Shown here: in pieces, positions 1 through 64,000 of the stretch | Numbering within the stretch: the first letter of the stretch is position 1 | Layout: each line of letters opens with the position of its first letter | Assembly: GCF_015864945.1 (NCBI RefSeq) | Contig: NZ_JADYWF010000001.1 | Span: forward strand, 124,378-188,377 | Length of the DNA: 64,000 nucleotides | Reading direction: 5' to 3' | Origin: Salinibacterium sp. NG253 | GTDB taxonomy: Bacteria; Actinomycetota; Actinomycetes; Actinomycetales; Microbacteriaceae | The notes under the pieces: model-generated | Seen by the model: the letters and a program-made list of their open reading frames with translations, nothing else | Databases searched by the model: none | What the model was told of the DNA's origin: nothing | Made by a program: the position numbers and the translations under genes

Positions 1-446
1 GCTGGCAAGTGCTGCACATCACGGGGGAGTATCGGGACGCTGTGGATGATCAGCAGCTCTCTGGCTATGTGGTCGTCAAGTACTGTGACCGCATGGAGCT
101 CGCCCTCGCGGCGGCCGACCTCGCGATTGCGCGGGCGGGCACATCGACTGTCGCCGAACTAACGGGGCTCGGCGTTCCCGCTATTTATGTTCCGTACCCT
201 GTTGGCAATGGTGAGCAGAAGTTCAACGCTCGAACGGCTGTAGAGGCTGGCGCCGCAATTCTTGTCATGGATTCCAACTTTGTACCTGAATGGGTCAGTT
301 CCAACCTCGTTCCGATGTTGCGCAAGCGGGCCTTGATCGCAGACATGGCCGCTCGCGCCTCCAGCGTTGGTTCACTGGATGGTACTGACCGGATGCTCGC
401 ACTTGTTCATCTTGCTCTCGACCGCGATCTACCATTGACATCATGA
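1..446 (+). CDS. murG: MurG, C-terminal part (cut by window edge)
   Basis: C-terminal half of the GT-B glycosyltransferase that transfers GlcNAc from UDP-GlcNAc to lipid I, giving lipid II at the inner face of the membrane. The frame is open to the left edge, so the N-terminal acceptor domain is missing from the window. The visible part holds the nucleotide-sugar-binding motif [18 protein letters not shown] followed by a YVPYP segment and the final helices. Its TGA overlaps the murC ATG (ATGA), so the two are probably translationally coupled. Identity is strongly supported by the motif and by the murC-ftsQ-ftsZ genes that follow. Confidence 0.93.
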
Positions 447-1888
447 TCTTTCCTGATTTGTCTATGCCGTTGCCCGGACCACTGCGCTCGGCGCACTTTG
501 TTGGTGTCGGTGGCGCAGGCATGAGCGGAATCGCCCGCATGTTTTTGGATGCCGGAATCACGGTTACCGGCTCCGACAAGGCGGCGAACGCAAACACCGC
601 ATCGCTGAACGCAGCGGGTGCCACGATCTCGATCGGCCATGACGCCGCTCACCTCGGAGATGCGGAAGCGCTGGTGTACACGGGCGCGCTCTGGCCCGAT
701 AATCCCGAGTACCTCGCTGCGGTTGAGCGTGGCATCCCTGTCTTGCACCGTTCTCAAGCCCTTGCTTGGTTAGTGGGATCGACCCGCTTAGTTGCCGTTG
801 CGGGTGCTCATGGCAAGACAACGTCGACCGGGATGATTATCACTGCGCTGCGCGAGCTTGGCACGTCGCCGAGCTTTGTGAATGGCGGAGTGATTCAGGG
901 TCTTGGCACCAGTTCGGGCTCAGGAACCGATGATTTATTTGTGGTCGAAGCAGACGAGTCTGATGGCTCATTCTTGCTGTACTCCACCGCTGTTGCCCTG
1001 ATCACCAATGTTGATGCGGATCACCTCGACCACTACGGCTCCCACGACGCCTTCGATGACGCGTTCGTTGAGTTTGCGTCGCGTGCTACTGAGGCCGTCG
1101 TCGTGTCCAGCGATGATGCTGGCGCGATTCGGGTGACCAAGCGACTCACGCACGACAATGTGGTGACGTTTGGTGAAGCGGATGACGCGACTGTGCGCAT
1201 CCATTCCGTCACGTCTCTCGGGCCCGTGGCATTCACGGTCGTTGTCGATGGTCGCGAAGAGCGGGTGCAACTCGCTGTTCCTGGGCACCACAACGCTCTT
1301 AACGCTGCAGGCGCGATTGCGGTACTGATCGGGCTTGGTCACGAACTGGGAGCCGCCATTGATGCGGTTTCCACTTTTGCGGGCACGCAGCGCCGTTTCG
1401 AGCTGCACGCTGTCGTCGATGGAGTGAGCGTGTACGACGACTACGCTCATCACCCCACCGAAGTCGAAGCAGCCCTCAGCGGCGCCCGCAGTGTGTTGGG
1501 CAACGGCCGGCTGATCGCTGTGCACCAACCTCACCTCTTCAGCCGCACCCGTGACATGGCGCCTGAATTTGCCGAGGTTTACGAACGCTTGGCAGACCAC
1601 ACCGTTGTTCTCGGAGTGTTCGGTGCGCGTGAGGACCCAATTCCTGGTGTCACCGGAGAACTCGTCTCGTCTGGTTTTGTCGATCCTTCGCGGGTTGACT
1701 ACCAGCCCGACTGGGAGCTGGCGGCGCAACGCGTCGCTGAGATCGCTCAGGAGGGCGACATTGTCATGACTCTGAGCTGTGGTGATGTGTATCGCATCAT
1801 CCCGCAGCTTGTCGCAGCGATCGATCGTTATCCCGTTGTCGAGGCATCCGAGACGGTCGCAGATCAGGTGCCGAGTGAAGAGGCCTGA
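443..1888 (+). CDS. murC: UDP-N-acetylmuramate--L-alanine ligase MurC
   Basis: Cytoplasmic Mur ligase that adds L-alanine to UDP-MurNAc using ATP, the first step of the peptidoglycan peptide stem. At 481 residues it is of usual length. A Rossmann-like glycine motif ([13 protein letters not shown]) lies at residues 19-31, the ATP-binding loop GAHGKTTS at 121-128, and the C-terminal domain has the [10 protein letters not shown] signature. The start ATG overlaps the murG stop by 4 bases; the 3' end overlaps the ftsQ GTG by 14 bases. This packing indicates one dcw operon transcript. Confidence 0.97.
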
Positions 1889-2876
1889 AGGGTTCGATAA
1901 GTCTGCTGCCCAGCCGGATCCGCCTCCGGCGAAGTCTCGCCGAAAGCGTTCGTCGCAGCCGGAGAAAGATGCCACATCCTCCCGCGCGCCGAAGTCCGGG
2001 CCCTCCGTAGCGAAGCCGGAAGCGAAGCCCACAGCGGCGCCGAAGCCTGCGGCTGAGCCGCGTCAGCGCCTCACGAAGCAGCGCAAAGAACCCAATCCTG
2101 AAGCTCACGCGAAGCGCCAGCTTCGTCGTGCTGCGCTAGCTCGCAAGCGTGCAGAGAAAGCGGAGCTTCGCCGGTTCACTCGTCGCGCACGCACGCGTAA
2201 GTTTGTGTGGCTCTCGGTTTCTGGGCTCGTCGCCGTGCTGCTCGCTCTGATTGCGGTCGCTGTGTTCTCGCCGATTCTGGCGTTGCGCACGGTAGTGGTT
2301 GACGGAACGAACCGCATCGATCCCGCTGAGGTTCAAGCTGCCGTGGAGACCCAACAGGGAACGCCGCTTGCGCTTCTCGACTTTGACGCCATCAACGAAG
2401 AGCTGTCGGTCTTTCCGTTGATCCGCAGTTATGTCACCGAAATTGTGCCGCCCGATACTTTGCTCGTTCACATCGTTGAACGTGAACCGATCGGGTCAGT
2501 GAAGATCGACGGAGTGTTCACGTTGGTCGATCCCGCTGGCATCACCATTCAGGAATCAGCAGAAAGGATTCCCGGAGTACCGCTGATCGATATCGGGGGA
2601 GCGGATGTCTCGAGTTCTGCCTTCACCGCGGCGACAGAGGTGTTGTTATCTCTGCCAACGGAGCTTCGAGCGCGGGTCGAAAGCGTTTCTGCGACGACCA
2701 AGGATGATGTGTCCTTTGTGTTGACCGGAGTCGGTCAGCGTGTGGTGTGGGGCAGCGCTAGCGATTCGGACGAAAAGGCAGCTTTGCTCGAAGCACTTAT
2801 CTCGACTCGATCGTCGGACGAAGCGGGCGAGTTCGACGTGTCAGCTCCCAGTAATGGCATTTTCCGTCCCAGCTAG
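1875..2876 (+). CDS. ftsQ: Cell division protein FtsQ
   Basis: Single-pass divisome protein that connects early and late division proteins. I chose the GTG at 1875, inside the end of murC, because the longer open frame would overlap murC by about 110 bases; this gives 333 residues. The order is a long Lys/Pro/Ala-rich cytoplasmic tail (about residues 1-110), one membrane segment (about 111-137), then a POTRA-like domain beginning [14 protein letters not shown] and an FtsQ/DivIB beta domain. The basic, low-complexity cytoplasmic tail is longer than in enterobacterial FtsQ, which is common in actinobacteria. No ftsA follows, also as expected in this phylum. Confidence 0.92.
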
Positions 2877-3011
2877 CCCTTCGCGAGCACTGAGTGTGCG
2901 GCAAGGCCGCTAATTGCCAGAACACTTTCCGACACGCGGCCTGTTGTGCATCCGTGTGGGGTGCTCTCCGCATACTCTCAACAAAAGAAATACATACTGA
3001 GCATAACTTTA

Positions 3012-3028
3012 AACCTCAAGTCGAGGTT
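3012..3028. promoter_or_regulatory. Inverted repeat in the ftsZ leader
   Basis: AACCTC, 5-base loop AAGTC, GAGGTT: a perfect 6-bp dyad about 25 bases before the ftsZ GTG, inside a 177-base leader that separates ftsZ from ftsQ. It is followed by a GGAGG ribosome site at 3042-3046. It may be a protein-binding site or an RNA hairpin; there is no T-run, so it is not an intrinsic terminator. The long leader suggests ftsZ has its own promoter. Confidence 0.55.
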
Positions 3029-3053
3029 GATAGTTTCCAGTGGAGGCCGAAAA

Positions 3054-4211
3054 GTGACATCAAACCAGAACTACCTCGCAGTCATCAAGGTAGTCGGCAT
3101 CGGTGGCGGTGGCGTGAACGCTGTCAACCGGATGATCGAGCTCGGCCTGCGAGGCGTCGAGTTTATTGCGATCAATACCGACGCCCAGGCGCTGCTCATG
3201 AGCGATGCAGACGTCAAGCTTGACGTCGGTCGCGAACTCACGCGCGGACTTGGAGCCGGCGCCGATCCTGAGGTTGGCCGTCGTGCTGCCGAAGATCACG
3301 CCGAAGAGATCGAAGAGGCGCTTGCGGGCGCCGACATGGTCTTTGTTACCGCTGGTGAGGGTGGTGGAACGGGCACCGGTGGTGCTCCCGTCGTCGCCCG
3401 CATCGCTAAGTCGATTGGCGCACTCACGATTGGTGTTGTCACGAAGCCGTTCGGCTTCGAGGGCAAGCGCCGTTCGTCTCAGGCGGAGATCGGAGTGGAG
3501 ACTCTCAAAAATGAGGTTGACACCCTCATCGTCGTTCCCAACGACCGCCTTCTCGAGATCAGCGATCGCGGCATCAGCATGCTCGAAGCGTTCTCAACCG
3601 CCGACCAGGTTCTTCTTGCCGGCGTTCAAGGCATCACAGACCTCATTACGACCCCTGGTCTGATCAACCTCGACTTCGCCGACGTCAAGTCGGTCATGCA
3701 GGGTGCCGGTTCCGCACTGATGGGTATTGGCTCATCACGCGGGGCCGACCGGGCCATAAAAGCGGCAGAACTTGCTGTGGCATCACCGCTGCTTGAAGCC
3801 AGCATCGATGGCGCGCATGGAGTGCTGCTGTCGATCCAGGGTGGATCAAACCTCGGTATCTTCGAGATCAACGACGCCGCTCGCCTCGTTCAAGAAGCTG
3901 TTCACCGCGAGGCCAACATCATCTTCGGTGCCGTCATTGACGACACTCTGGGTGACGAGGTTCGTGTCACAGTGATCGCTGCTGGCTTCGACGGTGGGGA
4001 ACCTTCCGCCAAGCCTGTTGAGGGTCGCCGCACCAACTACGTTGTTCCTGAGCCCCCGGCTGAGCACATCGCAGCAGAGGAAAAGACGCCGAGCAAAGAC
4101 ACCGATTGGAAGTCGCAGCCGAGCGCAGTTCCCGCAACACCGATCGACCGCAGTTTCGATGACGACGACGAGAACGACAACGATCTCGACGTTCCTGACT
4201 TCCTGAAATAG
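3054..4211 (+). CDS. ftsZ: Cell division GTPase FtsZ
   Basis: Tubulin-like GTPase that forms the Z-ring. The start is the GTG at 3054, preceded by GGAGG at 3042-3046, giving 385 residues. Visible motifs are [11 protein letters not shown] near residues 17-27, the tubulin signature [13 protein letters not shown] near residue 100, and the T7-loop segment [11 protein letters not shown]. An acidic linker of Asp/Glu/Asn follows, then the conserved C-terminal tail DVPDFLK, which in this phylum binds SepF and membrane tethers. sepF lies two genes downstream. Confidence 0.98.
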
Positions 4212-4216
4212 GCGCG

Positions 4217-4903
4217 ATGGTCGACCTGACCCCGTTAGGCGAACGACTCGCAGAGGTCGACGACAGGATCGCGGATGCCGCACGCTCGGCATCCCGCGAC
4301 CTGTCGTCGATTACGCGTATCGTGATCACCAAATTCCATCCGGCGAGCCTCGTTCGAGAGCTGCACGGATTGGGCGTTCGCGACGTCGGTGAGAATCGTC
4401 ACCAAGAAGCGCAACCCAAAGCGGCCGAGTTGGCTGACCTTGATTTGCACTGGAACTTTGTCGGTCAGTTGCAGAGCAAGAAAGCACGTCAAGTGCGCGC
4501 GTACTGCCAAGCGGTGCATTCTGTGGATCGCGATTCCTTGATCACCGCGCTCGCCAGCGACGACGCCGAAAGCGCGCTTGATGTTTTCGTCCAGGTCAAC
4601 CTCACGGACGATTCCGGTCGCGGTGGGGTAGTGCCAGCCGAACTTGAAGGCTTTGCTGACCGAGTAGCGGCGGCGCCTGGGCTGCGGCTCCGTGGCCTCA
4701 TGGGTGTCGCGCCACTAGACGGCGACCCGAAGCCTGCCTTCGCCGCTCTGCGGGGTCTGTCCGAGCGCGTCCAGCTGAACCATCCAGAGGCCGCAGCGCT
4801 GTCTATGGGCATGTCAGGAGACTTCGCCGAGGCTATTGCTGAAGGCGCGACACACCTACGAATTGGCACGGCAATCACGGGAAAACGACCCGACCATGGT
4901 TAA
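4217..4903 (+). CDS. YggS/PROSC-type pyridoxal-phosphate homeostasis protein
   Basis: PLP-binding, single-domain TIM-barrel protein of the alanine-racemase fold, 228 residues, of the YggS/YlmE/PipY family. These proteins buffer free pyridoxal phosphate rather than catalyse racemisation. The PLP lysine is in ITKFHP (residues 37-42), with the family signatures GENRHQEAQPK, HWNFVGQLQSKK and LSMGMSGDFAEAI, and the phosphate-binding HLRIGTAI near the C-terminus. It sits six bases after ftsZ and just before sepF, the conserved actinobacterial position. Confidence 0.93.
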   Translation: MVDLTPLGERLAEVDDRIADAARSASRDLSSITRIVITKFHPASLVRELHGLGVRDVGENRHQEAQPKAAELADLDLHWNFVGQLQSKKARQVRAYCQAVHSVDRDSLITALASDDAESALDVFVQVNLTDDSGRGGVVPAELEGFADRVAAAPGLRLRGLMGVAPLDGDPKPAFAALRGLSERVQLNHPEAAALSMGMSGDFAEAIAEGATHLRIGTAITGKRPDHG

Positions 4904-4939
4904 TCTCGAAGCAGAAGCTTCACCATTCGGAGGATTATC

Positions 4940-5401
4940 ATGGCCAACCCACTGCGCAAGACAATGGTCTACCTCGGCCTCGCCGATGAGGACTACGAGT
5001 ACGAGCAGGGACCAGCCGCGCCGGTTGCCCCTGTTGCAGCAGCACCCGCACCAGCGAGTTCTAACCGTGCCCCGGTTACGCCGTTGCGTCGCGCTGCACC
5101 CAGCACTGCGGAGGCAGAGATGAATGAGATTTTGACGGTGCACCCGCGCCAGTACAAGGATGCCCAGCTCATCGCTGAGAACTTCCGCGAGGGTATCCCC
5201 GTAATCATCAACCTGTCACAGATGAGCGAGCCGGATGCTCGCCGTCTCGTGGACTTCGCCAGTGGACTCTCGCAGGGTCTCTACGGCAAGATCGAGCGCG
5301 TCACCAGCAAGGTCTTCTTGCTCTCTCCGGCACACGTTGCTGTGAGCGGCGAACAGGCCGAAGTTGAGTCTGACGTTGACGCTTCCTTCTTCGCTCAGTA
5401 G
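4940..5401 (+). CDS. sepF: Cell division protein SepF
   Basis: Membrane-binding FtsZ tether of Gram-positives and, in actinobacteria, the main early anchor of the Z-ring. 153 residues: an N-terminal amphipathic helix ([18 protein letters not shown]), an Ala/Pro-rich linker at about residues 28-50, then the SepF core (about 60-145) with [19 protein letters not shown] and [18 protein letters not shown]. The ATG at 4940 follows a GGAGGA site at about 4930. Co-transcription with ftsZ and yggS fits its function. Confidence 0.96.
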
Positions 5402-5445
5402 CCGCACTGCACGGCGGGCAATGTGAAGCCCGCTAATCTAGAGGG

Positions 5446-5739
5446 GTGAATCCCGTTTCTGTTATCGCCCTGGTGGCTTATTACGCCATCACTTTGTTCA
5501 TGTTCGCGATGTGGGCTCGGTTCATTCTCGACCTCGTTGTCGTCTTCGCTCGAGGATGGCGCCCGAGCGGCGTTGGGCTGGTTCTTTCTGAGCTTGTGTA
5601 CACCATTACTGATCCTCCGATCAAAGCGGTCCGCAAAGTTGTCCCGATGATTCGAATCGGCAACGGAGCGCTCGATTTATCGTGGATGCTGGTCATGCTC
5701 GTATGCATCATCCTTACCTCCATTTTGCGGGGCTTTTAG
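5446..5739 (+). CDS. YggT-family membrane protein
   Basis: 97-residue integral membrane protein with two hydrophobic segments (about residues 4-33 and 78-95) separated by a region with the family pattern TDPPIKAVRKVVPMIRIG. YggT/YlmG proteins lie beside sepF and divIVA in many Gram-positives; their molecular role is not settled but is linked to division or membrane organisation. GTG start at 5446 with AGAGG just upstream. Last gene before the wag31 promoter region. Confidence 0.88.
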   Translation: MNPVSVIALVAYYAITLFMFAMWARFILDLVVVFARGWRPSGVGLVLSELVYTITDPPIKAVRKVVPMIRIGNGALDLSWMLVMLVCIILTSILRGF

Positions 5740-5865
5740 AACTGGCCGCTGCAGATGTAGTCTTATCGGAGAGCATGCGGCAACTAATCAGGTTTCGTTA
5801 CTACGATGTGATGCGAACGTTGAACGTTGTGTATACGTTGAAAGAAAGTGTTAGAGGTGGCGGAA

Positions 5866-6681
5866 ATGGCTTTGACTCCAGAAGACGTGGTCAACAAGCG
5901 GTTTGAATCAACAAAATTCCGCGAGGGATACGACCAAGATGATGTCGATGACTTCCTCGATGAGGTTGTTGTTGAGTTGCGCCGTCTTAACCAAGAGAAC
6001 GACGAGCTTCGTCAGCGTTTGAGCGCTGCAGAGGCTCGTGCAACTGAACTTCAGCAGAATGCGAGCAGCGCTCCTGCTGCTGCTGCTCCTGCAGCGATTG
6101 CCGCTCCGGCACCCGCCGCCATCGAAAGCGCGCCAGCTCCTGCTGCACCCGCTGCGATAGAGCCGGCCTCGTCGGTCCTAGACGACGCGAGCAGCACCAA
6201 TAATCTTCTTCAGCTTGCACGGCGCCTGCACGAAGAGCACGTCCGTGAGGGCGTTCAGAAGCGTGACGCTCTTATTGCTGAGGGTCAGGCATCCGCTGCT
6301 GAAATCCTCGCTGAGGGCAAGGCATCTGCCGCCGAGGTCGTCGCTGCCAGCAAGGCCACAGCCGCAGAACTCGTTGCTGAGGCTGAAGCGCAGCAGCGCG
6401 AGCAGATCGGCACTCTCGAACGCGAACGTGAAGCTCTTGAGGGTCGCATCGAGTCGCTCCGCAGCTTCGAGCGTGAGTACCGTGAGAAGCTCAAGAGCTA
6501 CATTGAGGGCCAGCTTCACGAACTCGATTCTTCGAGTCTCGTCACCGCTGGTGGTTCCTCAGCTCAGCAGGGCCACGCTCCGGCGTCGCAGCCTTCTGGT
6601 CACTTGACTCCGGAAGACTTCTCTGCGCCCCAGTCGGCACAGCAGCCTCCCGCCAGCTTCTCGGGATTCTCCGGTAGCTAG
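5866..6681 (+). CDS. wag31: DivIVA/Wag31 polar growth protein
   Basis: Coiled-coil scaffold that marks curved membrane at the poles and recruits peptidoglycan synthesis for tip growth. I chose ATG 5866, preceded by a purine-rich AGAGGTGGCGGA, giving 271 residues and the canonical start MALTPEDVVNKRFESTKFRE. The DivIVA domain covers about residues 1-60, followed by an Ala/Pro-rich linker at about 68-110. A second long coiled coil (about 115-215), rich in AEA/ASAAE repeats, precedes a Ser/Gln/Pro tail. The 126-base upstream gap contains three closely spaced ACGTTG copies (5817-5840) and probably its own promoter. Confidence 0.96.
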   Translation: MALTPEDVVNKRFESTKFREGYDQDDVDDFLDEVVVELRRLNQENDELRQRLSAAEARATELQQNASSAPAAAAPAAIAAPAPAAIESAPAPAAPAAIEPASSVLDDASSTNNLLQLARRLHEEHVREGVQKRDALIAEGQASAAEILAEGKASAAEVVAASKATAAELVAEAEAQQREQIGTLEREREALEGRIESLRSFEREYREKLKSYIEGQLHELDSSSLVTAGGSSAQQGHAPASQPSGHLTPEDFSAPQSAQQPPASFSGFSGS

Positions 6682-6726
6682 TTTTTCTGCAATGGCCGTC
6701 AGTCGGTCGGTGAGAGCTTCGGCTCC

Positions 6727-6745
6727 GCCGCCGCTGGCGGCTTTT
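6727..6745 (+). terminator. Intrinsic terminator after wag31
   Basis: GCCGCC, 3-base loop GCT, GGCGGC, followed immediately by TTTT. A compact GC stem with a short U-run, 45 bases after the wag31 stop. Confidence 0.7.
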
Positions 6746-6748
6746 GCC

Positions 6749-6789
6749 GTGTTCGCACCTAACCCAGCCAGGCTGGGGGAGTGCGACAC
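6749..6789. other. Extended hairpin between wag31 and rluD
   Basis: Nested complementary arms TCGCAC (6753-6758) / GTGCGA (6781-6786) and CCCAGCC (6763-6769) / GGCTGGG (6771-6777), with weaker GTG/CAC closure outside. It has no T-run and ends about 25 bases before the rluD ribosome site. It occupies the place where lspA is usually found. It could be a second terminator or a 5'-leader structure of rluD. Confidence 0.5.
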
Positions 6790-6822
6790 GTCCGTTTAAG
6801 CGCATCACTATCAAGGAGCATC

Positions 6823-7743
6823 ATGGAAACCCGAAGCTTGCCGGTTCCTGAGGGCCTTGCGGGGCAGCGCGTCGACGCAGCTCTCGCCAAACTACTGGGT
6901 TTCTCTCGCACCTTCGCCGCTGAGGTAGCCGCAGGCGGCGGGGTGACGATGGATGGTGTTGCCGTCGGTAAGTCTGACCGCCTTGTTGATGGTTCCTGGC
7001 TCGAAGTATCGTGGGTTTCCAAGACCGAGCCTCAGATCGTTCCCGTAGTTCTTGACTCTCTTGGCATCATCTACGACGACGAGCACATTGTTGTGGTCGA
7101 TAAGCCAGCGGGAGTGGCCGCCCACCCTTCAATTGGCTGGGATGGCGTTACGGTGCTTGGCGCACTAGCCGGTGCGGGCTACCGCATTTCGACCTCGGGC
7201 GCTGCGGAGCGTGCCGGAGTCGTTCACCGTCTGGATGCTGGAACAAGTGGTCTGATGGTCGTCGCGAAGTCTGAGCTTGCCTACACCGAACTCAAGCGTG
7301 CATTCCATGACCGTGAGGTCAGCAAGATCTATCACTCTGTCGTGCAGGGGCACCCTGACCCGCTCGCCGGCACCATCGATGCGCCGATCGGGCGTCATCC
7401 GGGCTCCAGTTGGAAGTTCGCAGTGGTCTCGGGCGGCAAAGACTCGATTACCCACTACGAAACCTTAGAAGCGTTCCCGTCTGCTGCTCTGGTTGAGGTG
7501 CACCTTGAGACAGGGCGCACGCATCAGATCCGTGTTCATATGGCCGCGCAACGGCATCCCTGTGTCGGGGACACCATGTACGGCGCAGACCCGACGATTT
7601 CGGCGCGGCTGGGGCTAACCCGCCAGTGGCTGCATGCCCACAAGCTCGGTTTCGCGCATCCCGCAACGGGCGAACAAGTCTCGTTCGAGTCGCCGTATCC
7701 GGCTGACCTTCACTCAGCACTTGAGGTGCTTCGAGCCGACTAG
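6823..7743 (+). CDS. rluD: 23S rRNA pseudouridine synthase, RluD family
   Basis: RluA/RluD-type pseudouridine synthase, 306 residues from the ATG at 6823, which follows AAGGAG at about 6813-6818. An N-terminal S4-like RNA-binding domain (about residues 10-60: [19 protein letters not shown]) precedes the catalytic domain. That domain has the signature [16 protein letters not shown] with the catalytic Asp, and the later [20 protein letters not shown]. Family members modify the helix 69 loop of 23S rRNA. In relatives this gene follows lspA; here it follows a terminator. Confidence 0.93.
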
Positions 7744-7804
7744 GGCGCGTCAGTTATAGTCTCATCGGCTCGCTGGCTTAGGCTAGATTTCGAAAGAATT
7801 CGGA

Positions 7805-10800
7805 GTGTCTTTGGCTGCCAATAACGACTCGTTTGTGCATTTGCACGTTCATAGTGAGTACTCGATGCTCGACGGAGCGGCTCGCGTCGGTCCGCTCTTG
7901 GATGCCGCTGTTGAGCAGGGCATGCCCGCGATCGCCATCACTGACCATGGCAACATGTTCGGCGCTTACGACTTCTGGAAACAGGCGACAGCCCGCGGTA
8001 TCAAGCCCATTATCGGCACAGAGGCATACGTCACCCCCGGCACGTCGCGAAGAGATAAGACGCGGGTGCGTTGGGGCGGTAGCCACCAGACTCGTGATGA
8101 CGTCGGTGGTAGTGGTGCATACACCCACATGACGTTGCTTGCCCAGAACAACGAAGGCATGCACAACCTCTTTCGGCTGTCGTCACGAGCATCTATTGAA
8201 GGTTTTTATTTCAAGCCTCGAATGGACCGCGAGCTTCTGAGCGAGTACTCCAAAGGCATAACCGCCACAACAGGCTGTGTCGGTGGCGAGGTCCAGACGA
8301 AGCTCCGCTTGGGACTATACGACGAGGCGAAAATCGCCGCGGCTGAGTTCCAAGACATTTTCGGCAAAGAAAACTTTTTCGCCGAAATCATGGATCACGG
8401 CATCGATATCGAGCGCCGCACAATGCTCGATCTCCTGAAGCTCGCTAAAGAGCTCGATATGCCTCTGCTAGCGACGAACGACTTGCATTACACGCACGCT
8501 CACGATGCCACGGCGCACGCCGCGCTCCTGTGCGTGCAATCAGCATCGACGCTCGACGACCCCAACCGGTTCAAGTTCGACTCGAATGAGTTCTATCTCA
8601 AAACTGCTGCGGAGATGCGGTCACTGTTCCGCGAGCATCCTGAAGCCTGCGACAACACACTGCTCATCGCCGAGCGCAGTGAAATCAGCTTCGAGGGCCG
8701 CGACCTCATGCCTCGCTTCCCCGTTCCCGAGGGGGAGACCGAAGCGACCTGGTTCGAAAAAGAAGTCGCCCGTGGCATGAACAAACGGTTCAATAACGCA
8801 CCGTCTGACGCGCACCTTGCGCAAGCCAAGTACGAGGTCGATGTCATTCAGCAGATGGGGTTCCCCGGCTACTTCTTGGTGGTCGCAGACTTCATTGAAT
8901 GGGCTAAGTCGCAGGGCATTCGCGTAGGACCGGGGCGCGGATCTGCTGCTGGGTCGATGGCATCCTATGCCGTGGGAATCACGGAGCTAGACCCTCTTGC
9001 CCACGGACTAATTTTCGAGCGCTTCCTCAACCCTGAGCGCGTATCGATGCCCGACGTCGACGTCGACTTTGACGACCGGCGCCGTGGTGAAGTCATCCGT
9101 TATGTCACCGACAAGTACGGCGACGACCGCGTGGCCCAAATCGTCACCTACGGAACGATCAAAGCTAAACAAGCTCTCAAAGACTCGGCTCGCGTGCTCG
9201 GAATGCCGTACTCGGTCGGCGAGAAGCTGACGAAGGCGATGCCCCCAGCCATCATGGGAAAAGACATTTCCCTCGGAGATGTGCGCAACAAAGATGCGGC
9301 ACGCTACAAAGAAGCCGCCGACATCCGCGGCATCTTGGACACCGATCACGAAGCTGCGAAAGTCTTTGAAACCGCGGTTGGTCTTGAAGGACTGAAACGG
9401 CAGTGGGGCGTTCACGCTGCCGGCGTCGTGCTGTCCGCCGAACCCTTGCTCGATGTGTTGCCCATCATGCGCCGCGAAGATGACGGCGCAATCATTACCC
9501 AGTTCGATCAGCCGCCGTTGGAGAGTCTGGGCCTGATCAAGATGGACTTCTTGGGTCTTCGAAACCTCACGGTGATCGAAGACGCGCTCAAAATGATCGA
9601 AGCCAATACTGGCTCACCCCTGATCATTGAAGACCTCGATCTCGATGCCGACCAGAAGACGTACGATCTGCTGGCGCGAGGTGACACTCTTGGGGTATTC
9701 CAGCTCGACGGTGGCCCCATGCGTGCGCTGCTCAAGCAACTGAAACCCACCAACTTCGAAGATATTTCGGCCGTGATTGCCCTGTACCGCCCGGGCCCCA
9801 TGGGAATGAACTCGCATACCAAGTACGCGCTGCGCAAGAACGGCTTGGAAGAGATCGACGCGATCCACGCCGAACTTGAAGAGCCGCTGAAGGATATTCT
9901 CGGCACGACCTTCGGCCTCATCGTGTACCAAGAGCAAGTGATGTCGGTGGCTCAGAAGGTCGCAGGCTTCACCCTCGGACAAGCCGACGTTTTGCGTCGA
10001 GCGATGGGTAAGAAGAAGAAGGAAGAACTCGACAAGCAGTTCCTCGGCTTCGAGACCGGAATGCTCGACAACGGCTTCAGCAAAGAGGCCGTAAAGGTCC
10101 TCTGGGAAACCCTGATGCCCTTTGCTGATTACGCCTTCAACAAGGCGCACAGCGCCGGATATGGCGTGCTCAGCTACTGGACGGCGTATCTCAAAGCAAA
10201 CTATCCGGCCGAATACATGGCAGCGCTGCTGACCAGCGTCGGTGACTCCAAAGACAAGCTCGGAATGTATCTGAGCGAGTGCCGTCGCATGGGCATCAAG
10301 GTTCTCGCCCCCGACGTTAACGAGTCGACCGTCAACTTCACCGCTGTGGCCGGCGACATTCGTTTCGGCCTTGGCGCCGTGCGCAACGTCGGTGCTGCCG
10401 TCGTGGAGCAAATCGTTCGCGCGCGCACCGACAAAGGACGTTTCGAGTCGTTCCACGACTTCCTGCGGAAGGTGTCGATCCAAGTCGCGAATAAGCGAAC
10501 CGTCGAGTCACTGATCAAATCTGGGGCCTTTGACTCGCTCGGAGCGACGCGTCGCGGTCTATTGGAGATCCACGAAGACGCGTGTGATTCCGCCGTTAGT
10601 CTCAAACGCAACGAAGCCAACGGTCAGGTGGACCTCTTTGGCGGCATTTTCGACTTCAACGAAGACGAAGATGGCGTTCCGGAACGGCCCGAGTGGTCAA
10701 AGCGCGACAAGCTCGCCTTCGAGCGCGAAATGTTGGGTCTCTACGTTTCTGACCATCCGCTGTCGGGCCTTGAGATCCAGCTGGCAAAACATCAAGACTT

Positions 10801-11329
10801 TACGATCACCGAAGTGCTTTCGGGCGATGTGGTGTCGGATGGCGAGCATGTCTCGATCGCTGGGCTAGTGACGAGTGTGCAACACCGGGTCGCTCGCAAT
10901 AGTGGCAACCAGTACGGAATTGTCACCGTCGAAGACTTTGCCGGCGAGATCGATGTCATGTTCCTGGGCAAGACGTACCAAGAGTTTGCGCCGGGGCTAG
11001 TCAATGACTCAATTGTGGTGGTTCGTGGTCGAGCTAGTGCTCGAGACGACGGAATGAACTTGCATGCTGTGAGCATGTTCTCGCCCGACCTTGGGGCGAG
11101 TTTGGGATCAGGTCCGATCGTTCTGACGCTGAAGGAACAGCGAGCCACGACCGACGTAGTCTCGGGACTCGGTGAGGTTCTCATCCGTCATTCCGGCACT
11201 ATCGAGGTACGACTACGACTAGTGCGTGATGATGTCGCTCGGGTCTTTGAATTGCCGTACCGGGTGAAGGTCTCAGCGGATCTTTACGGAGAGCTGAAGT
11301 CGTTGCTCGGACCAGGCTGCCTCGGTTAG
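7805..11329 (+). CDS. dnaE: DNA polymerase III alpha subunit DnaE1
   Basis: Replicative C-family polymerase, 1174 residues. The N-terminal PHP domain begins with HLHVHSEYSMLDG (about residues 13-25). The palm contains GPGRGSAAGSMASY and the catalytic aspartates in PDVDVDFDDRRRGEV (about residue 417 onward). The finger/tau-binding part has YQEQVMSVAQKVAGF, followed by a helix-hairpin-helix region and a C-terminal OB fold (VSIAGLVTSVQHRVARNSG). The start is a GTG at 7805; the in-frame TTG at 7811 is a weaker alternative. It is the usual rluD neighbour in actinobacteria. Confidence 0.97.
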   Translation: MSLAANNDSFVHLHVHSEYSMLDGAARVGPLLDAAVEQGMPAIAITDHGNMFGAYDFWKQATARGIKPIIGTEAYVTPGTSRRDKTRVRWGGSHQTRDDVGGSGAYTHMTLLAQNNEGMHNLFRLSSRASIEGFYFKPRMDRELLSEYSKGITATTGCVGGEVQTKLRLGLYDEAKIAAAEFQDIFGKENFFAEIMDHGIDIERRTMLDLLKLAKELDMPLLATNDLHYTHAHDATAHAALLCVQSASTLDDPNRFKFDSNEFYLKTAAEMRSLFREHPEACDNTLLIAERSEISFEGRDLMPRFPVPEGETEATWFEKEVARGMNKRFNNAPSDAHLAQAKYEVDVIQQMGFPGYFLVVADFIEWAKSQGIRVGPGRGSAAGSMASYAVGITELDPLAHGLIFERFLNPERVSMPDVDVDFDDRRRGEVIRYVTDKYGDDRVAQIVTYGTIKAKQALKDSARVLGMPYSVGEKLTKAMPPAIMGKDISLGDVRNKDAARYKEAADIRGILDTDHEAAKVFETAVGLEGLKRQWGVHAAGVVLSAEPLLDVLPIMRREDDGAIITQFDQPPLESLGLIKMDFLGLRNLTVIEDALKMIEANTGSPLIIEDLDLDADQKTYDLLARGDTLGVFQLDGGPMRALLKQLKPTNFEDISAVIALYRPGPMGMNSHTKYALRKNGLEEIDAIHAELEEPLKDILGTTFGLIVYQEQVMSVAQKVAGFTLGQADVLRRAMGKKKKEELDKQFLGFETGMLDNGFSKEAVKVLWETLMPFADYAFNKAHSAGYGVLSYWTAYLKANYPAEYMAALLTSVGDSKDKLGMYLSECRRMGIKVLAPDVNESTVNFTAVAGDIRFGLGAVRNVGAAVVEQIVRARTDKGRFESFHDFLRKVSIQVANKRTVESLIKSGAFDSLGATRRGLLEIHEDACDSAVSLKRNEANGQVDLFGGIFDFNEDEDGVPERPEWSKRDKLAFEREMLGLYVSDHPLSGLEIQLAKHQDFTITEVLSGDVVSDGEHVSIAGLVTSVQHRVARNSGNQYGIVTVEDFAGEIDVMFLGKTYQEFAPGLVNDSIVVVRGRASARDDGMNLHAVSMFSPDLGASLGSGPIVLTLKEQRATTDVVSGLGEVLIRHSGTIEVRLRLVRDDVARVFELPYRVKVSADLYGELKSLLGPGCLG

Positions 11330-11345
11330 AGGCGTGCGTGACGAG

Positions 11346-11858
11346 TTAGTTCTCGTCGTCCGTTAGCTCAACCGGGCGCATATAGGTGCGCTCGTGGTAG
11401 AGCAGCGCTTCGTCTTCCGCTCCAAGCGTGCCGTGGTCAATTTCGACGACGACGACAGCGTTGTTGTGCACGGGATGAACGTCAACGATGTGTCCGATCG
11501 CGATGGCGGTCGCTTCCTCAAGCAACGGCAGGCCCTTCTCGCCGGCGTGCCAGTGATCGCCCACGAATCGCAGCTCGTGATCGGCTGCCATCTTCTCGGC
11601 AAGGTGACGGCTACGTGGGCCGAGCATATGGATGGCGACCTTGTTGCCAACGGTGATGGCTGGCCACGAGCTGGAGACTTGCGCCATGTTGAACGTAGCA
11701 AGCGGTGGCACCGCAGCGAGTGAGGCGAGAGACGTGGCGGTAAAGCCAACTGGATGCCCGTCGGGTGCCAGCGATGTGATCACGGCAACGCCGGCCGCGT
11801 GTCGTCTGAAGGCACCTTTGAAGGCGTCGATTCCGTCTGCTGCTTCTGAATTTTCCAT
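11346..11858 (-). CDS. Flavin reductase family protein (FMN-binding split barrel)
   Basis: 170-residue flavin-reductase-like protein, the type that supplies reduced FMN to two-component monooxygenases using NAD(P)H. Visible signatures are the N-terminal FRRHAAGVAVITSLAPDG, GFTATSLASLAAVPPLATF with the flavin phosphate contacts, and a C-terminal half starting VVVVEIDHGTLG. No partner monooxygenase lies next to it, so its substrate pathway cannot be read from context. It converges on dnaE with only 16 bases between stops. Confidence 0.85.
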   Translation of the reverse strand: MENSEAADGIDAFKGAFRRHAAGVAVITSLAPDGHPVGFTATSLASLAAVPPLATFNMAQVSSSWPAITVGNKVAIHMLGPRSRHLAEKMAADHELRFVGDHWHAGEKGLPLLEEATAIAIGHIVDVHPVHNNAVVVVEIDHGTLGAEDEALLYHERTYMRPVELTDDEN

Positions 11859-11925
11859 GTGCTTACTACAACCCTAATTGGCTTGGGCGAATTCCTTGCA
11901 GATAACGAACTAGCATGGTTGAGCC

Positions 11926-13239
11926 ATGTCACTGAATACTATTGATCTTCGGTCCACCGCTCTAAGCCGTGCGGAACTTTCTCGTGTCATCCCGCGCGCC
12001 GAGATGGACGTGTCTATCGCGTCCGCTACAGCCATCCAACTCATTGAGGATGTGCGGGAGCATGGCGAGCAAGCACTGCTCGACCAGGCCGAGCGTCTCG
12101 ATGGCGTTCTTCCTGAGCGTGTGCGCATTCATGCGGATGAGATCACGCGCGCCACGCGGGCGCTCGAACCTGCCGTGCGTGAGGCTCTCGAACTTGCCAT
12201 CGATCGCGTGCGCACCGCGAGCAAAGCGCAAGTACCTCCGGCGATGATGACTCAGCTGGGCGACGGTGCTGAAATTATTCAGCGCTGGCAGCCTGTCAAC
12301 CGTGTAGGTCTGTATGTTCCCGGCGGTAAAGCTGTGTACCCGTCGAGCGTGATCATGAATGTCGTTCCGGCCCAAGTAGCCGGTGTCTCGTCGGTGGCGC
12401 TTGCTTCTCCGCCGCAACGCGCGTTCGGTGGAGCAGTCCACCCGACGATCCTCGGTGCAGCCGGTCTGCTTGGCGTTGATGAGGTTTATGCGATGGGCGG
12501 TGCCGGTGCGATCGGCGCGTTTGCCTATGGTGTTCAAGAATTGGGGCTGGACCCTGTCGACATCATCACCGGTCCGGGAAACGTCTACGTTGCCGCGGCC
12601 AAGCGTGCCGTGCGTGGCGTGGTGGGTATCGATTCCGAAGCTGGTCCCACCGAGATCCTGATCATTGCCGATGCTTCGGCTGATCCTCGGCTCGTTGCTG
12701 CCGACTTGCTCAGTCAGGCCGAGCACGATGAACTTGCAGCTGCCGTGCTCGTCACAGATTCCGAAGAACTTGCGGATGCTGTGCGCACGCACTTGGCCGA
12801 GCAACTGGCCGTGACGCCACACTCTCAGCGCGCGAGCGTTGCTCTCGCCGGTCAGCAGTCTGCAATCGTCTTGGTGAGCGATATGGCGGCCGCTGCCGCG
12901 CTCAGCAATGCGTATGGCCCGGAGCACCTCGAGATTCAGACGGAAGAGTTTGGCGCTGTGCTCGACATGGTCGATAACGCCGGAGCAATTTTCTTGGGTG
13001 ACCAGTCACCCGTGAGCTTGGGCGACTACCTCGCTGGCTCGAATCACGTGCTCCCCACCGGCGGTCAGTCACGCTTCTCTTCAGGGCTGGGGGCATACAC
13101 CTTCCTTCGCCCGCAGCAGATCATTCGCTACAGTCACGATGCTCTTCGCGAGCTCGAACCGCACATTGTGGCGTTGAGCTCTGCTGAAGATCTTCCTGCC
13201 CACGGTTCGGCTGTGAGTGAACGGTTCCGCGACCGCTAA
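11926..13239 (+). CDS. hisD: Histidinol dehydrogenase HisD
   Basis: NAD-dependent zinc enzyme for the last two steps of histidine synthesis, histidinol to histidine. 437 residues. Typical segments are GLYVPGGKAVYPSSVIMN, the NAD site ITGPGNVYVAAAKR, SEAGPTEILIIAD, and the zinc/catalytic LLSQAEHDE (Gln, His, Asp). C-terminal GSNHVLPTGGQSRFSSGL is also diagnostic. No other his genes follow; instead nrdR starts 20 bases downstream. Confidence 0.97.
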   Translation: MSLNTIDLRSTALSRAELSRVIPRAEMDVSIASATAIQLIEDVREHGEQALLDQAERLDGVLPERVRIHADEITRATRALEPAVREALELAIDRVRTASKAQVPPAMMTQLGDGAEIIQRWQPVNRVGLYVPGGKAVYPSSVIMNVVPAQVAGVSSVALASPPQRAFGGAVHPTILGAAGLLGVDEVYAMGGAGAIGAFAYGVQELGLDPVDIITGPGNVYVAAAKRAVRGVVGIDSEAGPTEILIIADASADPRLVAADLLSQAEHDELAAAVLVTDSEELADAVRTHLAEQLAVTPHSQRASVALAGQQSAIVLVSDMAAAAALSNAYGPEHLEIQTEEFGAVLDMVDNAGAIFLGDQSPVSLGDYLAGSNHVLPTGGQSRFSSGLGAYTFLRPQQIIRYSHDALRELEPHIVALSSAEDLPAHGSAVSERFRDR

Positions 13240-13259
13240 CCGGGTACTCTTGAGGCACT

Positions 13260-13718
13260 ATGTATTGCCCTTTTTGTAGGCATCCTGACAGCAGGGTTGT
13301 TGATTCGCGCACCAGCGATGATGGTCTTTCGATCCGTCGCCGCCGGCAGTGCCCCGAGTGTGGCCGTCGTTTCTCGACCACCGAAACCGCGTCGTTGAAT
13401 GTCATCAAGCGCAACGGTGTTGTGGAATCTTTCAGCCGCGAGAAAATTGTGAGTGGCGTGCGCAAAGCGTGCCAGGGACGACCTGTCACAGACACCGACC
13501 TCGCTGTGCTCGCACAGAAGGTTGAAGAAGCCATTCGTGCGACCGGCGCCGCTCAGATCGACGCCAACGAGATCGGCCTAGCGATTCTTTCGCCGCTACG
13601 CGATCTCGACGAGGTCGCCTATTTGCGCTTCGCCAGCGTGTATCAGGCGTTTGATTCGCTCGACGATTTCGATGCCGCGATTAGCCAATTGCGGTTGGAT
13701 CACGGCACCGCCTCCTAA
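13260..13718 (+). CDS. nrdR: Transcriptional repressor NrdR
   Basis: Nucleotide-sensing repressor of ribonucleotide reductase genes, 152 residues. An N-terminal zinc ribbon uses CPFC (residues 3-6) and CPEC (31-34), and an ATP-cone domain follows ([20 protein letters not shown], about 47-66). It starts 20 bases after hisD. No nrd genes or clear NrdR boxes were seen in the window, so its targets lie elsewhere. Confidence 0.96.
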
Positions 13719-13774
13719 CTGAACCATCCGGTTTCGCTGTATCCCGCCTTCTATCGTTGAGAGCACCGTTCGCT

Positions 13775-14809
13775 ATGTACGACTTCTTTTTCCGCACTGT
13801 TCTTAAGCGGCTTGATCCCGAGTTTGCGCATTCGCTCGCCTTTTCGGTGATCAAGGCACTTCCGGTCATCGGTGTGGGAAAGCTGGTGCAAGGTCCGGCT
13901 GATCCCGCGCTCGAGGTGAAGACTCTGGGACTCACGTTTAGTTCACCGTTCGGCGTGGCTGCAGGCTTTGACAAGTCGGGCGCTGGCATCCAGGGTCTCG
14001 GGCAACTGGGCTTCAGCCATGTTGAGGTAGGCACGATTACGGCCCTTCCTCAGCCGGGCAATCCCAAGCCGCGGTTATTCCGGCTTGTCGCCGATCGTGG
14101 CGTCATCAACCGTATGGGCTTCAATAACGCGGGAGCGTCCAAGGCTTCGATGGTGATTGAGCGAGCACGCAGGCGTGCCGGGCGTCCCATCATTGGTATC
14201 AACATTGGCAAGTCGCGCGTTGTCGCCGTCGAGGATGCCGTCGCGGACTATCTCACGAGCACTCGCGCCCTCGCGCCGCTTGCGGACTACTTGGTAGTTA
14301 ACGTGAGTTCGCCCAACACCCCGGGGCTGCGCGGTCTCCAAGAGATTGACAAGCTCAAGCCGTTGTTGGTCGCGGTGAAGTCGGCTGCCGGCCACACGCC
14401 CGTGCTGGTCAAGATTGCCCCTGATGTTGCCGATGACGAGGCTCGGGCCATCGCTCAGCTTGCGGTCGACGAACTCGACGGCATCATCGCCACCAACACA
14501 ACACTGTCGCGGGAAGGCCTTGCGACCCCTGCCGACGTCGTTGAGGCAGCCGGAGCCGGGGGAGTGTCTGGCAAGCCTGTCGCTGCTCGCTCGCTCGAAC
14601 TATTGCGAGTCATCCGCAGTGTTGTGCCCGCCGATTTCTGCGTAATTTCAGTGGGTGGAGTCGAAACGGCTGCGGATGTCGCTGAGCGTCTCCGCGAGGG
14701 GGCGACACTCGTTCAGGGCTACACAGGCTTCATCTATCGCGGCCCGTTCTGGGCGCGCTCAATCAATCGCGGTCTATCGAAACTGTTTCGCGCAGAGAAC
14801 GCCGCATAG
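13775..14809 (+). CDS. pyrD: Dihydroorotate dehydrogenase, class 2 (quinone)
   Basis: Membrane-associated flavoenzyme oxidising dihydroorotate to orotate with electrons going to quinone. 344 residues from ATG 13775; a TTG at 13757 in frame is possible but would add six unconserved residues. Class 2 signs are the N-terminal helical extension YDFFFRTVLKRLDPEFAHSLA, FGVAAGFDKSG, NRMGFNNAG, the active-site loop NVSSPNTPGLRGLQ with catalytic Ser, and ATNTTLSREG. It ends convergently with the DUF3043 gene. Confidence 0.96.
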   Translation: MYDFFFRTVLKRLDPEFAHSLAFSVIKALPVIGVGKLVQGPADPALEVKTLGLTFSSPFGVAAGFDKSGAGIQGLGQLGFSHVEVGTITALPQPGNPKPRLFRLVADRGVINRMGFNNAGASKASMVIERARRRAGRPIIGINIGKSRVVAVEDAVADYLTSTRALAPLADYLVVNVSSPNTPGLRGLQEIDKLKPLLVAVKSAAGHTPVLVKIAPDVADDEARAIAQLAVDELDGIIATNTTLSREGLATPADVVEAAGAGGVSGKPVAARSLELLRVIRSVVPADFCVISVGGVETAADVAERLREGATLVQGYTGFIYRGPFWARSINRGLSKLFRAENAA

Positions 14810-14841
14810 CCGATTCCCTAAGGAACCGGCCGGCCTTGCGA

Positions 14842-15423
14842 CTAGCTCGGGAACTGGCCGCGCTTAACCTGAGGCTTCGGCAAACGCATGATGCGCAGCT
14901 GAAGCGAACGCATCGCGGCGTACCAGCGCACGCGCTCGGCGCGAGACTCACCAAATTTGGCGTTGATCAGTTTGCGCAAGCGCAATCCGAGTAGAACGGC
15001 GTCGATTGCGGCGATGATGAAGAAGCCCCACAGGAAGAGCAAGCCGAGGGCTTGAATCGTGGGGTCGTTGATGAACGTGAGGATAATCACGGCGAACATC
15101 ACGGGGACAAGCAACTCGCCCACGTTGAAACGTGCGTCAACGTAGTCGCGCACGAAACGCTTCTGCGGACCGCGGTCGCGGATCGGCAGGTATTTTTCTT
15201 CACCGTTCGCCATACCCACGCGAGCTCGTTCACGTTCGACCTGCATTTGAGCCCGCGCTGTGCGCTTAGCTTCTTTGCGGTCGTTGGAGACGAGCGGGCG
15301 CAGGTTTGCCGCTTCTCGCTCTTTGCGTGTGGGGGTGGGGCGACCCTTGCCTGAACTGGCGCTGTCGTTCGCGTCGGAGTTCTCAGGATTGGGGGTGTTT
15401 TCGGTAGAAGATGCTTTTGCCAC
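14842..15423 (-). CDS. DUF3043 membrane protein
   Basis: 193-residue protein with a long charged N-terminal half rich in Ser, Arg and Lys (KGRPTPTRKEREAANLRP is the family hallmark). Two membrane segments follow (about residues 107-125 and 128-148), then a basic tail. DUF3043 proteins occur across Actinobacteria with unknown function. It is divergent from the peptidase gene with only 38 bases between starts, so their promoters must overlap. Confidence 0.85.
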   Translation of the reverse strand: MAKASSTENTPNPENSDANDSASSGKGRPTPTRKEREAANLRPLVSNDRKEAKRTARAQMQVERERARVGMANGEEKYLPIRDRGPQKRFVRDYVDARFNVGELLVPVMFAVIILTFINDPTIQALGLLFLWGFFIIAAIDAVLLGLRLRKLINAKFGESRAERVRWYAAMRSLQLRIMRLPKPQVKRGQFPS

Positions 15424-15461
15424 GGGGTTCCTTGCGTTGGTGTCGATCTAAGATTACTCGT

Positions 15462-16880
15462 ATGACTCACACGCCGCAGCCGACGTCAGCGTCGACGACT
15501 CCCGATCCTTTACTCGTTGCTCTTACTGAGGCTGTTGACGGCGCTTTGCCTGCCACGATTGCGGAGTTGTCAACGTTGGTTCGCATCCCGTCAGTGTCGT
15601 GGGACGGCTTCGATTCAGATCAGGTCGCTCGTAGTGCTGAAGCTGCGCGAGCGTTGATCGACGGCATTGGAGTTTTCGACACCGTTGAGCTGGCTCAGGC
15701 GCCGATTGATGGCGACACGCTCGGGCATCCGGCTGTGCTTGCCACGCGCAAGGCGAAGAACGGAAAGCCCACCATTCTCTTGTATGCGCACCATGATGTG
15801 CAGCCTCCTGGTCAGGATGCCGATTGGGATTCGCCTCCCTTCGAGCCGACAGTGCGCGGTGATCGTCTCTACGGTCGCGGCGCGGCTGATGACAAGGCGG
15901 GGATCATGGCGCATGTTGCGGCCATCCGCGCTTTCGTTGACACCGTCGGGCCCGATTTTGATCTCGGCCTTGTTGCTTTCTTCGAGGGCGAAGAGGAGTT
16001 TGGTTCGCGATCGTTTGCTAACTTCATCGTTCAGAACCGCGACAAGCTCGCGGCTGATGTGATCGTGGTTGCGGACTCCGACAATTGGGATGTGAACACG
16101 CCGTCGCTCACGGTTGGCCTCCGCGGCAACGTGACCTTCAAGCTCAAGGTGTCCACGTTGGCGCATGCCTCTCACTCGGGAATGTTCGGGGGAGCGGTTC
16201 CGGATGCGATGCTCGCTGCTATCAAGTTGCTCGCGACGCTCCATGACGAGAACGGTGCTGTGGCCGTTGACGGGCTCACGAGTCGCGAATCCGAGACGCC
16301 GGAGTTCAGCGAAGAGAAACTCCGCCACGAAGCGGGGCTGCTGGAGGGAGTCACGTCGGTGGGCACCGGCAGCGTGCTGAGCAGGCTGTGGGACAAGCCG
16401 GCCATCACTGTTACCGGCATCGACGCACCCAGCGTCCAGAACGCCTCAAACACTCTGGCACCCACCGTCACGGTCAAGGTGAGTGCTCGTATCGCGCCAG
16501 GGCAAGATGCGGAGGTGGCGTACGAGGCTCTTCGCAGCCACCTAGTCGCCCATGCGCCGTTCGGTGCGCATCTCGAGCTCTCCGATATCGACACGGGCAG
16601 CCCGTTCCTCGTCGACACCAGCGGTTGGGCGGTCGACGTCGTCAAGTCCGCCATGCGTGAGGCGTGGGGAAATGAACCGTTGGAGACAGGAATCGGCGGC
16701 TCCATCCCGTTCATTTCAGATCTTGTCGAAGTTTTCCCGGAAGCCCAGATTTTGGTGACCGGTGTTGAAGACCCAGAGTCGCGAGCACACAGCCCCAATG
16801 AGTCCCTTCATCTCGGCGTTTTCAAGCGGGCTATCCTCACCGAGGCGCTGCTGCTCGCAAAGTTGGAACGTCGGGCGTAG
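15462..16880 (+). CDS. M20-family dipeptidase / metallopeptidase
   Basis: 472-residue cytoplasmic M20 peptidase (ArgE/DapE/carnosinase-like dipeptidase subgroup). Metal and catalytic residues are visible in YAHHDVQPPG (metal His and catalytic Asp), GRGAADDKAGI (bridging Asp), and EGEEEFGS (catalytic and metal Glu). A dimerisation domain is inserted between about residues 200 and 330. I use ATG 15462 rather than the upstream frame because that start would sit inside the divergent DUF3043 gene. No ribosome site precedes this ATG, so a leaderless mRNA is possible. Substrate unknown. Confidence 0.88.
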   Translation: MTHTPQPTSASTTPDPLLVALTEAVDGALPATIAELSTLVRIPSVSWDGFDSDQVARSAEAARALIDGIGVFDTVELAQAPIDGDTLGHPAVLATRKAKNGKPTILLYAHHDVQPPGQDADWDSPPFEPTVRGDRLYGRGAADDKAGIMAHVAAIRAFVDTVGPDFDLGLVAFFEGEEEFGSRSFANFIVQNRDKLAADVIVVADSDNWDVNTPSLTVGLRGNVTFKLKVSTLAHASHSGMFGGAVPDAMLAAIKLLATLHDENGAVAVDGLTSRESETPEFSEEKLRHEAGLLEGVTSVGTGSVLSRLWDKPAITVTGIDAPSVQNASNTLAPTVTVKVSARIAPGQDAEVAYEALRSHLVAHAPFGAHLELSDIDTGSPFLVDTSGWAVDVVKSAMREAWGNEPLETGIGGSIPFISDLVEVFPEAQILVTGVEDPESRAHSPNESLHLGVFKRAILTEALLLAKLERRA

Positions 16881-16889
16881 AATTACGTC

Positions 16890-17246
16890 ATGACTGAATC
16901 CGCTGTTGAAACTGCCACCCACGGGGTCGCGCTCACGGAGGCTGCCTCGAACAAGGTTCGTAGCCTCATGTCGCAAGAGGGTCGTGACGACCTACGTCTG
17001 CGATTGGCTGTGCAGCCGGGCGGATGCTCGGGACTCATCTATCAGCTCTACTTCGACGAGCGCATCCTGGACGGCGACGTTAGCCGTGATTTCGGCGACG
17101 GTGTCGAGGTTGTTGTTGACAAGATGAGTGTTCCGTACCTCGAGGGTGCGAGCATCGACTTCGAAGACACGATCGAGAAGCAGGGGTTCACTATTGACAA
17201 CCCCAACGCCGAAGGCAGCTGTGCCTGTGGCGACAGTTTTCACTAA
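16890..17246 (+). CDS. erpA: Iron-sulfur cluster insertion protein, ErpA/IscA type
   Basis: 118-residue A-type carrier delivering Fe-S clusters to apo-proteins. The three cluster-binding cysteines are present: GGCSG (residues 47-51) and the C-terminal CACGDSF. It starts 9 bases after the peptidase stop and is followed by a clear terminator. Location immediately before the cytochrome oxidase genes is common in Microbacteriaceae and fits a role in respiratory-chain assembly, though that link is inference. Confidence 0.93.
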   Translation: MTESAVETATHGVALTEAASNKVRSLMSQEGRDDLRLRLAVQPGGCSGLIYQLYFDERILDGDVSRDFGDGVEVVVDKMSVPYLEGASIDFEDTIEKQGFTIDNPNAEGSCACGDSFH

Positions 17247-17266
17247 TTTCATAGCAATTTTTTGAG

Positions 17267-17293
17267 AAGGTGCGCCGATTCGGTGCACCTTTT
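17267..17293 (+). terminator. Intrinsic terminator after erpA
   Basis: Stem AAGGTGCGCC / GGTGCACCTT (one G-T wobble), loop GATTC, ending in TTTT. It separates erpA from ctaC. Confidence 0.85.
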
Positions 17294-17383
17294 CGCTTGT
17301 GCGGGGCGAGCCGGTAATCACTACCCCCTCTCGCTGCATATACACTGGAAAGGTATTAGTCCGTGTTCTTCGAGAGGTCACAG

Positions 17384-18241
17384 GTGCGCTCTAACCGCCG
17401 AATTCGATTGGCAGCGATTCCACTCGCTCTGGTTACGATGTTGGTCCTGACCGGCTGTACTCAGGACCAGTTGCAGGGATATCTGCCAGGAAGTCCAGAC
17501 ACTACCAACCACACGAGTAGCGTGATTGGCCTCTGGGTCACATCATGGATCGTTCTTCTGGTCGTTGGTGTCATCACGTGGGGCCTCATCATCTGGGCCG
17601 CAGTTGTTTACCGTCGTCGCCGCGGACAGACCGGCCTTCCGGTCCAGCTGCGCTACAACATGCCGATCGAGATTTTCTACACGGTTGTGCCGCTGATCTT
17701 GGTTCTTGGCTTCTTTGCCTTCACCGCGCGTGACCAGGCGGCTATTGAAGCTGTTGAAGTCAACCCGGATGTCCAGATTGAGGTCATCGGCAAGCGCTGG
17801 GCGTGGGACTTCAACTACGTTGACGAAAACGTCTACAGCCCCGGTGTTCAAGCAGACTTCAACCCCGATGGCACCATCAACGTTGACTCGCTGCCGCAAC
17901 TCGTTCTGCCTGTCGATAAGAAGGTCGAGATCAAGGTTGAGGCGCGCGACGTTGCTCACTCTTTCTGGGTCGTGGACTTCTTGTACAAGAAGGACATGCT
18001 GCCTGGCAAGACCAACTACATGTACTTCATCCCGACCAAGGAAGGCACCTACCAGGGCAAGTGCGCTGAGCTGTGTGGTGAATACCACTCGCTCATGCTC
18101 TTCACCGTGAAGGTCGTCTCCGAGGCCGAATACGAGGACTACATCGACGCCCAGCGTGCTGCTGGCTTCGAGGGTCAACTCGGTCTTGATTACAACGTGA
18201 ACCAGAACTTGCCCGGCAACGGCAGCAGCGACGAGGAATAG
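17384..18241 (+). CDS. ctaC: Cytochrome c oxidase subunit II (lipoprotein)
   Basis: Subunit carrying the CuA electron-entry site of the aa3 oxidase. I chose GTG 17384 because GAGAGG lies 6 bases upstream; a GTG at 17363 would add seven residues. 285 residues: a signal peptide ending in the lipobox LTGC, then two membrane segments. The periplasmic cupredoxin domain has AHSFWVVDF and the CuA cluster [12 protein letters not shown]. The motif RWAWDFNY is the aromatic electron-transfer patch. ctaD starts 5 bases later. Confidence 0.96.
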
Positions 18242-18246
18242 GGCTC

Positions 18247-19926
<1,680 letters not shown>

Positions 19927-19929
19927 CCG

Positions 19930-20352
19930 ATGAACGCGAACGTCAAGCTGTACTGGATCCTCACGGTTTTCTTCCTCTTTCTCTCGGGTCTTTACACGAC
20001 CTGGTCGCTCCTCGACGCGAATCACCAGCGCGTGGAGTGGGTCGGCACGATCACTCTGCTGCTGAGCGGTCTGTTGTTCCTTCTCATCGGTTTCTACTTG
20101 AGCAAGGTGCACTCGGCTCAGGGCGGCGAACTCGCTGAGGATCGTCTCGATGCAAATATCGAAGACGGTGAAGCCGAGCAGGGGCACTACAGCCCCTGGA
20201 GCTGGTGGCCAATCGTGCTTGCCGGCGCTGCCTCGCTCGTTTTCTTGGGTGTTGCTATTGGACCGTGGATCGCATTCATCGGCGGAGGTATTCTCGTCGT
20301 TAGCCTCGTAGGGTGGACGTATGAGTACTACCGCGGATACTTCGCCCGCTAA
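19930..20352 (+). CDS. ctaF: Cytochrome c oxidase subunit IV (CtaF)
   Basis: 140-residue small subunit typical of actinobacterial aa3 oxidases. Four hydrophobic segments are arranged as two hairpins (about residues 6-26, 34-56, 92-112, 113-131). Between them is an acidic stretch (EDRLDANIEDGEAEQGHY). It starts 3 bases after ctaD. The C-terminal part overlaps the start of the following acetyltransferase by 32 bases. Confidence 0.93.
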   Translation: MNANVKLYWILTVFFLFLSGLYTTWSLLDANHQRVEWVGTITLLLSGLLFLLIGFYLSKVHSAQGGELAEDRLDANIEDGEAEQGHYSPWSWWPIVLAGAASLVFLGVAIGPWIAFIGGGILVVSLVGWTYEYYRGYFAR

Positions 20353-20782
20353 ATCTGTGCAGATTCGTTCTGCGACCGCGAACGATGCGGCCTCCGTATT
20401 CGAGTTGCTGAAACAACTGGGAACTGAGTACGCACCCGACCGGGCTGCATTCGACTCTGCCTTCGTGCACGCCGTCGACGATCGCGCGACAACGCTCCTG
20501 TTGGTCGCCGAACAGACGGACGGCATTGTTGTCGGCTACGCGTTCGCGACGATCGCACATCTGCTGCACACCAACGGCAGTTCCGCACAGCTTCAGGAAC
20601 TCGTTGTTGATGGCACCGTTCAGAGCACCGGTATTGGCACACGGTTAGTAGAAGCCGTCGAGGCTGTATGCCTCGAGCGCGGCGTACGCCAGCTCACTGT
20701 GCCCAGTCGTGGCTCCGCTGACTTCTTTGAGCGTATCGGGTACATGTCGACTGCTGACTTCCTCAAGCGCGTTTTCGACTAA
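20321..20782 (+). CDS. GNAT-family N-acetyltransferase
   Basis: 153-residue acetyl-CoA-dependent acetyltransferase with the motif-A signature VQSTGIGTRLVEAV (Q-x-x-G-x-G) and a motif-B end ADFFERIGYM. Substrate unknown. The ATG at 20321 overlaps ctaF by 32 bases; a GTG at 20357 just after the ctaF stop is an alternative that would trim 12 residues before the conserved QIRSATANDA. Probably expressed with the oxidase genes by read-through. Confidence 0.8.
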   Translation: MSTTADTSPAKSVQIRSATANDAASVFELLKQLGTEYAPDRAAFDSAFVHAVDDRATTLLLVAEQTDGIVVGYAFATIAHLLHTNGSSAQLQELVVDGTVQSTGIGTRLVEAVEAVCLERGVRQLTVPSRGSADFFERIGYMSTADFLKRVFD

Positions 20783-20842
20783 AGCCACGATTCGTGTGTC
20801 GGTCGACAACGTTGACTGTGTCGAATGTTGGTTCGCTGAAGG

Positions 20843-21547
20843 TTATGGCGCGGACGGATCGATCCGCGTGACCCACACTGCACCTGCGAAGGTCGCAGGG
20901 ACCGCCTGCGAACCCTCGGCTGTCGTGAGGTAGCATTCGCCATCGACGCTGTGCGTGTCGACGACTCTTCCCGGTGCAACCTGAAGTGTGACGGCAATTT
21001 CGAGGTTGGCGGCCTCCGCATCGGAAATTCTCTGCACCCGGTAACGTCCCGGTGCAGCGCCAGCGAGACGGATGGCGCCCTGTGCAGTATTCGTGTGGCC
21101 TTCTGCGGTGGGTATGGGGTCACCGTGCGGGTCGCTCGTGGGAAACCCGAGCAAGGCATCCATCCGGTCTATCAGCGTGTCTGTCGCGGCGTGCTCGAGT
21201 CGTTCCGCTTCGTCGTGGACTTCACCCCACCCGTAGTCGAGAGTCGTGACTAGGAACGTTTCGATGATGCGGTGACGTCGCACCATGGCTATCGCAAGAC
21301 GCGCGCCCGTCTTCGTAAGCTGGACAGGTTTATAGGGCCGATAGTCGACGAGCTGCTGCGCTGCGAGGCGGCGCAGAGTGTCGGTGACATTGGCGGGGCT
21401 GGTTCCGAAGCGGGCAGCGAGTGCTTTCGTGGTGATCGGAGGATCGCCCCATTCAGTGGCGCTCCAGATCGCCTTCAGGTAGTCCTGGGCTACAAAACTT
21501 ATGGAGTCGACATCGGTGGGCTGCTCGTTCGGGATCGTCCCACTCAT
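20843..21547 (-). CDS. mntR: DtxR/MntR-family metal-dependent repressor
   Basis: 234-residue DtxR-family regulator. An N-terminal winged helix (about residues 18-75: FVAQDYLKAIWSATEWG, then LAARFGTSPANVTDTLRRLA) precedes the metal-binding dimerisation domain with RRHRIIETFLV, YGWGEVHDEAERLEH and DPHGDPIP. A C-terminal FeoA/SH3-like domain follows (about 150-230). It overlaps the mntH stop by 4 bases, so it is co-transcribed with, and probably represses, its own manganese importer. An iron-type (IdeR) role is less likely given that partner. I rate the family certain and the Mn assignment probable. Confidence 0.87.
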   Translation of the reverse strand: MSGTIPNEQPTDVDSISFVAQDYLKAIWSATEWGDPPITTKALAARFGTSPANVTDTLRRLAAQQLVDYRPYKPVQLTKTGARLAIAMVRRHRIIETFLVTTLDYGWGEVHDEAERLEHAATDTLIDRMDALLGFPTSDPHGDPIPTAEGHTNTAQGAIRLAGAAPGRYRVQRISDAEAANLEIAVTLQVAPGRVVDTHSVDGECYLTTAEGSQAVPATFAGAVWVTRIDPSAP

Positions 21548-22824
21548 GATTCACCCACGATAATCAGCGCAATCAGAATCACGTTGAGCAGCACGATGAG
21601 CGCGGTCACGATCCACGCGAGCCACGTGACAACACGGGGGTTCGTAAACTCGCCCATGATCTTTCTGTTCTGGGTGTACGCGACGAGTGGAATCAAGGCG
21701 AAAGGGATTCCAATGCTCAAGAAAACCTGACTGAGCACCAGAGCGCTAGTGGGGTCGAAGCCGATCGCAAGCACGATGAGCGCGGGAATCAGAGTGACGA
21801 CGCGTCGTAGTAGCAGTGGAACCCTGAGGTGGAGGAGGCCGGCCATGATCTGTGACCCTGCGTAGGAGCCTACTGACGTCGAGGCTAGCCCGGAAGCAAG
21901 CAGTCCGATGCCGAAAACGATGCCGACAACGGGCCCGAGCGCCGCCACAATCGCAGCGTGAGCTCCCTCGATGCTGTCGGTCCCCTCGACGCAGCGAAGG
22001 CTCGAAGCTGCCAGAAGCAGCATAGCGATGTTGACCGAGCCAGCGATGACGAGCGCGATCAGTACATCCCAGCGAGTTGCCCGAAGAAGATGAGTAATGC
22101 GCGCCGGGTCGATGCTCGCGCCGTGTCTGTCACGCGCAAGTCCGGAGTGAAGATAGATCGCGTGTGGCATCACCGTTGCACCCAGCATGCTCGCAGCTAG
22201 GAGAACAGTCTCAGTTCCTTGGAATCGAGGTACGAGGCCGCTAACCAGTTCGCTGAGGGAGAGTGGGCTGACGAAGAGGCCTGCAACGAACCCCACGGTG
22301 ACAACGGCAAGAAGGCCGATGATCACGAATTCGAACGGTCGCTGCCCGCGTCGTGATTGCACCGAGAGCAACGCTGTGGAGACCACGCCCATAATCAGTC
22401 CGCCGAGTGGCAGGGGGAGCCCGAAGAGAATGTGAAGGGCAATCGCTCCACCAATTACCTCGGCGAGATCGGTGGCAGCGGCAATAGCTTCCGCTTGCAC
22501 CCAAAAAAGTAAGCGTCCGCTCCGAGGTAACCGCTCGCCGAGCAGTTCGGGCAGGCTTTTGCCTGTGACGAGGCCCAGTTTTGCGGAGAGGTATTGGATC
22601 AGGACCGCCATCACGTTGGCGACGACAAGCACCCAGACGAGCAGGTAGCCGTATTTGGCGCCCGCGGTCAGGTTGGCTGCAACATTGCCGGGGTCGACAT
22701 AGGCAATTGCGGCGACAAACGCGGGGCCGAGGAGAAAGAGAAGTCGTTTTTCTGGCCGAGGACTGTGGGCCGATGGCTGGGGGAGCGACGGCTCAGGAAC
22801 CCGCTCAGAACGCACATCACTCAT
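21544..22824 (-). CDS. mntH: NRAMP-family Mn2+/H+ symporter MntH
   Basis: 426-residue divalent-metal importer with 11 predicted helices. The metal-site motif DPGN is in helix 1 (AIAYVDPGNVAANL) and MPH in helix 6 (GATVMPHAIYLHS), both diagnostic for NRAMP. The start codon directly abuts a palindromic operator at 22826-22845, leaving only weak AGG as ribosome site, so translation may be leaderless or start at a GTG nine bases downstream. Operon mntH-mntR. Confidence 0.93.
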   Translation of the reverse strand: MSDVRSERVPEPSLPQPSAHSPRPEKRLLFLLGPAFVAAIAYVDPGNVAANLTAGAKYGYLLVWVLVVANVMAVLIQYLSAKLGLVTGKSLPELLGERLPRSGRLLFWVQAEAIAAATDLAEVIGGAIALHILFGLPLPLGGLIMGVVSTALLSVQSRRGQRPFEFVIIGLLAVVTVGFVAGLFVSPLSLSELVSGLVPRFQGTETVLLAASMLGATVMPHAIYLHSGLARDRHGASIDPARITHLLRATRWDVLIALVIAGSVNIAMLLLAASSLRCVEGTDSIEGAHAAIVAALGPVVGIVFGIGLLASGLASTSVGSYAGSQIMAGLLHLRVPLLLRRVVTLIPALIVLAIGFDPTSALVLSQVFLSIGIPFALIPLVAYTQNRKIMGEFTNPRVVTWLAWIVTALIVLLNVILIALIIVGES

Positions 22825-22825
22825 A

Positions 22826-22845
22826 AAGTTAACCTAGCTTAACTT
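22826..22845. promoter_or_regulatory. MntR/DtxR-type operator before mntH
   Basis: AAGTTAA, centre CCTAGC, TTAACTT: a 20-bp palindrome with perfect 7-bp arms, one base before the mntH ATG. Size and A/T-rich arms around a TNAG-like core resemble DtxR/MntR boxes. Binding here would block transcription start and ribosome access together. Confidence 0.78.
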
Positions 22846-22959
22846 ATGAGTTCCCTTCGCCGGCTAGCACCTGCGCCGTGCCCTTGAGTGCGATCGATGA
22901 AGAAGACTTGGTGCGCGACCAGCCCTCGGCATCGAGCATGCGCGCGCCGTTAAACGAGT

Positions 22960-22994
22960 GTGGGCCTTACCGAAACTAGTTCGGCAAGGCCCAC
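22960..22994 (-). terminator. Terminator of the ctaE-qcr operon
   Basis: 15-bp stem with one mismatch (left GTGGGCCTTACCGAA, loop ACTAG, right TTCGGCAAGGCCCAC), 24 bases beyond the qcrB stop. The U-run is weak on the minus strand. Bases 22846-22959 between it and the mntH operator show nothing else recognisable. Confidence 0.75.
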
Positions 22995-23018
22995 AACAGT
23001 CATTCAAGGAGAGCAGCT

Positions 23019-24635
23019 TTAGTGGTGCTCGTCCTTGGACTGTTCGATTTCTTTCTGCGACACCGGCGCGATGCGGTCTTCGAAGAACCAACGCGAGACG
23101 GATGCCCGGAGGCGTTGTCCGATGGTGATGCGGCCCTGAGCATCCGGACGCACCATGAGCGGCTTGTAGTCCTCGTAGCTGACGAGCTTCCACAGTTCGT
23201 AGTCGTCGAGCTGCTCGTGAACCTCGATGTACTCACCGTGTGGCAAGCGCACGATGCGACCTGATTCGTAGCCGTGAAGAGCGATCTCGCGATCCTTCTT
23301 CTGCAGACCCAAGCACACGCGCTTCGTAATGAAGTAGGCAATGATCGGTCCGAAAATGAGCAGCGCCTGACAGGAGTGGATCACTCCTTCGATGGATAAC
23401 TTGAAGTGAGTTGCTATGAGGTCAGAGCTCGCCGCGGCCCAGAGGACTGCGTAGAACGTGACCCCGGCTGCACCGATAGCGGTACGGGTCGGAGCATTAC
23501 GGGGACGGTCGGCGATGTGGTGCTCGCGCTTGTCGCCGGTAACCCACGCCTCAATGAAGGGGTAGAAGGCCACGATCGCAATGAACAGCCCCAGAATCAC
23601 CAGCGGAGCGATGATGTTGAACGACCACGTGAAGCCGAACCACTCTGTTTCCCACCCTGGTGGGACGAGTCGGAGGGCGCCGTCGGCGAATCCGATGTAC
23701 CAGTCAGGCTGGGTACCCGCCGAAACGGGGGAGGGGTCGTAGGGGCCGTAGACCCACACCGGGTTGATCGAGAACGTCGACGCGATCAGCGTGATGACAC
23801 CGAAGATGATGAAGAAGAATCCACCAGCCTTCGCAGCGAAGCCAGGCATGACGGGCGAGCCGACGACGTTGTCGTTGGTGCGACCGGGGCCAGCGAACTG
23901 GGTGTGCTTGTTGATCACGAGCAGCAGCATGTGAATACCGATTGCAGCGATGATGATCGCCGGCAGCAGCATGATGTGCAAGATGTATAGGCGGCTGACG
24001 ATGTCGACGCCGGGGAACTCTCCACCAAATAGCAGGTAAGAGATCCACGTACCGATGACCGGAATTCCCTTGACCATTCCATCGATGATGCGCAGACCGT
24101 TACCGGAAAGCAGGTCATCGGGGAGCGAGTAGCCGGTGAAGCCCTCGGCCATCGCGAGTACGAAGAGTACGAAGCCGATGAACCAGTTGATCTCACGGGG
24201 CTTGCGGAATGCTCCGGTGAAGTACACGCGGAGCATGTGCAGACCGATGGAAGCCACGAACAGCAGGGCTGCCCAGTGGTGGATCTGGCGCATCAGGAGT
24301 CCGCCGCGGATGTCGAAGGAGATGTCGAGTGTCGACGCCATAGCGGCCGACATCTCAATTCCCTTGAGCGGCGCGTAGGAGCCTTCGTAGTGGACTTCAA
24401 CCATCGAGGCTTCGAAGAAGAACGTGAGGAACGTTCCCGACAGAAGGATGACGATGAAGCTGTAGAGAGCAACCTCTCCGAGCATGAACGACCAGTGGTC
24501 GGGGAAGATCTTGCGACCTACCTCTTTGACGAGTCCAGAGATGCTGGTGCGCTCGTCAATGTAGTTGGCTGCAGCTCCCGTGAAACGCTGTCCGCGTGTC
24601 TTGGGCTGTGCGTCCTGGGTGGGGGTGGTTGTCAT
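23019..24635 (-). CDS. qcrB: Cytochrome bc1 complex cytochrome b subunit QcrB
   Basis: 538-residue actinobacterial cytochrome b, the quinol-oxidising core of the bcc-aa3 supercomplex. Heme histidine pairs are visible in IHHWAALLFVASIGLHMLR and in LHIMLLPAIIIAAIGIHML; GYSLPDDLLSGNGL is the Qo-site region. The extended C-terminal cytoplasmic part (about residues 420-538, EIALHGYESGRIVRLPHGEY) is typical of this phylum. It overlaps the qcrA stop by 4 bases. Confidence 0.97.
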   Translation of the reverse strand: MTTTPTQDAQPKTRGQRFTGAAANYIDERTSISGLVKEVGRKIFPDHWSFMLGEVALYSFIVILLSGTFLTFFFEASMVEVHYEGSYAPLKGIEMSAAMASTLDISFDIRGGLLMRQIHHWAALLFVASIGLHMLRVYFTGAFRKPREINWFIGFVLFVLAMAEGFTGYSLPDDLLSGNGLRIIDGMVKGIPVIGTWISYLLFGGEFPGVDIVSRLYILHIMLLPAIIIAAIGIHMLLLVINKHTQFAGPGRTNDNVVGSPVMPGFAAKAGGFFFIIFGVITLIASTFSINPVWVYGPYDPSPVSAGTQPDWYIGFADGALRLVPPGWETEWFGFTWSFNIIAPLVILGLFIAIVAFYPFIEAWVTGDKREHHIADRPRNAPTRTAIGAAGVTFYAVLWAAASSDLIATHFKLSIEGVIHSCQALLIFGPIIAYFITKRVCLGLQKKDREIALHGYESGRIVRLPHGEYIEVHEQLDDYELWKLVSYEDYKPLMVRPDAQGRITIGQRLRASVSRWFFEDRIAPVSQKEIEQSKDEHH

Positions 24636-25708
24636 AGCTTGCGCTCCCAGAAGCTTGGTCCGATGGGCTCAGTGAAGTCGCTCTTAGCGATGAGGTAGCC
24701 CTCTGAGTCGACCGTGATCGGCAATTGCGGAAGTGGACGCTTCGCTGGGCCGAAGATAACGGCTGCTTCGCGCTTGATGTCGAACTGTGATTGGTGGCAC
24801 GGGCACAGCAAGTGGTGCGTTTGCTGTTCGTAAAGTGCAACCGGGCATCCAACGTGAGTGCAAATCTTGGAGTAAGCGACGATGCCGTCGTAGTTCCAGT
24901 CTTCGCGACCCTCCGATACCTCAAGATCTTCTGGCTTGAGGCGAACGAGGAGAACTGAGGCTTTCGCCTTCTCCTCGATGCGGTGCTCAGAGTCGTTAAG
25001 GCCTTCAGGGATGACTTGGAAGGCTGAGCCAATGGTGAGGTCCGATGCCTTGATGGGGGTTCCGCTCGGGTCGCGTGTCAACCGCATGCCTTCTTCCCAG
25101 AAGGTGTGCTTGAGAAGCGTGACCGGGTTGTCGGCCGGAGCGAGATCACGGAACAACACGATTGCGGGAAGCGGGGTGACAACGAGGGCACCGATGAGCG
25201 AGCGACGCAACAGTGTGCGACGGCCAAACCCGGAGTCTTTGTTGCCGAGAGTGAATACCTCGACGGCCTTGGCGCGAGTTTCTTCGCTGCCTCGAGTTCC
25301 GTGGCGCTGCTCCACAAGGTCGTGACCCTGCATGAGTGCCTTGGACCAGTGAACGGCGCCGATGCCGATGCCGAGTAGACCCAGCGTGATGCCGAGACCC
25401 AAGAACAGGGTGTTGTTACGCACCGACTGCATGTTGCCGGGCTCAATCGGGAACACGAAGTAAGCGACAACAGCAAGCACACTTCCCACAATGGAGAGGA
25501 GGAACATCGTCGAAACGCGGCGTTCCTGTTGCTTGTCAACCTTGGGGTCGAGATCCGTTACGCGTGGGCGATGCGGGGGAAACCCAGGGTTGGGTACCTC
25601 GTCGGTTGCGACGACGGCGGTACCTGCGCTGTGCGCAGGAGCCCCGTGCTGCTCGACGTCCTTACCCGCAGCGGTGCTGCCGGCGGTATCGCCGTGGTCG
25701 TCTGCCAT
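24632..25708 (-). CDS. qcrA: Rieske iron-sulfur subunit QcrA
   Basis: 358-residue Rieske protein. An acidic, disordered N-terminus (about residues 1-60) is followed by three membrane segments, the actinobacterial arrangement, and a C-terminal Rieske fold. Cluster ligands are in CTHVGC and CPCHQSQFD, i.e. two Cys/His pairs with disulfide cysteines. Gene order ctaE-qcrC-qcrA-qcrB shows assembly with the aa3 oxidase. Confidence 0.97.
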   Translation of the reverse strand: MADDHGDTAGSTAAGKDVEQHGAPAHSAGTAVVATDEVPNPGFPPHRPRVTDLDPKVDKQQERRVSTMFLLSIVGSVLAVVAYFVFPIEPGNMQSVRNNTLFLGLGITLGLLGIGIGAVHWSKALMQGHDLVEQRHGTRGSEETRAKAVEVFTLGNKDSGFGRRTLLRRSLIGALVVTPLPAIVLFRDLAPADNPVTLLKHTFWEEGMRLTRDPSGTPIKASDLTIGSAFQVIPEGLNDSEHRIEEKAKASVLLVRLKPEDLEVSEGREDWNYDGIVAYSKICTHVGCPVALYEQQTHHLLCPCHQSQFDIKREAAVIFGPAKRPLPQLPITVDSEGYLIAKSDFTEPIGPSFWERKL

Positions 25709-25747
25709 TCTTATCCCTTCAACCGTCCGCTGTACAGCGGTCGCTAA

Positions 25748-26560
25748 CTAGTTTGATTTAGCCGTGAGCCAGACCGTGATTGCCACGATCGCGCCAAGGC
25801 CGAAGATCCAGATGAACAGACCCTCAGAAACGGGGCCAAGTGATCCAAGCGTGAATCCACCAACAGAGGGCGTCTCATCGAGGTACTTGAGGTACGTGAT
25901 GATGTCGGCCTTTTCTTCAGGCGTGAGATTCGTGTCGTTGAACACGGGCATGTTCTGCGGGCCCGTCAGCATTGCCTCGTAGGCGTGCTTGGCAGTCACG
26001 TCAGCGAGCGCTGGTGCGAACTTGCCCTCGGTCAGCGCGCCACCAGCACCGGCAACGTTGTGGCACATTGCGCAGTTGATGCGGAACAGTTCGGCACCGT
26101 TGGAGACGTCATAGCCTTCCCCGGTGAGGTACATGTCAGCGGGAATCGCTGGGCCGGGGCCCTGGGACGCAACATAGACCGCGAGGGCCTGAATCTGCTC
26201 TTCAGTGAACTGAACTGGCTTCTGTTCTGCTTGCGGGCCCGAAATGGCTAGTGGCATGCGCCCAGTACCCACTTGGAAGTCGGTCGCTGCAGCGCCAACG
26301 CCGATCAGTGTAGGGGCTTGGGTGGTGCCCTCAAGGTCTAAACCGTGACACGTTGCACAGTTAGCGGCGAAAAGCTTTCCGCCTTCTTCAACAAGTGCTT
26401 CGGCGGATGCGCTGGTCTCTGCCGTTGCACTCGAGGTGAACAGCGCGTATGCGCCGCCCGTTCCCAGTAAACCAACGAGCAGGAGGGCTACAGTCGCAAG
26501 AGGATGGCGTCGACCGACAGGTTGTGACCTGCGTGACGCGCGAGCTGCCTTGGTGGCCAT
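25748..26560 (-). CDS. qcrC: Diheme cytochrome c subunit QcrC
   Basis: 270-residue membrane-anchored cytochrome cc that shuttles electrons directly from the bc1 complex to CuA, replacing soluble cytochrome c. N-terminal membrane anchor (about residues 22-44), two heme-binding motifs, NCATCHGLDLEG and NCAMCHN, and a C-terminal membrane segment (about 243-263). Each heme domain has a candidate distal Met. It starts 16 bases after ctaE. Confidence 0.96.
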   Translation of the reverse strand: MATKAARASRRSQPVGRRHPLATVALLLVGLLGTGGAYALFTSSATAETSASAEALVEEGGKLFAANCATCHGLDLEGTTQAPTLIGVGAAATDFQVGTGRMPLAISGPQAEQKPVQFTEEQIQALAVYVASQGPGPAIPADMYLTGEGYDVSNGAELFRINCAMCHNVAGAGGALTEGKFAPALADVTAKHAYEAMLTGPQNMPVFNDTNLTPEEKADIITYLKYLDETPSVGGFTLGSLGPVSEGLFIWIFGLGAIVAITVWLTAKSN

Positions 26561-26576
26561 TACGTCTATTCCGTTC

Positions 26577-27212
26577 TTATTTGAGCACGTAGATGATGAG
26601 GAAGAGGCCGATCCACACTACGTCGACAAAGTGCCAGTAGTAGGAAACAACGATTGCGCTTGTTGCCTCTTTGTGTCCGAAGTTCTTGACTGCGAATCCG
26701 CGACCGAGAACCAGCAAGAAGGCGATGAGGCCACCGGCGACGTGAAGTCCGTGGAACCCGGTGGTGATGTAGAACGCCGAGCCGTAGGAGTCGCTCGAGA
26801 GGCTCACGTGTTCAGAAACCAGCGTGGCGTACTCGAAGACCTGACCGGTGACGAAGACCGCGCCCATGGAGTAGGTAAGGAAGAACCATTCCGTCATGCC
26901 CCACTTACGCATGTCGAAGAGCTTGCCTGTGCGGCGCACTTGCATGCGCTCAGCGGCGAAGACGCCAAACTGGCACGTGACCGATGAGAGCACGAGGATG
27001 ATCGTGATCAAGGTCGCAAATGGCACATTGAGCTTGGCAGTCTGCTCCGCCCACAATTCGGGGGACGTCGACTTCAGAGTGAAGTAGATGGCGAACAGGC
27101 CGGCGAAGAACATCACCTCGCTACCAAGCCAAACGATGGTACCGACCGCAACAGTGTTCGGTCGCTGGACAGACTGGGCTCCAAGAGAGCGGTTGAGGGC
27201 AGCTGTGGTCAC
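26577..27212 (-). CDS. ctaE: Cytochrome c oxidase subunit III
   Basis: 211-residue, five-helix heme-copper oxidase subunit III. I chose GTG 27212 ([14 protein letters not shown]) over an upstream ATG at 27251 because the family normally begins near the [20 protein letters not shown] segment. The sequence before this GTG has a CATAAT -10-like hexamer only six bases upstream and no ribosome site, suggesting leaderless translation. The motif [13 protein letters not shown] carries the conserved subunit III histidines. Confidence 0.94.
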
Positions 27213-27290
27213 GTATCTATTATGGCTGATAACTGGGCGTAAGTTTTTCAATCTCCGGCCTGTCGGCTCAGGATCGGTAGGATTTCACTC

Positions 27291-28346
27291 ATGTCTGCAT
27301 CCCCAACTTGGCCAGAAATCCTTACAACCCTTGTTTCCGGCACTGATTTGTCAATCAGCCAAGCTGAGTGGGCAATGAAATCCGTGATGAACGGAGAAGC
27401 AACATCCGCTCAATTAGCAGCGATGTTGGTCGCTTTGAGGATCAAGGGTGAGACAGTCGACGAGATTGTTGGTTTTCGGGATGCTGCGTTGGCGAGTGCC
27501 GTGCCGCTGCCCGTCGATCCCATGGCTTTAGACATCGTCGGCACCGGTGGAGACCCCTACGGTGCCGTGCTGAATATCTCTTCCGTCGCCTCGATTATTG
27601 CGGCAGCGGGGGACGTGCCCGTGATTAAGCATGGCAATCGTGCCGCGAGCAGCAAGAGCGGTGCATCCGACGTGCTGAGTGCTCTGGGGCTCAATCTCGA
27701 CCTCACCCCGCAGCGGGTAGCCGAAGTGCTCAACGAAGTCGGCATCACCTTCGTCTACGCCGCGCTATTTCACCCGGGTTTCGCGCACGCTGGGCCGACG
27801 CGGCGCGAACTCGGAATTCCCACACTGTTCAACATTCTTGGACCGCTCTGTAACCCCGCCCGCCCTCAGGCCTCGGCCGTTGGTGTCGGTAGTCGCGAAC
27901 GCGTGAGTCTTCTCGTGGGTGTGTTCCAAACACGCGGTGCAACGGCGTTGGTGTACCGCGGCGACGACGGAATCGACAAACTAACGACCACAGGCCACAG
28001 TCACGTCTGGGAAGTGTCGCGGGGATTCGTGACCGAACACGACCTTGATCCTCTGGAATTGGGCATCCCGCGGGCGCCGATCGAAGCGTTGTTGGGCAAG
28101 GATCCTGCGTACAACGCCCAAGTTATTCGCTCAATTTTGGCGGGGGAGAAGTCGCCAGCTCGCGATGTCGTCTTGTTGAACGCTGCCGCTGGATTCGCCT
28201 CGTTCGAACTGGCGAAAGATCCCGAACAAAGTCAGCGCCCATTGCTCGCACGATTGAAAGAGCAGCTTGAGCGCGCCGAGCACGTCGTCGATTCAGGCTT
28301 AGCCGCCACGAAACTCGATGAGTGGGTCGCGGCCACGAACCGCTAG
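27291..28346 (+). CDS. trpD: Anthranilate phosphoribosyltransferase
   Basis: 351-residue enzyme that joins PRPP and anthranilate in tryptophan synthesis. The PRPP loop [17 protein letters not shown] and the [17 protein letters not shown] segment are diagnostic, and [18 protein letters not shown] is the third family motif. It stands alone here, away from other trp genes, divergent from ctaE; this neighbourhood is common in related genera. Its TAG shares the palindromic CTAG with the glpK stop on the other strand. Confidence 0.96.
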
Positions 28347-29851
28347 TCAGTATCTTCGTCGACCCAGTCAAGGGTCTTGGAGATGGCCTTTTTCCAATTG
28401 CGAATCAGGCGCTCTCGCTCGGCGTCATCCATCTGGGGTTCCCAACGCTCGCCCTCGCTCCAGCGATCGCGCAGTTCGTCGAGGCCGCTCCAGTAGTCAA
28501 CCGCGAGTCCCGCAGCATAGGCCGCACCCAAGGCTGTTGTCTCCGCGACCTGGGGGCGGATGACCGGCATATTGAGGATGTCAGCCTGAAATTGCATGAG
28601 CGCGGAATTGGCAACCATTCCGCCGTCCACTCGCAGTTCCGTCATCGCAACATCAGCATCCGCGTTGGCGGCCTCGATGACGTCACTAGTTTGGAACGCG
28701 GTGGCCTCGAGTGCGGCACGCGCAATGTGGCCCTTGTTTGCAAAACGAGTGAGTCCGAGAATCGCTCCCCGGGCATCCGGACGCCAATGGGGTGCAAAAA
28801 GTCCTGAAAACGCGGGCACAAAGTAGACGCCGCCGTTGTCGTCAACGGACGCGGCAAGCGTTTCAACCTCTTCGGAACGTGAAATGATGCCGAGGTTGTC
28901 GCGCAGCCACTGGATCAGTGAGCCCGTCACCGCGATCGATCCTTCAATCGCATAGCGAGGAGCGTCGTCGCCCAGTTGATAGGCAAGAGTCGTGATGAGA
29001 CCGTTCTGCGAACGCACGATCTCGGTGCCTGTGTTGGTCAGTAAGAAATTGCCGGTGCCGTAAGTGTTTTTGGACTCGCCCGCGTCAAAAGCGGCCTGGC
29101 CGAAGGTGGCTGCTTGCTGGTCGCCCAGAATGCCGGCAACAGGCACTTCGCGCAGCAGGCTTGCGCTGGAAACAGTGCCGAAAACCCCGGAAGAGCTGCG
29201 GATCTCGGGCATGAGCGACGCCGGAATGCCTAGTTCAGCGAGAATCTCGTCGCTCCAGGTCAGCGTTTCAAGATCCATCAACAGCGTGCGGCTCGCGTTA
29301 GTGACATCGGTGGCGTGGACTCCGCCATCGGGGCCGCCGGTGAGATTCCACAGCACCCACGAGTCGGGGGTTCCGAAGGCGAGTTCGCCCGCCTCGGCAC
29401 GCTCGCGAACTCCGTCGACGTTGTCGAGCATCCACACAATTTTGGATGCCGAAAAGTAGGTGGCGAGGGGAAGGCCGGTGATTTTCTTGAACTTGTCGGT
29501 GTCACCCTCGGCGATGCGGTCGATGATGGCTTGCGTGCGGGTGTCTTGCCAGACGATCGCGTTGTAGACGGGTTCGCCGGTTGCGCGGTCCCAGATGATG
29601 GCGGTTTCACGCTGGTTGGTGATGCCGACAGCGGCGATGCTGTGGCGAGTCACGTTTGCTTTCGAGAGAGCTTGGCCGATGACTTCACGGGTATTGAGCC
29701 AGATTTGGGCCGGATCGTGTTCGACCCAGCCCGCCTTGGGGAAGATCTGGTCGTGCTCGAGCTGACCTGAAGTGACCGGCTTGCCGTCGTGATCAAAAAT
29801 GATCGCGCGGGTGCTGGTGGTGCCCTGATCGATTGAGAGTATGTAGTTCAC
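28343..29851 (-). CDS. glpK: Glycerol kinase
   Basis: 502-residue FGGY-family kinase making glycerol 3-phosphate from glycerol and ATP. N-terminal phosphate-binding motif [14 protein letters not shown] (residues 6-19), substrate region [27 protein letters not shown], and FGGY C-terminal signature elements [16 protein letters not shown]. It converges on trpD with a 4-base overlap. No glpF or glpD is adjacent. A glycerophosphodiesterase gene at 62307 could feed the same pathway. Confidence 0.97.
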
Positions 29852-29892
29852 CGGTTCTCCTTAGTTATCCTTCGAGCTTTGCGGCGCCAAAA

Positions 29893-29948
29893 CCGCGTTG
29901 CCTAAGCCGCGTTGCCTGAGCCGTGTTGCCAAAACCACGTCGCCTAGA
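29893..29948. repeat. Four tandem 14-bp repeats
   Basis: Four head-to-tail units of about 14 bp built on CCGCGTTGCCT (starts 29893, 29907, 29921, 29935), drifting in the last two copies. They lie between the ychJ-like stop and glpK and overlap the end of the former by a few bases. No known element. Confidence 0.6.
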
Positions 29949-30315
29949 CAGCGTCGACGTAGAGCCACGCACCATTTTCGCGCACGAAACTGCTGTTTTC
30001 GTGTTGCTGGTCGGCGCTGCCGTCGTTGCGATAGTGAGCACGAAATTCGACAGTGCCCTGCGAATCAAACATGCTGCCGCCGGTGCGCGCGACGATGTCG
30101 AGGCGAAACCAGCGCACATCCGCATCGAGTTCGAGCGTTGCCGGACGAGTAGACGGATGCCACGTCTGCAGCAAATAGTCGGTCTCGCCACGGACGTAGG
30201 CGCTGTAGCGCGACCGCATCAGTCGTTCAGCGGTGGGAGCAAGTGCCTCGCCGCGGTGAAATCGGCCGCAGCAATCGTCGTAGGTTTCCAACGACTGGCA
30301 GGGGCAAGCTTTCAT
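29944..30315 (-). CDS. YchJ-family (UPF0225) SEC-C-like protein
   Basis: 123-residue protein with an N-terminal zinc-type SEC-C motif, CPCQSLETYDDCCGRFH (residues 4-20), and a following SnoaL/NTF2-like domain with SRYSAYVRGETDYLLQTW and FRAHYRNDG. YchJ proteins are widespread and uncharacterised. Its gene ends within the tandem repeat block. Confidence 0.82.
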   Translation of the reverse strand: MKACPCQSLETYDDCCGRFHRGEALAPTAERLMRSRYSAYVRGETDYLLQTWHPSTRPATLELDADVRWFRLDIVARTGGSMFDSQGTVEFRAHYRNDGSADQQHENSSFVRENGAWLYVDAV

Positions 30316-30350
30316 CCCCCCAGAGTAACTAGTTGTGGAGTACCGTGCGT

Positions 30351-30446
30351 TTAGTCGTTCTCGTCGGTCTCGCCGTCGCTGGACGTGGGAGTGGTGAGCT
30401 CACACGTGCCGTTGTGGTCGACGCAAAAGAGCATTTCTGTTGCCAT
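30351..30446 (-). CDS. 31-residue acidic peptide, translationally coupled
   Basis: Short frame of 31 residues starting MATEMLFCVDHNGTCEL, with two cysteines seven apart and an acidic Ser/Thr/Asp tail. Its ATG overlaps the TAA stop of the preceding FMN-fold gene by one base (TAATG), and AGGA sits 8 bases upstream. The coupling supports real translation. Function not recognised; the CX6C pattern could bind metal or form a disulfide. Confidence 0.55.
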   Translation of the reverse strand: MATEMLFCVDHNGTCELTTPTSSDGETDEND

Positions 30447-30892
30447 TAGCTATGTCCTATCGCTAGGCGGCGCTCAAACAAGCGGCCGCGGATGGATTCT
30501 GGTTCAATCAGGATGTAGACGAAAGACTCGACGGGAACCCAATCGGGCAACGTCTTGAGCGCTTGAGCCGATACCTGCGAGGCGTCATCGAGTACTGTTG
30601 CCAGGCCTCGAACTACGACGCTCCACACGTCATCCGGAGTCTTCACATCAACTTCGAACGCAACATGCATGTTCTCGGTGAGTTCGTGAAGTTTTGAGCC
30701 CGATGCGGTGCGAAACAGAATTGTTTTCTTGTCGCAGTAGTAGTTGACCGGGAAGATGTCTGGGCGCCCCTCATTGCTGAGAGCGAGATGACCAAAGTTC
30801 TTGCTAGCAAGCAGATCTAGGCTTGCCTGATCGGAGAGCTCAATGACGGGACCCTGCGGGGACCAGCCGGCTTCACTCATGTCATGAGACAT
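30446..30892 (-). CDS. Pyridoxamine 5'-phosphate oxidase-like FMN-binding protein
   Basis: 148-residue split-barrel protein of the nitroreductase/PPOX class seen widely in actinobacteria, which often binds FMN or F420. Visible: NFGHLALSNEGRPDIFPVNY, ILFRTASGSKLHEL and VWSVVVRGLATVLDD. I chose ATG 30892, which has GGAGG six bases upstream and overlaps the end of the dehydrogenase gene by 11 bases. Role unknown; the context (dehydrogenase, transhydrogenase) is redox. Confidence 0.83.
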   Translation of the reverse strand: MSHDMSEAGWSPQGPVIELSDQASLDLLASKNFGHLALSNEGRPDIFPVNYYCDKKTILFRTASGSKLHELTENMHVAFEVDVKTPDDVWSVVVRGLATVLDDASQVSAQALKTLPDWVPVESFVYILIEPESIRGRLFERRLAIGHS

Positions 30893-31955
30893 TGCTGACC
30901 TCCGGACGAACAATGATCTTGACGGCTGTTTCTTTGTGATCAATCAACGTCATGAAGCCCTCGTCGATGAGTTTGTCGAGGTGGATCCGACCCGTGATGA
31001 ACGGCGCCAGATTGACCTTGCCTTCCTGAACGAGCTTGATAGTTGCAGGGTGGTCGTGGGCGTAGGCAATGGTTCCGCGCAGATCGATTTCCTTGAGCAC
31101 CAGTTTTTGCATATCGAGCTGTGCCGGGTGGCCCCAGATAGAAACGTTGACGATCACGCCAGTCGGCTTCACCGCATCAAAAAGCTGGTCGAGTACGGCG
31201 TTGATGCTCGAGCACTCGAATGCGACGTCGGCGCCGACTCCGTTGGTCAATTCCCTGACCTTGGCTACGGCATCCTCAACACTGGGATCGATCACGTGAT
31301 CGGCGACCCCCGTCGAGAGCGCCATTTCGCGCCGCGCCGTGCCTGGCTCAGACATAATGACGGTGATGCCTTCGGCAGAGAGCACAGCAGCGAGGAGGAG
31401 ACCGATCGGGCCTCCGCCACCGATGAACGCGACATCTCCGGCTTTCGCGCCACTGCGAACGAACGCGTGATGGCCGACAGCAAGGGGTTCAATGAGAGCG
31501 GCCTGATCGAGGGGGATGTCACCGATGGGGTGGACCCAGCGACGTTCGACGACTATCTTTTCGCTCAAACCGCCACCTCCACCAGCTAGCCCGATGAAGC
31601 CCATTTTTGTGCAGAGGTTGTAGTTGCCGGCGCGACACGGGGCGCACTCGCCGCACACAAAGTACGGCTCCACGACTACGTTCTCGCCGACCGTGAGATC
31701 GGTGACTCCTTCACCAAGTGCAGTGATCGTTCCTGAGAATTCGTGACCCATAGTCACGGGAACTTCTTCGTGAGTCAGCGGGTGCGGATGCCCCGCTGCG
31801 GGGATGAAGATTGGGCCTTCGAGATATTCGTGAAGGTCTGTGCCGCAGATGCCGCACCACGCGACATCGATAGCGACTGCGCCGGGGCGAAGCTCTGGTT
31901 CCGGAATGTCATCGATACGGATGTCTTTGCGTCCGTGGAAACGTGCTGCCTTCAT
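30882..31955 (-). CDS. Zinc alcohol dehydrogenase, (R,R)-butanediol dehydrogenase-like
   Basis: 357-residue MDR-family dehydrogenase. The catalytic zinc site is CGICGTDLHEYLEGP followed by GHEFSG; a structural zinc loop has four cysteines in CGECAPCRAGNYNLC; the NAD site is FIGGGGPIGLLLA. The HEYLEGPIFIP insert resembles 2,3-butanediol/acetoin dehydrogenases. It lies 66 bases after pntB on the same strand. Substrate is inferred from sequence character only; sorbitol or threonine dehydrogenase activity is possible. Confidence 0.82.
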   Translation of the reverse strand: MKAARFHGRKDIRIDDIPEPELRPGAVAIDVAWCGICGTDLHEYLEGPIFIPAAGHPHPLTHEEVPVTMGHEFSGTITALGEGVTDLTVGENVVVEPYFVCGECAPCRAGNYNLCTKMGFIGLAGGGGGLSEKIVVERRWVHPIGDIPLDQAALIEPLAVGHHAFVRSGAKAGDVAFIGGGGPIGLLLAAVLSAEGITVIMSEPGTARREMALSTGVADHVIDPSVEDAVAKVRELTNGVGADVAFECSSINAVLDQLFDAVKPTGVIVNVSIWGHPAQLDMQKLVLKEIDLRGTIAYAHDHPATIKLVQEGKVNLAPFITGRIHLDKLIDEGFMTLIDHKETAVKIIVRPEVSNVS

Positions 31956-32021
31956 GGTTTTCTTCTTTCTGTACGGAGAGCGGATGGAGACAAAACGAAG
32001 CCTGAGCGGCTCCTGCTCGGT

Positions 32022-33443
32022 TTAGGCCGAGACATATTCTTTGACAGCAACGGTGATGTCCTTGAGCGCTTTCTTGGCGTCCGCAAAGAGCATCCCCGTC
32101 TTGGGATCGGTGAACAGCGGGTTCGTGATGCCCGCATAGCCAGGCCGCATCGACCGCTTGATGACGACAACGGCTTTGGCATGGTCGGCGTCGAGAATGG
32201 GCATCCCGGAGACGGCATTGCCCGGCTTTCGAGCATCCGGGTTGCAGACGTCGTTGGCGCCGATTACGAGAGCAACATCGCAATTGTCGAACGCTGCATT
32301 TGCCTCGTCGAGCTGGAGCATTTGTTCGTAGGGGACGTTGGCTTCGGCCAGCAGGACATTCATGTGGCCTGGCATACGGCCGGCAACCGGGTGAATCGCG
32401 TACTTGACGTCGATGTTGTGCGCCATGAGCAAGGCAGCAAGCTCCGCGACTTCGTGTTGGGCTTGGGCTGCGGCGAGTCCGTAGCCAGGCACGATCAGCA
32501 CGTGTTGCGCATAGGCGAGTTGAATGGCGACATCATCGGAGGTGAGGCTCCGCACATTGGTGAGATCCTCATCCGCGGGTCCTGCCGTCGCCGTAGTCTC
32601 GCCGGTGCCGAAGCCTCCGACGATGATCGAGAGCACGGAGCGATTCATCGCTTGCGCCATTTGCAACGTCAGGATGGTGCCCGCTGCGCCGACCAAAGCA
32701 CCCGCGATGATGAGTGCCTGATTGTCGATCGCAAAGCCAGCCATGGCCACGGCGAGGCCAGTCAGGGCGTTGAGGAGTGACACGACGACGGGAGCATCAG
32801 CGCCACCAATCGCCAGCACCATAAGAATGCCGAGGATGAGTGCGGTCACGAGTACCACCAAGAGCAACAGTGTGTTGTGGGGAAGCATCACTGCCGCAAC
32901 ACTCGCACCGAGCGCGATCGCTGCAACCAGCGCATTGAGCAGACGGGAACCGGGGAACGTGACGGGATTGCCGGGGATGATGCCCTGGAGCTTTCCAGCC
33001 GCGATCAGCGAACCGGAGAAAGTAATTGAGCCAATGAGGACATCGAGCACGACGGGGATAGAGACCGTCAATTCAAGGGGATCAGCACTCGTCGCAAGAA
33101 TGAACGCGGCAAAGGCAATTGCGGCAGCCGCGCTGCCTCCGACGGCGTTGAACACGCTCACGAGTTGAGGGACATCGGTCATCTTTACGGTGCGAGCGCG
33201 ATAAACCCCGAACGCTGCACCGACGAGCACGCCTGCGGTGAGGGCAACCCACGCAATCCATTCGCCGCCATCGACAACGAGGGCAAGCACAATCGTTGCG
33301 AGGACCGCAATGACCATGCCAACAGCGGAGATACGGTTACCGTTTCGGGCAGTCGCGGGTGCCCGCATCATGTGGAGCCCCACGACGAAGAGCGATGCCG
33401 ACAGTAAATAGAGAATTCCGACGAGGAACTGGAAACCGGTCAT
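32022..33443 (-). CDS. pntB: NAD(P) transhydrogenase subunit beta
   Basis: 473-residue membrane subunit of the proton-translocating transhydrogenase, which moves hydride between NADH and NADP+. The N-terminal two thirds hold about nine membrane helices; the C-terminal domain III binds NADP(H), with VIVPGYGLAAAQAQHEV and GANDVCNPDARKPGNA as signatures. The start overlaps pntA2 by 4 bases. The three-gene split (A1, A2, B) is common in actinobacteria. Confidence 0.96.
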   Translation of the reverse strand: MTGFQFLVGILYLLSASLFVVGLHMMRAPATARNGNRISAVGMVIAVLATIVLALVVDGGEWIAWVALTAGVLVGAAFGVYRARTVKMTDVPQLVSVFNAVGGSAAAAIAFAAFILATSADPLELTVSIPVVLDVLIGSITFSGSLIAAGKLQGIIPGNPVTFPGSRLLNALVAAIALGASVAAVMLPHNTLLLLVVLVTALILGILMVLAIGGADAPVVVSLLNALTGLAVAMAGFAIDNQALIIAGALVGAAGTILTLQMAQAMNRSVLSIIVGGFGTGETTATAGPADEDLTNVRSLTSDDVAIQLAYAQHVLIVPGYGLAAAQAQHEVAELAALLMAHNIDVKYAIHPVAGRMPGHMNVLLAEANVPYEQMLQLDEANAAFDNCDVALVIGANDVCNPDARKPGNAVSGMPILDADHAKAVVVIKRSMRPGYAGITNPLFTDPKTGMLFADAKKALKDITVAVKEYVSA

Positions 33444-33763
33444 GATGCGTCCTCCGTTGTGGTGGTGTCGACTGTTTTAGGAGGTGTGGGCCGCGTGAAC
33501 ATTTTCAGAATCCGGTCAGTGACGACATAGCCTCCGAATACGTTCGCGGCAGCAAAGGCACCCGCAATGAAGGTCAGGATGTAGCCGGTAGGGGAGTCAG
33601 CGAGTGATGCCGTGACAACGGCACCAGCGATTACGACCCCGTGGATGGCGTTAGATCCCGACATCATCGGGGTGTGCAGCGTCGAGGGAATCTTGCCGAT
33701 CACTTCGACGCCCACGAGAAGCGCGAGAACGAAGATCGCGAGGTTGCTGTACAAGGTTTCCAT
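33440..33763 (-). CDS. pntA2: NAD(P) transhydrogenase subunit alpha 2 (membrane part)
   Basis: 107-residue membrane domain of the alpha subunit, with three to four helices. ATG 33763 shares one base with the pntA1 stop (TGATG), fixing the start. The motif GKIPSTLHTPMMSGSNAIHG is the conserved PntAB loop facing the proton channel. C-terminal Thr/Pro tail. Confidence 0.95.
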   Translation of the reverse strand: METLYSNLAIFVLALLVGVEVIGKIPSTLHTPMMSGSNAIHGVVIAGAVVTASLADSPTGYILTFIAGAFAAANVFGGYVVTDRILKMFTRPTPPKTVDTTTTEDAS

Positions 33764-34959
33764 CAGTTGGCCTGAGCTTTCACAGTTTCGGTGGAGTCGA
33801 GGGGATCGAGGGTGAGGGCTGTGCGTACCGCCGCATTTGTCACATCTCCCGAATGACAAACGACGATGGCTTTGTGTACCTCGTCGGCCGGATCGATCAC
33901 GATGGCGCCAGCGGGAGCGAGTGCTTTGACGACCGCGGTGATGTTGCGGCCGTACATTAGCGAGGACGAGGCAGGAAGATCAGCGGCGAGATTGCCACCG
34001 CCGACCACGACGACACCGTTCGCCGTCGTGAAAGTCTCGCCATCGATTGAGCCGAATACATTTCCACCCTTGTCGCTCGCGCCGAGGTCGACGCAGACGG
34101 TGCCGGGCTTCAACTCGGCGAGAGTGTCTTGCGAGACCAGCAGCGGTGGAGTGCGGCCCGGCACTTTCGCGGTCGTGATGATGATGTCGAAGGCGACGAG
34201 AGCATCGGCAAGTTCTTTCTGTTGGATCGCTTGCTCTTCGGCGGTCATTGCGCGGGCGTACCCGCCCTCACCAGCACCGGCCGCAACGGACGACGTGAGG
34301 AACTTGGCGCCGAGCGACTCGACTTCGGTGTGGGAGGCTGCGCGAACGTCGTAGCCGGTGACCACGGCACCGAGGCGCTTGGTCGTGGCAATGGCCTGGA
34401 GCCCAGCAACACCGGTGCCAATCACGATCGCCTTCGCGGGAGTCGCGGTTCCGGATGCCGTAATCATCATGGGCAAGTAGCGACCGAATTTTTCGGCGGC
34501 CACGATGCCCGCGCGGTATCCTGCCGCGCTCGACTGAGAGCTGAGCGCATCCATCGACTGGGCACGACTCAGAGTTCGGGGAAGCAATTCGAGCGCCACG
34601 AGCGTGAGCCCTTGAGCCGCCAACGTAGAGACTCGGTCGAGGTTATTGAGAGGGTCAAGAAGGCCAATGACAGCGCTGCCCGACGAGAGAGCGTCAGTGA
34701 CGTCTGACGCGGGGAGGGATAGGGCGGCGAGTGCGTGGCACGACGCGATGATTTCAGATCGCGCGGCGAGAGTGGCCCCGGCGGAGAGGTAGCTCTCGTC
34801 GGTAAAGCTCGCGTCTGAACCGCACCCGGCTTCGATAAGCACCGAGAACCCTGCCTGAACGAGCTGCTTGGTTGCGCTCGGATCGAGAGCGACGCGGTGC
34901 TCACGAGAGGTTTTTTCGGAGAGAACCCCGATAGTGAGGCTTAAGTCTGAGTTGGCCAT
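33763..34959 (-). CDS. pntA1: NAD(P) transhydrogenase subunit alpha 1
   Basis: 398-residue soluble NAD(H)-binding domain I. ATG 34959 has AAGGA upstream. The alanine-dehydrogenase-like fold shows TIGVLSEKTSREHRVALDP at the start, VIGTGVAGLQAIATTKRLGA (NAD loop), and TVCVDLGASDKGGNVFGS. An 18-bp dyad lies just before the ribosome site. The preceding gene on this strand is a GAF-ANTAR regulator, 107 bases away. Confidence 0.95.
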   Translation of the reverse strand: MANSDLSLTIGVLSEKTSREHRVALDPSATKQLVQAGFSVLIEAGCGSDASFTDESYLSAGATLAARSEIIASCHALAALSLPASDVTDALSSGSAVIGLLDPLNNLDRVSTLAAQGLTLVALELLPRTLSRAQSMDALSSQSSAAGYRAGIVAAEKFGRYLPMMITASGTATPAKAIVIGTGVAGLQAIATTKRLGAVVTGYDVRAASHTEVESLGAKFLTSSVAAGAGEGGYARAMTAEEQAIQQKELADALVAFDIIITTAKVPGRTPPLLVSQDTLAELKPGTVCVDLGASDKGGNVFGSIDGETFTTANGVVVVGGGNLAADLPASSSLMYGRNITAVVKALAPAGAIVIDPADEVHKAIVVCHSGDVTNAAVRTALTLDPLDSTETVKAQAN

Positions 34960-34975
34960 TGCCATCCTTGGTCGA

Positions 34976-34993
34976 AACGGAACAAATTCCGTT
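34976..34993. promoter_or_regulatory. Dyad in the pntA1 leader
   Basis: AACGGAA, loop CAAA, TTCCGTT (perfect 7-bp arms), centred about 25 bases before the pntA1 ATG. It could be an operator or an RNA hairpin. A second possible short stem (GTTGC/GCAAC on the minus strand) lies just upstream in the transcript. Confidence 0.5.
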
Positions 34994-35066
34994 GCCAAGG
35001 TCTGGAGCAACTGCTTAAAGCGTACACCCGGGTTCGCCGCCCGAATCTGAATAGATGCTGAGAGGG

Positions 35067-35807
35067 TTAGCCTCTGGTCGCCGCGGCGACAATGTGCTGT
35101 ACGGTGATCTCGCGTCGGCTCACCATCTCTGACGCCGCCCGTAGCGTGAGATTGCAGTCGCGGGAGTATTTGCGGAGAAGAACGAACGCGTCATCCATGT
35201 TGAGCGATAGCCCATTCGCGATTACTCCCTTGGCCTGCTCAATGGCAATTCGACTGTTCAAAGCGTTCTGCAATTGCTCTTCGACGACCTGCGCTTGGTG
35301 AAGGGCTCGCTCGTGAGTGATTCCGATTGTCGCAACGTCGGCGAGGGCCTGAGCCACAGCCGCATCGCGTGAACTGACCGCTTCACTCGCCGCGCGAAAG
35401 AGGTTCATCGTGCCGATAACCCTGCCGTGAACTTTCATTGGGATCGATAACAGCGAATTGAACCCCTGATCAACGGCAGTAGAACAAAATTCGGGCCACG
35501 CCGCTGACGTAGAAATATCGTTGATGGCGACCGCTTCTCCAGTGCGAAAACACTCGATGCATGGGCCTGCTGCGTCAGCGAGCTGCACACTCTCCAGCAT
35601 CACCGCCGCTTCGCTTGTCGACGTCATGAGTTGAAGATCACCAGCATCATCGACCAGCACTAGGCCGCCAGCATCCATGCGCACAATCTCTGCGCACCGT
35701 TCCACAAAGGTGTGGAGAACATCCACCATGTCGTGTTCGGCGGTAAGCGTTTCTGCAACAGTAACGAACGCTGCACTGATCTGGGCCTCGCGGGTTGTGC
35801 CGTCCAT
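35067..35807 (-). CDS. GAF-ANTAR RNA-binding regulator (first copy)
   Basis: 246-residue regulator: an N-terminal GAF sensor domain (about residues 10-165, with MDAGGLVLVDDAGDLQLM and LLSIPMKVHGRVIGTMNLF), a short coiled coil, and a C-terminal ANTAR domain (about 185-240, RIAIEQAKGVIANGLSLN, then RAASEMVSR). ANTAR domains bind paired hexaloop hairpins and prevent termination. It sits just upstream of the pnt genes and next to a second protein of the same design. Confidence 0.9.
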   Translation of the reverse strand: MDGTTREAQISAAFVTVAETLTAEHDMVDVLHTFVERCAEIVRMDAGGLVLVDDAGDLQLMTSTSEAAVMLESVQLADAAGPCIECFRTGEAVAINDISTSAAWPEFCSTAVDQGFNSLLSIPMKVHGRVIGTMNLFRAASEAVSSRDAAVAQALADVATIGITHERALHQAQVVEEQLQNALNSRIAIEQAKGVIANGLSLNMDDAFVLLRKYSRDCNLTLRAASEMVSRREITVQHIVAAATRG

Positions 35808-35836
35808 CTGATCCTTCTTTCCTGCGGGGGAGGTGG

Positions 35837-36520
35837 TTATTCGGTGACGGGATCGAACTCAAGCACGCGCGTAACTATGTCACGTGCTACATCATCGATG
35901 GGGCGCCCAGTAGAGAATGCATGGGCTTGCAGCCGGGCAAAGGCATCCGGAGCGGAGAGACCCAACTGCGAAATTATGATGCCCGTGGCCTGATGGACTT
36001 CGCGCCGAAGGGCTGGCGATTGTTCAGACTCTGGCGAGCTGTGTCCTTGAGCAGCGCGAAGTGCCCATTCAACGGCAGCGAGCGCTACATCGTTCGCCAT
36101 GCTTTGAGCATTCGAAACGAAATCGGCGTCGGCCACGTGAGGCGTGGTTGTGCTCAAGTTGACTGCTCCGACGACGGCGTTGCCGAGCACGAGCGGAAAA
36201 CTGAAAACTCCGCGGACACCGAGCTCGCGCGCGGCGTTCTGAAAAACGGGCCATCCTGTCTCGGAGGCCTGATCGAGATCAGGCCACAACACGGGGGAGC
36301 GGCTAGAGAGTGCTTGCCGCGCTGGTCCCTCACCAAGCTCAAATTGAAGAGCATCCAATCGCGCGGCAAGGCGGCCGTTGACACAGACGGTCGATTGGTT
36401 TCCGTATTCATCGATTACTGAAATTGCTACGCCGGTGACGTTGAGCGTCGTTGCGAAAGGCGAGCAGAGGCAATCGTCAGCTGGCGCCGGTGTTGCTGAA
36501 ACTTCTGGATTCGAAAGCAT
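35837..36520 (-). CDS. GAF-ANTAR RNA-binding regulator (second copy)
   Basis: 227 residues from ATG 36520 (AAGG 6 bases upstream; a GTG at 36544 is possible). The GAF domain (about 20-160) contains GVAISVIDEYGNQSTVCVNG and GVFSFPLVLGNAVVGAVNL. The ANTAR domain has LRREVHQATGIIISQLGLS, the same Q-A-x-G-I/V pattern as the neighbour. The sequence is divergent from the first copy, so this is an old duplication or independent recruitment. It begins the ANTAR pair that reads toward pntA. Confidence 0.85.
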   Translation of the reverse strand: MLSNPEVSATPAPADDCLCSPFATTLNVTGVAISVIDEYGNQSTVCVNGRLAARLDALQFELGEGPARQALSSRSPVLWPDLDQASETGWPVFQNAARELGVRGVFSFPLVLGNAVVGAVNLSTTTPHVADADFVSNAQSMANDVALAAVEWALRAAQGHSSPESEQSPALRREVHQATGIIISQLGLSAPDAFARLQAHAFSTGRPIDDVARDIVTRVLEFDPVTE

Positions 36521-36633
36521 GATGGCCTTCAGCGAGATGGTCACTCAATCAAGAACTCAGGCAGGGTGTGGAAGAGTTCGGAAAGTTCTTACCTTCTGGG
36601 TGAGAGTTTATCACCGTGAAAGTGAACACCCGG

Positions 36634-37269
36634 CTAAAGATAAGTGGTCGAGAGCAGCTGATCGATGATGCCAATTTCATACGTTTGGATGACATCCATG
36701 CGTTCAGCGGTTGCGCGCACAGTGCTCACGGCGGCGTGTTCGTTCGCATAAGCGGCCATGTGGACACCGCCGACGTGGTGGGCGCGCATGAGGTTCAGAA
36801 ACAGTCGGCCCTGCGCCATTCCGGTGGTGGTAGAAAGCGAGGTCATTTGTTCGTCGGTGGCGAGCCCTGTCATATCGGCGGCCGGCATTTCCATTCCCAT
36901 CCATGCCATCACTGTCTCGGGAGGAGCAGTGCTCTCGCCCCACACCGTAAGCCACGTGTGCATTACTCCTCGCTCGAACGATTGATTTTGCAGGATGTCG
37001 GCGGCCAGTGCTTGAACAGAGTCGCCATTGTCGCGGCCGATCACGCGCTGGCACATGGCGAGGGCCTGCTCATGGTGCAAAGCCATGTCTTTGAAAAAGC
37101 CGATATCAGTATCGTTGGGCGTTTCTTCGGCGGCGGTTGCGTCCTCAGCGGTGGTCGAGGTCGTGCAGGCGGCGAGAGCTGAGCCGGCTGCGGCGAGTAT
37201 TCCGAACGCGAGAAAGCTGCGGCGGGCGGGATTCGTCGCACTTGCCGTGCGCTCTGTCGCCGGGATCAT
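36634..37269 (-). CDS. DUF305 lipoprotein with twin-arginine-like leader
   Basis: 211 residues. The leader reads ARRSFLAFGILAAAG and ends in a lipobox-like ALAAC, so Tat or Sec export with lipid attachment is likely. The DUF305 ferritin-like four-helix domain has the metal-type motifs FFKDMALHHEQAL and LMRAHHVGGVHMA, plus a Met-rich MAWMGMEMPAADM segment. DUF305 proteins are linked to metal (often copper) handling in some bacteria. It overlaps the YHYH gene by 4 bases, forming a two-gene operon. Confidence 0.87.
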   Translation of the reverse strand: MIPATERTASATNPARRSFLAFGILAAAGSALAACTTSTTAEDATAAEETPNDTDIGFFKDMALHHEQALAMCQRVIGRDNGDSVQALAADILQNQSFERGVMHTWLTVWGESTAPPETVMAWMGMEMPAADMTGLATDEQMTSLSTTTGMAQGRLFLNLMRAHHVGGVHMAAYANEHAAVSTVRATAERMDVIQTYEIGIIDQLLSTTYL

Positions 37270-38189
37270 GCCGGGCCGCGACCGGGAGCGGCGGCGTTGT
37301 TGCCGCCCAGAGCGTCATCCGCAACTTCACCGTGGTAGCAGCCAAGGAAATAGGGGAATGTAGTAGTGGCGTAGTAACGGTACTGTCCGTCGCTGTCGAC
37401 ACGTCCGTTGCATTCGTCGAGGTCGCCAGAGCCTTCTACATAGCTGTGGGCGGCCCAGGTATCGGTGGCGAATTGTGATTCGTCGGTGAGTTCCCAACTG
37501 CTCGTGAGCTGAACCGTTTCGTTGCACTCGTCATCTGAGCACACGACTCCGGACATGATGGGGTAGCCGTCAGCGGCCCAGCCCACAACGAGTGATTCAC
37601 CGGTTTCTACCTCGTCGGCGTCATAGAGACAATCGACACCATCCGCGTAGCCAAACCAGTGGATGTGGAAGTCGGTCGGGCCGCTGTGGCTGCCGCAGAC
37701 CGAAAGGGCACCCTCGAGGGATTGCACATCTCCGCCGGTGCCTTCTGTTGGCCCGTAGATCGGCACTCCGTCGACCGCAACGCCGAGGGCGCCGAGATAC
37801 GGCACAGCGCTTGGTTCATCCGCTTCGGTGGGGGTGACCGGAATCGTCATGGTCAGTTCGGAGACCTTCGGTGATCCTGGTGTGGTCGCAATGTAGAGAT
37901 AGTCGGGGATGCTGTTGCTGCTGATCGTGAGGGTGTCACCATCGCAGACTGCCGTGAGCTCGGGATCCACGAGGTCAGCGTTCGCGCTTTCGACGTCTCG
38001 GAAGGTCGCGGCCATGGCGTCGCAATCGCCCGTGGATGCCGCAAAGGTCGCAGTGGAGGCGGTATCCGTGGCGGTCACTTCGGGGGTCGCTTCGGCTGTT
38101 TCGGTCGTAGTGCTCGAGGCTGTCGTGCAGCCGGCGAGCGCCATAACCAGCACGCTAGCTGTGGCCATGGTTTTAGCAAGTCGATTCAT
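37266..38189 (-). CDS. YHYH-domain lipoprotein
   Basis: 307-residue lipoprotein (signal peptide, lipobox ALAGC, Thr/Ala-rich linker to about residue 50). The YHYH-type domain has VPYLGALGVAVDGVPIYGP, VCGSHSGPTDFHIHWFGY, WAADGYPIMSG and the end YYATTTFPYFLGCYHGEV. The name-giving motif is FHIH here rather than YHYH. Four or more cysteines may form disulfides. Function unknown. It is the first gene of an operon with DUF305. A second YHYH protein is at 49063. Confidence 0.85.
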   Translation of the reverse strand: MNRLAKTMATASVLVMALAGCTTASSTTTETAEATPEVTATDTASTATFAASTGDCDAMAATFRDVESANADLVDPELTAVCDGDTLTISSNSIPDYLYIATTPGSPKVSELTMTIPVTPTEADEPSAVPYLGALGVAVDGVPIYGPTEGTGGDVQSLEGALSVCGSHSGPTDFHIHWFGYADGVDCLYDADEVETGESLVVGWAADGYPIMSGVVCSDDECNETVQLTSSWELTDESQFATDTWAAHSYVEGSGDLDECNGRVDSDGQYRYYATTTFPYFLGCYHGEVADDALGGNNAAAPGRGPA

Positions 38190-38242
38190 GGTCTCTCCTG
38201 ATCGTGAGGAAAGCCATGCTGACGCACAAGCCTATGGATTCG

Positions 38243-38644
38243 TTATGAAGTCTCTGCGACCTGCGGGGGAACTTGCCCGGGAGCGCTCTGCTGCGTCGCG
38301 CTCGGCTGAGTCAGGAACACGATCAGAACGATGGCACCCGCAATCGGCACGAGGAGCCAGAAAATATTGGTCCAATTGCGGCCAGTGTCGCGGAGGCGGC
38401 GCACAGTGACCGCAAGCTGAGGAATAAGGAGCGCGAGCGACCATGCGGTGCTGAGCCCCATCGAATACCCGAAGTTGGATCCCATGTGGCCAAAATCGTT
38501 GCCGGTGCTCGGGTCGAGCGACGCAGCGATTCCGGACGTAATAAAGGAGAACAGCGCGAACCACCAATATTCGGGGCGACTAGCAACCCCGGTGAAATCC
38601 GCGTATTTGCGGAATACGGTGGCGATGGACTCAAAGAATGTCAC
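38243..38644 (-). CDS. DUF805 membrane protein
   Basis: 133 residues with the family pattern FRKYADFTGVASRPEYWWF at the start, then four hydrophobic segments, and VRRLRDTGRNWTNIF, the conserved DUF805 loop before the last helix. C-terminal Gln/Pro-rich tail. Function unknown. It lies 53 bases upstream of the YHYH gene on the same strand and may share its promoter. Confidence 0.85.
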   Translation of the reverse strand: MTFFESIATVFRKYADFTGVASRPEYWWFALFSFITSGIAASLDPSTGNDFGHMGSNFGYSMGLSTAWSLALLIPQLAVTVRRLRDTGRNWTNIFWLLVPIAGAIVLIVFLTQPSATQQSAPGQVPPQVAETS

Positions 38645-38868
38645 GATCTCTCCCCGGTTAGGTGGCGTGACTCAAGGTTACGGCTTCGCTGGTCATCGTG
38701 CGGTTAAACGGTGCAGAATCTGAGCGCTACCTGAGCAAAAGGTGAAGAATCAGCTCGCTCGAGCATTGTGAGCGTACCGTGAACATCGAACGAGTTATTG
38801 GCGCTAACCAACCGCCAGAGCGAATCCGTCAACCGGCGAAGCTCACGATCGTTTAGCAAGGAGCTAGC

Positions 38869-39273
38869 GTGCATCTCACCTCCGCTGTCACATTCGTTTC
38901 TGACCTTGATCGATCAGTCGCGTTCTATTGCGATCTATTCGGGCTCACATGCGCGATTCTTGATGAGTCGGCAGCGCTGCTGGTCGGCCCAGAAAATTGT
39001 GAGCTCTACCTTCGTGGAAAGCACGCCCAACCGAGTCGCGTTCTCGGCTCTGTTGGCATCCAGTACCTCATGTGGAGCGCAGAAAGCGCGGAAGAATTTC
39101 AGCGCTGTGAAGAAGCCCTGCGCCGCGAGTCAATTCATGTGCGTCGGGAACGTCTCGATGACTTCGAGATCCTCGAAGGCCGTGACCCTGACAACCTACC
39201 CATCATGATCGTGTTCCCTGGTCCCGACGAGTCTGAACGGCACGCCATCATGCCGAGAATCTATAGCTGGTAA
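38869..39273 (+). CDS. VOC-superfamily (glyoxalase/bleomycin-resistance fold) protein
   Basis: 134-residue single VOC domain: TSAVTFVSDLDRSVAFYCDLFGL is the typical first beta-alpha unit. Start GTG 38869 is set by AAGGAG 5-6 bases upstream. The usual C-terminal metal Glu region is replaced by LEGRDPDNLPIMIVF. Could be a metal-dependent lyase or dioxygenase-like protein, or a binding protein. The 224-base upstream gap (38645-38868) holds no other feature I can support. Confidence 0.78.
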   Translation: MHLTSAVTFVSDLDRSVAFYCDLFGLTCAILDESAALLVGPENCELYLRGKHAQPSRVLGSVGIQYLMWSAESAEEFQRCEEALRRESIHVRRERLDDFEILEGRDPDNLPIMIVFPGPDESERHAIMPRIYSW

Positions 39274-39309
39274 CGCCTCGCTCCTTTCGACCAACAATAA
39301 GAGTCTTCG

Positions 39310-41700
39310 CTAACTGCGGTCGCCCACATATGCGGCGAGGTGTTCGCCCGTGAGCGTCGATTTCGCGGCGATGAGATCTGCCGGCGTGCCTTCGAACACA
39401 ATGTTTCCGCCGTCGTGGCCGGCACCGGGACCGAGATCGATGATCCAGTCTGCATGGGCCATTACTGCCTGATGGTGTTCGACGACGATCACGGACTTTC
39501 CCGAATCGACGAGGCGGTCGAGCAGCCCGAGGAGCCGCTCAACGTCAGCCAAGTGCAGCCCTGTGGTCGGTTCATCCAGAACATAAACATCGCCCTTGTC
39601 GGCCATCTGGGTCGCGAGCTTGAGGCGCTGCCGTTCGCCGCCGGAGAGAGTGGGGAGCGGCTGGCCGAGGCGCAGGTAGCCCAGCCCGACGTCGACGAGT
39701 CGATCGAGGATGGCGTGAGCCGCGGTGGTGCGCGCGTCGCCTTCGCCGAAGAAGGCTTCGGCCTCGGCAACGGACATCCCGAGCACTTCACTGATGTCAC
39801 GCCCGCCGAGCTTGTATTCCAGCACGGAGGCCATGAAGCGTTTTCCTTCGCATACCTCGCACGGGGTCGAGACGGTGGCCATGACGCCGAGGTCGGTGTA
39901 AATCACGCCGGCACCGTTGCAGTTCGGGCAGGCACCTTCGGAATTTGCGCTGAACAACGCAGGCTTGACGCCATTCGCCTTCGCGAACGCTTTACGGATC
40001 GGGTCGAGCAGTCCGGTGTACGTGGCCGGGTTGCTGCGGCGGGAGCCCTTGATGGCGGACTGGTCCACCGACACGACGCCCTCACGCGGTACGACCGAGC
40101 CGTGGATGAGGGAGCTCTTGCCGGAACCAGCGACCCCCGTCACCACCACGAGAGTGCCCAGCGGGATGTCGAGATCCACGTTCTTGAGGTTGTGGCTGTC
40201 GGCCCCGCGAATCTCTAGGACGCCGGTGGGGGAGCGAACCTCGTCTTTGACCGACACTCGATCATCGATGTGGTGGCCGGTGACGGTGTCGCTCTCGCGC
40301 AGCTCCTCGAAGCTGCCCTCGAAGCAGATTTGGCCGCCCTCGGTTCCGGCCCCTGGCCCGAGGTCGACGATGTGGTCGGCAACCGAAATCGTTTCGGGCT
40401 TGTGCTCAACCACGAGCACGGTGTTGCCCTTGTCGCGCAGGCGGAACAGGAGCTCGTTCATCCGCTGAATATCGTGGGGGTGGAGGCCGATGGTCGGCTC
40501 GTCGAAGACGTAGGTGATGTCAGTGAGCGACGAACTGAGGTGACGGATCATTTTGGTGCGCTGCGCTTCACCGCCGGAGAGCGTGCCGGCCGGGCGATCG
40601 AGGGAGAGATAGCCGAGGCCGATCTCCACGAACGAGTCGAGGGTTTGCTGAAGTGCTTCGAGCAGCGGGGCGACGGATGGCTCGTTGAGGCCGCGCACCC
40701 ACTCGGCGAGGTCACTGATCTGCATGGCGCAGGCATCCGCAATATTGATTCCTGCGATTTTGGATGCTCGGGCACCCTCATTGAGCCGAGTGCCGCCGCA
40801 ATCGGCGCAGGCCGTGAACGTGACGGCCCGATCGACAAACGCCCGAATGTGGGGCTGCATCGCCTCGCGGTCTTTCGACAGCATCGACTTCTGAATCTTG
40901 GGGATCAATCCCTCGTAGGTCATGTTGATCGACTGCATCTTGACCTTGACCGGTTCTTTGTAGAGAAAGTCGTGCAGCTCAGTCTTGGTGTACTTCTTGA
41001 TCGGCTTATTGGGATCGAGGAAGCCTGACTCGGTGAAGATGCGCACCATCCACCCATCGGCGGTGTAGTTGGGGATGGTCAGCGCGCCCTCGGCGAGCGA
41101 CTTGCTGTCGTCGTAGAGCTGCGTGAGATCAATGTCGTTGACGGTGCCACGACCTTCGCAGGTGGGGCACATGCCGCCGGTGATGCTGAACTCGCGACGC
41201 TCTTTCGTCGTGACGCCAGCCTTCTCAAAGGTGACGGCGCCTGCCCCGGAAATGGATGCCACGTTGAACGAGAATGCTTGCGGTGATCCCACATGGGGAT
41301 CACCGAGGCGGCTGAAGACGATGCGCAGCATGGCGTTGGCATCGGTGGCGGTACCGACCGTCGAGCGGGCGTTGGAACCCATGCGTTCTTGGTCGACGAT
41401 GATCGCCGTCGTGAGGCCCTCAAGCACATCGACGTCGGGGCGTGCGAGCGAGGGCATGAACCCCTGCAGGAATGCACTGTACGTCTCGTTGATCATCCGC
41501 TGCGACTCTGCCGCGATCGTGCCAAAGACAAGCGAACTCTTGCCTGAGCCCGAGACTCCTGTGAAGACGGTCAGGCGACGCTTGGGGATGTCGAGGCTCA
41601 CGTCAGCGAGGTTGTTCTCGCGGGCGCCTCGCACCCGGATGATGTCGTGGCTATCCGCCATGTGGGCGCTGGGGGAGTCGGGGTTGCTCGTGCTGGCCAT
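39310..41700 (-). CDS. UvrA-like ABC ATPase (DrrC/UvrA2 type)
   Basis: 796-residue double ABC ATPase of the UvrA family, much shorter than the UvrA of nucleotide excision repair (about 950). Walker A motifs are VSGSGKSSLVFG and VAGSGKSSLIHG; ABC signatures are LSGGEAQR and LSGGERQR. Zinc-type cysteine pairs are CPTCEGRG, CADCGG, and CPNCNG/CEVCEG. The UvrB-binding region present in full-size UvrA appears absent. Relatives such as DrrC protect producers against DNA-binding drugs; UvrA2 is linked to damage tolerance. The role here is inference. Confidence 0.86.
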   Translation of the reverse strand: MASTSNPDSPSAHMADSHDIIRVRGARENNLADVSLDIPKRRLTVFTGVSGSGKSSLVFGTIAAESQRMINETYSAFLQGFMPSLARPDVDVLEGLTTAIIVDQERMGSNARSTVGTATDANAMLRIVFSRLGDPHVGSPQAFSFNVASISGAGAVTFEKAGVTTKERREFSITGGMCPTCEGRGTVNDIDLTQLYDDSKSLAEGALTIPNYTADGWMVRIFTESGFLDPNKPIKKYTKTELHDFLYKEPVKVKMQSINMTYEGLIPKIQKSMLSKDREAMQPHIRAFVDRAVTFTACADCGGTRLNEGARASKIAGINIADACAMQISDLAEWVRGLNEPSVAPLLEALQQTLDSFVEIGLGYLSLDRPAGTLSGGEAQRTKMIRHLSSSLTDITYVFDEPTIGLHPHDIQRMNELLFRLRDKGNTVLVVEHKPETISVADHIVDLGPGAGTEGGQICFEGSFEELRESDTVTGHHIDDRVSVKDEVRSPTGVLEIRGADSHNLKNVDLDIPLGTLVVVTGVAGSGKSSLIHGSVVPREGVVSVDQSAIKGSRRSNPATYTGLLDPIRKAFAKANGVKPALFSANSEGACPNCNGAGVIYTDLGVMATVSTPCEVCEGKRFMASVLEYKLGGRDISEVLGMSVAEAEAFFGEGDARTTAAHAILDRLVDVGLGYLRLGQPLPTLSGGERQRLKLATQMADKGDVYVLDEPTTGLHLADVERLLGLLDRLVDSGKSVIVVEHHQAVMAHADWIIDLGPGAGHDGGNIVFEGTPADLIAAKSTLTGEHLAAYVGDRS

Positions 41701-41861
41701 GGTCGGTGCCTCCCTGGTGGTGCGGATGTCGCAACTCTGCGAGATCGCGGATGCTAGTGACCATTATTGCGAGAGTCCCGAAAAGTTTGTGAAAGTCGGG
41801 GTAGACAACTCGTTCTAAAAGTGTGAGTATTCTTCCAATAACGGAAATGAGAGGAATTATT

Positions 41862-42173
41862 ATGAAATCTTCACAACTACGTTCCAAGGGACTCATCGCT
41901 GCGGTCGGCCTCGCTCTTCTGAGTCCACTTCTTATCGCCGCGCCCGCAAATGCGGCAGCCAGCTGTTGGAATGCTGGGTCGCTCAACAACGTTGCCACAG
42001 CGTCGTGCAGCGGCGTCGGGCAGGCGCGCCTCAATGTCACGTGTAAGGCAGTCTGGCCATTCCCGGCGTGGACCGATTTTGGACCTTGGGTTTACGTAAA
42101 TGGTGGTGCGAATATCGTGAACACCCACGCTAGCTGCGCTGCAAAATTGGGCTTCGGTCTGCAGTATCGTTAA
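41862..42173 (+). CDS. Small secreted four-cysteine protein
   Basis: 103 residues from ATG 41862 (GAGAGGA upstream). A strong Sec signal peptide, LIAAVGLALLSPLLIAAPANA, is followed by Ala, leaving a mature region of about 71 residues with four Cys (ASCWN, ASCSG, VTCKA, ASCAA), Trp/Phe/Pro-rich WPFPAWTDFGPWVYV and no charged clusters. I do not recognise the family. It lies 74 bases before an ABC transporter operon with no strong terminator between, so co-expression is possible. Candidates are a secreted toxin/bacteriocin-like factor or a wall-binding protein. Confidence 0.72.
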   Translation: MKSSQLRSKGLIAAVGLALLSPLLIAAPANAAASCWNAGSLNNVATASCSGVGQARLNVTCKAVWPFPAWTDFGPWVYVNGGANIVNTHASCAAKLGFGLQYR

Positions 42174-42247
42174 TTGAGCCAGTCTCACTCTGATTCTCAA
42201 TGTGTGGAGATAGACGTTAGCGGCGCTAGTCCACCAACGGAGGAACC

Positions 42248-43156
42248 TTGATCGAGTTTCGTCACCTCTCGAAACGTTTCGGCGACAAGCTCGCAGTCGA
42301 TGACCTCGGTTTTACGGCTGCGCCTGGTCGTGTGACAGGATTTCTGGGGCCCAACGGCTCCGGCAAGACCACGACGATGCGCATACTGCTCGGCCTCGAA
42401 GCGGCGGATTCAGGGGAAGCTCTCGTCAGTGGCGAACCCTATCGGAACATAAAGAATCCGCTGTTTCAGGTGGGCGCACTGTTGGATGCTCGCAACGCGC
42501 ATCCGGGGCGCTCCGGCTTCGATCACCTGCGGGCGCTTGCCCTCACTCATGGGATATCTAACGAGCGAGTCGAATTCGTGCTCGAAGAAGTTGGGCTCAG
42601 CGGTGTGGCCTCTCGTCGCATTGGAGGGTATTCGCTGGGGATGCGCCAGCGGCTCGGCATTGCAGCTTCAATGCTCGGCGATCCCGAGGTCTTCGTATTT
42701 GACGAGCCCGTAAACGGCTTAGATCCCGATGGTGTGATGTGGTTTCGGGAGCTAGTGCGCGACTTTGCGGCGGAGGGGCGCACAGTGTTGCTTTCCTCGC
42801 ATTTGATTAGTGAGGTCGCGCTGACCGCCGACCATGTCGTGATCGTCGGGCGTGGGAAGGTGCTCGCGGATTCTGCGCTCTCAGACCTTGCGCGCCTGCA
42901 GGGCGCAGAGCGCGTAGTTGTGCGGAGCCCTCAGGCGCGCGAATTGATCGTGCCGCTCGCCGCGTCCGGGGCGCGGGTGGTTGAGGAGCGCGACGCACTG
43001 GTCATTCAGGGGTCGACCGCCGAAGAAGTCGGCTTACTGGCGGCTCGATTGAGTATTCCGCTGATTGAGCTTCGCACTCAGGTGGAATCCCTCGAAGAAA
43101 CGTATCGTCAGCTCACCGATTCGAGTGTCGAATACCGGCAGGGATCGGAGAAGTGA
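42248..43156 (+). CDS. ABC transporter ATP-binding protein
   Basis: 302 residues from a TTG start at 42248 with GGAGGA directly upstream. Walker A GPNGSGKTTTMRILL, signature YSLGMRQRLGIAAS, Walker B EVFVFDEPVNGLDP, and H-loop SSHLISE. It belongs to the ABC-2/antibiotic-exporter class (BcrA/DrrA-like), with a C-terminal regulatory extension of about 90 residues. It overlaps the permease by 4 bases. Confidence 0.93.
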   Translation: MIEFRHLSKRFGDKLAVDDLGFTAAPGRVTGFLGPNGSGKTTTMRILLGLEAADSGEALVSGEPYRNIKNPLFQVGALLDARNAHPGRSGFDHLRALALTHGISNERVEFVLEEVGLSGVASRRIGGYSLGMRQRLGIAASMLGDPEVFVFDEPVNGLDPDGVMWFRELVRDFAAEGRTVLLSSHLISEVALTADHVVIVGRGKVLADSALSDLARLQGAERVVVRSPQARELIVPLAASGARVVEERDALVIQGSTAEEVGLLAARLSIPLIELRTQVESLEETYRQLTDSSVEYRQGSEK

Positions 43157-44904
43157 GTTCCGCGGTTGCACGCGGAGGCGAGACTAAGGGGCTCACTCAG
43201 GCCTGGGGTGTTGTTCACTCGGAGTCACTCAAGCTCTGGTCTCTTCGTCCACCGCGGCTCATCGCGGTGCTGATGTTTCTCCTGCCAGTTGTGCTGGCAA
43301 CCGTGCGCGTGCTGTTTGTGCCGCTGATTGTCGGAACTGATCTGAACACCGATGGCACCTCGGTACTTTTCGAATCGATCTCAGTGGGTGCGCTGCCGCT
43401 GGCAGTTCTGTCGGCGACGCTCGGTCTCATCGCCATAACTTCGGAGTACACGGACGACTCGTTGGCAGCATCATTGGCTGCAGTGCCATCCCGAGTGATG
43501 CTGATCGTCGCGAAGACTATTCCGAGCATTGGCCTCTCCGCTATTTCCGCAGCTGGGGGGACGGCTGTCGCCGGCTGGATCGCATCTATAACGCTGACAT
43601 CGCGTGGTTATACAGTGCCCGGCCTCGATCGCTCGGCGGAGTTGTTGATCAGCGTCGTCGCGGGCGCTGGGTGTTTCGCGGTTCTCGGCGTTGCATTCGG
43701 TGCGCTTGCGCGATCAGCAGTGTCCGCCGCAATTCTCTTCGTGGGGATCATCTTGTTGATGCCGAGCACGCTCTTCTATCTTGCGGGAACCTGGGTGCCT
43801 CGGTTCGCGGAACTCCTCCCGGCCAGCGCACTTCAAGCGCTCACTACGCGAGCACCGGCAGAGCCGTTCGTATTAGAGGGGACGCTCGCTTCGGAGCTGG
43901 AGCCGTTCACGGGCTTCGTAGTACTTGTGTCTGGAGCAGCGCTTCTGCTCGTCGTTGCAATCGCCCTATTCGCCCGACGCTCGGTGCACCTCGAAGTCTC
44001 GCGAAAAGTCCGCTCGTCGCGCGGATCGCGGTCAACGGTAGGCGCTGCGGGCGCCGCCCGCGGATTGAGCTTTGCCGGAGTCGTCCGATCAGAAGCGCTG
44101 AAGGCACTTACCTTGCCCTCCTCGCGATGGTTGTTGGCGTTGAGTGCGGGCGCAATTGTGTTTATGGCGTGGCGCTGGGCTCTTGCGAGAACCCCAGCTG
44201 ACAGCCTTGTGGCGCCAATTACTCCCTGGGATTTAGCTTCGCAGACCTTTCTCGAGCAGGTGACAGCGATATCCGGTGGGCTGGCCCTGAGCCAGTTCTT
44301 GATCGCAGCCTTTGGCGCCACTATTGCAACCTCAGATTTTGCTACCGGCAACATCCGCCCCGCTCTATCAGCGGTCCCGTTGCGCGGATGGGTGCTCGCG
44401 GCGAAAACAGGGGTTGCCGTCGCCTCGGCGGTGACAGCAGGCGCAATCGGGTTACTGCTGGCCGCGATAGTGGCGACGCCCATTCAGCAGGATCAAGGTT
44501 TTCCCGCCACCTTGTCAGCGAGCATCGTGTGGATCTCTATCGGAAAAGGAACGATCGCGCTCGGGTTAGTCGCGGCACTCGGGTGCGGCGTCGGCATGAT
44601 CGCTCGTTCACCGTCTGGTTCACTTTTCGCCTTGGCCGCGATCTTCGTTGTCGTGCCGACCCTGACGGGCCAAATGGAACGCGTCACCGTCGACACCCCG
44701 CTTGTGTGGCTCACCAACATTGGCCGAATATTTCCGTCGGGGCGCGAAGCCGCTGAAACCCTCGATCCAAATACAGAGTGGCCGTGGTTTCAATTCGGAA
44801 ATATTTTGCAGCCTCCACCCGGCGCGCAGATGGCAGTGCTGTTTCTGTGGGCGGCCGGCAGCCTAGCGATCGCGTGGGTGCTGTTTCGTCGCCGTGGAGT
44901 CTGA
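43153..44904 (+). CDS. ABC-2 type permease with duplicated halves
   Basis: 583-residue membrane protein with about 12 helices. Two similar halves are visible: QAWGVVHSESLKLWSLRPPR (about residue 16) and FAGVVRSEALKALTLPSSRW (about residue 311). Each is followed by a six-helix unit, with a matching intracellular loop in both: ITSEYTDDSLAASLAAVPSR and IATSDFATGNIRPALSAVPL. It therefore looks like a fused dimer of an ABC-2 permease. Substrate unknown; partner ATPase is directly upstream. Confidence 0.88.
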   Translation: MSSAVARGGETKGLTQAWGVVHSESLKLWSLRPPRLIAVLMFLLPVVLATVRVLFVPLIVGTDLNTDGTSVLFESISVGALPLAVLSATLGLIAITSEYTDDSLAASLAAVPSRVMLIVAKTIPSIGLSAISAAGGTAVAGWIASITLTSRGYTVPGLDRSAELLISVVAGAGCFAVLGVAFGALARSAVSAAILFVGIILLMPSTLFYLAGTWVPRFAELLPASALQALTTRAPAEPFVLEGTLASELEPFTGFVVLVSGAALLLVVAIALFARRSVHLEVSRKVRSSRGSRSTVGAAGAARGLSFAGVVRSEALKALTLPSSRWLLALSAGAIVFMAWRWALARTPADSLVAPITPWDLASQTFLEQVTAISGGLALSQFLIAAFGATIATSDFATGNIRPALSAVPLRGWVLAAKTGVAVASAVTAGAIGLLLAAIVATPIQQDQGFPATLSASIVWISIGKGTIALGLVAALGCGVGMIARSPSGSLFALAAIFVVVPTLTGQMERVTVDTPLVWLTNIGRIFPSGREAAETLDPNTEWPWFQFGNILQPPPGAQMAVLFLWAAGSLAIAWVLFRRRGV

Positions 44905-44913
44905 GGTCTATTC

Positions 44914-45567
44914 CTAGAGACCTGCGAGCAACTCGTTCATGTAGTTGATCTCACTCATTTGCACGGCAACCATTCCCTCGGCCAGCGACGTCACGACATC
45001 GTTCGTGGAGCGCTCCAGAAGACCCTCGGCCATGTCGACACCGCCCGCGTGGTGGGCAATCATGAGCTCAAGAAACATCGCGTCAGCGTCAGTGGTGCTC
45101 GCCCTGAGCGCTTCCATCTGATCGTAGGTCGCAAGGCCGGGCATCGTCATCGCGGTCGCGGAGTCAGAATCCGAGGTGCCGTGCGAGTCATGCTCGCCGT
45201 CATCCATCATCCATGTCATCGCAGGTTCGCTAGAGGCCTGTGGCAGATTCCACATGATGAGCCACGCGAACATTTGTCCCGCTTGCTGGCCCTGCGCCGT
45301 CGCAATGTCATACGCCAAAGTGCGGATGGCCTGGTTGTCACTCTTTTCCAGAATGATCATCGACATATCTACAGCCTGCAAGTGGTGAGTTTGCATATCG
45401 CGCGCGAAACCGGCTTCCGCGCTTGTCGTCACTGGATCCGAGGATTCAGCCGGGAGCAATCTCTGGCCAGCGAGAACACCGACCCCAACCAGCAGCAACG
45501 CTGCGACTGCCACGGCACTTACGCGGAGCCAGGGGTGACGTGGCGAAACGCCGTCGCCGTCGGTCAT
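44914..45567 (-). CDS. DUF305 membrane-anchored protein
   Basis: 217 residues from ATG 45567, which overlaps the DUF3105 stop (ATGA). One N-terminal membrane anchor (about residues 14-34), then a DUF305 domain with FARDMQTHHLQAVDMSMI, a His/Met/Asp segment (MTWMMDDGEHDSHGTSD) and LMIAHHAGGVDMAEGLL. Unlike the copy at 36634 it has no lipobox. Met/His richness suggests metal contact, as known for some family members. Operon with DUF3105. Confidence 0.87.
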   Translation of the reverse strand: MTDGDGVSPRHPWLRVSAVAVAALLLVGVGVLAGQRLLPAESSDPVTTSAEAGFARDMQTHHLQAVDMSMIILEKSDNQAIRTLAYDIATAQGQQAGQMFAWLIMWNLPQASSEPAMTWMMDDGEHDSHGTSDSDSATAMTMPGLATYDQMEALRASTTDADAMFLELMIAHHAGGVDMAEGLLERSTNDVVTSLAEGMVAVQMSEINYMNELLAGL

Positions 45568-46253
45568 GCGATGCGTCCGCCGCCGTCGATTCCGCCGGAG
45601 CACGAAGCGCCGATCTCCGGTGCGTCGCCACCCTGCCAGAACTTGTCAATGAAGTCCTGCATTCGCGGGTCGTCCACTCCGTCGAGCTCAACCTGGTTAG
45701 CCCAGGCCGAGATAACGACGGGCGACTGAAGGCCTTCGTACGGCGACAGTACCGAATAGGTCGACGGAACAGCAGCCTGCAACGCTTCCAGTTCGTCTCC
45801 CGACACTTGCGCCGGATCGTAGGTCACCCACACCGCACCGTGTTCAAGAGCATGCACGGCGTTTTCGTTCGGCACTGGCTCGGTGTACACACCGCAATTC
45901 AGCCACACAGAGGCGTGCTCGCCGCCCGCTGGTGGGCTTTGCTCATAGTCGACGGTGCCCTCAACATGACCAGCGACCAGATTCGGATAATTTTGTACGC
46001 CATCAATCTCGATAGCTTCGGGGCTGGTTCGGGGAGTTCCATTCGCTACGACCATCACGATGATCAATGCGAGGACGCCGACCGCGGCGATGCTGCTGAT
46101 GACAATACCGATCGTTCGGTGGCGCTTCTCCGCAGCGTGCTTCTTCTTCATCGCGGTGACTTTTTCCGCTCGGCGCGCATCCCGCTGCTGTTTTACGGTG
46201 AGGTCTTTCCCCGAGGGGCCGTTTGGGGAGGATTGCGAGTCTCGGGATGGCAT
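45564..46253 (-). CDS. DUF3105 membrane-anchored protein
   Basis: 229 residues: a highly basic cytoplasmic N-terminus (QQRDARRAEKVTAMKKKHA), one membrane segment (about 47-70), and an extracytoplasmic DUF3105 domain. Its signatures are YEQSPPAGGEHASVWLNCGV, HALEHGAVWVTYDP and SPYEGLQSPVVISAWANQ. DUF3105 and DUF305 genes are often adjacent in actinobacteria; function unknown. The 156-base gap upstream (46254-46409) includes a perfect 10-bp palindrome, ACTCGCGAGT, at 46347-46356. Confidence 0.85.
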   Translation of the reverse strand: MPSRDSQSSPNGPSGKDLTVKQQRDARRAEKVTAMKKKHAAEKRHRTIGIVISSIAAVGVLALIIVMVVANGTPRTSPEAIEIDGVQNYPNLVAGHVEGTVDYEQSPPAGGEHASVWLNCGVYTEPVPNENAVHALEHGAVWVTYDPAQVSGDELEALQAAVPSTYSVLSPYEGLQSPVVISAWANQVELDGVDDPRMQDFIDKFWQGGDAPEIGASCSGGIDGGGRIA

Positions 46254-46409
46254 TCAGGTGGTCCTGTCGTCAGGTTCGTGGGCAGGGAACAGATGTGCGA
46301 TCTGAGCCTATTCGCTCCAATTTGTGAAAGCCCTCCTAGGGAGCGCACTCGCGAGTAGCGACAGCCGAGTCTCTAATTCTTGGCGAAGCTCCGGCTCACT
46401 TTTGCACGG

Positions 46410-46709
46410 TTAGTCCTGCTCTGTGATTGTCCGGAGCGCCAGCAGGTGCCGCTGATACGCGCGATACCCGGATGCCGTCGAAGTCACCCACGTGCGTGCA
46501 CGATTACCGACCGTTCCCTTGATCACTTTTGCGTAGCCGGCATCCGCAAGATAGCTGATCGCTTTGCTGAGAGCCGAGTCCTCGACTTCGAGCAAGGCTT
46601 TCAGAGTCGCGAAGTCGATCTCGTTCCTAGGGCCGAGCGCGGCCATGAGCGAGAGCCGTATCGGAGTGAGAAACGCATCATCGAGCTGGTGACGTGGATG
46701 CTGTTTCAT
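46410..46709 (-). CDS. Small winged-helix transcriptional regulator
   Basis: 99-residue single-domain regulator: HQLDDAFLTPIRLSLMAALG, helix-turn-helix FATLKALLEVEDSALSKAIS, then wing GYAKVIKGTVGNRARTWV. It resembles the 'winged helix DNA-binding domain' group (MarR/ArsR-like, no sensor domain). ATG 46709 shares one base with the stop of the membrane gene (TGATG), so it is translated after it and likely controls the same operon. Confidence 0.82.
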   Translation of the reverse strand: MKQHPRHQLDDAFLTPIRLSLMAALGPRNEIDFATLKALLEVEDSALSKAISYLADAGYAKVIKGTVGNRARTWVTSTASGYRAYQRHLLALRTITEQD

Positions 46710-47605
46710 CAACGTGCGTCTCTGGGTGCTGGAAGCGCTGAAGCCGCGAGCATGATGAGAAAGACAGCAATCCCGGCGGCTATCGCGACCGCGAAAGACG
46801 GCGATTCTACGAGCGGAGCGGACACAGCGAAAGCGAAGAGCGTGCTCGTGGTGACGCCGAACGCAGTCCACTGCATCCAGCCCCATTCGAAACCAACTCG
46901 GGGCAGAATCCACTCGGATTCGTTCAGCACGTATGTGAGCATGATGCCCGCGAGCGCCGCGATCATCAGCAGCGACGAGACGATCGGAATAGTGCCGAAG
47001 GAGATGAGTAGGCCAGCTACTGCTCCCATGATCACCGTGTTCCACCGCACGGGTGTACTGAGCGGTGCGGAACTGCGGCGCGCCGGATTGCGTGAACGCG
47101 GCACTCGGATCAGTTGAGCTATGGCGGGTGCGGCCAGAGGAACGAAGACGGCGAGTGCGACGAGTGCGATGAGCCACCGGGAGTAGGACACGTCGAACAC
47201 CGACAGACCCGACAGGAAGGTCATCGCGATGAACGCGAGAGCCAAGGGAATCCATACTGCCCGCGGTAGTGCTCTTCTGATGCCGAACCTTTCACGGGTG
47301 CCAGTGGTCAGCGTCGTGAACGCCAGTATCGGCACGATGAGTAGCGATGTCTGCGAGAACTTGTCGGGGTTGCTGTCGCCGGCGGTACCGATGCCCGCGG
47401 AAAATGAGAACAGAAACACGGCGATATAGCTCGCTCCCATGAGCGCGCTCCAGAGGCTGAACCACGCAAAGCCGCGGGACGGCCCGCGCTGATTCACCGA
47501 ATCGCGCATTTCCTGATGTTGCTGGAGCTGGCGAGAGGCTTCAACCCGCGTGGTGTGTGGGGCGGAATCTGGAGCGGTGGGGGAGTCTGCGGAATTACTT
47601 TCCAT
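46709..47605 (-). CDS. Multi-span membrane protein of unknown function
   Basis: 298 residues from ATG 47605. N-terminal cytoplasmic region with Gln/Arg-rich helix (VEASRQLQQHQEMRDSVNQ), then about eight hydrophobic segments between residues 48 and 290. No family motif recognised. Paired with a small winged-helix regulator downstream and divergent from a second membrane-protein/regulator pair. It could be a stress or antibiotic-related membrane factor; that is a guess from architecture. Confidence 0.72.
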   Translation of the reverse strand: MESNSADSPTAPDSAPHTTRVEASRQLQQHQEMRDSVNQRGPSRGFAWFSLWSALMGASYIAVFLFSFSAGIGTAGDSNPDKFSQTSLLIVPILAFTTLTTGTRERFGIRRALPRAVWIPLALAFIAMTFLSGLSVFDVSYSRWLIALVALAVFVPLAAPAIAQLIRVPRSRNPARRSSAPLSTPVRWNTVIMGAVAGLLISFGTIPIVSSLLMIAALAGIMLTYVLNESEWILPRVGFEWGWMQWTAFGVTTSTLFAFAVSAPLVESPSFAVAIAAGIAVFLIMLAASALPAPRDAR

Positions 47606-47666
47606 CTGGAAAGCATAACGTATCTGAGTTTTTCGCAAGTATTACGGAGGATCTTTCGTTGAAGTG

Positions 47667-47697
47667 TTGACTATCGATCACTTCAGTCTTGTATCAT
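47667..47697 (+). promoter_or_regulatory. Promoter candidate for the membrane protein/GntR operon
   Basis: -35 TTGACT at 47667-47672 and a -10-like TATCAT at 47692-47697 (spacer 19; TTGTAT at 47689-47694 gives 16). The -10 falls inside the operator-like inverted repeat. Confidence 0.5.
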
Positions 47698-47711
47698 TCA
47701 GATGACACAAG
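47688..47711. promoter_or_regulatory. YtrA/GntR-type operator
   Basis: Inverted repeat with arms CTTGTATCAT and ATGACACAAG around TCAG (one mismatch), overlapping the -10 region and ending three bases before the AAAGGAG ribosome site of the downstream gene. Shape (TGTAT..A-CACA) suits YtrA-subfamily GntR repressors, and such a repressor is encoded at the end of this operon. Confidence 0.68.
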
Positions 47712-47726
47712 TTAAAGGAGCCGTCA

Positions 47727-48710
47727 ATGTCGTACCTACTGCTCGTCTTACAATCTCCACTCATCCTGGCGACAATCGCTATCGTCATCTTCCTTTTCGC
47801 GAGGCGAGGGCGAACCGCCGAAACTGTCGTGCCCGGACGCAGTGCGTTCATGCGTTCAGTCGCAGTCACAGGTTCAGTCGCGGTATTGATCGTGCATCTC
47901 GCAGTCCAGTTCTTTCCGGTGCTCGACTTGGCGCAGCGTTACTTGTTGCCGAACTTGAATGTCGATTTCACCCCCGAGCCGTGGGCGTATGCGTGGTGGC
48001 GCTATCCGCTGCCGTTGATCGTCGCGGTCGTGGTGCTGACCATAGTCACGGTGCGTGTTACACGCGAGCCCGTGGTGGTGGAGGCGCCGGTGTTGTCAAT
48101 GAAGCCGCGTGGGTGGACGAGTTTCGCCAGTCGCAAAGAGCTCGCAAGCGCAGCCAGCGTTCTCGGTGCGCTCGTGAGCGTCTCGCTATTTGCCGGAGTG
48201 CACTCGATCACCGACAGATTCGGGCTGCATACTTTGGTCAGCGGGCCGCGACCGATCGGCGTCACCGATGCTTCCTGGGATGAGTACGGAGCCAGCACAT
48301 TTTACGGCTGGGCTTACTCCGTCCCAGTGATGATTCTCGCTGTGGTGCTCGCTGCTCAGGTGTGGTGGGTCTTGCGCACCATTTCGGTTCGCCCATTCGC
48401 CAGCCCCGAATCCGTCACTGCGGAAACTCGCGAGCGTACGCGCTCCGCCTCTATCGTTCTTCGACTTTTTATCGCGACGGTCTTACTTCCGCTGGGCGGC
48501 GCCCTCCTTCTCATCGGTCAAACTGCGATGTATCCCAGCGTGATCTCGGTGGATTCCGCCGATTACTTTGTACCGTTGGGCTATGCATCTTTCGCCGGGC
48601 CGATCGCTGTCGCTGGCGCAGTGCTGCAGGGGGCCGCATTGCTCATGCTTGTGGCAGGGATTCAGGGCAAGCGGTCGCGTGTGTCTTCTCCGGAGTTGGT
48701 GCGCTCGTGA
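47727..48710 (+). CDS. Multi-span membrane protein (GntR operon)
   Basis: 327 residues with about eight hydrophobic segments and a short cytoplasmic tail. ATG 47727 has AAAGGAG 6 bases upstream. No conserved family motif recognised; conserved-looking features are FFPVLDLAQRYLLPNLNVDF and a YGASTFYGWAYSVPV segment. It is followed at once by a YtrA-type repressor, the usual partner of ABC-transporter or membrane operons induced by wall-active agents. No ATPase is present, so an active pump is not shown. Confidence 0.73.
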   Translation: MSYLLLVLQSPLILATIAIVIFLFARRGRTAETVVPGRSAFMRSVAVTGSVAVLIVHLAVQFFPVLDLAQRYLLPNLNVDFTPEPWAYAWWRYPLPLIVAVVVLTIVTVRVTREPVVVEAPVLSMKPRGWTSFASRKELASAASVLGALVSVSLFAGVHSITDRFGLHTLVSGPRPIGVTDASWDEYGASTFYGWAYSVPVMILAVVLAAQVWWVLRTISVRPFASPESVTAETRERTRSASIVLRLFIATVLLPLGGALLLIGQTAMYPSVISVDSADYFVPLGYASFAGPIAVAGAVLQGAALLMLVAGIQGKRSRVSSPELVRS

Positions 48711-49033
48711 CCGACGCCAACGAAATCTACGAGCAGTTCCGCGGGATGATCGTGTCGGGTCAGGTCGGCAGCGGCGAGCGACTCCCCACGGTGAGGCAGG
48801 TCGCGAGTGATCTTGGGGTCGCCAACGGAACTGCTGCGAAGGCGTACAAGATGCTTGAAGCTGATGGGCTCGTCTACTCGCGCACGGGTGCTGGCACCCG
48901 CGTCTCGGAAGGCGCATCCGTGTTGCCCGGGTCGATCGTGTCTCGAATTCGTGAACTGGTCTTCGAGGCGAAGGGGCATGAGGTTCGCGAGGAGGATGTG
49001 GTCACCGCGATCCGTCGAGCCTGGAATTCCTGA
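48707..49033 (+). CDS. GntR-family regulator, YtrA-like
   Basis: 108-residue repressor from the GTG at 48707, which overlaps the upstream TGA (GTGA). Winged helix: EIYEQFRGMIVSGQVGSGE, LPTVRQVASDLGVANGTAAK, AYKMLEADGLVYSRTGAGT. A C-terminal dimerisation stretch of only about 35 residues is typical of the YtrA subfamily. It probably represses its own operon at 47688-47711. Confidence 0.88.
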   Translation: MTDANEIYEQFRGMIVSGQVGSGERLPTVRQVASDLGVANGTAAKAYKMLEADGLVYSRTGAGTRVSEGASVLPGSIVSRIRELVFEAKGHEVREEDVVTAIRRAWNS

Positions 49034-49062
49034 CGCTTGTGGACTGCTGGTGCGGCCGACGC

Positions 49063-50052
49063 TCAGTGCTCGTGCGACGGCACGGGCGCAGGGTCGCCGA
49101 CGTAGCATCCGACCGTGAACGGAAACTCAATCGTGGCGCTGTAGTGATACATCTCCTGCTCAACACCGTCGAAGAGCACAGTGCTGGTGCGCCCGTGGCA
49201 TTCGTCGAGGTCGGCGTTGGTGGGCAGGTTTCCCGCGGAGTCGCGCTCAACATAAATCCCGAAGCCATCGAGGGCGTACCCGACTAGGGTCGAGCCCGTG
49301 TCAGGGGCAGCGTCCAAGAGGCATGACGGCACACCGTGGTAGTGGTAATAATCGCCGCCATCCGGATGCCCGTCACAGAGGTCTTGCGTCTCGTGCGCTA
49401 CCGCGTCGCCTCCCGAAGCATCCACTGCGTTGTAGAGGTAGACGCCGTTCTTCAGCACGCCGACGGCACCCATCGCAACACAGCTCGGCTCGTCCGCGAC
49501 AGCCGGAGCGGCGGTGAGGGTGAGCTCGACAAGCTTCTCCTCAATCTCATTGGGGTTGCGGTCAAATTCCTTCGCCGGATCGGTGTCCGCGATGGGGAAG
49601 GTGCCCGTCATTTGCTCGGTCGGCAAGTTCGCGGTGAGGATAGTACGAGTGTCATGAACGATCTCTTCGTCATAGTAGGCCTGGGGCCACGAAACTTCGC
49701 CTTCGACGATCGCCTTGGTCGTGGAATCCCACGTGCCAGTGTCGTAATCGATCCACGGTCCGCCGTTTATTGGCCCGCGACCGCTGAAGTCTGTTTTGCA
49801 GGAGTACAGATAGTCGACTGCGGGGGAGGTGGAGGTTTGGTCATCGCCGAGCGGAATCGCGGTGACATCGATGACGCCCGACCACGCATCCGGAATATCG
49901 ATCGCGGACGCTGCGGTAGTTGGCTCGGCGCTGGGCGTGGCACTCACCGTTGCGGTGGACTCTGAGGCACCGGTCGCACACGCCGTGAGAAGGAGAACCC
50001 CGCCCAGTGACGCGGCAAGTGCTGTGCGTGTGATTGTCAACGAAGTGATCAT
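49063..50052 (-). CDS. YHYH-domain lipoprotein (second copy)
   Basis: 329 residues from ATG 50052 (GGGAGC upstream). Signal peptide with lipobox LLLTAC, then a linker, a first half (VDYLYSCKTDFSGRGPINGG), and the YHYH domain with ALDGFGIYVERD and the motif DYYHYHGVPSCLLD. C-terminal His-containing tail. Function unknown, but the domain recurs with the 37266 gene. It is divergent from the big LTD wall protein; the 225-base gap between starts (50053-50277) must hold both promoters, and I cannot assign them confidently. Confidence 0.87.
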   Translation of the reverse strand: MITSLTITRTALAASLGGVLLLTACATGASESTATVSATPSAEPTTAASAIDIPDAWSGVIDVTAIPLGDDQTSTSPAVDYLYSCKTDFSGRGPINGGPWIDYDTGTWDSTTKAIVEGEVSWPQAYYDEEIVHDTRTILTANLPTEQMTGTFPIADTDPAKEFDRNPNEIEEKLVELTLTAAPAVADEPSCVAMGAVGVLKNGVYLYNAVDASGGDAVAHETQDLCDGHPDGGDYYHYHGVPSCLLDAAPDTGSTLVGYALDGFGIYVERDSAGNLPTNADLDECHGRTSTVLFDGVEQEMYHYSATIEFPFTVGCYVGDPAPVPSHEH

Positions 50053-50277
50053 GACTGATGCTCCCAGAAGATCTAGACCGCGCGGATGATGACCGCGAGC
50101 GTCGCCGATACTAGCGGATAGGTCTATGACAGCTTCATAGAAAAGGTCTTCGCATTGCGCGGCGCGACCACAATCCCGTCTACTCCCGTTCACCTAGGGT
50201 TCACGCCACTGCCCGAGACTGCGCACGTCCGTTCTCCCGGCCGGGCACTTTCATTCCAGCCTCGAAAGGGCACTCCC

Positions 50278-53200
50278 ATGCGCAGACGGCCCCTTGCCGC
50301 CCTCCTCACTTCTTTGGCTCTCGCAGCGCCGCTAGTGATAACGTCCGCTGGCCTCGCGACCACCGTGGCCAACGCTGCTGAACTGCCGAGCATCCTCATC
50401 AACGAAGTCGAGTCGAACGGTGATGAATTCGACTGGGTCGAGCTTCTTAACACTGGAGCAGCCGCGGTGGATGTCTCTGGCTGGATCATGAAAGACGACA
50501 ACGACTCCCGCACGCTGACCCTTCCTGCGGGCTCGACGATAGCTCCGGGGGAGTACTTCGTCGTCGACGTTAACGACGACGCCATCGACGGCAACTTCGG
50601 ACTCGGCGGCACGGACATGGCCCGTGTCTATCTGGCTGACGGTGCGACCCTCGTCGCGTCCTACGAGTGGGATGGCCACGCTTCCGTCACCTACGGTCGC
50701 TGCGCGAACGGGCTGGGGGAGTTCCGCGACACCGTGGCTTCGACGAAGGGCGCGGCCAACGCCTGCGAGGTTACCGCCGAGGCAGCAGTCCGCATCAATG
50801 AAGTCGAGTCAAGCGCTGCAGAAGACGACTGGATCGAACTCACCAACATCTCTGACTTTACTGTCGACGTCTCAGGGCTGGTGCTCAAGGATGACAACGA
50901 CAGCCGCACCGACGCAATCCCGAGCGGGACGACGATCGAACCAGGCGCCTTCTTTGCCTTCGAGCCATCGTTCGGCTTGGGCGGTGCAGATGTCGCGCGT
51001 GTCTTCGAAGTCGACGGTACGACCGTGATCGACAGCTACGGCTGGTCGGCACATGCGAGCACGAGTTACGGCCGCTGCCCTGATGGGATTGGCGAGTTCG
51101 CAACAACGAACACCACGACCAAGGGCGCCGCCAACGATTGTGTTGCCGCTGAGCTCCCGAATGTTCGCATCAACGAAATTGAGTCAAACGGCGACGCGAC
51201 AGATTGGGTCGAGCTCTTCAATAGTGGCAGCAGTGCTGTCGACATCTCCGGCTGGATCGTGCAAGACAACGACGATAGTCATGTCGCAGCTATTCCGCTT
51301 GGCACTTCGATCGCGGCTGGCGACTACTACGTCTTTGACCAGCCCGCTTTGAGCTTCGGGCTTGGCTCAGACGACTCCGTGCGCGTGTTCGCTGCGGACG
51401 GCTTCACGCTTATTGATTCACGCAGCTGGAGCGGTCACTCGGCGACGACGCTCGGCGTCTGCGGGTCCGGCTTTGGCGATACGACTAGCTCGACTAAGGG
51501 CTCTGCGAACGATTGTAGTGCGCCGATCCGCATCAACGAGGTCGAATCGAACGGGGACACGAGCGACTGGGTCGAACTGAAAAACAACGGCTCCGATGCA
51601 GTGGATGTCTCGGGCTTCGTTCTCAAGGACGACAACGACTCGCACGCCCTCACGATCGATGCCGGCTCAACAATTGCCGCTGGCAACTACCTCGTTGTTG
51701 AGACGGATGCTGAGTTTGGACTCGGCGGAGCAGACTCCGCGCGGCTCTTCAGCGCTGACGGCGTGACGCTGGTTGACGGCTACGAATGGACTGCGCACGC
51801 GGCAACAACCTACGCACGGTGCCCCGATGGAACCGGTGACTTCGAGACCTCGAAGGCCTCGACTAGGGGCGCAGCAAACAGCTGTGTCGGCGAACTCGAA
51901 ACCTCGCCGTGGCCCGGTGGGTCTGCGATCTCCACAGTCAACGAGATGGACGAATTTAGCGACAACATGAGTGGCCTCGCGTTTGAGTCCGCCACCACGG
52001 GTGATGTGCTGTGGGCGGCCAAGAATGGGCCCGGAGCACTCTACAAGCTCGTCTTTGACGGAACCAACTGGGTGCCCGAGACGTCGAACTCCTGGAACGA
52101 CGGAAAGCTGCTGCACTATGCCAGTGGCACCGGTGACGTGGATGCCGAAGGTGTGGCGTTGACATCGGCAGGAGCATCCGGGGGAGTCTTCATCGCGAGC
52201 GAGCGGGATAACTCCAACAGTGGTGTCAGTCGTCCGACGATTCTTCGCTACGACGTGTCGGGCGCCGCATCCGAATTGACGGCAAGCCAGGAGTGGAATC
52301 TCACCGCTGACCTCCCGGTCATCGCTGCGAACTCGGGACTCGAGGGCATTGCTTGGATTCCCGACAGCTACCTCGTGGCCGAAGGCTTCGTCGATGAGAA
52401 CACAGGAACCCTCTACGACCCGAGCACTTATGCGGGCCACGGCGACGGACTGTTCTTCGTCGGCCTCGAGGCTAACGGAACGATTTACGCCTATGCGCTC
52501 GATCAGAGTTCAGGTTCGTTTGACCGTGTAGCGACAATCGAGAGTGGCTTCGTCAGTGTCATGGAGCTCGAGTTCGATCCCACGCTCGGTGCACTCTGGG
52601 CCATCTGCGACGACACCTGCGAAGGTCGAAGCGCGCTTCTCGAGATTGCCCAGACCGGTGCAACCAACGGCTCATTCGACGTCGCCACCGTCTTCGAACG
52701 CCCCACCGGGATGCCCAATCTCAACAACGAGGGCTTCGCTATCGTGCCGCAGTCAGAGTGTGTCTCTGGCTCGAAAGCGGTGTACTGGTCGGATGACTCG
52801 AACACCGACGGCATCGCGCTGCGGGCGGGCACCATCGACTGCACGGTGACGACGGACCCCACGGACCCCACGGATCCGACAGACCCAACAGACCCGACCG
52901 ATCCAGCCACGCCGACTGCACCGGTGGCTGTACCGGAGGCAAGCCTGATCGACGGAAATCGCGGTTCGGTCTCGGCCCCGCCGAGCGCTAGCCCGGGGGA
53001 AACCATCACGATCAACGTGGGCACGTCGCATGCGGGCAGTGTCGTGAACATCTGGATCTATTCCACGCCGACTCTGTTGGGATCGCCAACTGTCAGCGCC
53101 GCCGGAACTGTCTCAGCAACCATTCCTTCGACTCTCACACCGGGCCTCCACCGCTTGGTGGTGACCGCAGCGGATGGCTCAGTGATCGGTTGGGCGAACA

Positions 53201-53340
53201 TCACGATCACCGCACTCGAGTCTGGTTCGCTCGCGTTTACTGGTTCAGGATCAGCGTTGCCGATTCAGCTGTCGTTGATGCTGCTCGTCGCTGGCCTCTC
53301 GATGGTTATGATTCGTCGCCGCGAGAAGCTACTTAGCTAG
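50278..53340 (+). CDS. Cell-wall protein: four lamin-tail domains, phytase-like domain, LAFTG signal
   Basis: 1020 residues from ATG 50278. Signal peptide (residues 1-34), then four lamin-tail (LTD) domains starting near 50395, 50790, 51165 and 51525, each with INEVESNGD..DWVEL, VDVSG and STKGAAN. A beta-propeller-like 'esterase-like activity of phytase' region covers about 540-855 (MSGLAFESATTGDVLWA, AEGVALTSAGASGG). A TDP x6 linker follows (52852-52905), then an Ig-like domain and a C-terminal sorting signal LAFTG (985-989), hydrophobic helix and RRREK tail. LAxTG is the class E sortase signal. Likely surface-anchored and acting on phosphate or nucleic-acid-like polymers; that is inference. 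Confidence 0.88.
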   Translation: MRRRPLAALLTSLALAAPLVITSAGLATTVANAAELPSILINEVESNGDEFDWVELLNTGAAAVDVSGWIMKDDNDSRTLTLPAGSTIAPGEYFVVDVNDDAIDGNFGLGGTDMARVYLADGATLVASYEWDGHASVTYGRCANGLGEFRDTVASTKGAANACEVTAEAAVRINEVESSAAEDDWIELTNISDFTVDVSGLVLKDDNDSRTDAIPSGTTIEPGAFFAFEPSFGLGGADVARVFEVDGTTVIDSYGWSAHASTSYGRCPDGIGEFATTNTTTKGAANDCVAAELPNVRINEIESNGDATDWVELFNSGSSAVDISGWIVQDNDDSHVAAIPLGTSIAAGDYYVFDQPALSFGLGSDDSVRVFAADGFTLIDSRSWSGHSATTLGVCGSGFGDTTSSTKGSANDCSAPIRINEVESNGDTSDWVELKNNGSDAVDVSGFVLKDDNDSHALTIDAGSTIAAGNYLVVETDAEFGLGGADSARLFSADGVTLVDGYEWTAHAATTYARCPDGTGDFETSKASTRGAANSCVGELETSPWPGGSAISTVNEMDEFSDNMSGLAFESATTGDVLWAAKNGPGALYKLVFDGTNWVPETSNSWNDGKLLHYASGTGDVDAEGVALTSAGASGGVFIASERDNSNSGVSRPTILRYDVSGAASELTASQEWNLTADLPVIAANSGLEGIAWIPDSYLVAEGFVDENTGTLYDPSTYAGHGDGLFFVGLEANGTIYAYALDQSSGSFDRVATIESGFVSVMELEFDPTLGALWAICDDTCEGRSALLEIAQTGATNGSFDVATVFERPTGMPNLNNEGFAIVPQSECVSGSKAVYWSDDSNTDGIALRAGTIDCTVTTDPTDPTDPTDPTDPTDPATPTAPVAVPEASLIDGNRGSVSAPPSASPGETITINVGTSHAGSVVNIWIYSTPTLLGSPTVSAAGTVSATIPSTLTPGLHRLVVTAADGSVIGWANITITALESGSLAFTGSGSALPIQLSLMLLVAGLSMVMIRRREKLLS
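52852..52905 (+). repeat. 9-bp tandem repeat coding a Thr-Asp-Pro linker
   Basis: Six units based on ACGGACCCC, giving (TDP)6 between the phytase-like and C-terminal domains. Prone to copy-number change. Confidence 0.8.
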
Positions 53341-53354
53341 CCCCATCACGCAGG

Positions 53355-53386
53355 AAGGAGGTGTCGCACACAGCGGCACCTCCTTC
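53355..53386 (+). terminator. Intrinsic terminator after the LTD wall-protein gene
   Basis: Stem AAGGAGGTG-T-CG / CG-G-CACCTCCTT with a 7-base loop, 14 bases after the stop; a short TTC follows. Bases 53387-53526 hold the presumed promoter of the next small gene. Confidence 0.8.
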
Positions 53387-53526
53387 GTCATAGTGGGGAG
53401 TTAACGCGAGATCGTCGCACGGCCCAGCACGAAATCGCGCTTGTCTCCGGCGCCAGCGAGGCGTTCAATAGACACAGACGCGTGAGGTCGCTCATGCGCA
53501 ATCGCTCAACCTAGGAAGGCTGCACC

Positions 53527-53742
53527 ATGAAGTCAGATTCCACCACATCCGGATTTGAGTATCCGGATGACGCAATTGATGCCGATGAGCTCGTTACGAA
53601 CGATGCGGTCGCGGGCGAGCCAGTAGTTCCTTTTGCCGAGAGCGGTGCGCCCGAAGGATCCGAGCTCCACGAGGTGTCTCCGGTTTATGACGAACACGAA
53701 CTCAATTCGGAGGATGGTCCCGAGAACTTGGACGAAGAATAG
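53527..53742 (+). CDS. 71-residue acidic protein
   Basis: Very acidic, soluble, low-complexity protein (DDAIDADELVTNDAV; C-terminus EDGPENLDEE). ATG 53527 follows AGGAAGG. No signal peptide or membrane segment. Looks like the small acidic hypotheticals common in Microbacteriaceae; function unknown. Confidence 0.72.
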   Translation: MKSDSTTSGFEYPDDAIDADELVTNDAVAGEPVVPFAESGAPEGSELHEVSPVYDEHELNSEDGPENLDEE

Positions 53743-53793
53743 TTCGACACAATCTGACGACGGGTGGCGCAGCACCCAACGAATACGAGACTC

Positions 53794-53839
53794 GCCGTGA
53801 TCCGCAACTCAGAAAGTTGAGGCGGCACGGCGGGTTTTT
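53794..53839 (+). terminator. Intrinsic terminator after the acidic protein
   Basis: Interrupted stem: GCCGTG/CACGGC, CCG/CGG, CAACT/AGTTG with small internal loops, then TTTTT at 53835-53839. The 473-base stretch 53743-54215 holds this terminator and a small reading frame; nothing else is evident. Confidence 0.7.
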
Positions 53840-53971
53840 CGCACAAGCAGCACAATTGTGAGTCTGATAAAAGCCCGAGACTTGCACAACTCTCAGGCAT
53901 AAGGAGTAACGTTTATGTTGTTGCTCTAGTCCTCGGCAGCGAATATCTTTCGCTCTCGTCTGAGGATTATC

Positions 53972-54163
53972 ATGACCGCAACATTCACCCTTAAAGCCAC
54001 ACCACTTCGCATCGTTACTCTCACCGAGTCTGCGAAAGCATCGCACGGAGTTCTTCCCGTCGCGGCAGCGGCCACAGTCCTGCTGCCAACACCAATCGGC
54101 CTTGACGTGCTGAGTGACTCTTCCTCGCGCGCCCGGCCCGCCTTAGTTTCCGCGGCGTCGTAA
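53972..54163 (+). CDS. Possible 63-residue protein
   Basis: Short frame with a good GAGGA ribosome site six bases before the ATG. Sequence MTATFTLKATPLRIVTL, then a hydrophobic stretch VLPVAAAATVLLPTPIGL and a Ser/Arg tail. It ends 52 bases before the aldehyde dehydrogenase. Could be a leader peptide or a small membrane protein. No family recognised; coding status uncertain. Confidence 0.4.
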   Translation: MTATFTLKATPLRIVTLTESAKASHGVLPVAAAATVLLPTPIGLDVLSDSSSRARPALVSAAS

Positions 54164-54215
54164 ACCGCAGATTCCCCTGCCCGAAAAATATCAACCAACG
54201 AAAGGATCCCCCAGA

Positions 54216-55607
54216 ATGGCCTACCAAACGATCAACCCGTATACGAATGAAGTGGTCGCAACGTTCCCCGATGCGACCGTGCAAGAGGTCGACGAGGCAA
54301 TCGCTGCAGCCCACGAAACGTTTTTGTCCTGGCGTGAAACGGCGTACTCGACTCGGATGGAGGTGCTCGCCAAAGCAGCGAAACTGCTGCGCGCGGATAA
54401 GCGTCGTTACGCAGAACTGCTCACCCTGGAGATGGGAAAGGTGATCGCCGAGGCCGAAGCTGAGGTAGATCTGTCGGCGGACATCCTCGAGTACTACGCC
54501 GAGCGCGGGGGAGCGCTGCTCGAGACCGAAAAGGTTCCCGTGGAATACGCCGCCGAGGGCGAAGTTGAGATCGTCAACCAACCGCTCGGCGTTCTGCTCA
54601 CGATCGAACCGTGGAACTTCCCTTACTACCAAGTCGTGCGGGTTGCGGCTCCCCAGCTCGTCGCAGGCAACACCATCCTGTTGAAGCACGCGAGCAACGT
54701 GCCGCAGTCGGCGGCCGTGTTCGACGACCTGTTTGCACGCGCCGGCCTTCCCGCCGGCGGGTTCAAGAACCTGTACCTTCCCCACAACCTCACTCAGCAC
54801 GTCATTGACGATCCCCGCGTGCGTGGCGTAGCCCTTACCGGTAGTGAGGAAGCGGGCTCCATCATTGCTGCCTACGCAGCCAAAGCGGTAAAGAAGAGCA
54901 CGCTCGAGCTTGGCGGCTCTGACGCATTCGTCGTTCTCAAGGACGCCGATATGGATAAGACAGTGGAATGGGCGGTCTTTGGTCGCCACTGGAACGCTGG
55001 CCAGGTCTGCGTCTCGGCGAAGCGAATGATCGTCGTTGATGACGTGTACGACGAGTTCCTCGAGAAGTTCCGTGCCGGCGTCTCTGCGTTGAAGGCTGGC
55101 GACCCGATGGATCCCACGACGGCCCTTGCGCCGCTTTCGTCCCAGGCCGCCGCAGACAAGCTTGCGGGTCAAGTCAAGGACGCGATCGCTGGGGGAGCTA
55201 AGGCTGAAACTCTCGGCGACCCCGTGCCGTCGACTGGAGCTTTCTACCAGCCGACGATTCTGACCGAGATCGACTCGAAGAATCCTTCGTACTACCAAGA
55301 GTTCTTCGGCCCGGTTTCGATTGTCATCCGCGTCAAGGACGAAGCCGAAGCGATCGCGGTCGCCAACGACTCGCCGTTCGGCCTTGGTGGTTCTGTGTTC
55401 ACGCGAGACACCGTGAATGGTGAAAAGGTGGCCAGGAAGATCGACACGGGGATGGTCTATGTGAATCACCCGACGATGGTGAAGGCTGACATTCCGTTTG
55501 GCGGTGTCAAGCACTCTGGTTACGGCCACGAACTGACCAACCTCGGTATTCAAGAATTCGTCAACAAAAAGGTCATCGACGTCGTGGATATCAACGCGGC
55601 GTTCTAA
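54216..55607 (+). CDS. Aldehyde dehydrogenase, succinate-semialdehyde type
   Basis: 463-residue NAD(P)-dependent ALDH. Catalytic Cys in FGRHWNAGQVCVSAKRM, general-base Glu in LELGGSDAFVVL, NAD motif TGSEEAGSIIAAYA, and conserved PWNFPYYQVVRVAAP. The short N-terminus and these motifs resemble GabD-type/YneI succinate-semialdehyde dehydrogenases. ATG 54216 has AAAGGA upstream. It precedes an alcohol dehydrogenase, so the pair could turn an alcohol into an acid, although a strong terminator separates them. Confidence 0.88.
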   Translation: MAYQTINPYTNEVVATFPDATVQEVDEAIAAAHETFLSWRETAYSTRMEVLAKAAKLLRADKRRYAELLTLEMGKVIAEAEAEVDLSADILEYYAERGGALLETEKVPVEYAAEGEVEIVNQPLGVLLTIEPWNFPYYQVVRVAAPQLVAGNTILLKHASNVPQSAAVFDDLFARAGLPAGGFKNLYLPHNLTQHVIDDPRVRGVALTGSEEAGSIIAAYAAKAVKKSTLELGGSDAFVVLKDADMDKTVEWAVFGRHWNAGQVCVSAKRMIVVDDVYDEFLEKFRAGVSALKAGDPMDPTTALAPLSSQAAADKLAGQVKDAIAGGAKAETLGDPVPSTGAFYQPTILTEIDSKNPSYYQEFFGPVSIVIRVKDEAEAIAVANDSPFGLGGSVFTRDTVNGEKVARKIDTGMVYVNHPTMVKADIPFGGVKHSGYGHELTNLGIQEFVNKKVIDVVDINAAF

Positions 55608-55617
55608 TCCTTACCTT

Positions 55618-55653
55618 GGATGGCCAGCCCCCGGCCCCGGGGGCTGGCCATCC
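55618..55653 (+). terminator. Strong terminator after the aldehyde dehydrogenase
   Basis: Perfect 15-bp GC-rich stem (arms GGATGGCCAGCCCCC and GGGGGCTGGCCATCC, loop GGCCCC), 10 bases after the stop. No T-run, so it may work as a mRNA-end or Rho-assisted structure. Confidence 0.7.
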
Positions 55654-55662
55654 GGTCAAGCG

Positions 55663-55690
55663 AGTGGGACACGTGTGCACGTGTCCCACT
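55663..55690. promoter_or_regulatory. 28-bp palindrome before the alcohol dehydrogenase gene
   Basis: Perfect 13-bp arms AGTGGGACACGTG and CACGTGTCCCACT around TG, ending 25 bases before the start codon. The GGGACA/TGTCCC core suggests a dimeric regulator site. Placed right after the terminator hairpin, it is a separate element. Confidence 0.75.
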
Positions 55691-55715
55691 CTGAGTCGCG
55701 AAGTGGGAGCATCCA

Positions 55716-56714
55716 ATGGAACAGATGAAGGCGTGGATCACAGGAGAGTCACCAGGCTCAATCAGCCTTGGCACTAAGCCAAAGCCCACGCCCAGCGCCG
55801 ATGAAGTTGTCGTGCAAGTACTTGTGTGCGGACTCTGCCGCACTGACCTTCATGTGGTCGATCATGAACTCGAGACGCATACACCTCACGTCACGCCGGG
55901 CCACCAGATCGTGGGAACGGTTGTCGCCCTTGGTGATCAGGTGAAGCAATTGAGCATCGGGGACTCCGTGGGAGTCGCCTGGCTTCGACGTACGTGCGGC
56001 GTCTGCCAGTGGTGCCGGAGTGGGCGCGAGAACCTCTGCCCGAACTCCGAATACACCGGGTGGGATGCTGATGGTGGTTTCGCCGAATACGCCACTGTTC
56101 CCGAAGCGTTCGCCTATCTCCTCCCTGCCGATGTCAACGCGGTAGAGGTCGCACCCCTGCTCTGTGCGGGAATCATTGGTTACCGGGCGCTTTCCCGGGC
56201 GGCATTGCCGGATGGCGGAAAGCTCGGAATCTATGGCTATGGCTCAAGCGGCCACATCACTGCTCAGATCGCCCAGGCGGCCGGAGCGACGATCTACGCG
56301 ATGACCCGTGGCGGCGCAAACCAAGACTTGGCGCGAAGTATCGGCTCGGCGTTTGTGGGCGACGAGACCGAAGAACCGCCAGAGAAACTGGATGCGGCAA
56401 TTGTGTTTGCCCCGGTGGGGGAGTTCGTGCCGGTTGCGCTAGCCGCGACGAAACGCGGTGGAACGGTGGTGCTGGCGGGCATCCATATGACGGATATTCC
56501 TGCCATGAACTACCAAGCTGACCTCTTCAATGAACGAGATCTGCGCACTGTTACCGCCAACACTCGTGCCGACGGCGCAACCTTCCTTACGCTCGCGCAC
56601 AACTTAGCGATTCGTCCGACGGTGACGACGTATCCCTTTGACGAAGTCGACGTCGCGATCTCAGATCTCCGCAGCGGCAATGCTTCGGGCTCCATCGTCA
56701 TCACGATGGCTTAA
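55716..56714 (+). CDS. Zinc-dependent alcohol dehydrogenase
   Basis: 332-residue MDR dehydrogenase. Catalytic zinc CGLCRTDLHVVDHEL and GHQIVG; structural zinc CGVCQWCRSGRENLC; NAD loop IYGYGSSGHITAQIA. It resembles short AdhA-like enzymes that act on primary alcohols or aldehydes. A second in-frame ATG nine bases later is possible. It is preceded by a 28-bp palindrome and followed by the dehydrogenase at 56829. Confidence 0.9.
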   Translation: MEQMKAWITGESPGSISLGTKPKPTPSADEVVVQVLVCGLCRTDLHVVDHELETHTPHVTPGHQIVGTVVALGDQVKQLSIGDSVGVAWLRRTCGVCQWCRSGRENLCPNSEYTGWDADGGFAEYATVPEAFAYLLPADVNAVEVAPLLCAGIIGYRALSRAALPDGGKLGIYGYGSSGHITAQIAQAAGATIYAMTRGGANQDLARSIGSAFVGDETEEPPEKLDAAIVFAPVGEFVPVALAATKRGGTVVLAGIHMTDIPAMNYQADLFNERDLRTVTANTRADGATFLTLAHNLAIRPTVTTYPFDEVDVAISDLRSGNASGSIVITMA

Positions 56715-56828
56715 GCGCGGGTCTTCTTCGTTCGAAGCAGTAGCAGATCTGTCGGTTGAGCCCTCGTTCAGCTTTGAATCCTATAGTCAAACTTGTTCAA
56801 TGTTTCCAATCTATTCGAAAGGTTTCTC

Positions 56829-57611
56829 ATGAATCGTTTCTCAGAACGCGTTGTCCTCATTACCGGTGGAGGGTCCGGCCTAGGCCGAGCTGCAGCCGTA
56901 CGGCTAGCAACAGAAGGTGCCAAGCTGTCGCTGGTTGATGTATCCGAGGCAGGGCTAGCTGACTCTGTGAGCGCTATCGCCGAAGCGGCACCGGAGGCTG
57001 AAGTTCTCACCGTTGTGGCAGACGTGTCTAAGGAAGAAGACGTCGACCGGTACGTTGCCGAGACGATCGCCCGTTTTGCACGAATCGATGGGTTTTTCAA
57101 CAATGCTGGCATCGAAGGAAAGCAAAATCTCACGGAAAACTTCAGTGCCGCTGAGTTCGACAAAGTAGTTGCGATCAACTTGCGTGGCGTGTTCCTGGGG
57201 CTTGAGAAGGTTCTCAAGGTAATGCGAGAGCAAGGTTCCGGCATGGTGGTCAACACTGCGAGCGTTGGCGGAATTCGGGGTGTCGGTAACCAGTCCGGGT
57301 ACGCAGCGGCCAAACACGGTGTTGTCGGCCTCACGCGCAACTCGGGCATTGAATACGCGGAATACGGTATTCGAATTAATGCCATTGCACCTGGCGCTAT
57401 CTGGACCCCGATGGTCGAGAATTCGATGAAGCAGGTCGATGCTGCGGACCCTCGAGGTGCGGCGGAGCAATTCATTCAGGGCAACCCGACCAAACGCTTC
57501 GGCGAGGCTCCGGAGATCGCCGCGGTGGTGGCATTCTTGCTGAGCGACGACGCGAGCTACGTGAACGCAGCTGTGCTGCCCATCGATGGCGGACAGTCGT
57601 ATAAATACTAA
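56829..57611 (+). CDS. Short-chain dehydrogenase, levodione-reductase-like
   Basis: 260-residue classical SDR. ATG 56829 has GAAAGG upstream; a start at 56793 lacks support. NAD motif TGGGSGLGRA, NNAG in FFNNAGIEGKQNL, catalytic Ser in NTASVGGIRG, and YAAAK (catalytic Tyr/Lys). PGAIWTPMVENSMKQ and YVNAAVLPIDGGQS closely match the levodione reductase of Corynebacterium (Leifsonia) aquatica as I recall it, including FNNAGIEGKQN. In that enzyme the substrate is a cyclic diketone. The 114-base gap upstream (56715-56828) has no clear element. Confidence 0.9.
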   Translation: MNRFSERVVLITGGGSGLGRAAAVRLATEGAKLSLVDVSEAGLADSVSAIAEAAPEAEVLTVVADVSKEEDVDRYVAETIARFARIDGFFNNAGIEGKQNLTENFSAAEFDKVVAINLRGVFLGLEKVLKVMREQGSGMVVNTASVGGIRGVGNQSGYAAAKHGVVGLTRNSGIEYAEYGIRINAIAPGAIWTPMVENSMKQVDAADPRGAAEQFIQGNPTKRFGEAPEIAAVVAFLLSDDASYVNAAVLPIDGGQSYKY

Positions 57612-57661
57612 ATGAGCAGGGGAGTGGGTGGCGTGTACCGCCACTCGCTCCGCTTTTTTCG

Positions 57662-57689
57662 CTGACAATAATACCCTAGGGGGTATATT
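57662..57689 (+). promoter_or_regulatory. Promoter with embedded CsoR/CstR-like operator
   Basis: -35 CTGACA (57662-57667), 16-base spacer, -10 TATATT (57684-57689). Inside the spacer and the first -10 bases lies ATACCCTAGGGGGTAT (57671-57686), the ATACCC-N4-GGGTAT form used by CsoR/RcnR/CstR-family repressors. It sits 64 bases before the AhpD-like gene start. Confidence 0.7.
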
Positions 57690-57753
57690 GTATGGAGAGC
57701 GTCGGCAGTGAAGTGTGTCGACGCAATGTCGGACGAGGAAAGAAGGCCAAAGG

Positions 57754-58413
57754 ATGGGTGAGGGCAGGCATCACTCGCAAGCCGGTGACGTGCAGGGAGA
57801 GGCGCGGCCTTTTGACGTGTGGTCAATGCGCGCGAATCGACGGTTCTCTCTGCGTGATATCTACCAGATCACTCACGATGCCACTCTGACGTCTCGGTGC
57901 TTCCGCAAATTTCGAAAGACTGTGGGGGAGAAGCGCACCTCCCGAATTATGCTCGCGGTAACCGAAGTCAACGGCTGCGCCATTTGTGCTTACGGACACG
58001 CAAAGTTTGCACTGGATGCCGGAATCGATTCGAACGAGGTTCGCAATCTTCTCGGTGGCGTCACGCAAGGAGCGCCTGACCGGGAGCTCGCGGGGATCGG
58101 GTTCGCTCAACACTATGCGGATACCGAGGGGCATCCCGATGAGGATGCCTGGGATCAGCTGGTGCAACTCTATGGCCGCGAGGAGGCGCTCGGCGTTCTC
58201 GGCGCTACCCGAATGATGATGTGGGGGAATGCCGTCGGAATCCCTCTGAGTTCCTTGCGTGCGCGCCTGAAAGGCAGTCCACATCCTGGAAGTAGCGTGG
58301 CGTACGAGATGGGGACCATTCTCGGAGCGTGGGTCGTCGTGCCCGTTGCGGTCATTCGTGCGCTGTTCTCGCTAGCGAGACATCAGCCGCCGATAACCTT
58401 TCACCGCGGCTAG
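57754..58413 (+). CDS. AhpD-like carboxymuconolactone-decarboxylase-family protein
   Basis: 219 residues from ATG 57754 (GAAGG upstream; ATG 57826 also possible). The AhpD core has the redox signature EVNGCAICAYGHAK (E-x3-C-x2-C-x3-H), which is enzyme-like peroxidase or hydroperoxide chemistry. A C-terminal hydrophobic helix (about residues 192-209, ILGAWVVVPVAVIRALF) may anchor it. The CsoR/CstR-like operator upstream points to a thiol, sulfur or metal stress response, but no regulator gene is adjacent. Confidence 0.83.
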   Translation: MGEGRHHSQAGDVQGEARPFDVWSMRANRRFSLRDIYQITHDATLTSRCFRKFRKTVGEKRTSRIMLAVTEVNGCAICAYGHAKFALDAGIDSNEVRNLLGGVTQGAPDRELAGIGFAQHYADTEGHPDEDAWDQLVQLYGREEALGVLGATRMMMWGNAVGIPLSSLRARLKGSPHPGSSVAYEMGTILGAWVVVPVAVIRALFSLARHQPPITFHRG

Positions 58414-58427
58414 AGGTCTGGCTGGGG

Positions 58428-58446
58428 CGACGCCGGCGGGGCGTCG
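58428..58446 (+). terminator. Weak hairpin after the AhpD-like gene
   Basis: CGACGCC, loop of five bases, GGCGTCG. No T-run. Candidate terminator of the plus-strand transcript. Confidence 0.4.
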
Positions 58447-58493
58447 TGGTGAGAGGGAGCCGCTCAAGCGTGCTGGTGCTCCGAATTCAGGTA

Positions 58494-58521
58494 AGCTGAC
58501 ATAATGTGCATTATCGGATAC
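58494..58521. other. dif: Candidate chromosomal dif site (XerC/XerD)
   Basis: Read on the minus strand, the 28 bases contain CCGATAAT, a GC pair, then ACATTATGTCA, and end GCT; the arms give the perfect core ATAATG/CATTAT. It matches the actinobacterial dif consensus as I remember it (TTSRCCGATAAT, VN, then ACATTATGTCAAGT) at 23 of 28 positions. The mismatches lie in the outer four bases of the XerC arm and two in the XerD arm. It is intergenic between convergent genes, the usual placement. This would mark the replication terminus. Confidence 0.72.
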
Positions 58522-58551
58522 TAAACACGTCCCCGAGAGGGGCGGCAGAGG

Positions 58552-59034
58552 TCAGGACTGCAACGGCGGCAACGCAACGACCGTCACGGTCCAAGGCTGT
58601 TGGTTGTCGGTCGTCACTGCAATTGAGTAGCTGCCGTTGGCATCGATGTCCATCTCGTCCAGGTGGACTGCGTCATCTGAGTTCTCGCGACAGTCGTGAG
58701 AAGACTGTGCCACATCGCCGATCGACACTGTCATGCGGCCAGAGCCGACACAATCTGAATACACTGCGATTCGTCCCGTTGTGGGCACGAATGGCGACAC
58801 ATCGATAGAGCTGCCGGCATTGGTGCTCGTCGCCAAGACAGCTTCGCCCTCGGCGTCGAACGCCAGCAATTCTGGAGTTTCTGACATAACGAAATCTGTA
58901 GCCGTGTTTGTGGGGTTCGGCGAGTGAACTGCGACTTCGACGCCTGACTCTGGGGCGCCAGTGCACCCGGTCAACATCGCCACAACGGCGGCCGCAGCAG
59001 AAATAACGTAAAGCCAGCTGCGTACAGCGCTCAT
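58552..59034 (-). CDS. Hypothetical lipoprotein
   Basis: 160-residue secreted protein with signal peptide and lipobox MLTGC. Mature part is acidic and beta-rich, with a Cys pair (SDCVGSG and SHDCREN) that could form a disulfide. No domain recognised. It faces the candidate dif site with its 3' end. Confidence 0.78.
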   Translation of the reverse strand: MSAVRSWLYVISAAAAVVAMLTGCTGAPESGVEVAVHSPNPTNTATDFVMSETPELLAFDAEGEAVLATSTNAGSSIDVSPFVPTTGRIAVYSDCVGSGRMTVSIGDVAQSSHDCRENSDDAVHLDEMDIDANGSYSIAVTTDNQQPWTVTVVALPPLQS

Positions 59035-59069
59035 GACGCTCCCCCACCTGTACTCACGTCGTCACGACC

Positions 59070-59555
59070 CTAGAAACTCGGATTGCGGCTGCTCACGAAC
59101 CTCGCCAGCGCCTCAGCAGCGGCTTCGTGATCGATAGCGTCAGGCTCCCCCGACATGGTCATTGTGCCGACAATGGCGCCGTCTACCCATAACGGAATCG
59201 AGCCACCGTGAGCCTTGTACATGTCGTGGTCGACATCTGTTCGTTCCTCAAACGGCGCACCGGCAGCGAGGTGGCGCAGCTTGACCAAGAGCGAAGGTTC
59301 GCCGAAATGGTTTACAACGGCAGCTTTTCCCGCCAGCCAAGGGTCGTTATCTGCATTTGTCGACTTCAGCTTCGCCTTGAAGACAACATCACCGCGGAGA
59401 ACAATTTCTACCGCGAGGTTGAGATCCCATTCCTGAATGACCTGCACGGCAATCAGCCCCAGCGCCACGGCATCATCATTGGTGATGTTGTCGAACTCAA
59501 TCTCGTTCAAGTACTCAACATCAGGCACCGAGTAGTGCGGCAGCGGACGGCTCAT
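59070..59555 (-). CDS. UPF0303/DUF336 (GlcG/HbpS-like) protein
   Basis: 161 residues. ATG 59555 shares a base with the NUDIX stop (TGATG), which decides the start over a TTG one codon earlier. Family segments: AVALGLIAVQVIQEWDLNLAVEI, DNDPWLAGKAAVVNHFGEPS, HGGSIPLWVDGAIVGTMTMSG and the Ala-rich end. DUF336 proteins include a heme-binding group and cobalamin adenosyltransferase-like relatives; UPF0303 members are uncharacterised. Confidence 0.85.
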   Translation of the reverse strand: MSRPLPHYSVPDVEYLNEIEFDNITNDDAVALGLIAVQVIQEWDLNLAVEIVLRGDVVFKAKLKSTNADNDPWLAGKAAVVNHFGEPSLLVKLRHLAAGAPFEERTDVDHDMYKAHGGSIPLWVDGAIVGTMTMSGEPDAIDHEAAAEALARFVSSRNPSF

Positions 59556-60007
59556 CAATTCATCTCCTGGAGTTGCGTTCGAATGACCCCGACAAGCTCA
59601 GCGGGTTCATAGCGATCGGGGGTGGCGGCCAACTCATCAATGGTCCACCACCGGTGCGCCAACACGTCGACGCGTTCTTCGGCCGTCCATTGTTCTTGCG
59701 ACGGCTCGAAGGAATCTGTGTGAGCGAGGTAGAACTCGGCGTGGCCGGTGTCGTGATCAGCGTCATCCCACTCCACCGTGAAGTCATGCGACCACACGGG
59801 CGCACCGAGATCTTCGACAACAAGCCCGGTTTCTTCTTCGAGCTCGCGAACCGCGGCCTCATGATGAGACTCCCCCGGGTCCACGCCGCCACCCGGCGTC
59901 AGCCAGCGCGCGACACCGCTTGTATCCGGTGCTTTCGTCAGAAAGAGCAAGAAGCGCTGCTCCCGATCGAACAGCAGCACTCGACTGGTGGCCCGGTTGA
60001 GCGGCAT
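59555..60007 (-). CDS. NUDIX hydrolase
   Basis: 150 residues from ATG 60007, following the dehydrogenase stop by about 10 bases. Complete Nudix box: GGVDPGESHHEAAVRELEEE followed by TGLV, matching G-x5-E-x7-REU-x-EE-x-GU. The N-terminus ATSRVLLFDREQRFLLFL is typical. Substrate class (nucleotide sugar, dNTP, ADP-ribose) not determinable. Part of a three-gene minus-strand unit with the dehydrogenase and UPF0303 genes. Confidence 0.92.
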   Translation of the reverse strand: MPLNRATSRVLLFDREQRFLLFLTKAPDTSGVARWLTPGGGVDPGESHHEAAVRELEEETGLVVEDLGAPVWSHDFTVEWDDADHDTGHAEFYLAHTDSFEPSQEQWTAEERVDVLAHRWWTIDELAATPDRYEPAELVGVIRTQLQEMN

Positions 60008-60017
60008 CCGCAGCTCG

Positions 60018-60794
60018 TTACTTGGTGAGAAAGTCTGAGACGTCGCCGACGTAACGAGTGTTGTTCTCCGGCACAGGCTCAACGGCGGCTGCGGCAACCT
60101 CGGCGGCGAACTCGCTCACGTTGTACAGGCGGCCAGCAGCCTCCTTGCGAGCCTCGATCGCTCCAGGGTTGGCGCGCTGTAGCAGCGTCGCCGTGATGGT
60201 TCCCTCGATCATGTCGCCCGAGACAACGACGAAGCCAATGCCCTTAGCCTCAAGCTCGGGAATAAGTTCGCGGAGCGCGTCTTCGCCAGCACGCTTACTG
60301 AGAGCAACCGGAACGTACTCGGGCATCGTCTCAACGGTGCGGATGAAGTGCGCCTGGTGGCTTGTCACGAAAACGACGCGTGATCCTTCGTGCAACAGCG
60401 GCATCATGGTCTTCAAGAAATTGACTTGAGCGTCGCGGTTGAGCTGCATGGCGTAGTCCTCAGCCATGCCACCCTCCATGCCGCCGGAGGCATTGAGTAC
60501 CAGAATCTCGAGCCCGCCGAACTCAGTCTTCACCGTCTCGAACAGGGCAGAAACAGTCTCGGGGTCAGTGAGGTCGGCGCCAATGGCAATCGCCGAACCG
60601 TCAGTCTCGTTGAGCTGAGCGACAAGCTTGAGGGCGCGAGCCTCTTTGTTGCGGTAGTTCACGGCAACGCGGGCGCCCGCTTCGGCGAAGTAGGCGGCCG
60701 TATCGGCGCCAATCCCCCGCGAAGAACCAGTGATGAGCGCGCGAGCGCCATCGAGCGAGTGGGCTGCCAGAGGATTCGAATTATCGCTGTTCAC
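60018..60794 (-). CDS. SDR-family protein lacking the canonical Tyr
   Basis: 258 residues from GTG 60794. N-terminal cofactor motif TGSSRGIGADTAAYF and NASG (replacing NNAG) indicate the SDR fold. The region that should be YxxxK reads YVPVALSKRAGED: a Tyr is present but seven positions before the Lys, and the position four before it is Val. It may therefore be catalytically unusual or a non-enzymatic NAD(P) protein. Function unknown. Confidence 0.82.
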   Translation of the reverse strand: MNSDNSNPLAAHSLDGARALITGSSRGIGADTAAYFAEAGARVAVNYRNKEARALKLVAQLNETDGSAIAIGADLTDPETVSALFETVKTEFGGLEILVLNASGGMEGGMAEDYAMQLNRDAQVNFLKTMMPLLHEGSRVVFVTSHQAHFIRTVETMPEYVPVALSKRAGEDALRELIPELEAKGIGFVVVSGDMIEGTITATLLQRANPGAIEARKEAAGRLYNVSEFAAEVAAAAVEPVPENNTRYVGDVSDFLTK

Positions 60795-60896
60795 CCTTCG
60801 ACTTTAGCGGTCAATGCCGTGCTGTGCAGTGAGGTAAGTGCTAGCGTCGAGACTGAAGATTTGTCGAACTGCGCAACGATGAAGGGCGCCGGAACA

Positions 60897-61421
60897 ATGC
60901 TTATTGATCTGACCCAGTACCTCTGGATTCTCTGGCTTGCCCTCGTCGTGTTGTTCATCGTGATCGAAGTCATGACTCTCGAATTCACGTTCCTCATGAT
61001 CTCCGCAGGCACCCTCATCGGTGGGCTCGGCTCCAATCTTCTCGGCTGGCCGTGGTACATCCAGATTGCTCTCGCAGCAGCGATCTCTGGCCTTCTGATC
61101 TTCACTATCAGGCCGGTGTTGCTGATGAATCTTGAAAAGGGAGCCGACCCCGCAAAGAGCAACCTCGACGCTCTCCTTGAGCTCGGCGGTCGCGTTACCG
61201 GCCCCTTCGCTAATGGCATTGGCGAAGTGAAACTCGACAACGGCGAAACCTGGACTGCCCGCATTGGAGACAGCTCGCCACCGTCAGCGGTTCCCGTCGG
61301 CAAACGTGTTTCGGTCACCGATATCGAAGGTGCCATCGCCGTCGTAGTCCTTGAATCTGCCAAACCCGGCTCCACTCAACCTCGTGCGACCAAAAAATCG
61401 CCGAGAAAGGAAAAAAAGTGA
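60897..61421 (+). CDS. NfeD-like membrane protein
   Basis: 174 residues from ATG 60897 (ATG 60879 would add six). Membrane segments at about residues 8-25, 32-50 and 55-75 are followed by a C-terminal OB-fold domain (about 90-160: LGGRVTGPFANGIGEV, GKRVSVTDIEGAIAVV). NfeD proteins pair with SPFH proteins in membrane microdomains. Its stop overlaps the next start (GTGA). Confidence 0.88.
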   Translation: MLIDLTQYLWILWLALVVLFIVIEVMTLEFTFLMISAGTLIGGLGSNLLGWPWYIQIALAAAISGLLIFTIRPVLLMNLEKGADPAKSNLDALLELGGRVTGPFANGIGEVKLDNGETWTARIGDSSPPSAVPVGKRVSVTDIEGAIAVVVLESAKPGSTQPRATKKSPRKEKK

Positions 61422-62332
61422 CTGATCCCGCTGGCTTCATAGGCCAGATATTTGTGATTATTCTGCTCGTCGTTCTGGCGATCTTCGTGATCGTCACGTT
61501 GTTCCGTGCAATCCGCATTGTTCCGCAGGCGCGTGCCGGAGTTGTCGAACGCCTCGGTAAGTACCGCAAGACTTTGCTGCCTGGCCTCAACATCCTTGTT
61601 CCTTTTATCGACCGGATGCTGCCCCTCATCGATCTGCGTGAACAGGTCGTCTCGTTCCCACCACAGCCTGTTATCACCGAAGACAACCTCGTCGTCTCCA
61701 TTGACACCGTCGTCTTCTTCCAAGTAACGGATGCCCGTGCCGCCACCTACGAGATCGGCAACTATCTCGGGGCTGTCGAACAGTTGACGACCACGACGCT
61801 GCGAAACGTCGTCGGTGGCCTCAACCTTGAACAGGCACTCACGAGCCGCGACAACATCAACTCGCAACTGCGCGTTGTTCTCGACGAAGCGACAGGCAAG
61901 TGGGGCATTCGCGTGGGCCGCGTCGAGCTCAAGGCCATTGACCCGCCCCTCTCGATTCAAGACTCGATGGAAAAGCAGATGCGTGCCGAGCGTGACCGCC
62001 GTGCGCAGATACTGACCGCCGAGGGCACAAAGCAGGCCGCAATTCTCGAAGCGGAAGGTTCGCGCCAAGCAGCGATCCTTGAGGCTGAGGGTGAAGCTAA
62101 GGCTGCTGTTCTCCGTGCTGATGGTGAAGCTGCTGCGATCAAGACTGTCTTCGCTGCGATTCATGAGGGCGACCCAGACCCGAAGTTGCTGGCGTACGAG
62201 TACCTCCAGACGCTGCCTAAGATTGCAGAAGGTGATTCCAACAAGATGTGGATTATCCCGTCTGAACTGACGGAAGCGCTCAAGGGCATTGGTGAAGGAT
62301 TCTTTAGTGGCAAAGGACCAGTCGCGCGTTAG
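61418..62332 (+). CDS. SPFH/stomatin-family protein (QmcA-like)
   Basis: 304 residues: an N-terminal membrane anchor (about 8-30), an SPFH domain (AGVVERLGKYRKTLLPGLN, VVSIDTVVFFQVTDARAA), and an Ala/Glu-rich coiled coil with AAILEAEGSRQAAILEAEGE. It ends with WIIPSELTEALKGIGEGFF. Forms lipid-raft-like assemblies with NfeD. GTG start at 61418 overlaps NfeD. Confidence 0.93.
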   Translation: MTDPAGFIGQIFVIILLVVLAIFVIVTLFRAIRIVPQARAGVVERLGKYRKTLLPGLNILVPFIDRMLPLIDLREQVVSFPPQPVITEDNLVVSIDTVVFFQVTDARAATYEIGNYLGAVEQLTTTTLRNVVGGLNLEQALTSRDNINSQLRVVLDEATGKWGIRVGRVELKAIDPPLSIQDSMEKQMRAERDRRAQILTAEGTKQAAILEAEGSRQAAILEAEGEAKAAVLRADGEAAAIKTVFAAIHEGDPDPKLLAYEYLQTLPKIAEGDSNKMWIIPSELTEALKGIGEGFFSGKGPVAR

Positions 62333-63089
62333 CGCCAACTCGTCATTCCTCTCCCCCGCACGTCCCCGTGTGCTTGCGCACCGGGGGCTTGCGGTGGAAG
62401 CACCCGAGAACACGCTCCTCGCGTTCGCGAAAGCTGTCGCGGCGGGTGCGCAATACATCGAGACGGATGTTCACGTCAGTCTCGACGGTGTAGCGGTGGT
62501 CGCTCACGACCCGAGTCTCACTCGCGTCGCCGGCCGGAACATCATGGTCGATCAGCTCACGATGACAGAGTTGCGGCGAATTGATCTGGGCGAGGGCCAA
62601 GGCTTCTGCTCGTTGGGAGAGGCTCTTGATGCCTTTCCCGAGACTCGCTTCAATATCGACGTCAAAAACAAAGGTGCGGTGCTGCCGACCGCGCGCGCGA
62701 TCCGCGACATTCACGCAATTGATCGGGTGCTCGTGACCTCATTCGATGAAGCCCGCCGTGCCGCCACAGTCGAACAATTGCCAGGAGTGGCGAGTTCGGC
62801 ATCCGCTCGACGTTTCATTCTGGCGCTACTCAGCGCCAAGACCGGAATTTCGCCTGCCGTTCGCCGTGCCCTCAGCGGACTGGTTGCCATCCAAGTACCC
62901 GAGAAGGCACTAGGGTTGCGTGTGACCACTCAGCGGATGATCGACCGCGTGCACACTCTCGGACTCGAGATGCACGTCTGGACGATCAATGAACCGCAGC
63001 GAATGCGTCACCTGCTTGACCTCGGTATCGATGGAATCGTCACCGATCGAGCAGACCTCGCCCTCGAAGTTGTGAAATCGCGCGCCTGA
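62307..63089 (+). CDS. Glycerophosphodiester phosphodiesterase
   Basis: 260 residues from GTG 62307, with AAGGA 7 bases upstream; it overlaps the SPFH gene by 26 bases. GDPD motifs: LAHRGLAVEAPENTLLAF (catalytic His), YIETDVHVSLDGVAVVAHD (metal Glu/Asp and second His), and ETRFNIDVKNKG. No signal peptide, so probably cytoplasmic. Releases glycerol 3-phosphate from diesters; glpK elsewhere in the window acts on glycerol. Confidence 0.92.
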   Translation: MAKDQSRVSANSSFLSPARPRVLAHRGLAVEAPENTLLAFAKAVAAGAQYIETDVHVSLDGVAVVAHDPSLTRVAGRNIMVDQLTMTELRRIDLGEGQGFCSLGEALDAFPETRFNIDVKNKGAVLPTARAIRDIHAIDRVLVTSFDEARRAATVEQLPGVASSASARRFILALLSAKTGISPAVRRALSGLVAIQVPEKALGLRVTTQRMIDRVHTLGLEMHVWTINEPQRMRHLLDLGIDGIVTDRADLALEVVKSRA

Positions 63090-63168
63090 TCAAGGCAGCG
63101 CACACTCCACTTCTGGGCAGCGAAAATGTTGGCAAATGCTGACAAGTCGCTGTGAACAGTGCGCCCTT

Positions 63169-63194
63169 GGAAGCATACGTTCAGCAAGAGGGTT
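63169..63194 (+). promoter_or_regulatory. SigR/SigH-type promoter of rbpA
   Basis: -35 GGAAG at 63169-63173, 18 bases, then GTT at 63192-63194 (GTTTAT -10). It matches the GGAAT-N18-GTT consensus of thiol-stress ECF sigma factors with one mismatch. rbpA is a known SigR target in Streptomyces. Confidence 0.66.
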
Positions 63195-63233
63195 TATTAC
63201 TTGTAGAAACCGCGAATTGAAGGAGGCCACACG

Positions 63234-63599
63234 ATGGCAGATCGCAGCTTGCGCGGCATGAGACTTGGTACCCAGAGCTTACAGAGCGAAGAGGGTGTCG
63301 AGTTTTCCCCGCGGAAAAAGAGCGTATACAAGGCGGCCGACGGCACCACATTTGAAGTGATGTTTTCGTCTGACGCCGAAGTTCCCCAGCAGTGGCTCGA
63401 CGCCAAGACGGGTCACGAAGGAACACTCCTCGATGACAACGGCGAGCTGGTAGAACTCGATGAGGTCGACGTGAAGGTTCCCCGTAGCCACTGGGACATG
63501 CTTCTCGAACGTCGCACCCGCCCCGAATTAGAAGAACTTCTCCAAGAGCGTCTCGACTTCTTGCGTGCCCGTCGCGGCCAGCAGAAGATCGGCGCCTAA
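63234..63599 (+). CDS. rbpA: RNA polymerase-binding protein RbpA
   Basis: 121-residue actinobacterial transcription factor that binds RNA polymerase and group I/II sigma factors and stabilises open complexes. N-terminal ADRSLRGMRLGTQSLQS, core VPRSHWDMLLERRTRPELEE and basic end LDFLRARRGQ. No Cys, so the core domain is of the non-zinc type (YKAADGTTFEVMF). ATG 63234 follows AAGGAGG. It is probably SigR-induced. Confidence 0.96.
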   Translation: MADRSLRGMRLGTQSLQSEEGVEFSPRKKSVYKAADGTTFEVMFSSDAEVPQQWLDAKTGHEGTLLDDNGELVELDEVDVKVPRSHWDMLLERRTRPELEELLQERLDFLRARRGQQKIGA

Positions 63600-64000
63600 C
63601 TAACGACGTACTGTCTTCAGGGTCGCCGCTATTCCCCAGCCGGTGACCCTGAGCAGTGCCTCTGCAACAATTCCTGCATGCATTTTTGATCGGCCTGTTG
63701 AGCGCTCAACGAATGTGATCGGATGCTCCGCCACTCGGTAGCCCGCACGTTCCAAGTTCCACGCCATTTCTACTTGAAAGCAGTAGCCCTGCGACGAGAC
63801 GCCGTCGAGGCCTAGCTCTCGCAGCGCGCTCGCGCGAAACACTCTGAACCCTGCCGTGATGTCCCGGATGTCGGAGTGCAGCACCGTGCGGGCGTAGGCG
63901 TTTCCCATTTGCGAGATGGTGTGCCGAAACCATGGCCAGTTCTTGACGGAACCGCCGGGTACCCAGCGGGAACCGATGACAAGATCGTTGCCTGCTTTGG
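63600..64000 (-). CDS. Polyprenol phosphate mannose synthase-like glycosyltransferase (partial)
   Basis: C-terminal part of a GT2-family enzyme, open at the right edge. Visible are GNDLVIGSRWVPGGSV, the amphipathic HTISQMGNAYARTVLHSD segment, ITAGFRVFRASALRELGLDG, QGYCFQVEMAWNLERAGYRV and ITFVERSTGRSKM, typical of DPM1/Ppm1 soluble synthases. It would make polyprenyl-phosphate mannose for lipoglycan or glycoprotein synthesis. The N-terminal catalytic DxD part is outside the window. Its stop is adjacent to that of rbpA. Confidence 0.9.
   Translation of the reverse strand, partial: KAGNDLVIGSRWVPGGSVKNWPWFRHTISQMGNAYARTVLHSDIRDITAGFRVFRASALRELGLDGVSSQGYCFQVEMAWNLERAGYRVAEHPITFVERSTGRSKMHAGIVAEALLRVTGWGIAATLKTVRR

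Follow-up and report, generated by a model that had tools for sequence, protein, structure and literature searches.

Where are dimers of this chromosome resolved, and is that also the place where its replication ends? The question is raised by a 28-bp element at 58494-58521 of the window (the whole 64,000-nucleotide stretch analysed here, C1:124378-188377 of a draft genome of 2,973,865 bases in 9 contigs), which a sequence-only reading had proposed as a dif site and the predicted chromosome terminus. The first half of that proposal holds. The sequence is present at these positions, has the layout of dif, occurs once and lies where a strand-biased motif switches polarity, and 58494-58521 is almost certainly the chromosomal dif site. 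The finding is ordinary in kind; chromosomal dif sites are already well known. The second half of the proposal is a different matter, taken up below.

The site and its surroundings

The 28-mer GTATCCGATAATGCACATTATGTCAGCT, a predicted XerCD recombination site, is read on the minus strand. Its arms, GTATCCGATAA (arm 1, 58521-58511) and TTATGTCAGCT (arm 2, 58504-58494), are an imperfect inverted repeat about the 6-bp centre TGCACA (58510-58505). By position relative to E. coli dif, we take arm 1 to be of the XerC type and arm 2 of the XerD type. The complete CCGATAAT and ACATTATGTCA blocks reported by the sequence-only reading are there, around a 2-bp centre, GC. Counted by hand against the degenerate sequence TTCGCCGATAATVNACATTATGTCAAGT, which we take to be the actinobacterial consensus, the 28-mer matches at 23/28 positions, the same score as was originally given.

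A second comparison is with dif of Frankia alni, the original source of which is said to be Hendrickson and Lawrence in 2007. The two sequences match at 22/28 positions, 21 of them consecutive, and differ at six outer bases; the 28-bp layout, the single copy and a location roughly opposite oriC are likewise shared. (The F. alni sequence is an actinobacterial seed and is used in the form printed in the pertinent part of PMC3025954.) The 21-bp core corresponds to C1:182874-182894. Among 2.84 million 28-mers scanned (both strands of 1.42 Mb of the genome), this one alone reaches 22 matches to F. alni dif, and the runner-up has 19.

At a tolerance of at most three mismatches the dif pattern has a single match in the 2,973,865-base draft, whose 9 contigs may miss sequence, in agreement with the expectation of one best site. 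The pattern read backwards has no match in the whole draft at the same tolerance, and none of 100 shuffled versions of the window yields one. Searches of the open-access literature returned no paper combining 'Microbacteriaceae' with 'dif site', and a search for GGGGGAG together with FtsK gave nothing related, judged by title.

The site is held in a 138-bp intergenic gap (58414-58551) between convergent open reading frames, as had been described. On the left, 57715-58413 (+) codes for a carboxymuconolactone decarboxylase or AhpD-like protein that scores slightly below the curated cut-offs. On the right, 58552-59034 (-) codes for a small protein with a lipobox-like MLTGC (read by eye), for which NCBIfam and Pfam gave no match. 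A 100-residue open reading frame (58506-58808, +) in the mechanically generated list overlaps dif and is taken to be spurious. Farther to the left, 5 kb from dif, lies the gene (50155-53340, +) of a 1061-residue protein in which four lamin-tail-domain stretches and, below its cut-off, a sortase signal of the LAVTG type are found.

Polarity of GGGGGAG around dif

The strongest evidence for dif comes from motif polarity and is independent of the sequence of the site itself. Strand-biased octamers were chosen from 30 pieces of the genome (594 kb) away from the dif region; the most biased are CGGGGGAG (51 to 3) and TGGGGGAG (42 to 0). In a separate 344 kb around dif, GGGGGAG occurs 49 times on the plus strand and never on the minus strand to the left, and 55 times on the minus strand and never on the plus strand to the right, so that all 104 copies point toward dif. 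The last plus-strand copy starts at 57924 and the first minus-strand copy at 59039. This interval of 1.1 kb (57924-59039; C1:182301-183416) is the one best switch point, and dif lies inside it; the FtsK-orienting type of polarity switch that the sequence-only reading associated with a dif site is accordingly found.

Of the 1,947 heptamer pairs that occur 60 times or more, only that of GGGGGAG agrees fully. The runners-up (77/79 and 61/66) overlap GGGGGAG, and the next pair reaches 0.735. The other six heptamers composed of six G and one A are both rare and weak: where there are more than 12 copies the maximum is 17/25 (GGGGAGG), and further examples are GGGAGGG (12/22) and GGAGGGG (8/12). Convergence on dif extends to all five relatives analysed, in which 138 of 138 GGGGGAG copies conform. 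The switch intervals in these relatives are 1.1 kb (G082), 0.7 kb (G034), 2.5 kb (G079), 2.5 kb (G013) and 22 kb (G119, in which copies are sparse); five of the six genomes, this one included, have the switch within 0.7-2.6 kb.

GGGGGAG therefore has the properties by which KOPS and AIMS are recognized around dif: it is strand-biased, points to dif and switches there. By analogy with those systems it would be the sequence that FtsK reads in this organism. According to the relevant portions of PMC2830990 and PMC3219685, the AIMS (architecture-imparting) octamers G(A/T/C)GGGGGA and (T/C)GGGGGAG located dif in two Corynebacterium genomes. The same octamer family converges on dif here, where it was found without prior knowledge of the AIMS octamers. 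The same portions give 856 leading and 61 lagging copies of both octamers for the whole chromosome of C. aurimucosum, a measure not the same as the 104/104 within 344 kb reported here.

Other candidate motifs do not behave in this way. The E. coli KOPS GGGNAGGG occurs 29 against 15 times in the distal pieces, and its best switch near dif fits 16/22 copies and is not at dif. The octamers AAGAAGCT and CGTGCAGG, skewed in the distal set, have no switch at dif.

Xer recombinases, FtsK and a likely mechanism

A PF00589 search of the genome finds two full-length Xer-type recombinases, both of which pass the tyrosine recombinase subfamily model NF001399 of NCBIfam. It also finds one short integrase remnant, interrupted by a stop. 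The protein encoded at C1:9418 scores 323.2 with the XerD model (cut-off 329.6) and 299.5 with the XerC model, and that at C1:739265 scores 323.3 with the XerC model (cut-off 335.15) and 276.8 with the XerD model; XerD and XerC are told apart by the better of the two models, with scores 6 and 12 bits below the cut-offs. FtsK with a gamma domain above cut-off is encoded at C3:210064. The integrase remnant, a short match to the tyrosine integrase domain in which the stop is an internal TGA, lies at C1:2044030-2044188 (L006), 10 kb from the end of C1.

The E. coli system shares with this one the architecture of the site, the two recombinases, the FtsK gamma domain and a polar guiding motif; it differs in that 18/28 bases of dif are common to both and in that the E. 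coli KOPS has no switch at this dif. In the corresponding scheme, an odd number of crossovers would join sister chromosomes as a dimer. The septal FtsK translocase would track along the DNA, guided by the polar (T/C)GGGGGAG toward dif from both sides, and on reaching the two copies of dif would activate XerD by way of its gamma domain. XerC and XerD, bound to the two 11-bp arms, would then carry out strand exchange over the 6-bp centre, generating two monomers. Binding, recombination and activation by FtsK are here presumed to proceed as in E. coli and B. subtilis. What the sequence data show directly is a conserved site in single copy, genes encoding proteins like XerC and XerD and an FtsK with a gamma domain, and a motif polarity that converges on the site.

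Conservation of dif in the Microbacteriaceae

The site is widely shared in the family. At most three mismatches separate the pattern from a match in 102 of 120 family genomes (95 of the 109 near-complete ones), and the backward pattern has 0 among the family-genome matches listed. There is one match each in 93 of the 102 genomes and there are two to five in the other 9. The centre TGCACA is present in 71 of 101 primary sites (one genome, G041, was dropped from this count) and in none of 18 secondary sites. Eighteen of the 120 genomes are without a match at this tolerance, the single-contig genomes G009, G014, G015 and G030 included. Nine of these 18 do match when the centre of the pattern is left free, and some of them therefore have another centre. 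In the 25 matching genomes among 29 assembled as single contigs, dif and dnaA are separated by 0.37-0.50 of the genome length (median 0.47, calculated with rounded genome sizes), and in 22 of the 25 this distance is at least 0.40.

Conservation of neighbouring genes is uneven. In a genome of the same genus (G082), gene-to-dif distances are unchanged between +6.8 and -5.2 kb. In four others (G013, G034, G119 and G079), several genes from the right-hand side of the window, including the NUDIX, SDR and GDPD genes, have stayed on that side of dif, at distances of 0.3-12.4 kb. The left-hand neighbours (50-58.4 kb in the window) were not found near dif in these four genomes (E 1e-8; 35-40 kb either side of dif examined), with the exception of one weak SDR-gene match in G013.

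The sequence-only reading had also placed ftsZ about 55 kb away and had pointed to the dcw cluster being near the terminus in other actinobacteria; the distance is borne out, and so, within the family, is the closeness of ftsZ to dif. In the window, ftsZ (2946-4211, +) lies 54.3 kb from dif and reads toward it; the same orientation is found in all 69 genomes that have both on one contig, with distances of 23-357 kb (median 48 kb). The distances are bimodal: 42 genomes fall at 23-77 kb and 27 at 149-357 kb, and the range from 77 to 149 kb is empty. In 50/69 genomes dif has its 3' (XerD-type) end turned toward ftsZ. This end faces away in 18/27 genomes of the far group and in 1/42 of the near group, the one exception being G019, in which ftsZ is at 77 kb. 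The dif of the window, facing an ftsZ some 55 kb away, falls in the near group.

Could the site be something else?

Phages and plasmids that integrate by means of host XerCD offer another source of dif-like sequence, and 58494-58521 might be the attachment site, or a remnant, of such an element. Plasmids of related actinobacteria do carry dif-like sites, and the actinobacterial dif core is found in 11 IMG/VR contigs. Against this reading, the site is the sole one of its kind in the draft, the centre TGCACA is the most frequent one in primary sites and absent from secondary ones (71/101 against 0/18), the tested flanking genes lie equally far from dif in the same-genus genome, none of ten window proteins scanned is a phage or integrase protein, and a polar motif converges on the site. 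Taken with these observations, origin from an integrated element is very improbable. A chance match, or a regulatory palindrome between convergent genes, is less probable still: the arms do resemble an operator in being an imperfect inverted repeat, and the place is intergenic, but the shuffled windows contain no match, the sequence recurs in 102/120 family genomes and persists where left-hand gene neighbours have changed in four distant genera, and a scan of 58300-58700 (limited to the sigma-70 type) finds neither a promoter-like nor a terminator-like site that would give the gap such a function.

Dif-like sites on plasmids, in pairs and in viral contigs

Dif-like sites in which the arms are conserved but the 6-bp centre differs are found in a number of further stretches (L142-L146 and L150-L160) and in PLSDB plasmids. 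The centre TGTACC is present in five family genomes of four genera, and the contigs that carry it measure mostly 74-450 kb, one (that of L145) being 3.8 Mb long. A search of PLSDB gives 67 matching records at E <=10, with Gordonia (12), Arthrobacter (6) and Clavibacter (5) most often represented; the weak ones may be due to chance, and in 20 records the match covers 80% or more of the query. Examples are Clavibacter californiensis pCCa (38784-38812) and Gordonia pGKT1 and pGOR1. Among the PLSDB matches listed, 37/40 have no listed gene under the match. These sites look like plasmid dimer-resolution sites served by the XerCD of the host.

Four of seven genomes of genus g17 (G324, G254, G292 and G016) have a second, inverted dif-like site 48-49 bp from dif. 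The pairs lie at 4820/4869 (L147), 2530/2578 (L148), 6534/6583 (L149) and 5197/5246 (L161), and the second site has another centre. Xer-using phages have paired sites, of which these inverted pairs are reminiscent. The 11 IMG/VR viral contig stretches containing the actinobacterial dif core (L162-L172) might represent prophages adjacent to dif, or else elements that make use of it. Nine phage records also resemble the site; since none covers 80% of the query and the best E is 1, these are treated as chance matches.

Is dif the point of termination?

The site lies 1.62 Mb from dnaA in the 2.97-Mb draft. If all 9 contigs form one circle, dif splits the genome 54.5% / 45.5% from dnaA, with a right arm of 1.62 Mb and a left arm of 1.35 Mb, so that the expected position opposite oriC is approximately right. 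The expectation of a change in GC skew fared less evenly. The two arms are opposite in mean (-0.010 in 32 right-arm pieces, +0.018 in 13 left-arm pieces), but the skew does not switch at dif: 12/13 left-arm pieces are positive, as are 12/32 right-arm pieces, which therefore have the wrong sign, and within the 344 kb the cumulative skew peaks 144 kb from dif, at C1:327034. GC skew thus backs the existence of opposite arms and pins no point. As a locator of the terminus it is too weak and was rejected.

The claim that replication of this chromosome ends at the site goes beyond these data. The exact point of termination and dif are kept separate in the sections of PMC3025954 and PMC13342612 that bear on them. 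There is close to an even chance, if slightly less, that the site is dif and that forks usually meet elsewhere, which would make 'chromosome terminus' wrong in the strict sense. Apart from the distinction drawn in those sections, the GC-skew maximum at C1:327034 favours this reading, as does the longer right arm, on account of which forks advancing equally would converge on a point to the right of dif. What speaks against it is that the skew is small and noisy, with more than a third of right-arm pieces of the wrong sign. The identification of 58494-58521 as dif is common to both readings of termination.

The origin-side switch of motif polarity

KOPS and AIMS are also expected to switch back at oriC. 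In this genome GGGGGAG does not: it turns 49.0-53.3 kb upstream of dnaA (the stretch concerned is C1:1750493-1803791; L094, L095, L048 and L049). Within 80 kb upstream of dnaA, 21/21 copies fit the displaced switch and 7/21 fit a switch at dnaA; three copies at 91-149 kb upstream go against the trend. What we take to be parS-like sites (three, 2.6-5.8 kb upstream of dnaA) and DnaA boxes (three, 0.15-0.6 kb upstream) are found close to the gene.

The best-fitting origin-side switch lies 38-71 kb upstream of dnaA in 7/10 family genomes. These switch points result from fitting, and the numbers of agreeing copies are therefore upper bounds: a displaced switch fits 24/26 copies in G082, 26/29 in G079, 20/24 in G021, 20/20 in G028, 32/33 in G063 and 14/18 in G118, with G021 and G118 mixed in origin-side polarity. 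A switch at dnaA or within 11 kb of it fits 21/21 copies in G034, 9/9 in G119 and 8/9 in G100, the last two counts resting on few copies.

Inversion of a block flanking oriC, a conceivable cause of the displacement, is unsupported by comparison of this genome with G034. Most conserved genes of the stretch have the same order and strand in the two genomes, with a few weak off-diagonal matches, and the motifs are opposite. Genes that are collinear while motifs are opposed would imply that the strand of the motif has been rewritten by substitutions and not by inversion. GC skew in the origin-side stretch is small and favours neither reading, and C1:1780001-1800000 contains no tRNA genes. One tentative and rather doubtful interpretation is that the polarity of the FtsK-guiding motif in this family is a map of its own, anchored at dif and separate from the direction of the forks.

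Implications

The probable dimer-resolution site of this chromosome is fixed to 28 bp. The GGGGGAG switch locates dif sharply in six genomes, in one of which, that analysed here, GC skew is not strong enough for the purpose. Should the polarity of the motif indeed form a map separate from fork direction, it would be kept by selection on the process of segregation and not by strand-specific mutation. The mismatch on the origin side lends itself to a natural test: do polar motifs follow the direction of replication, or are they independently selected?
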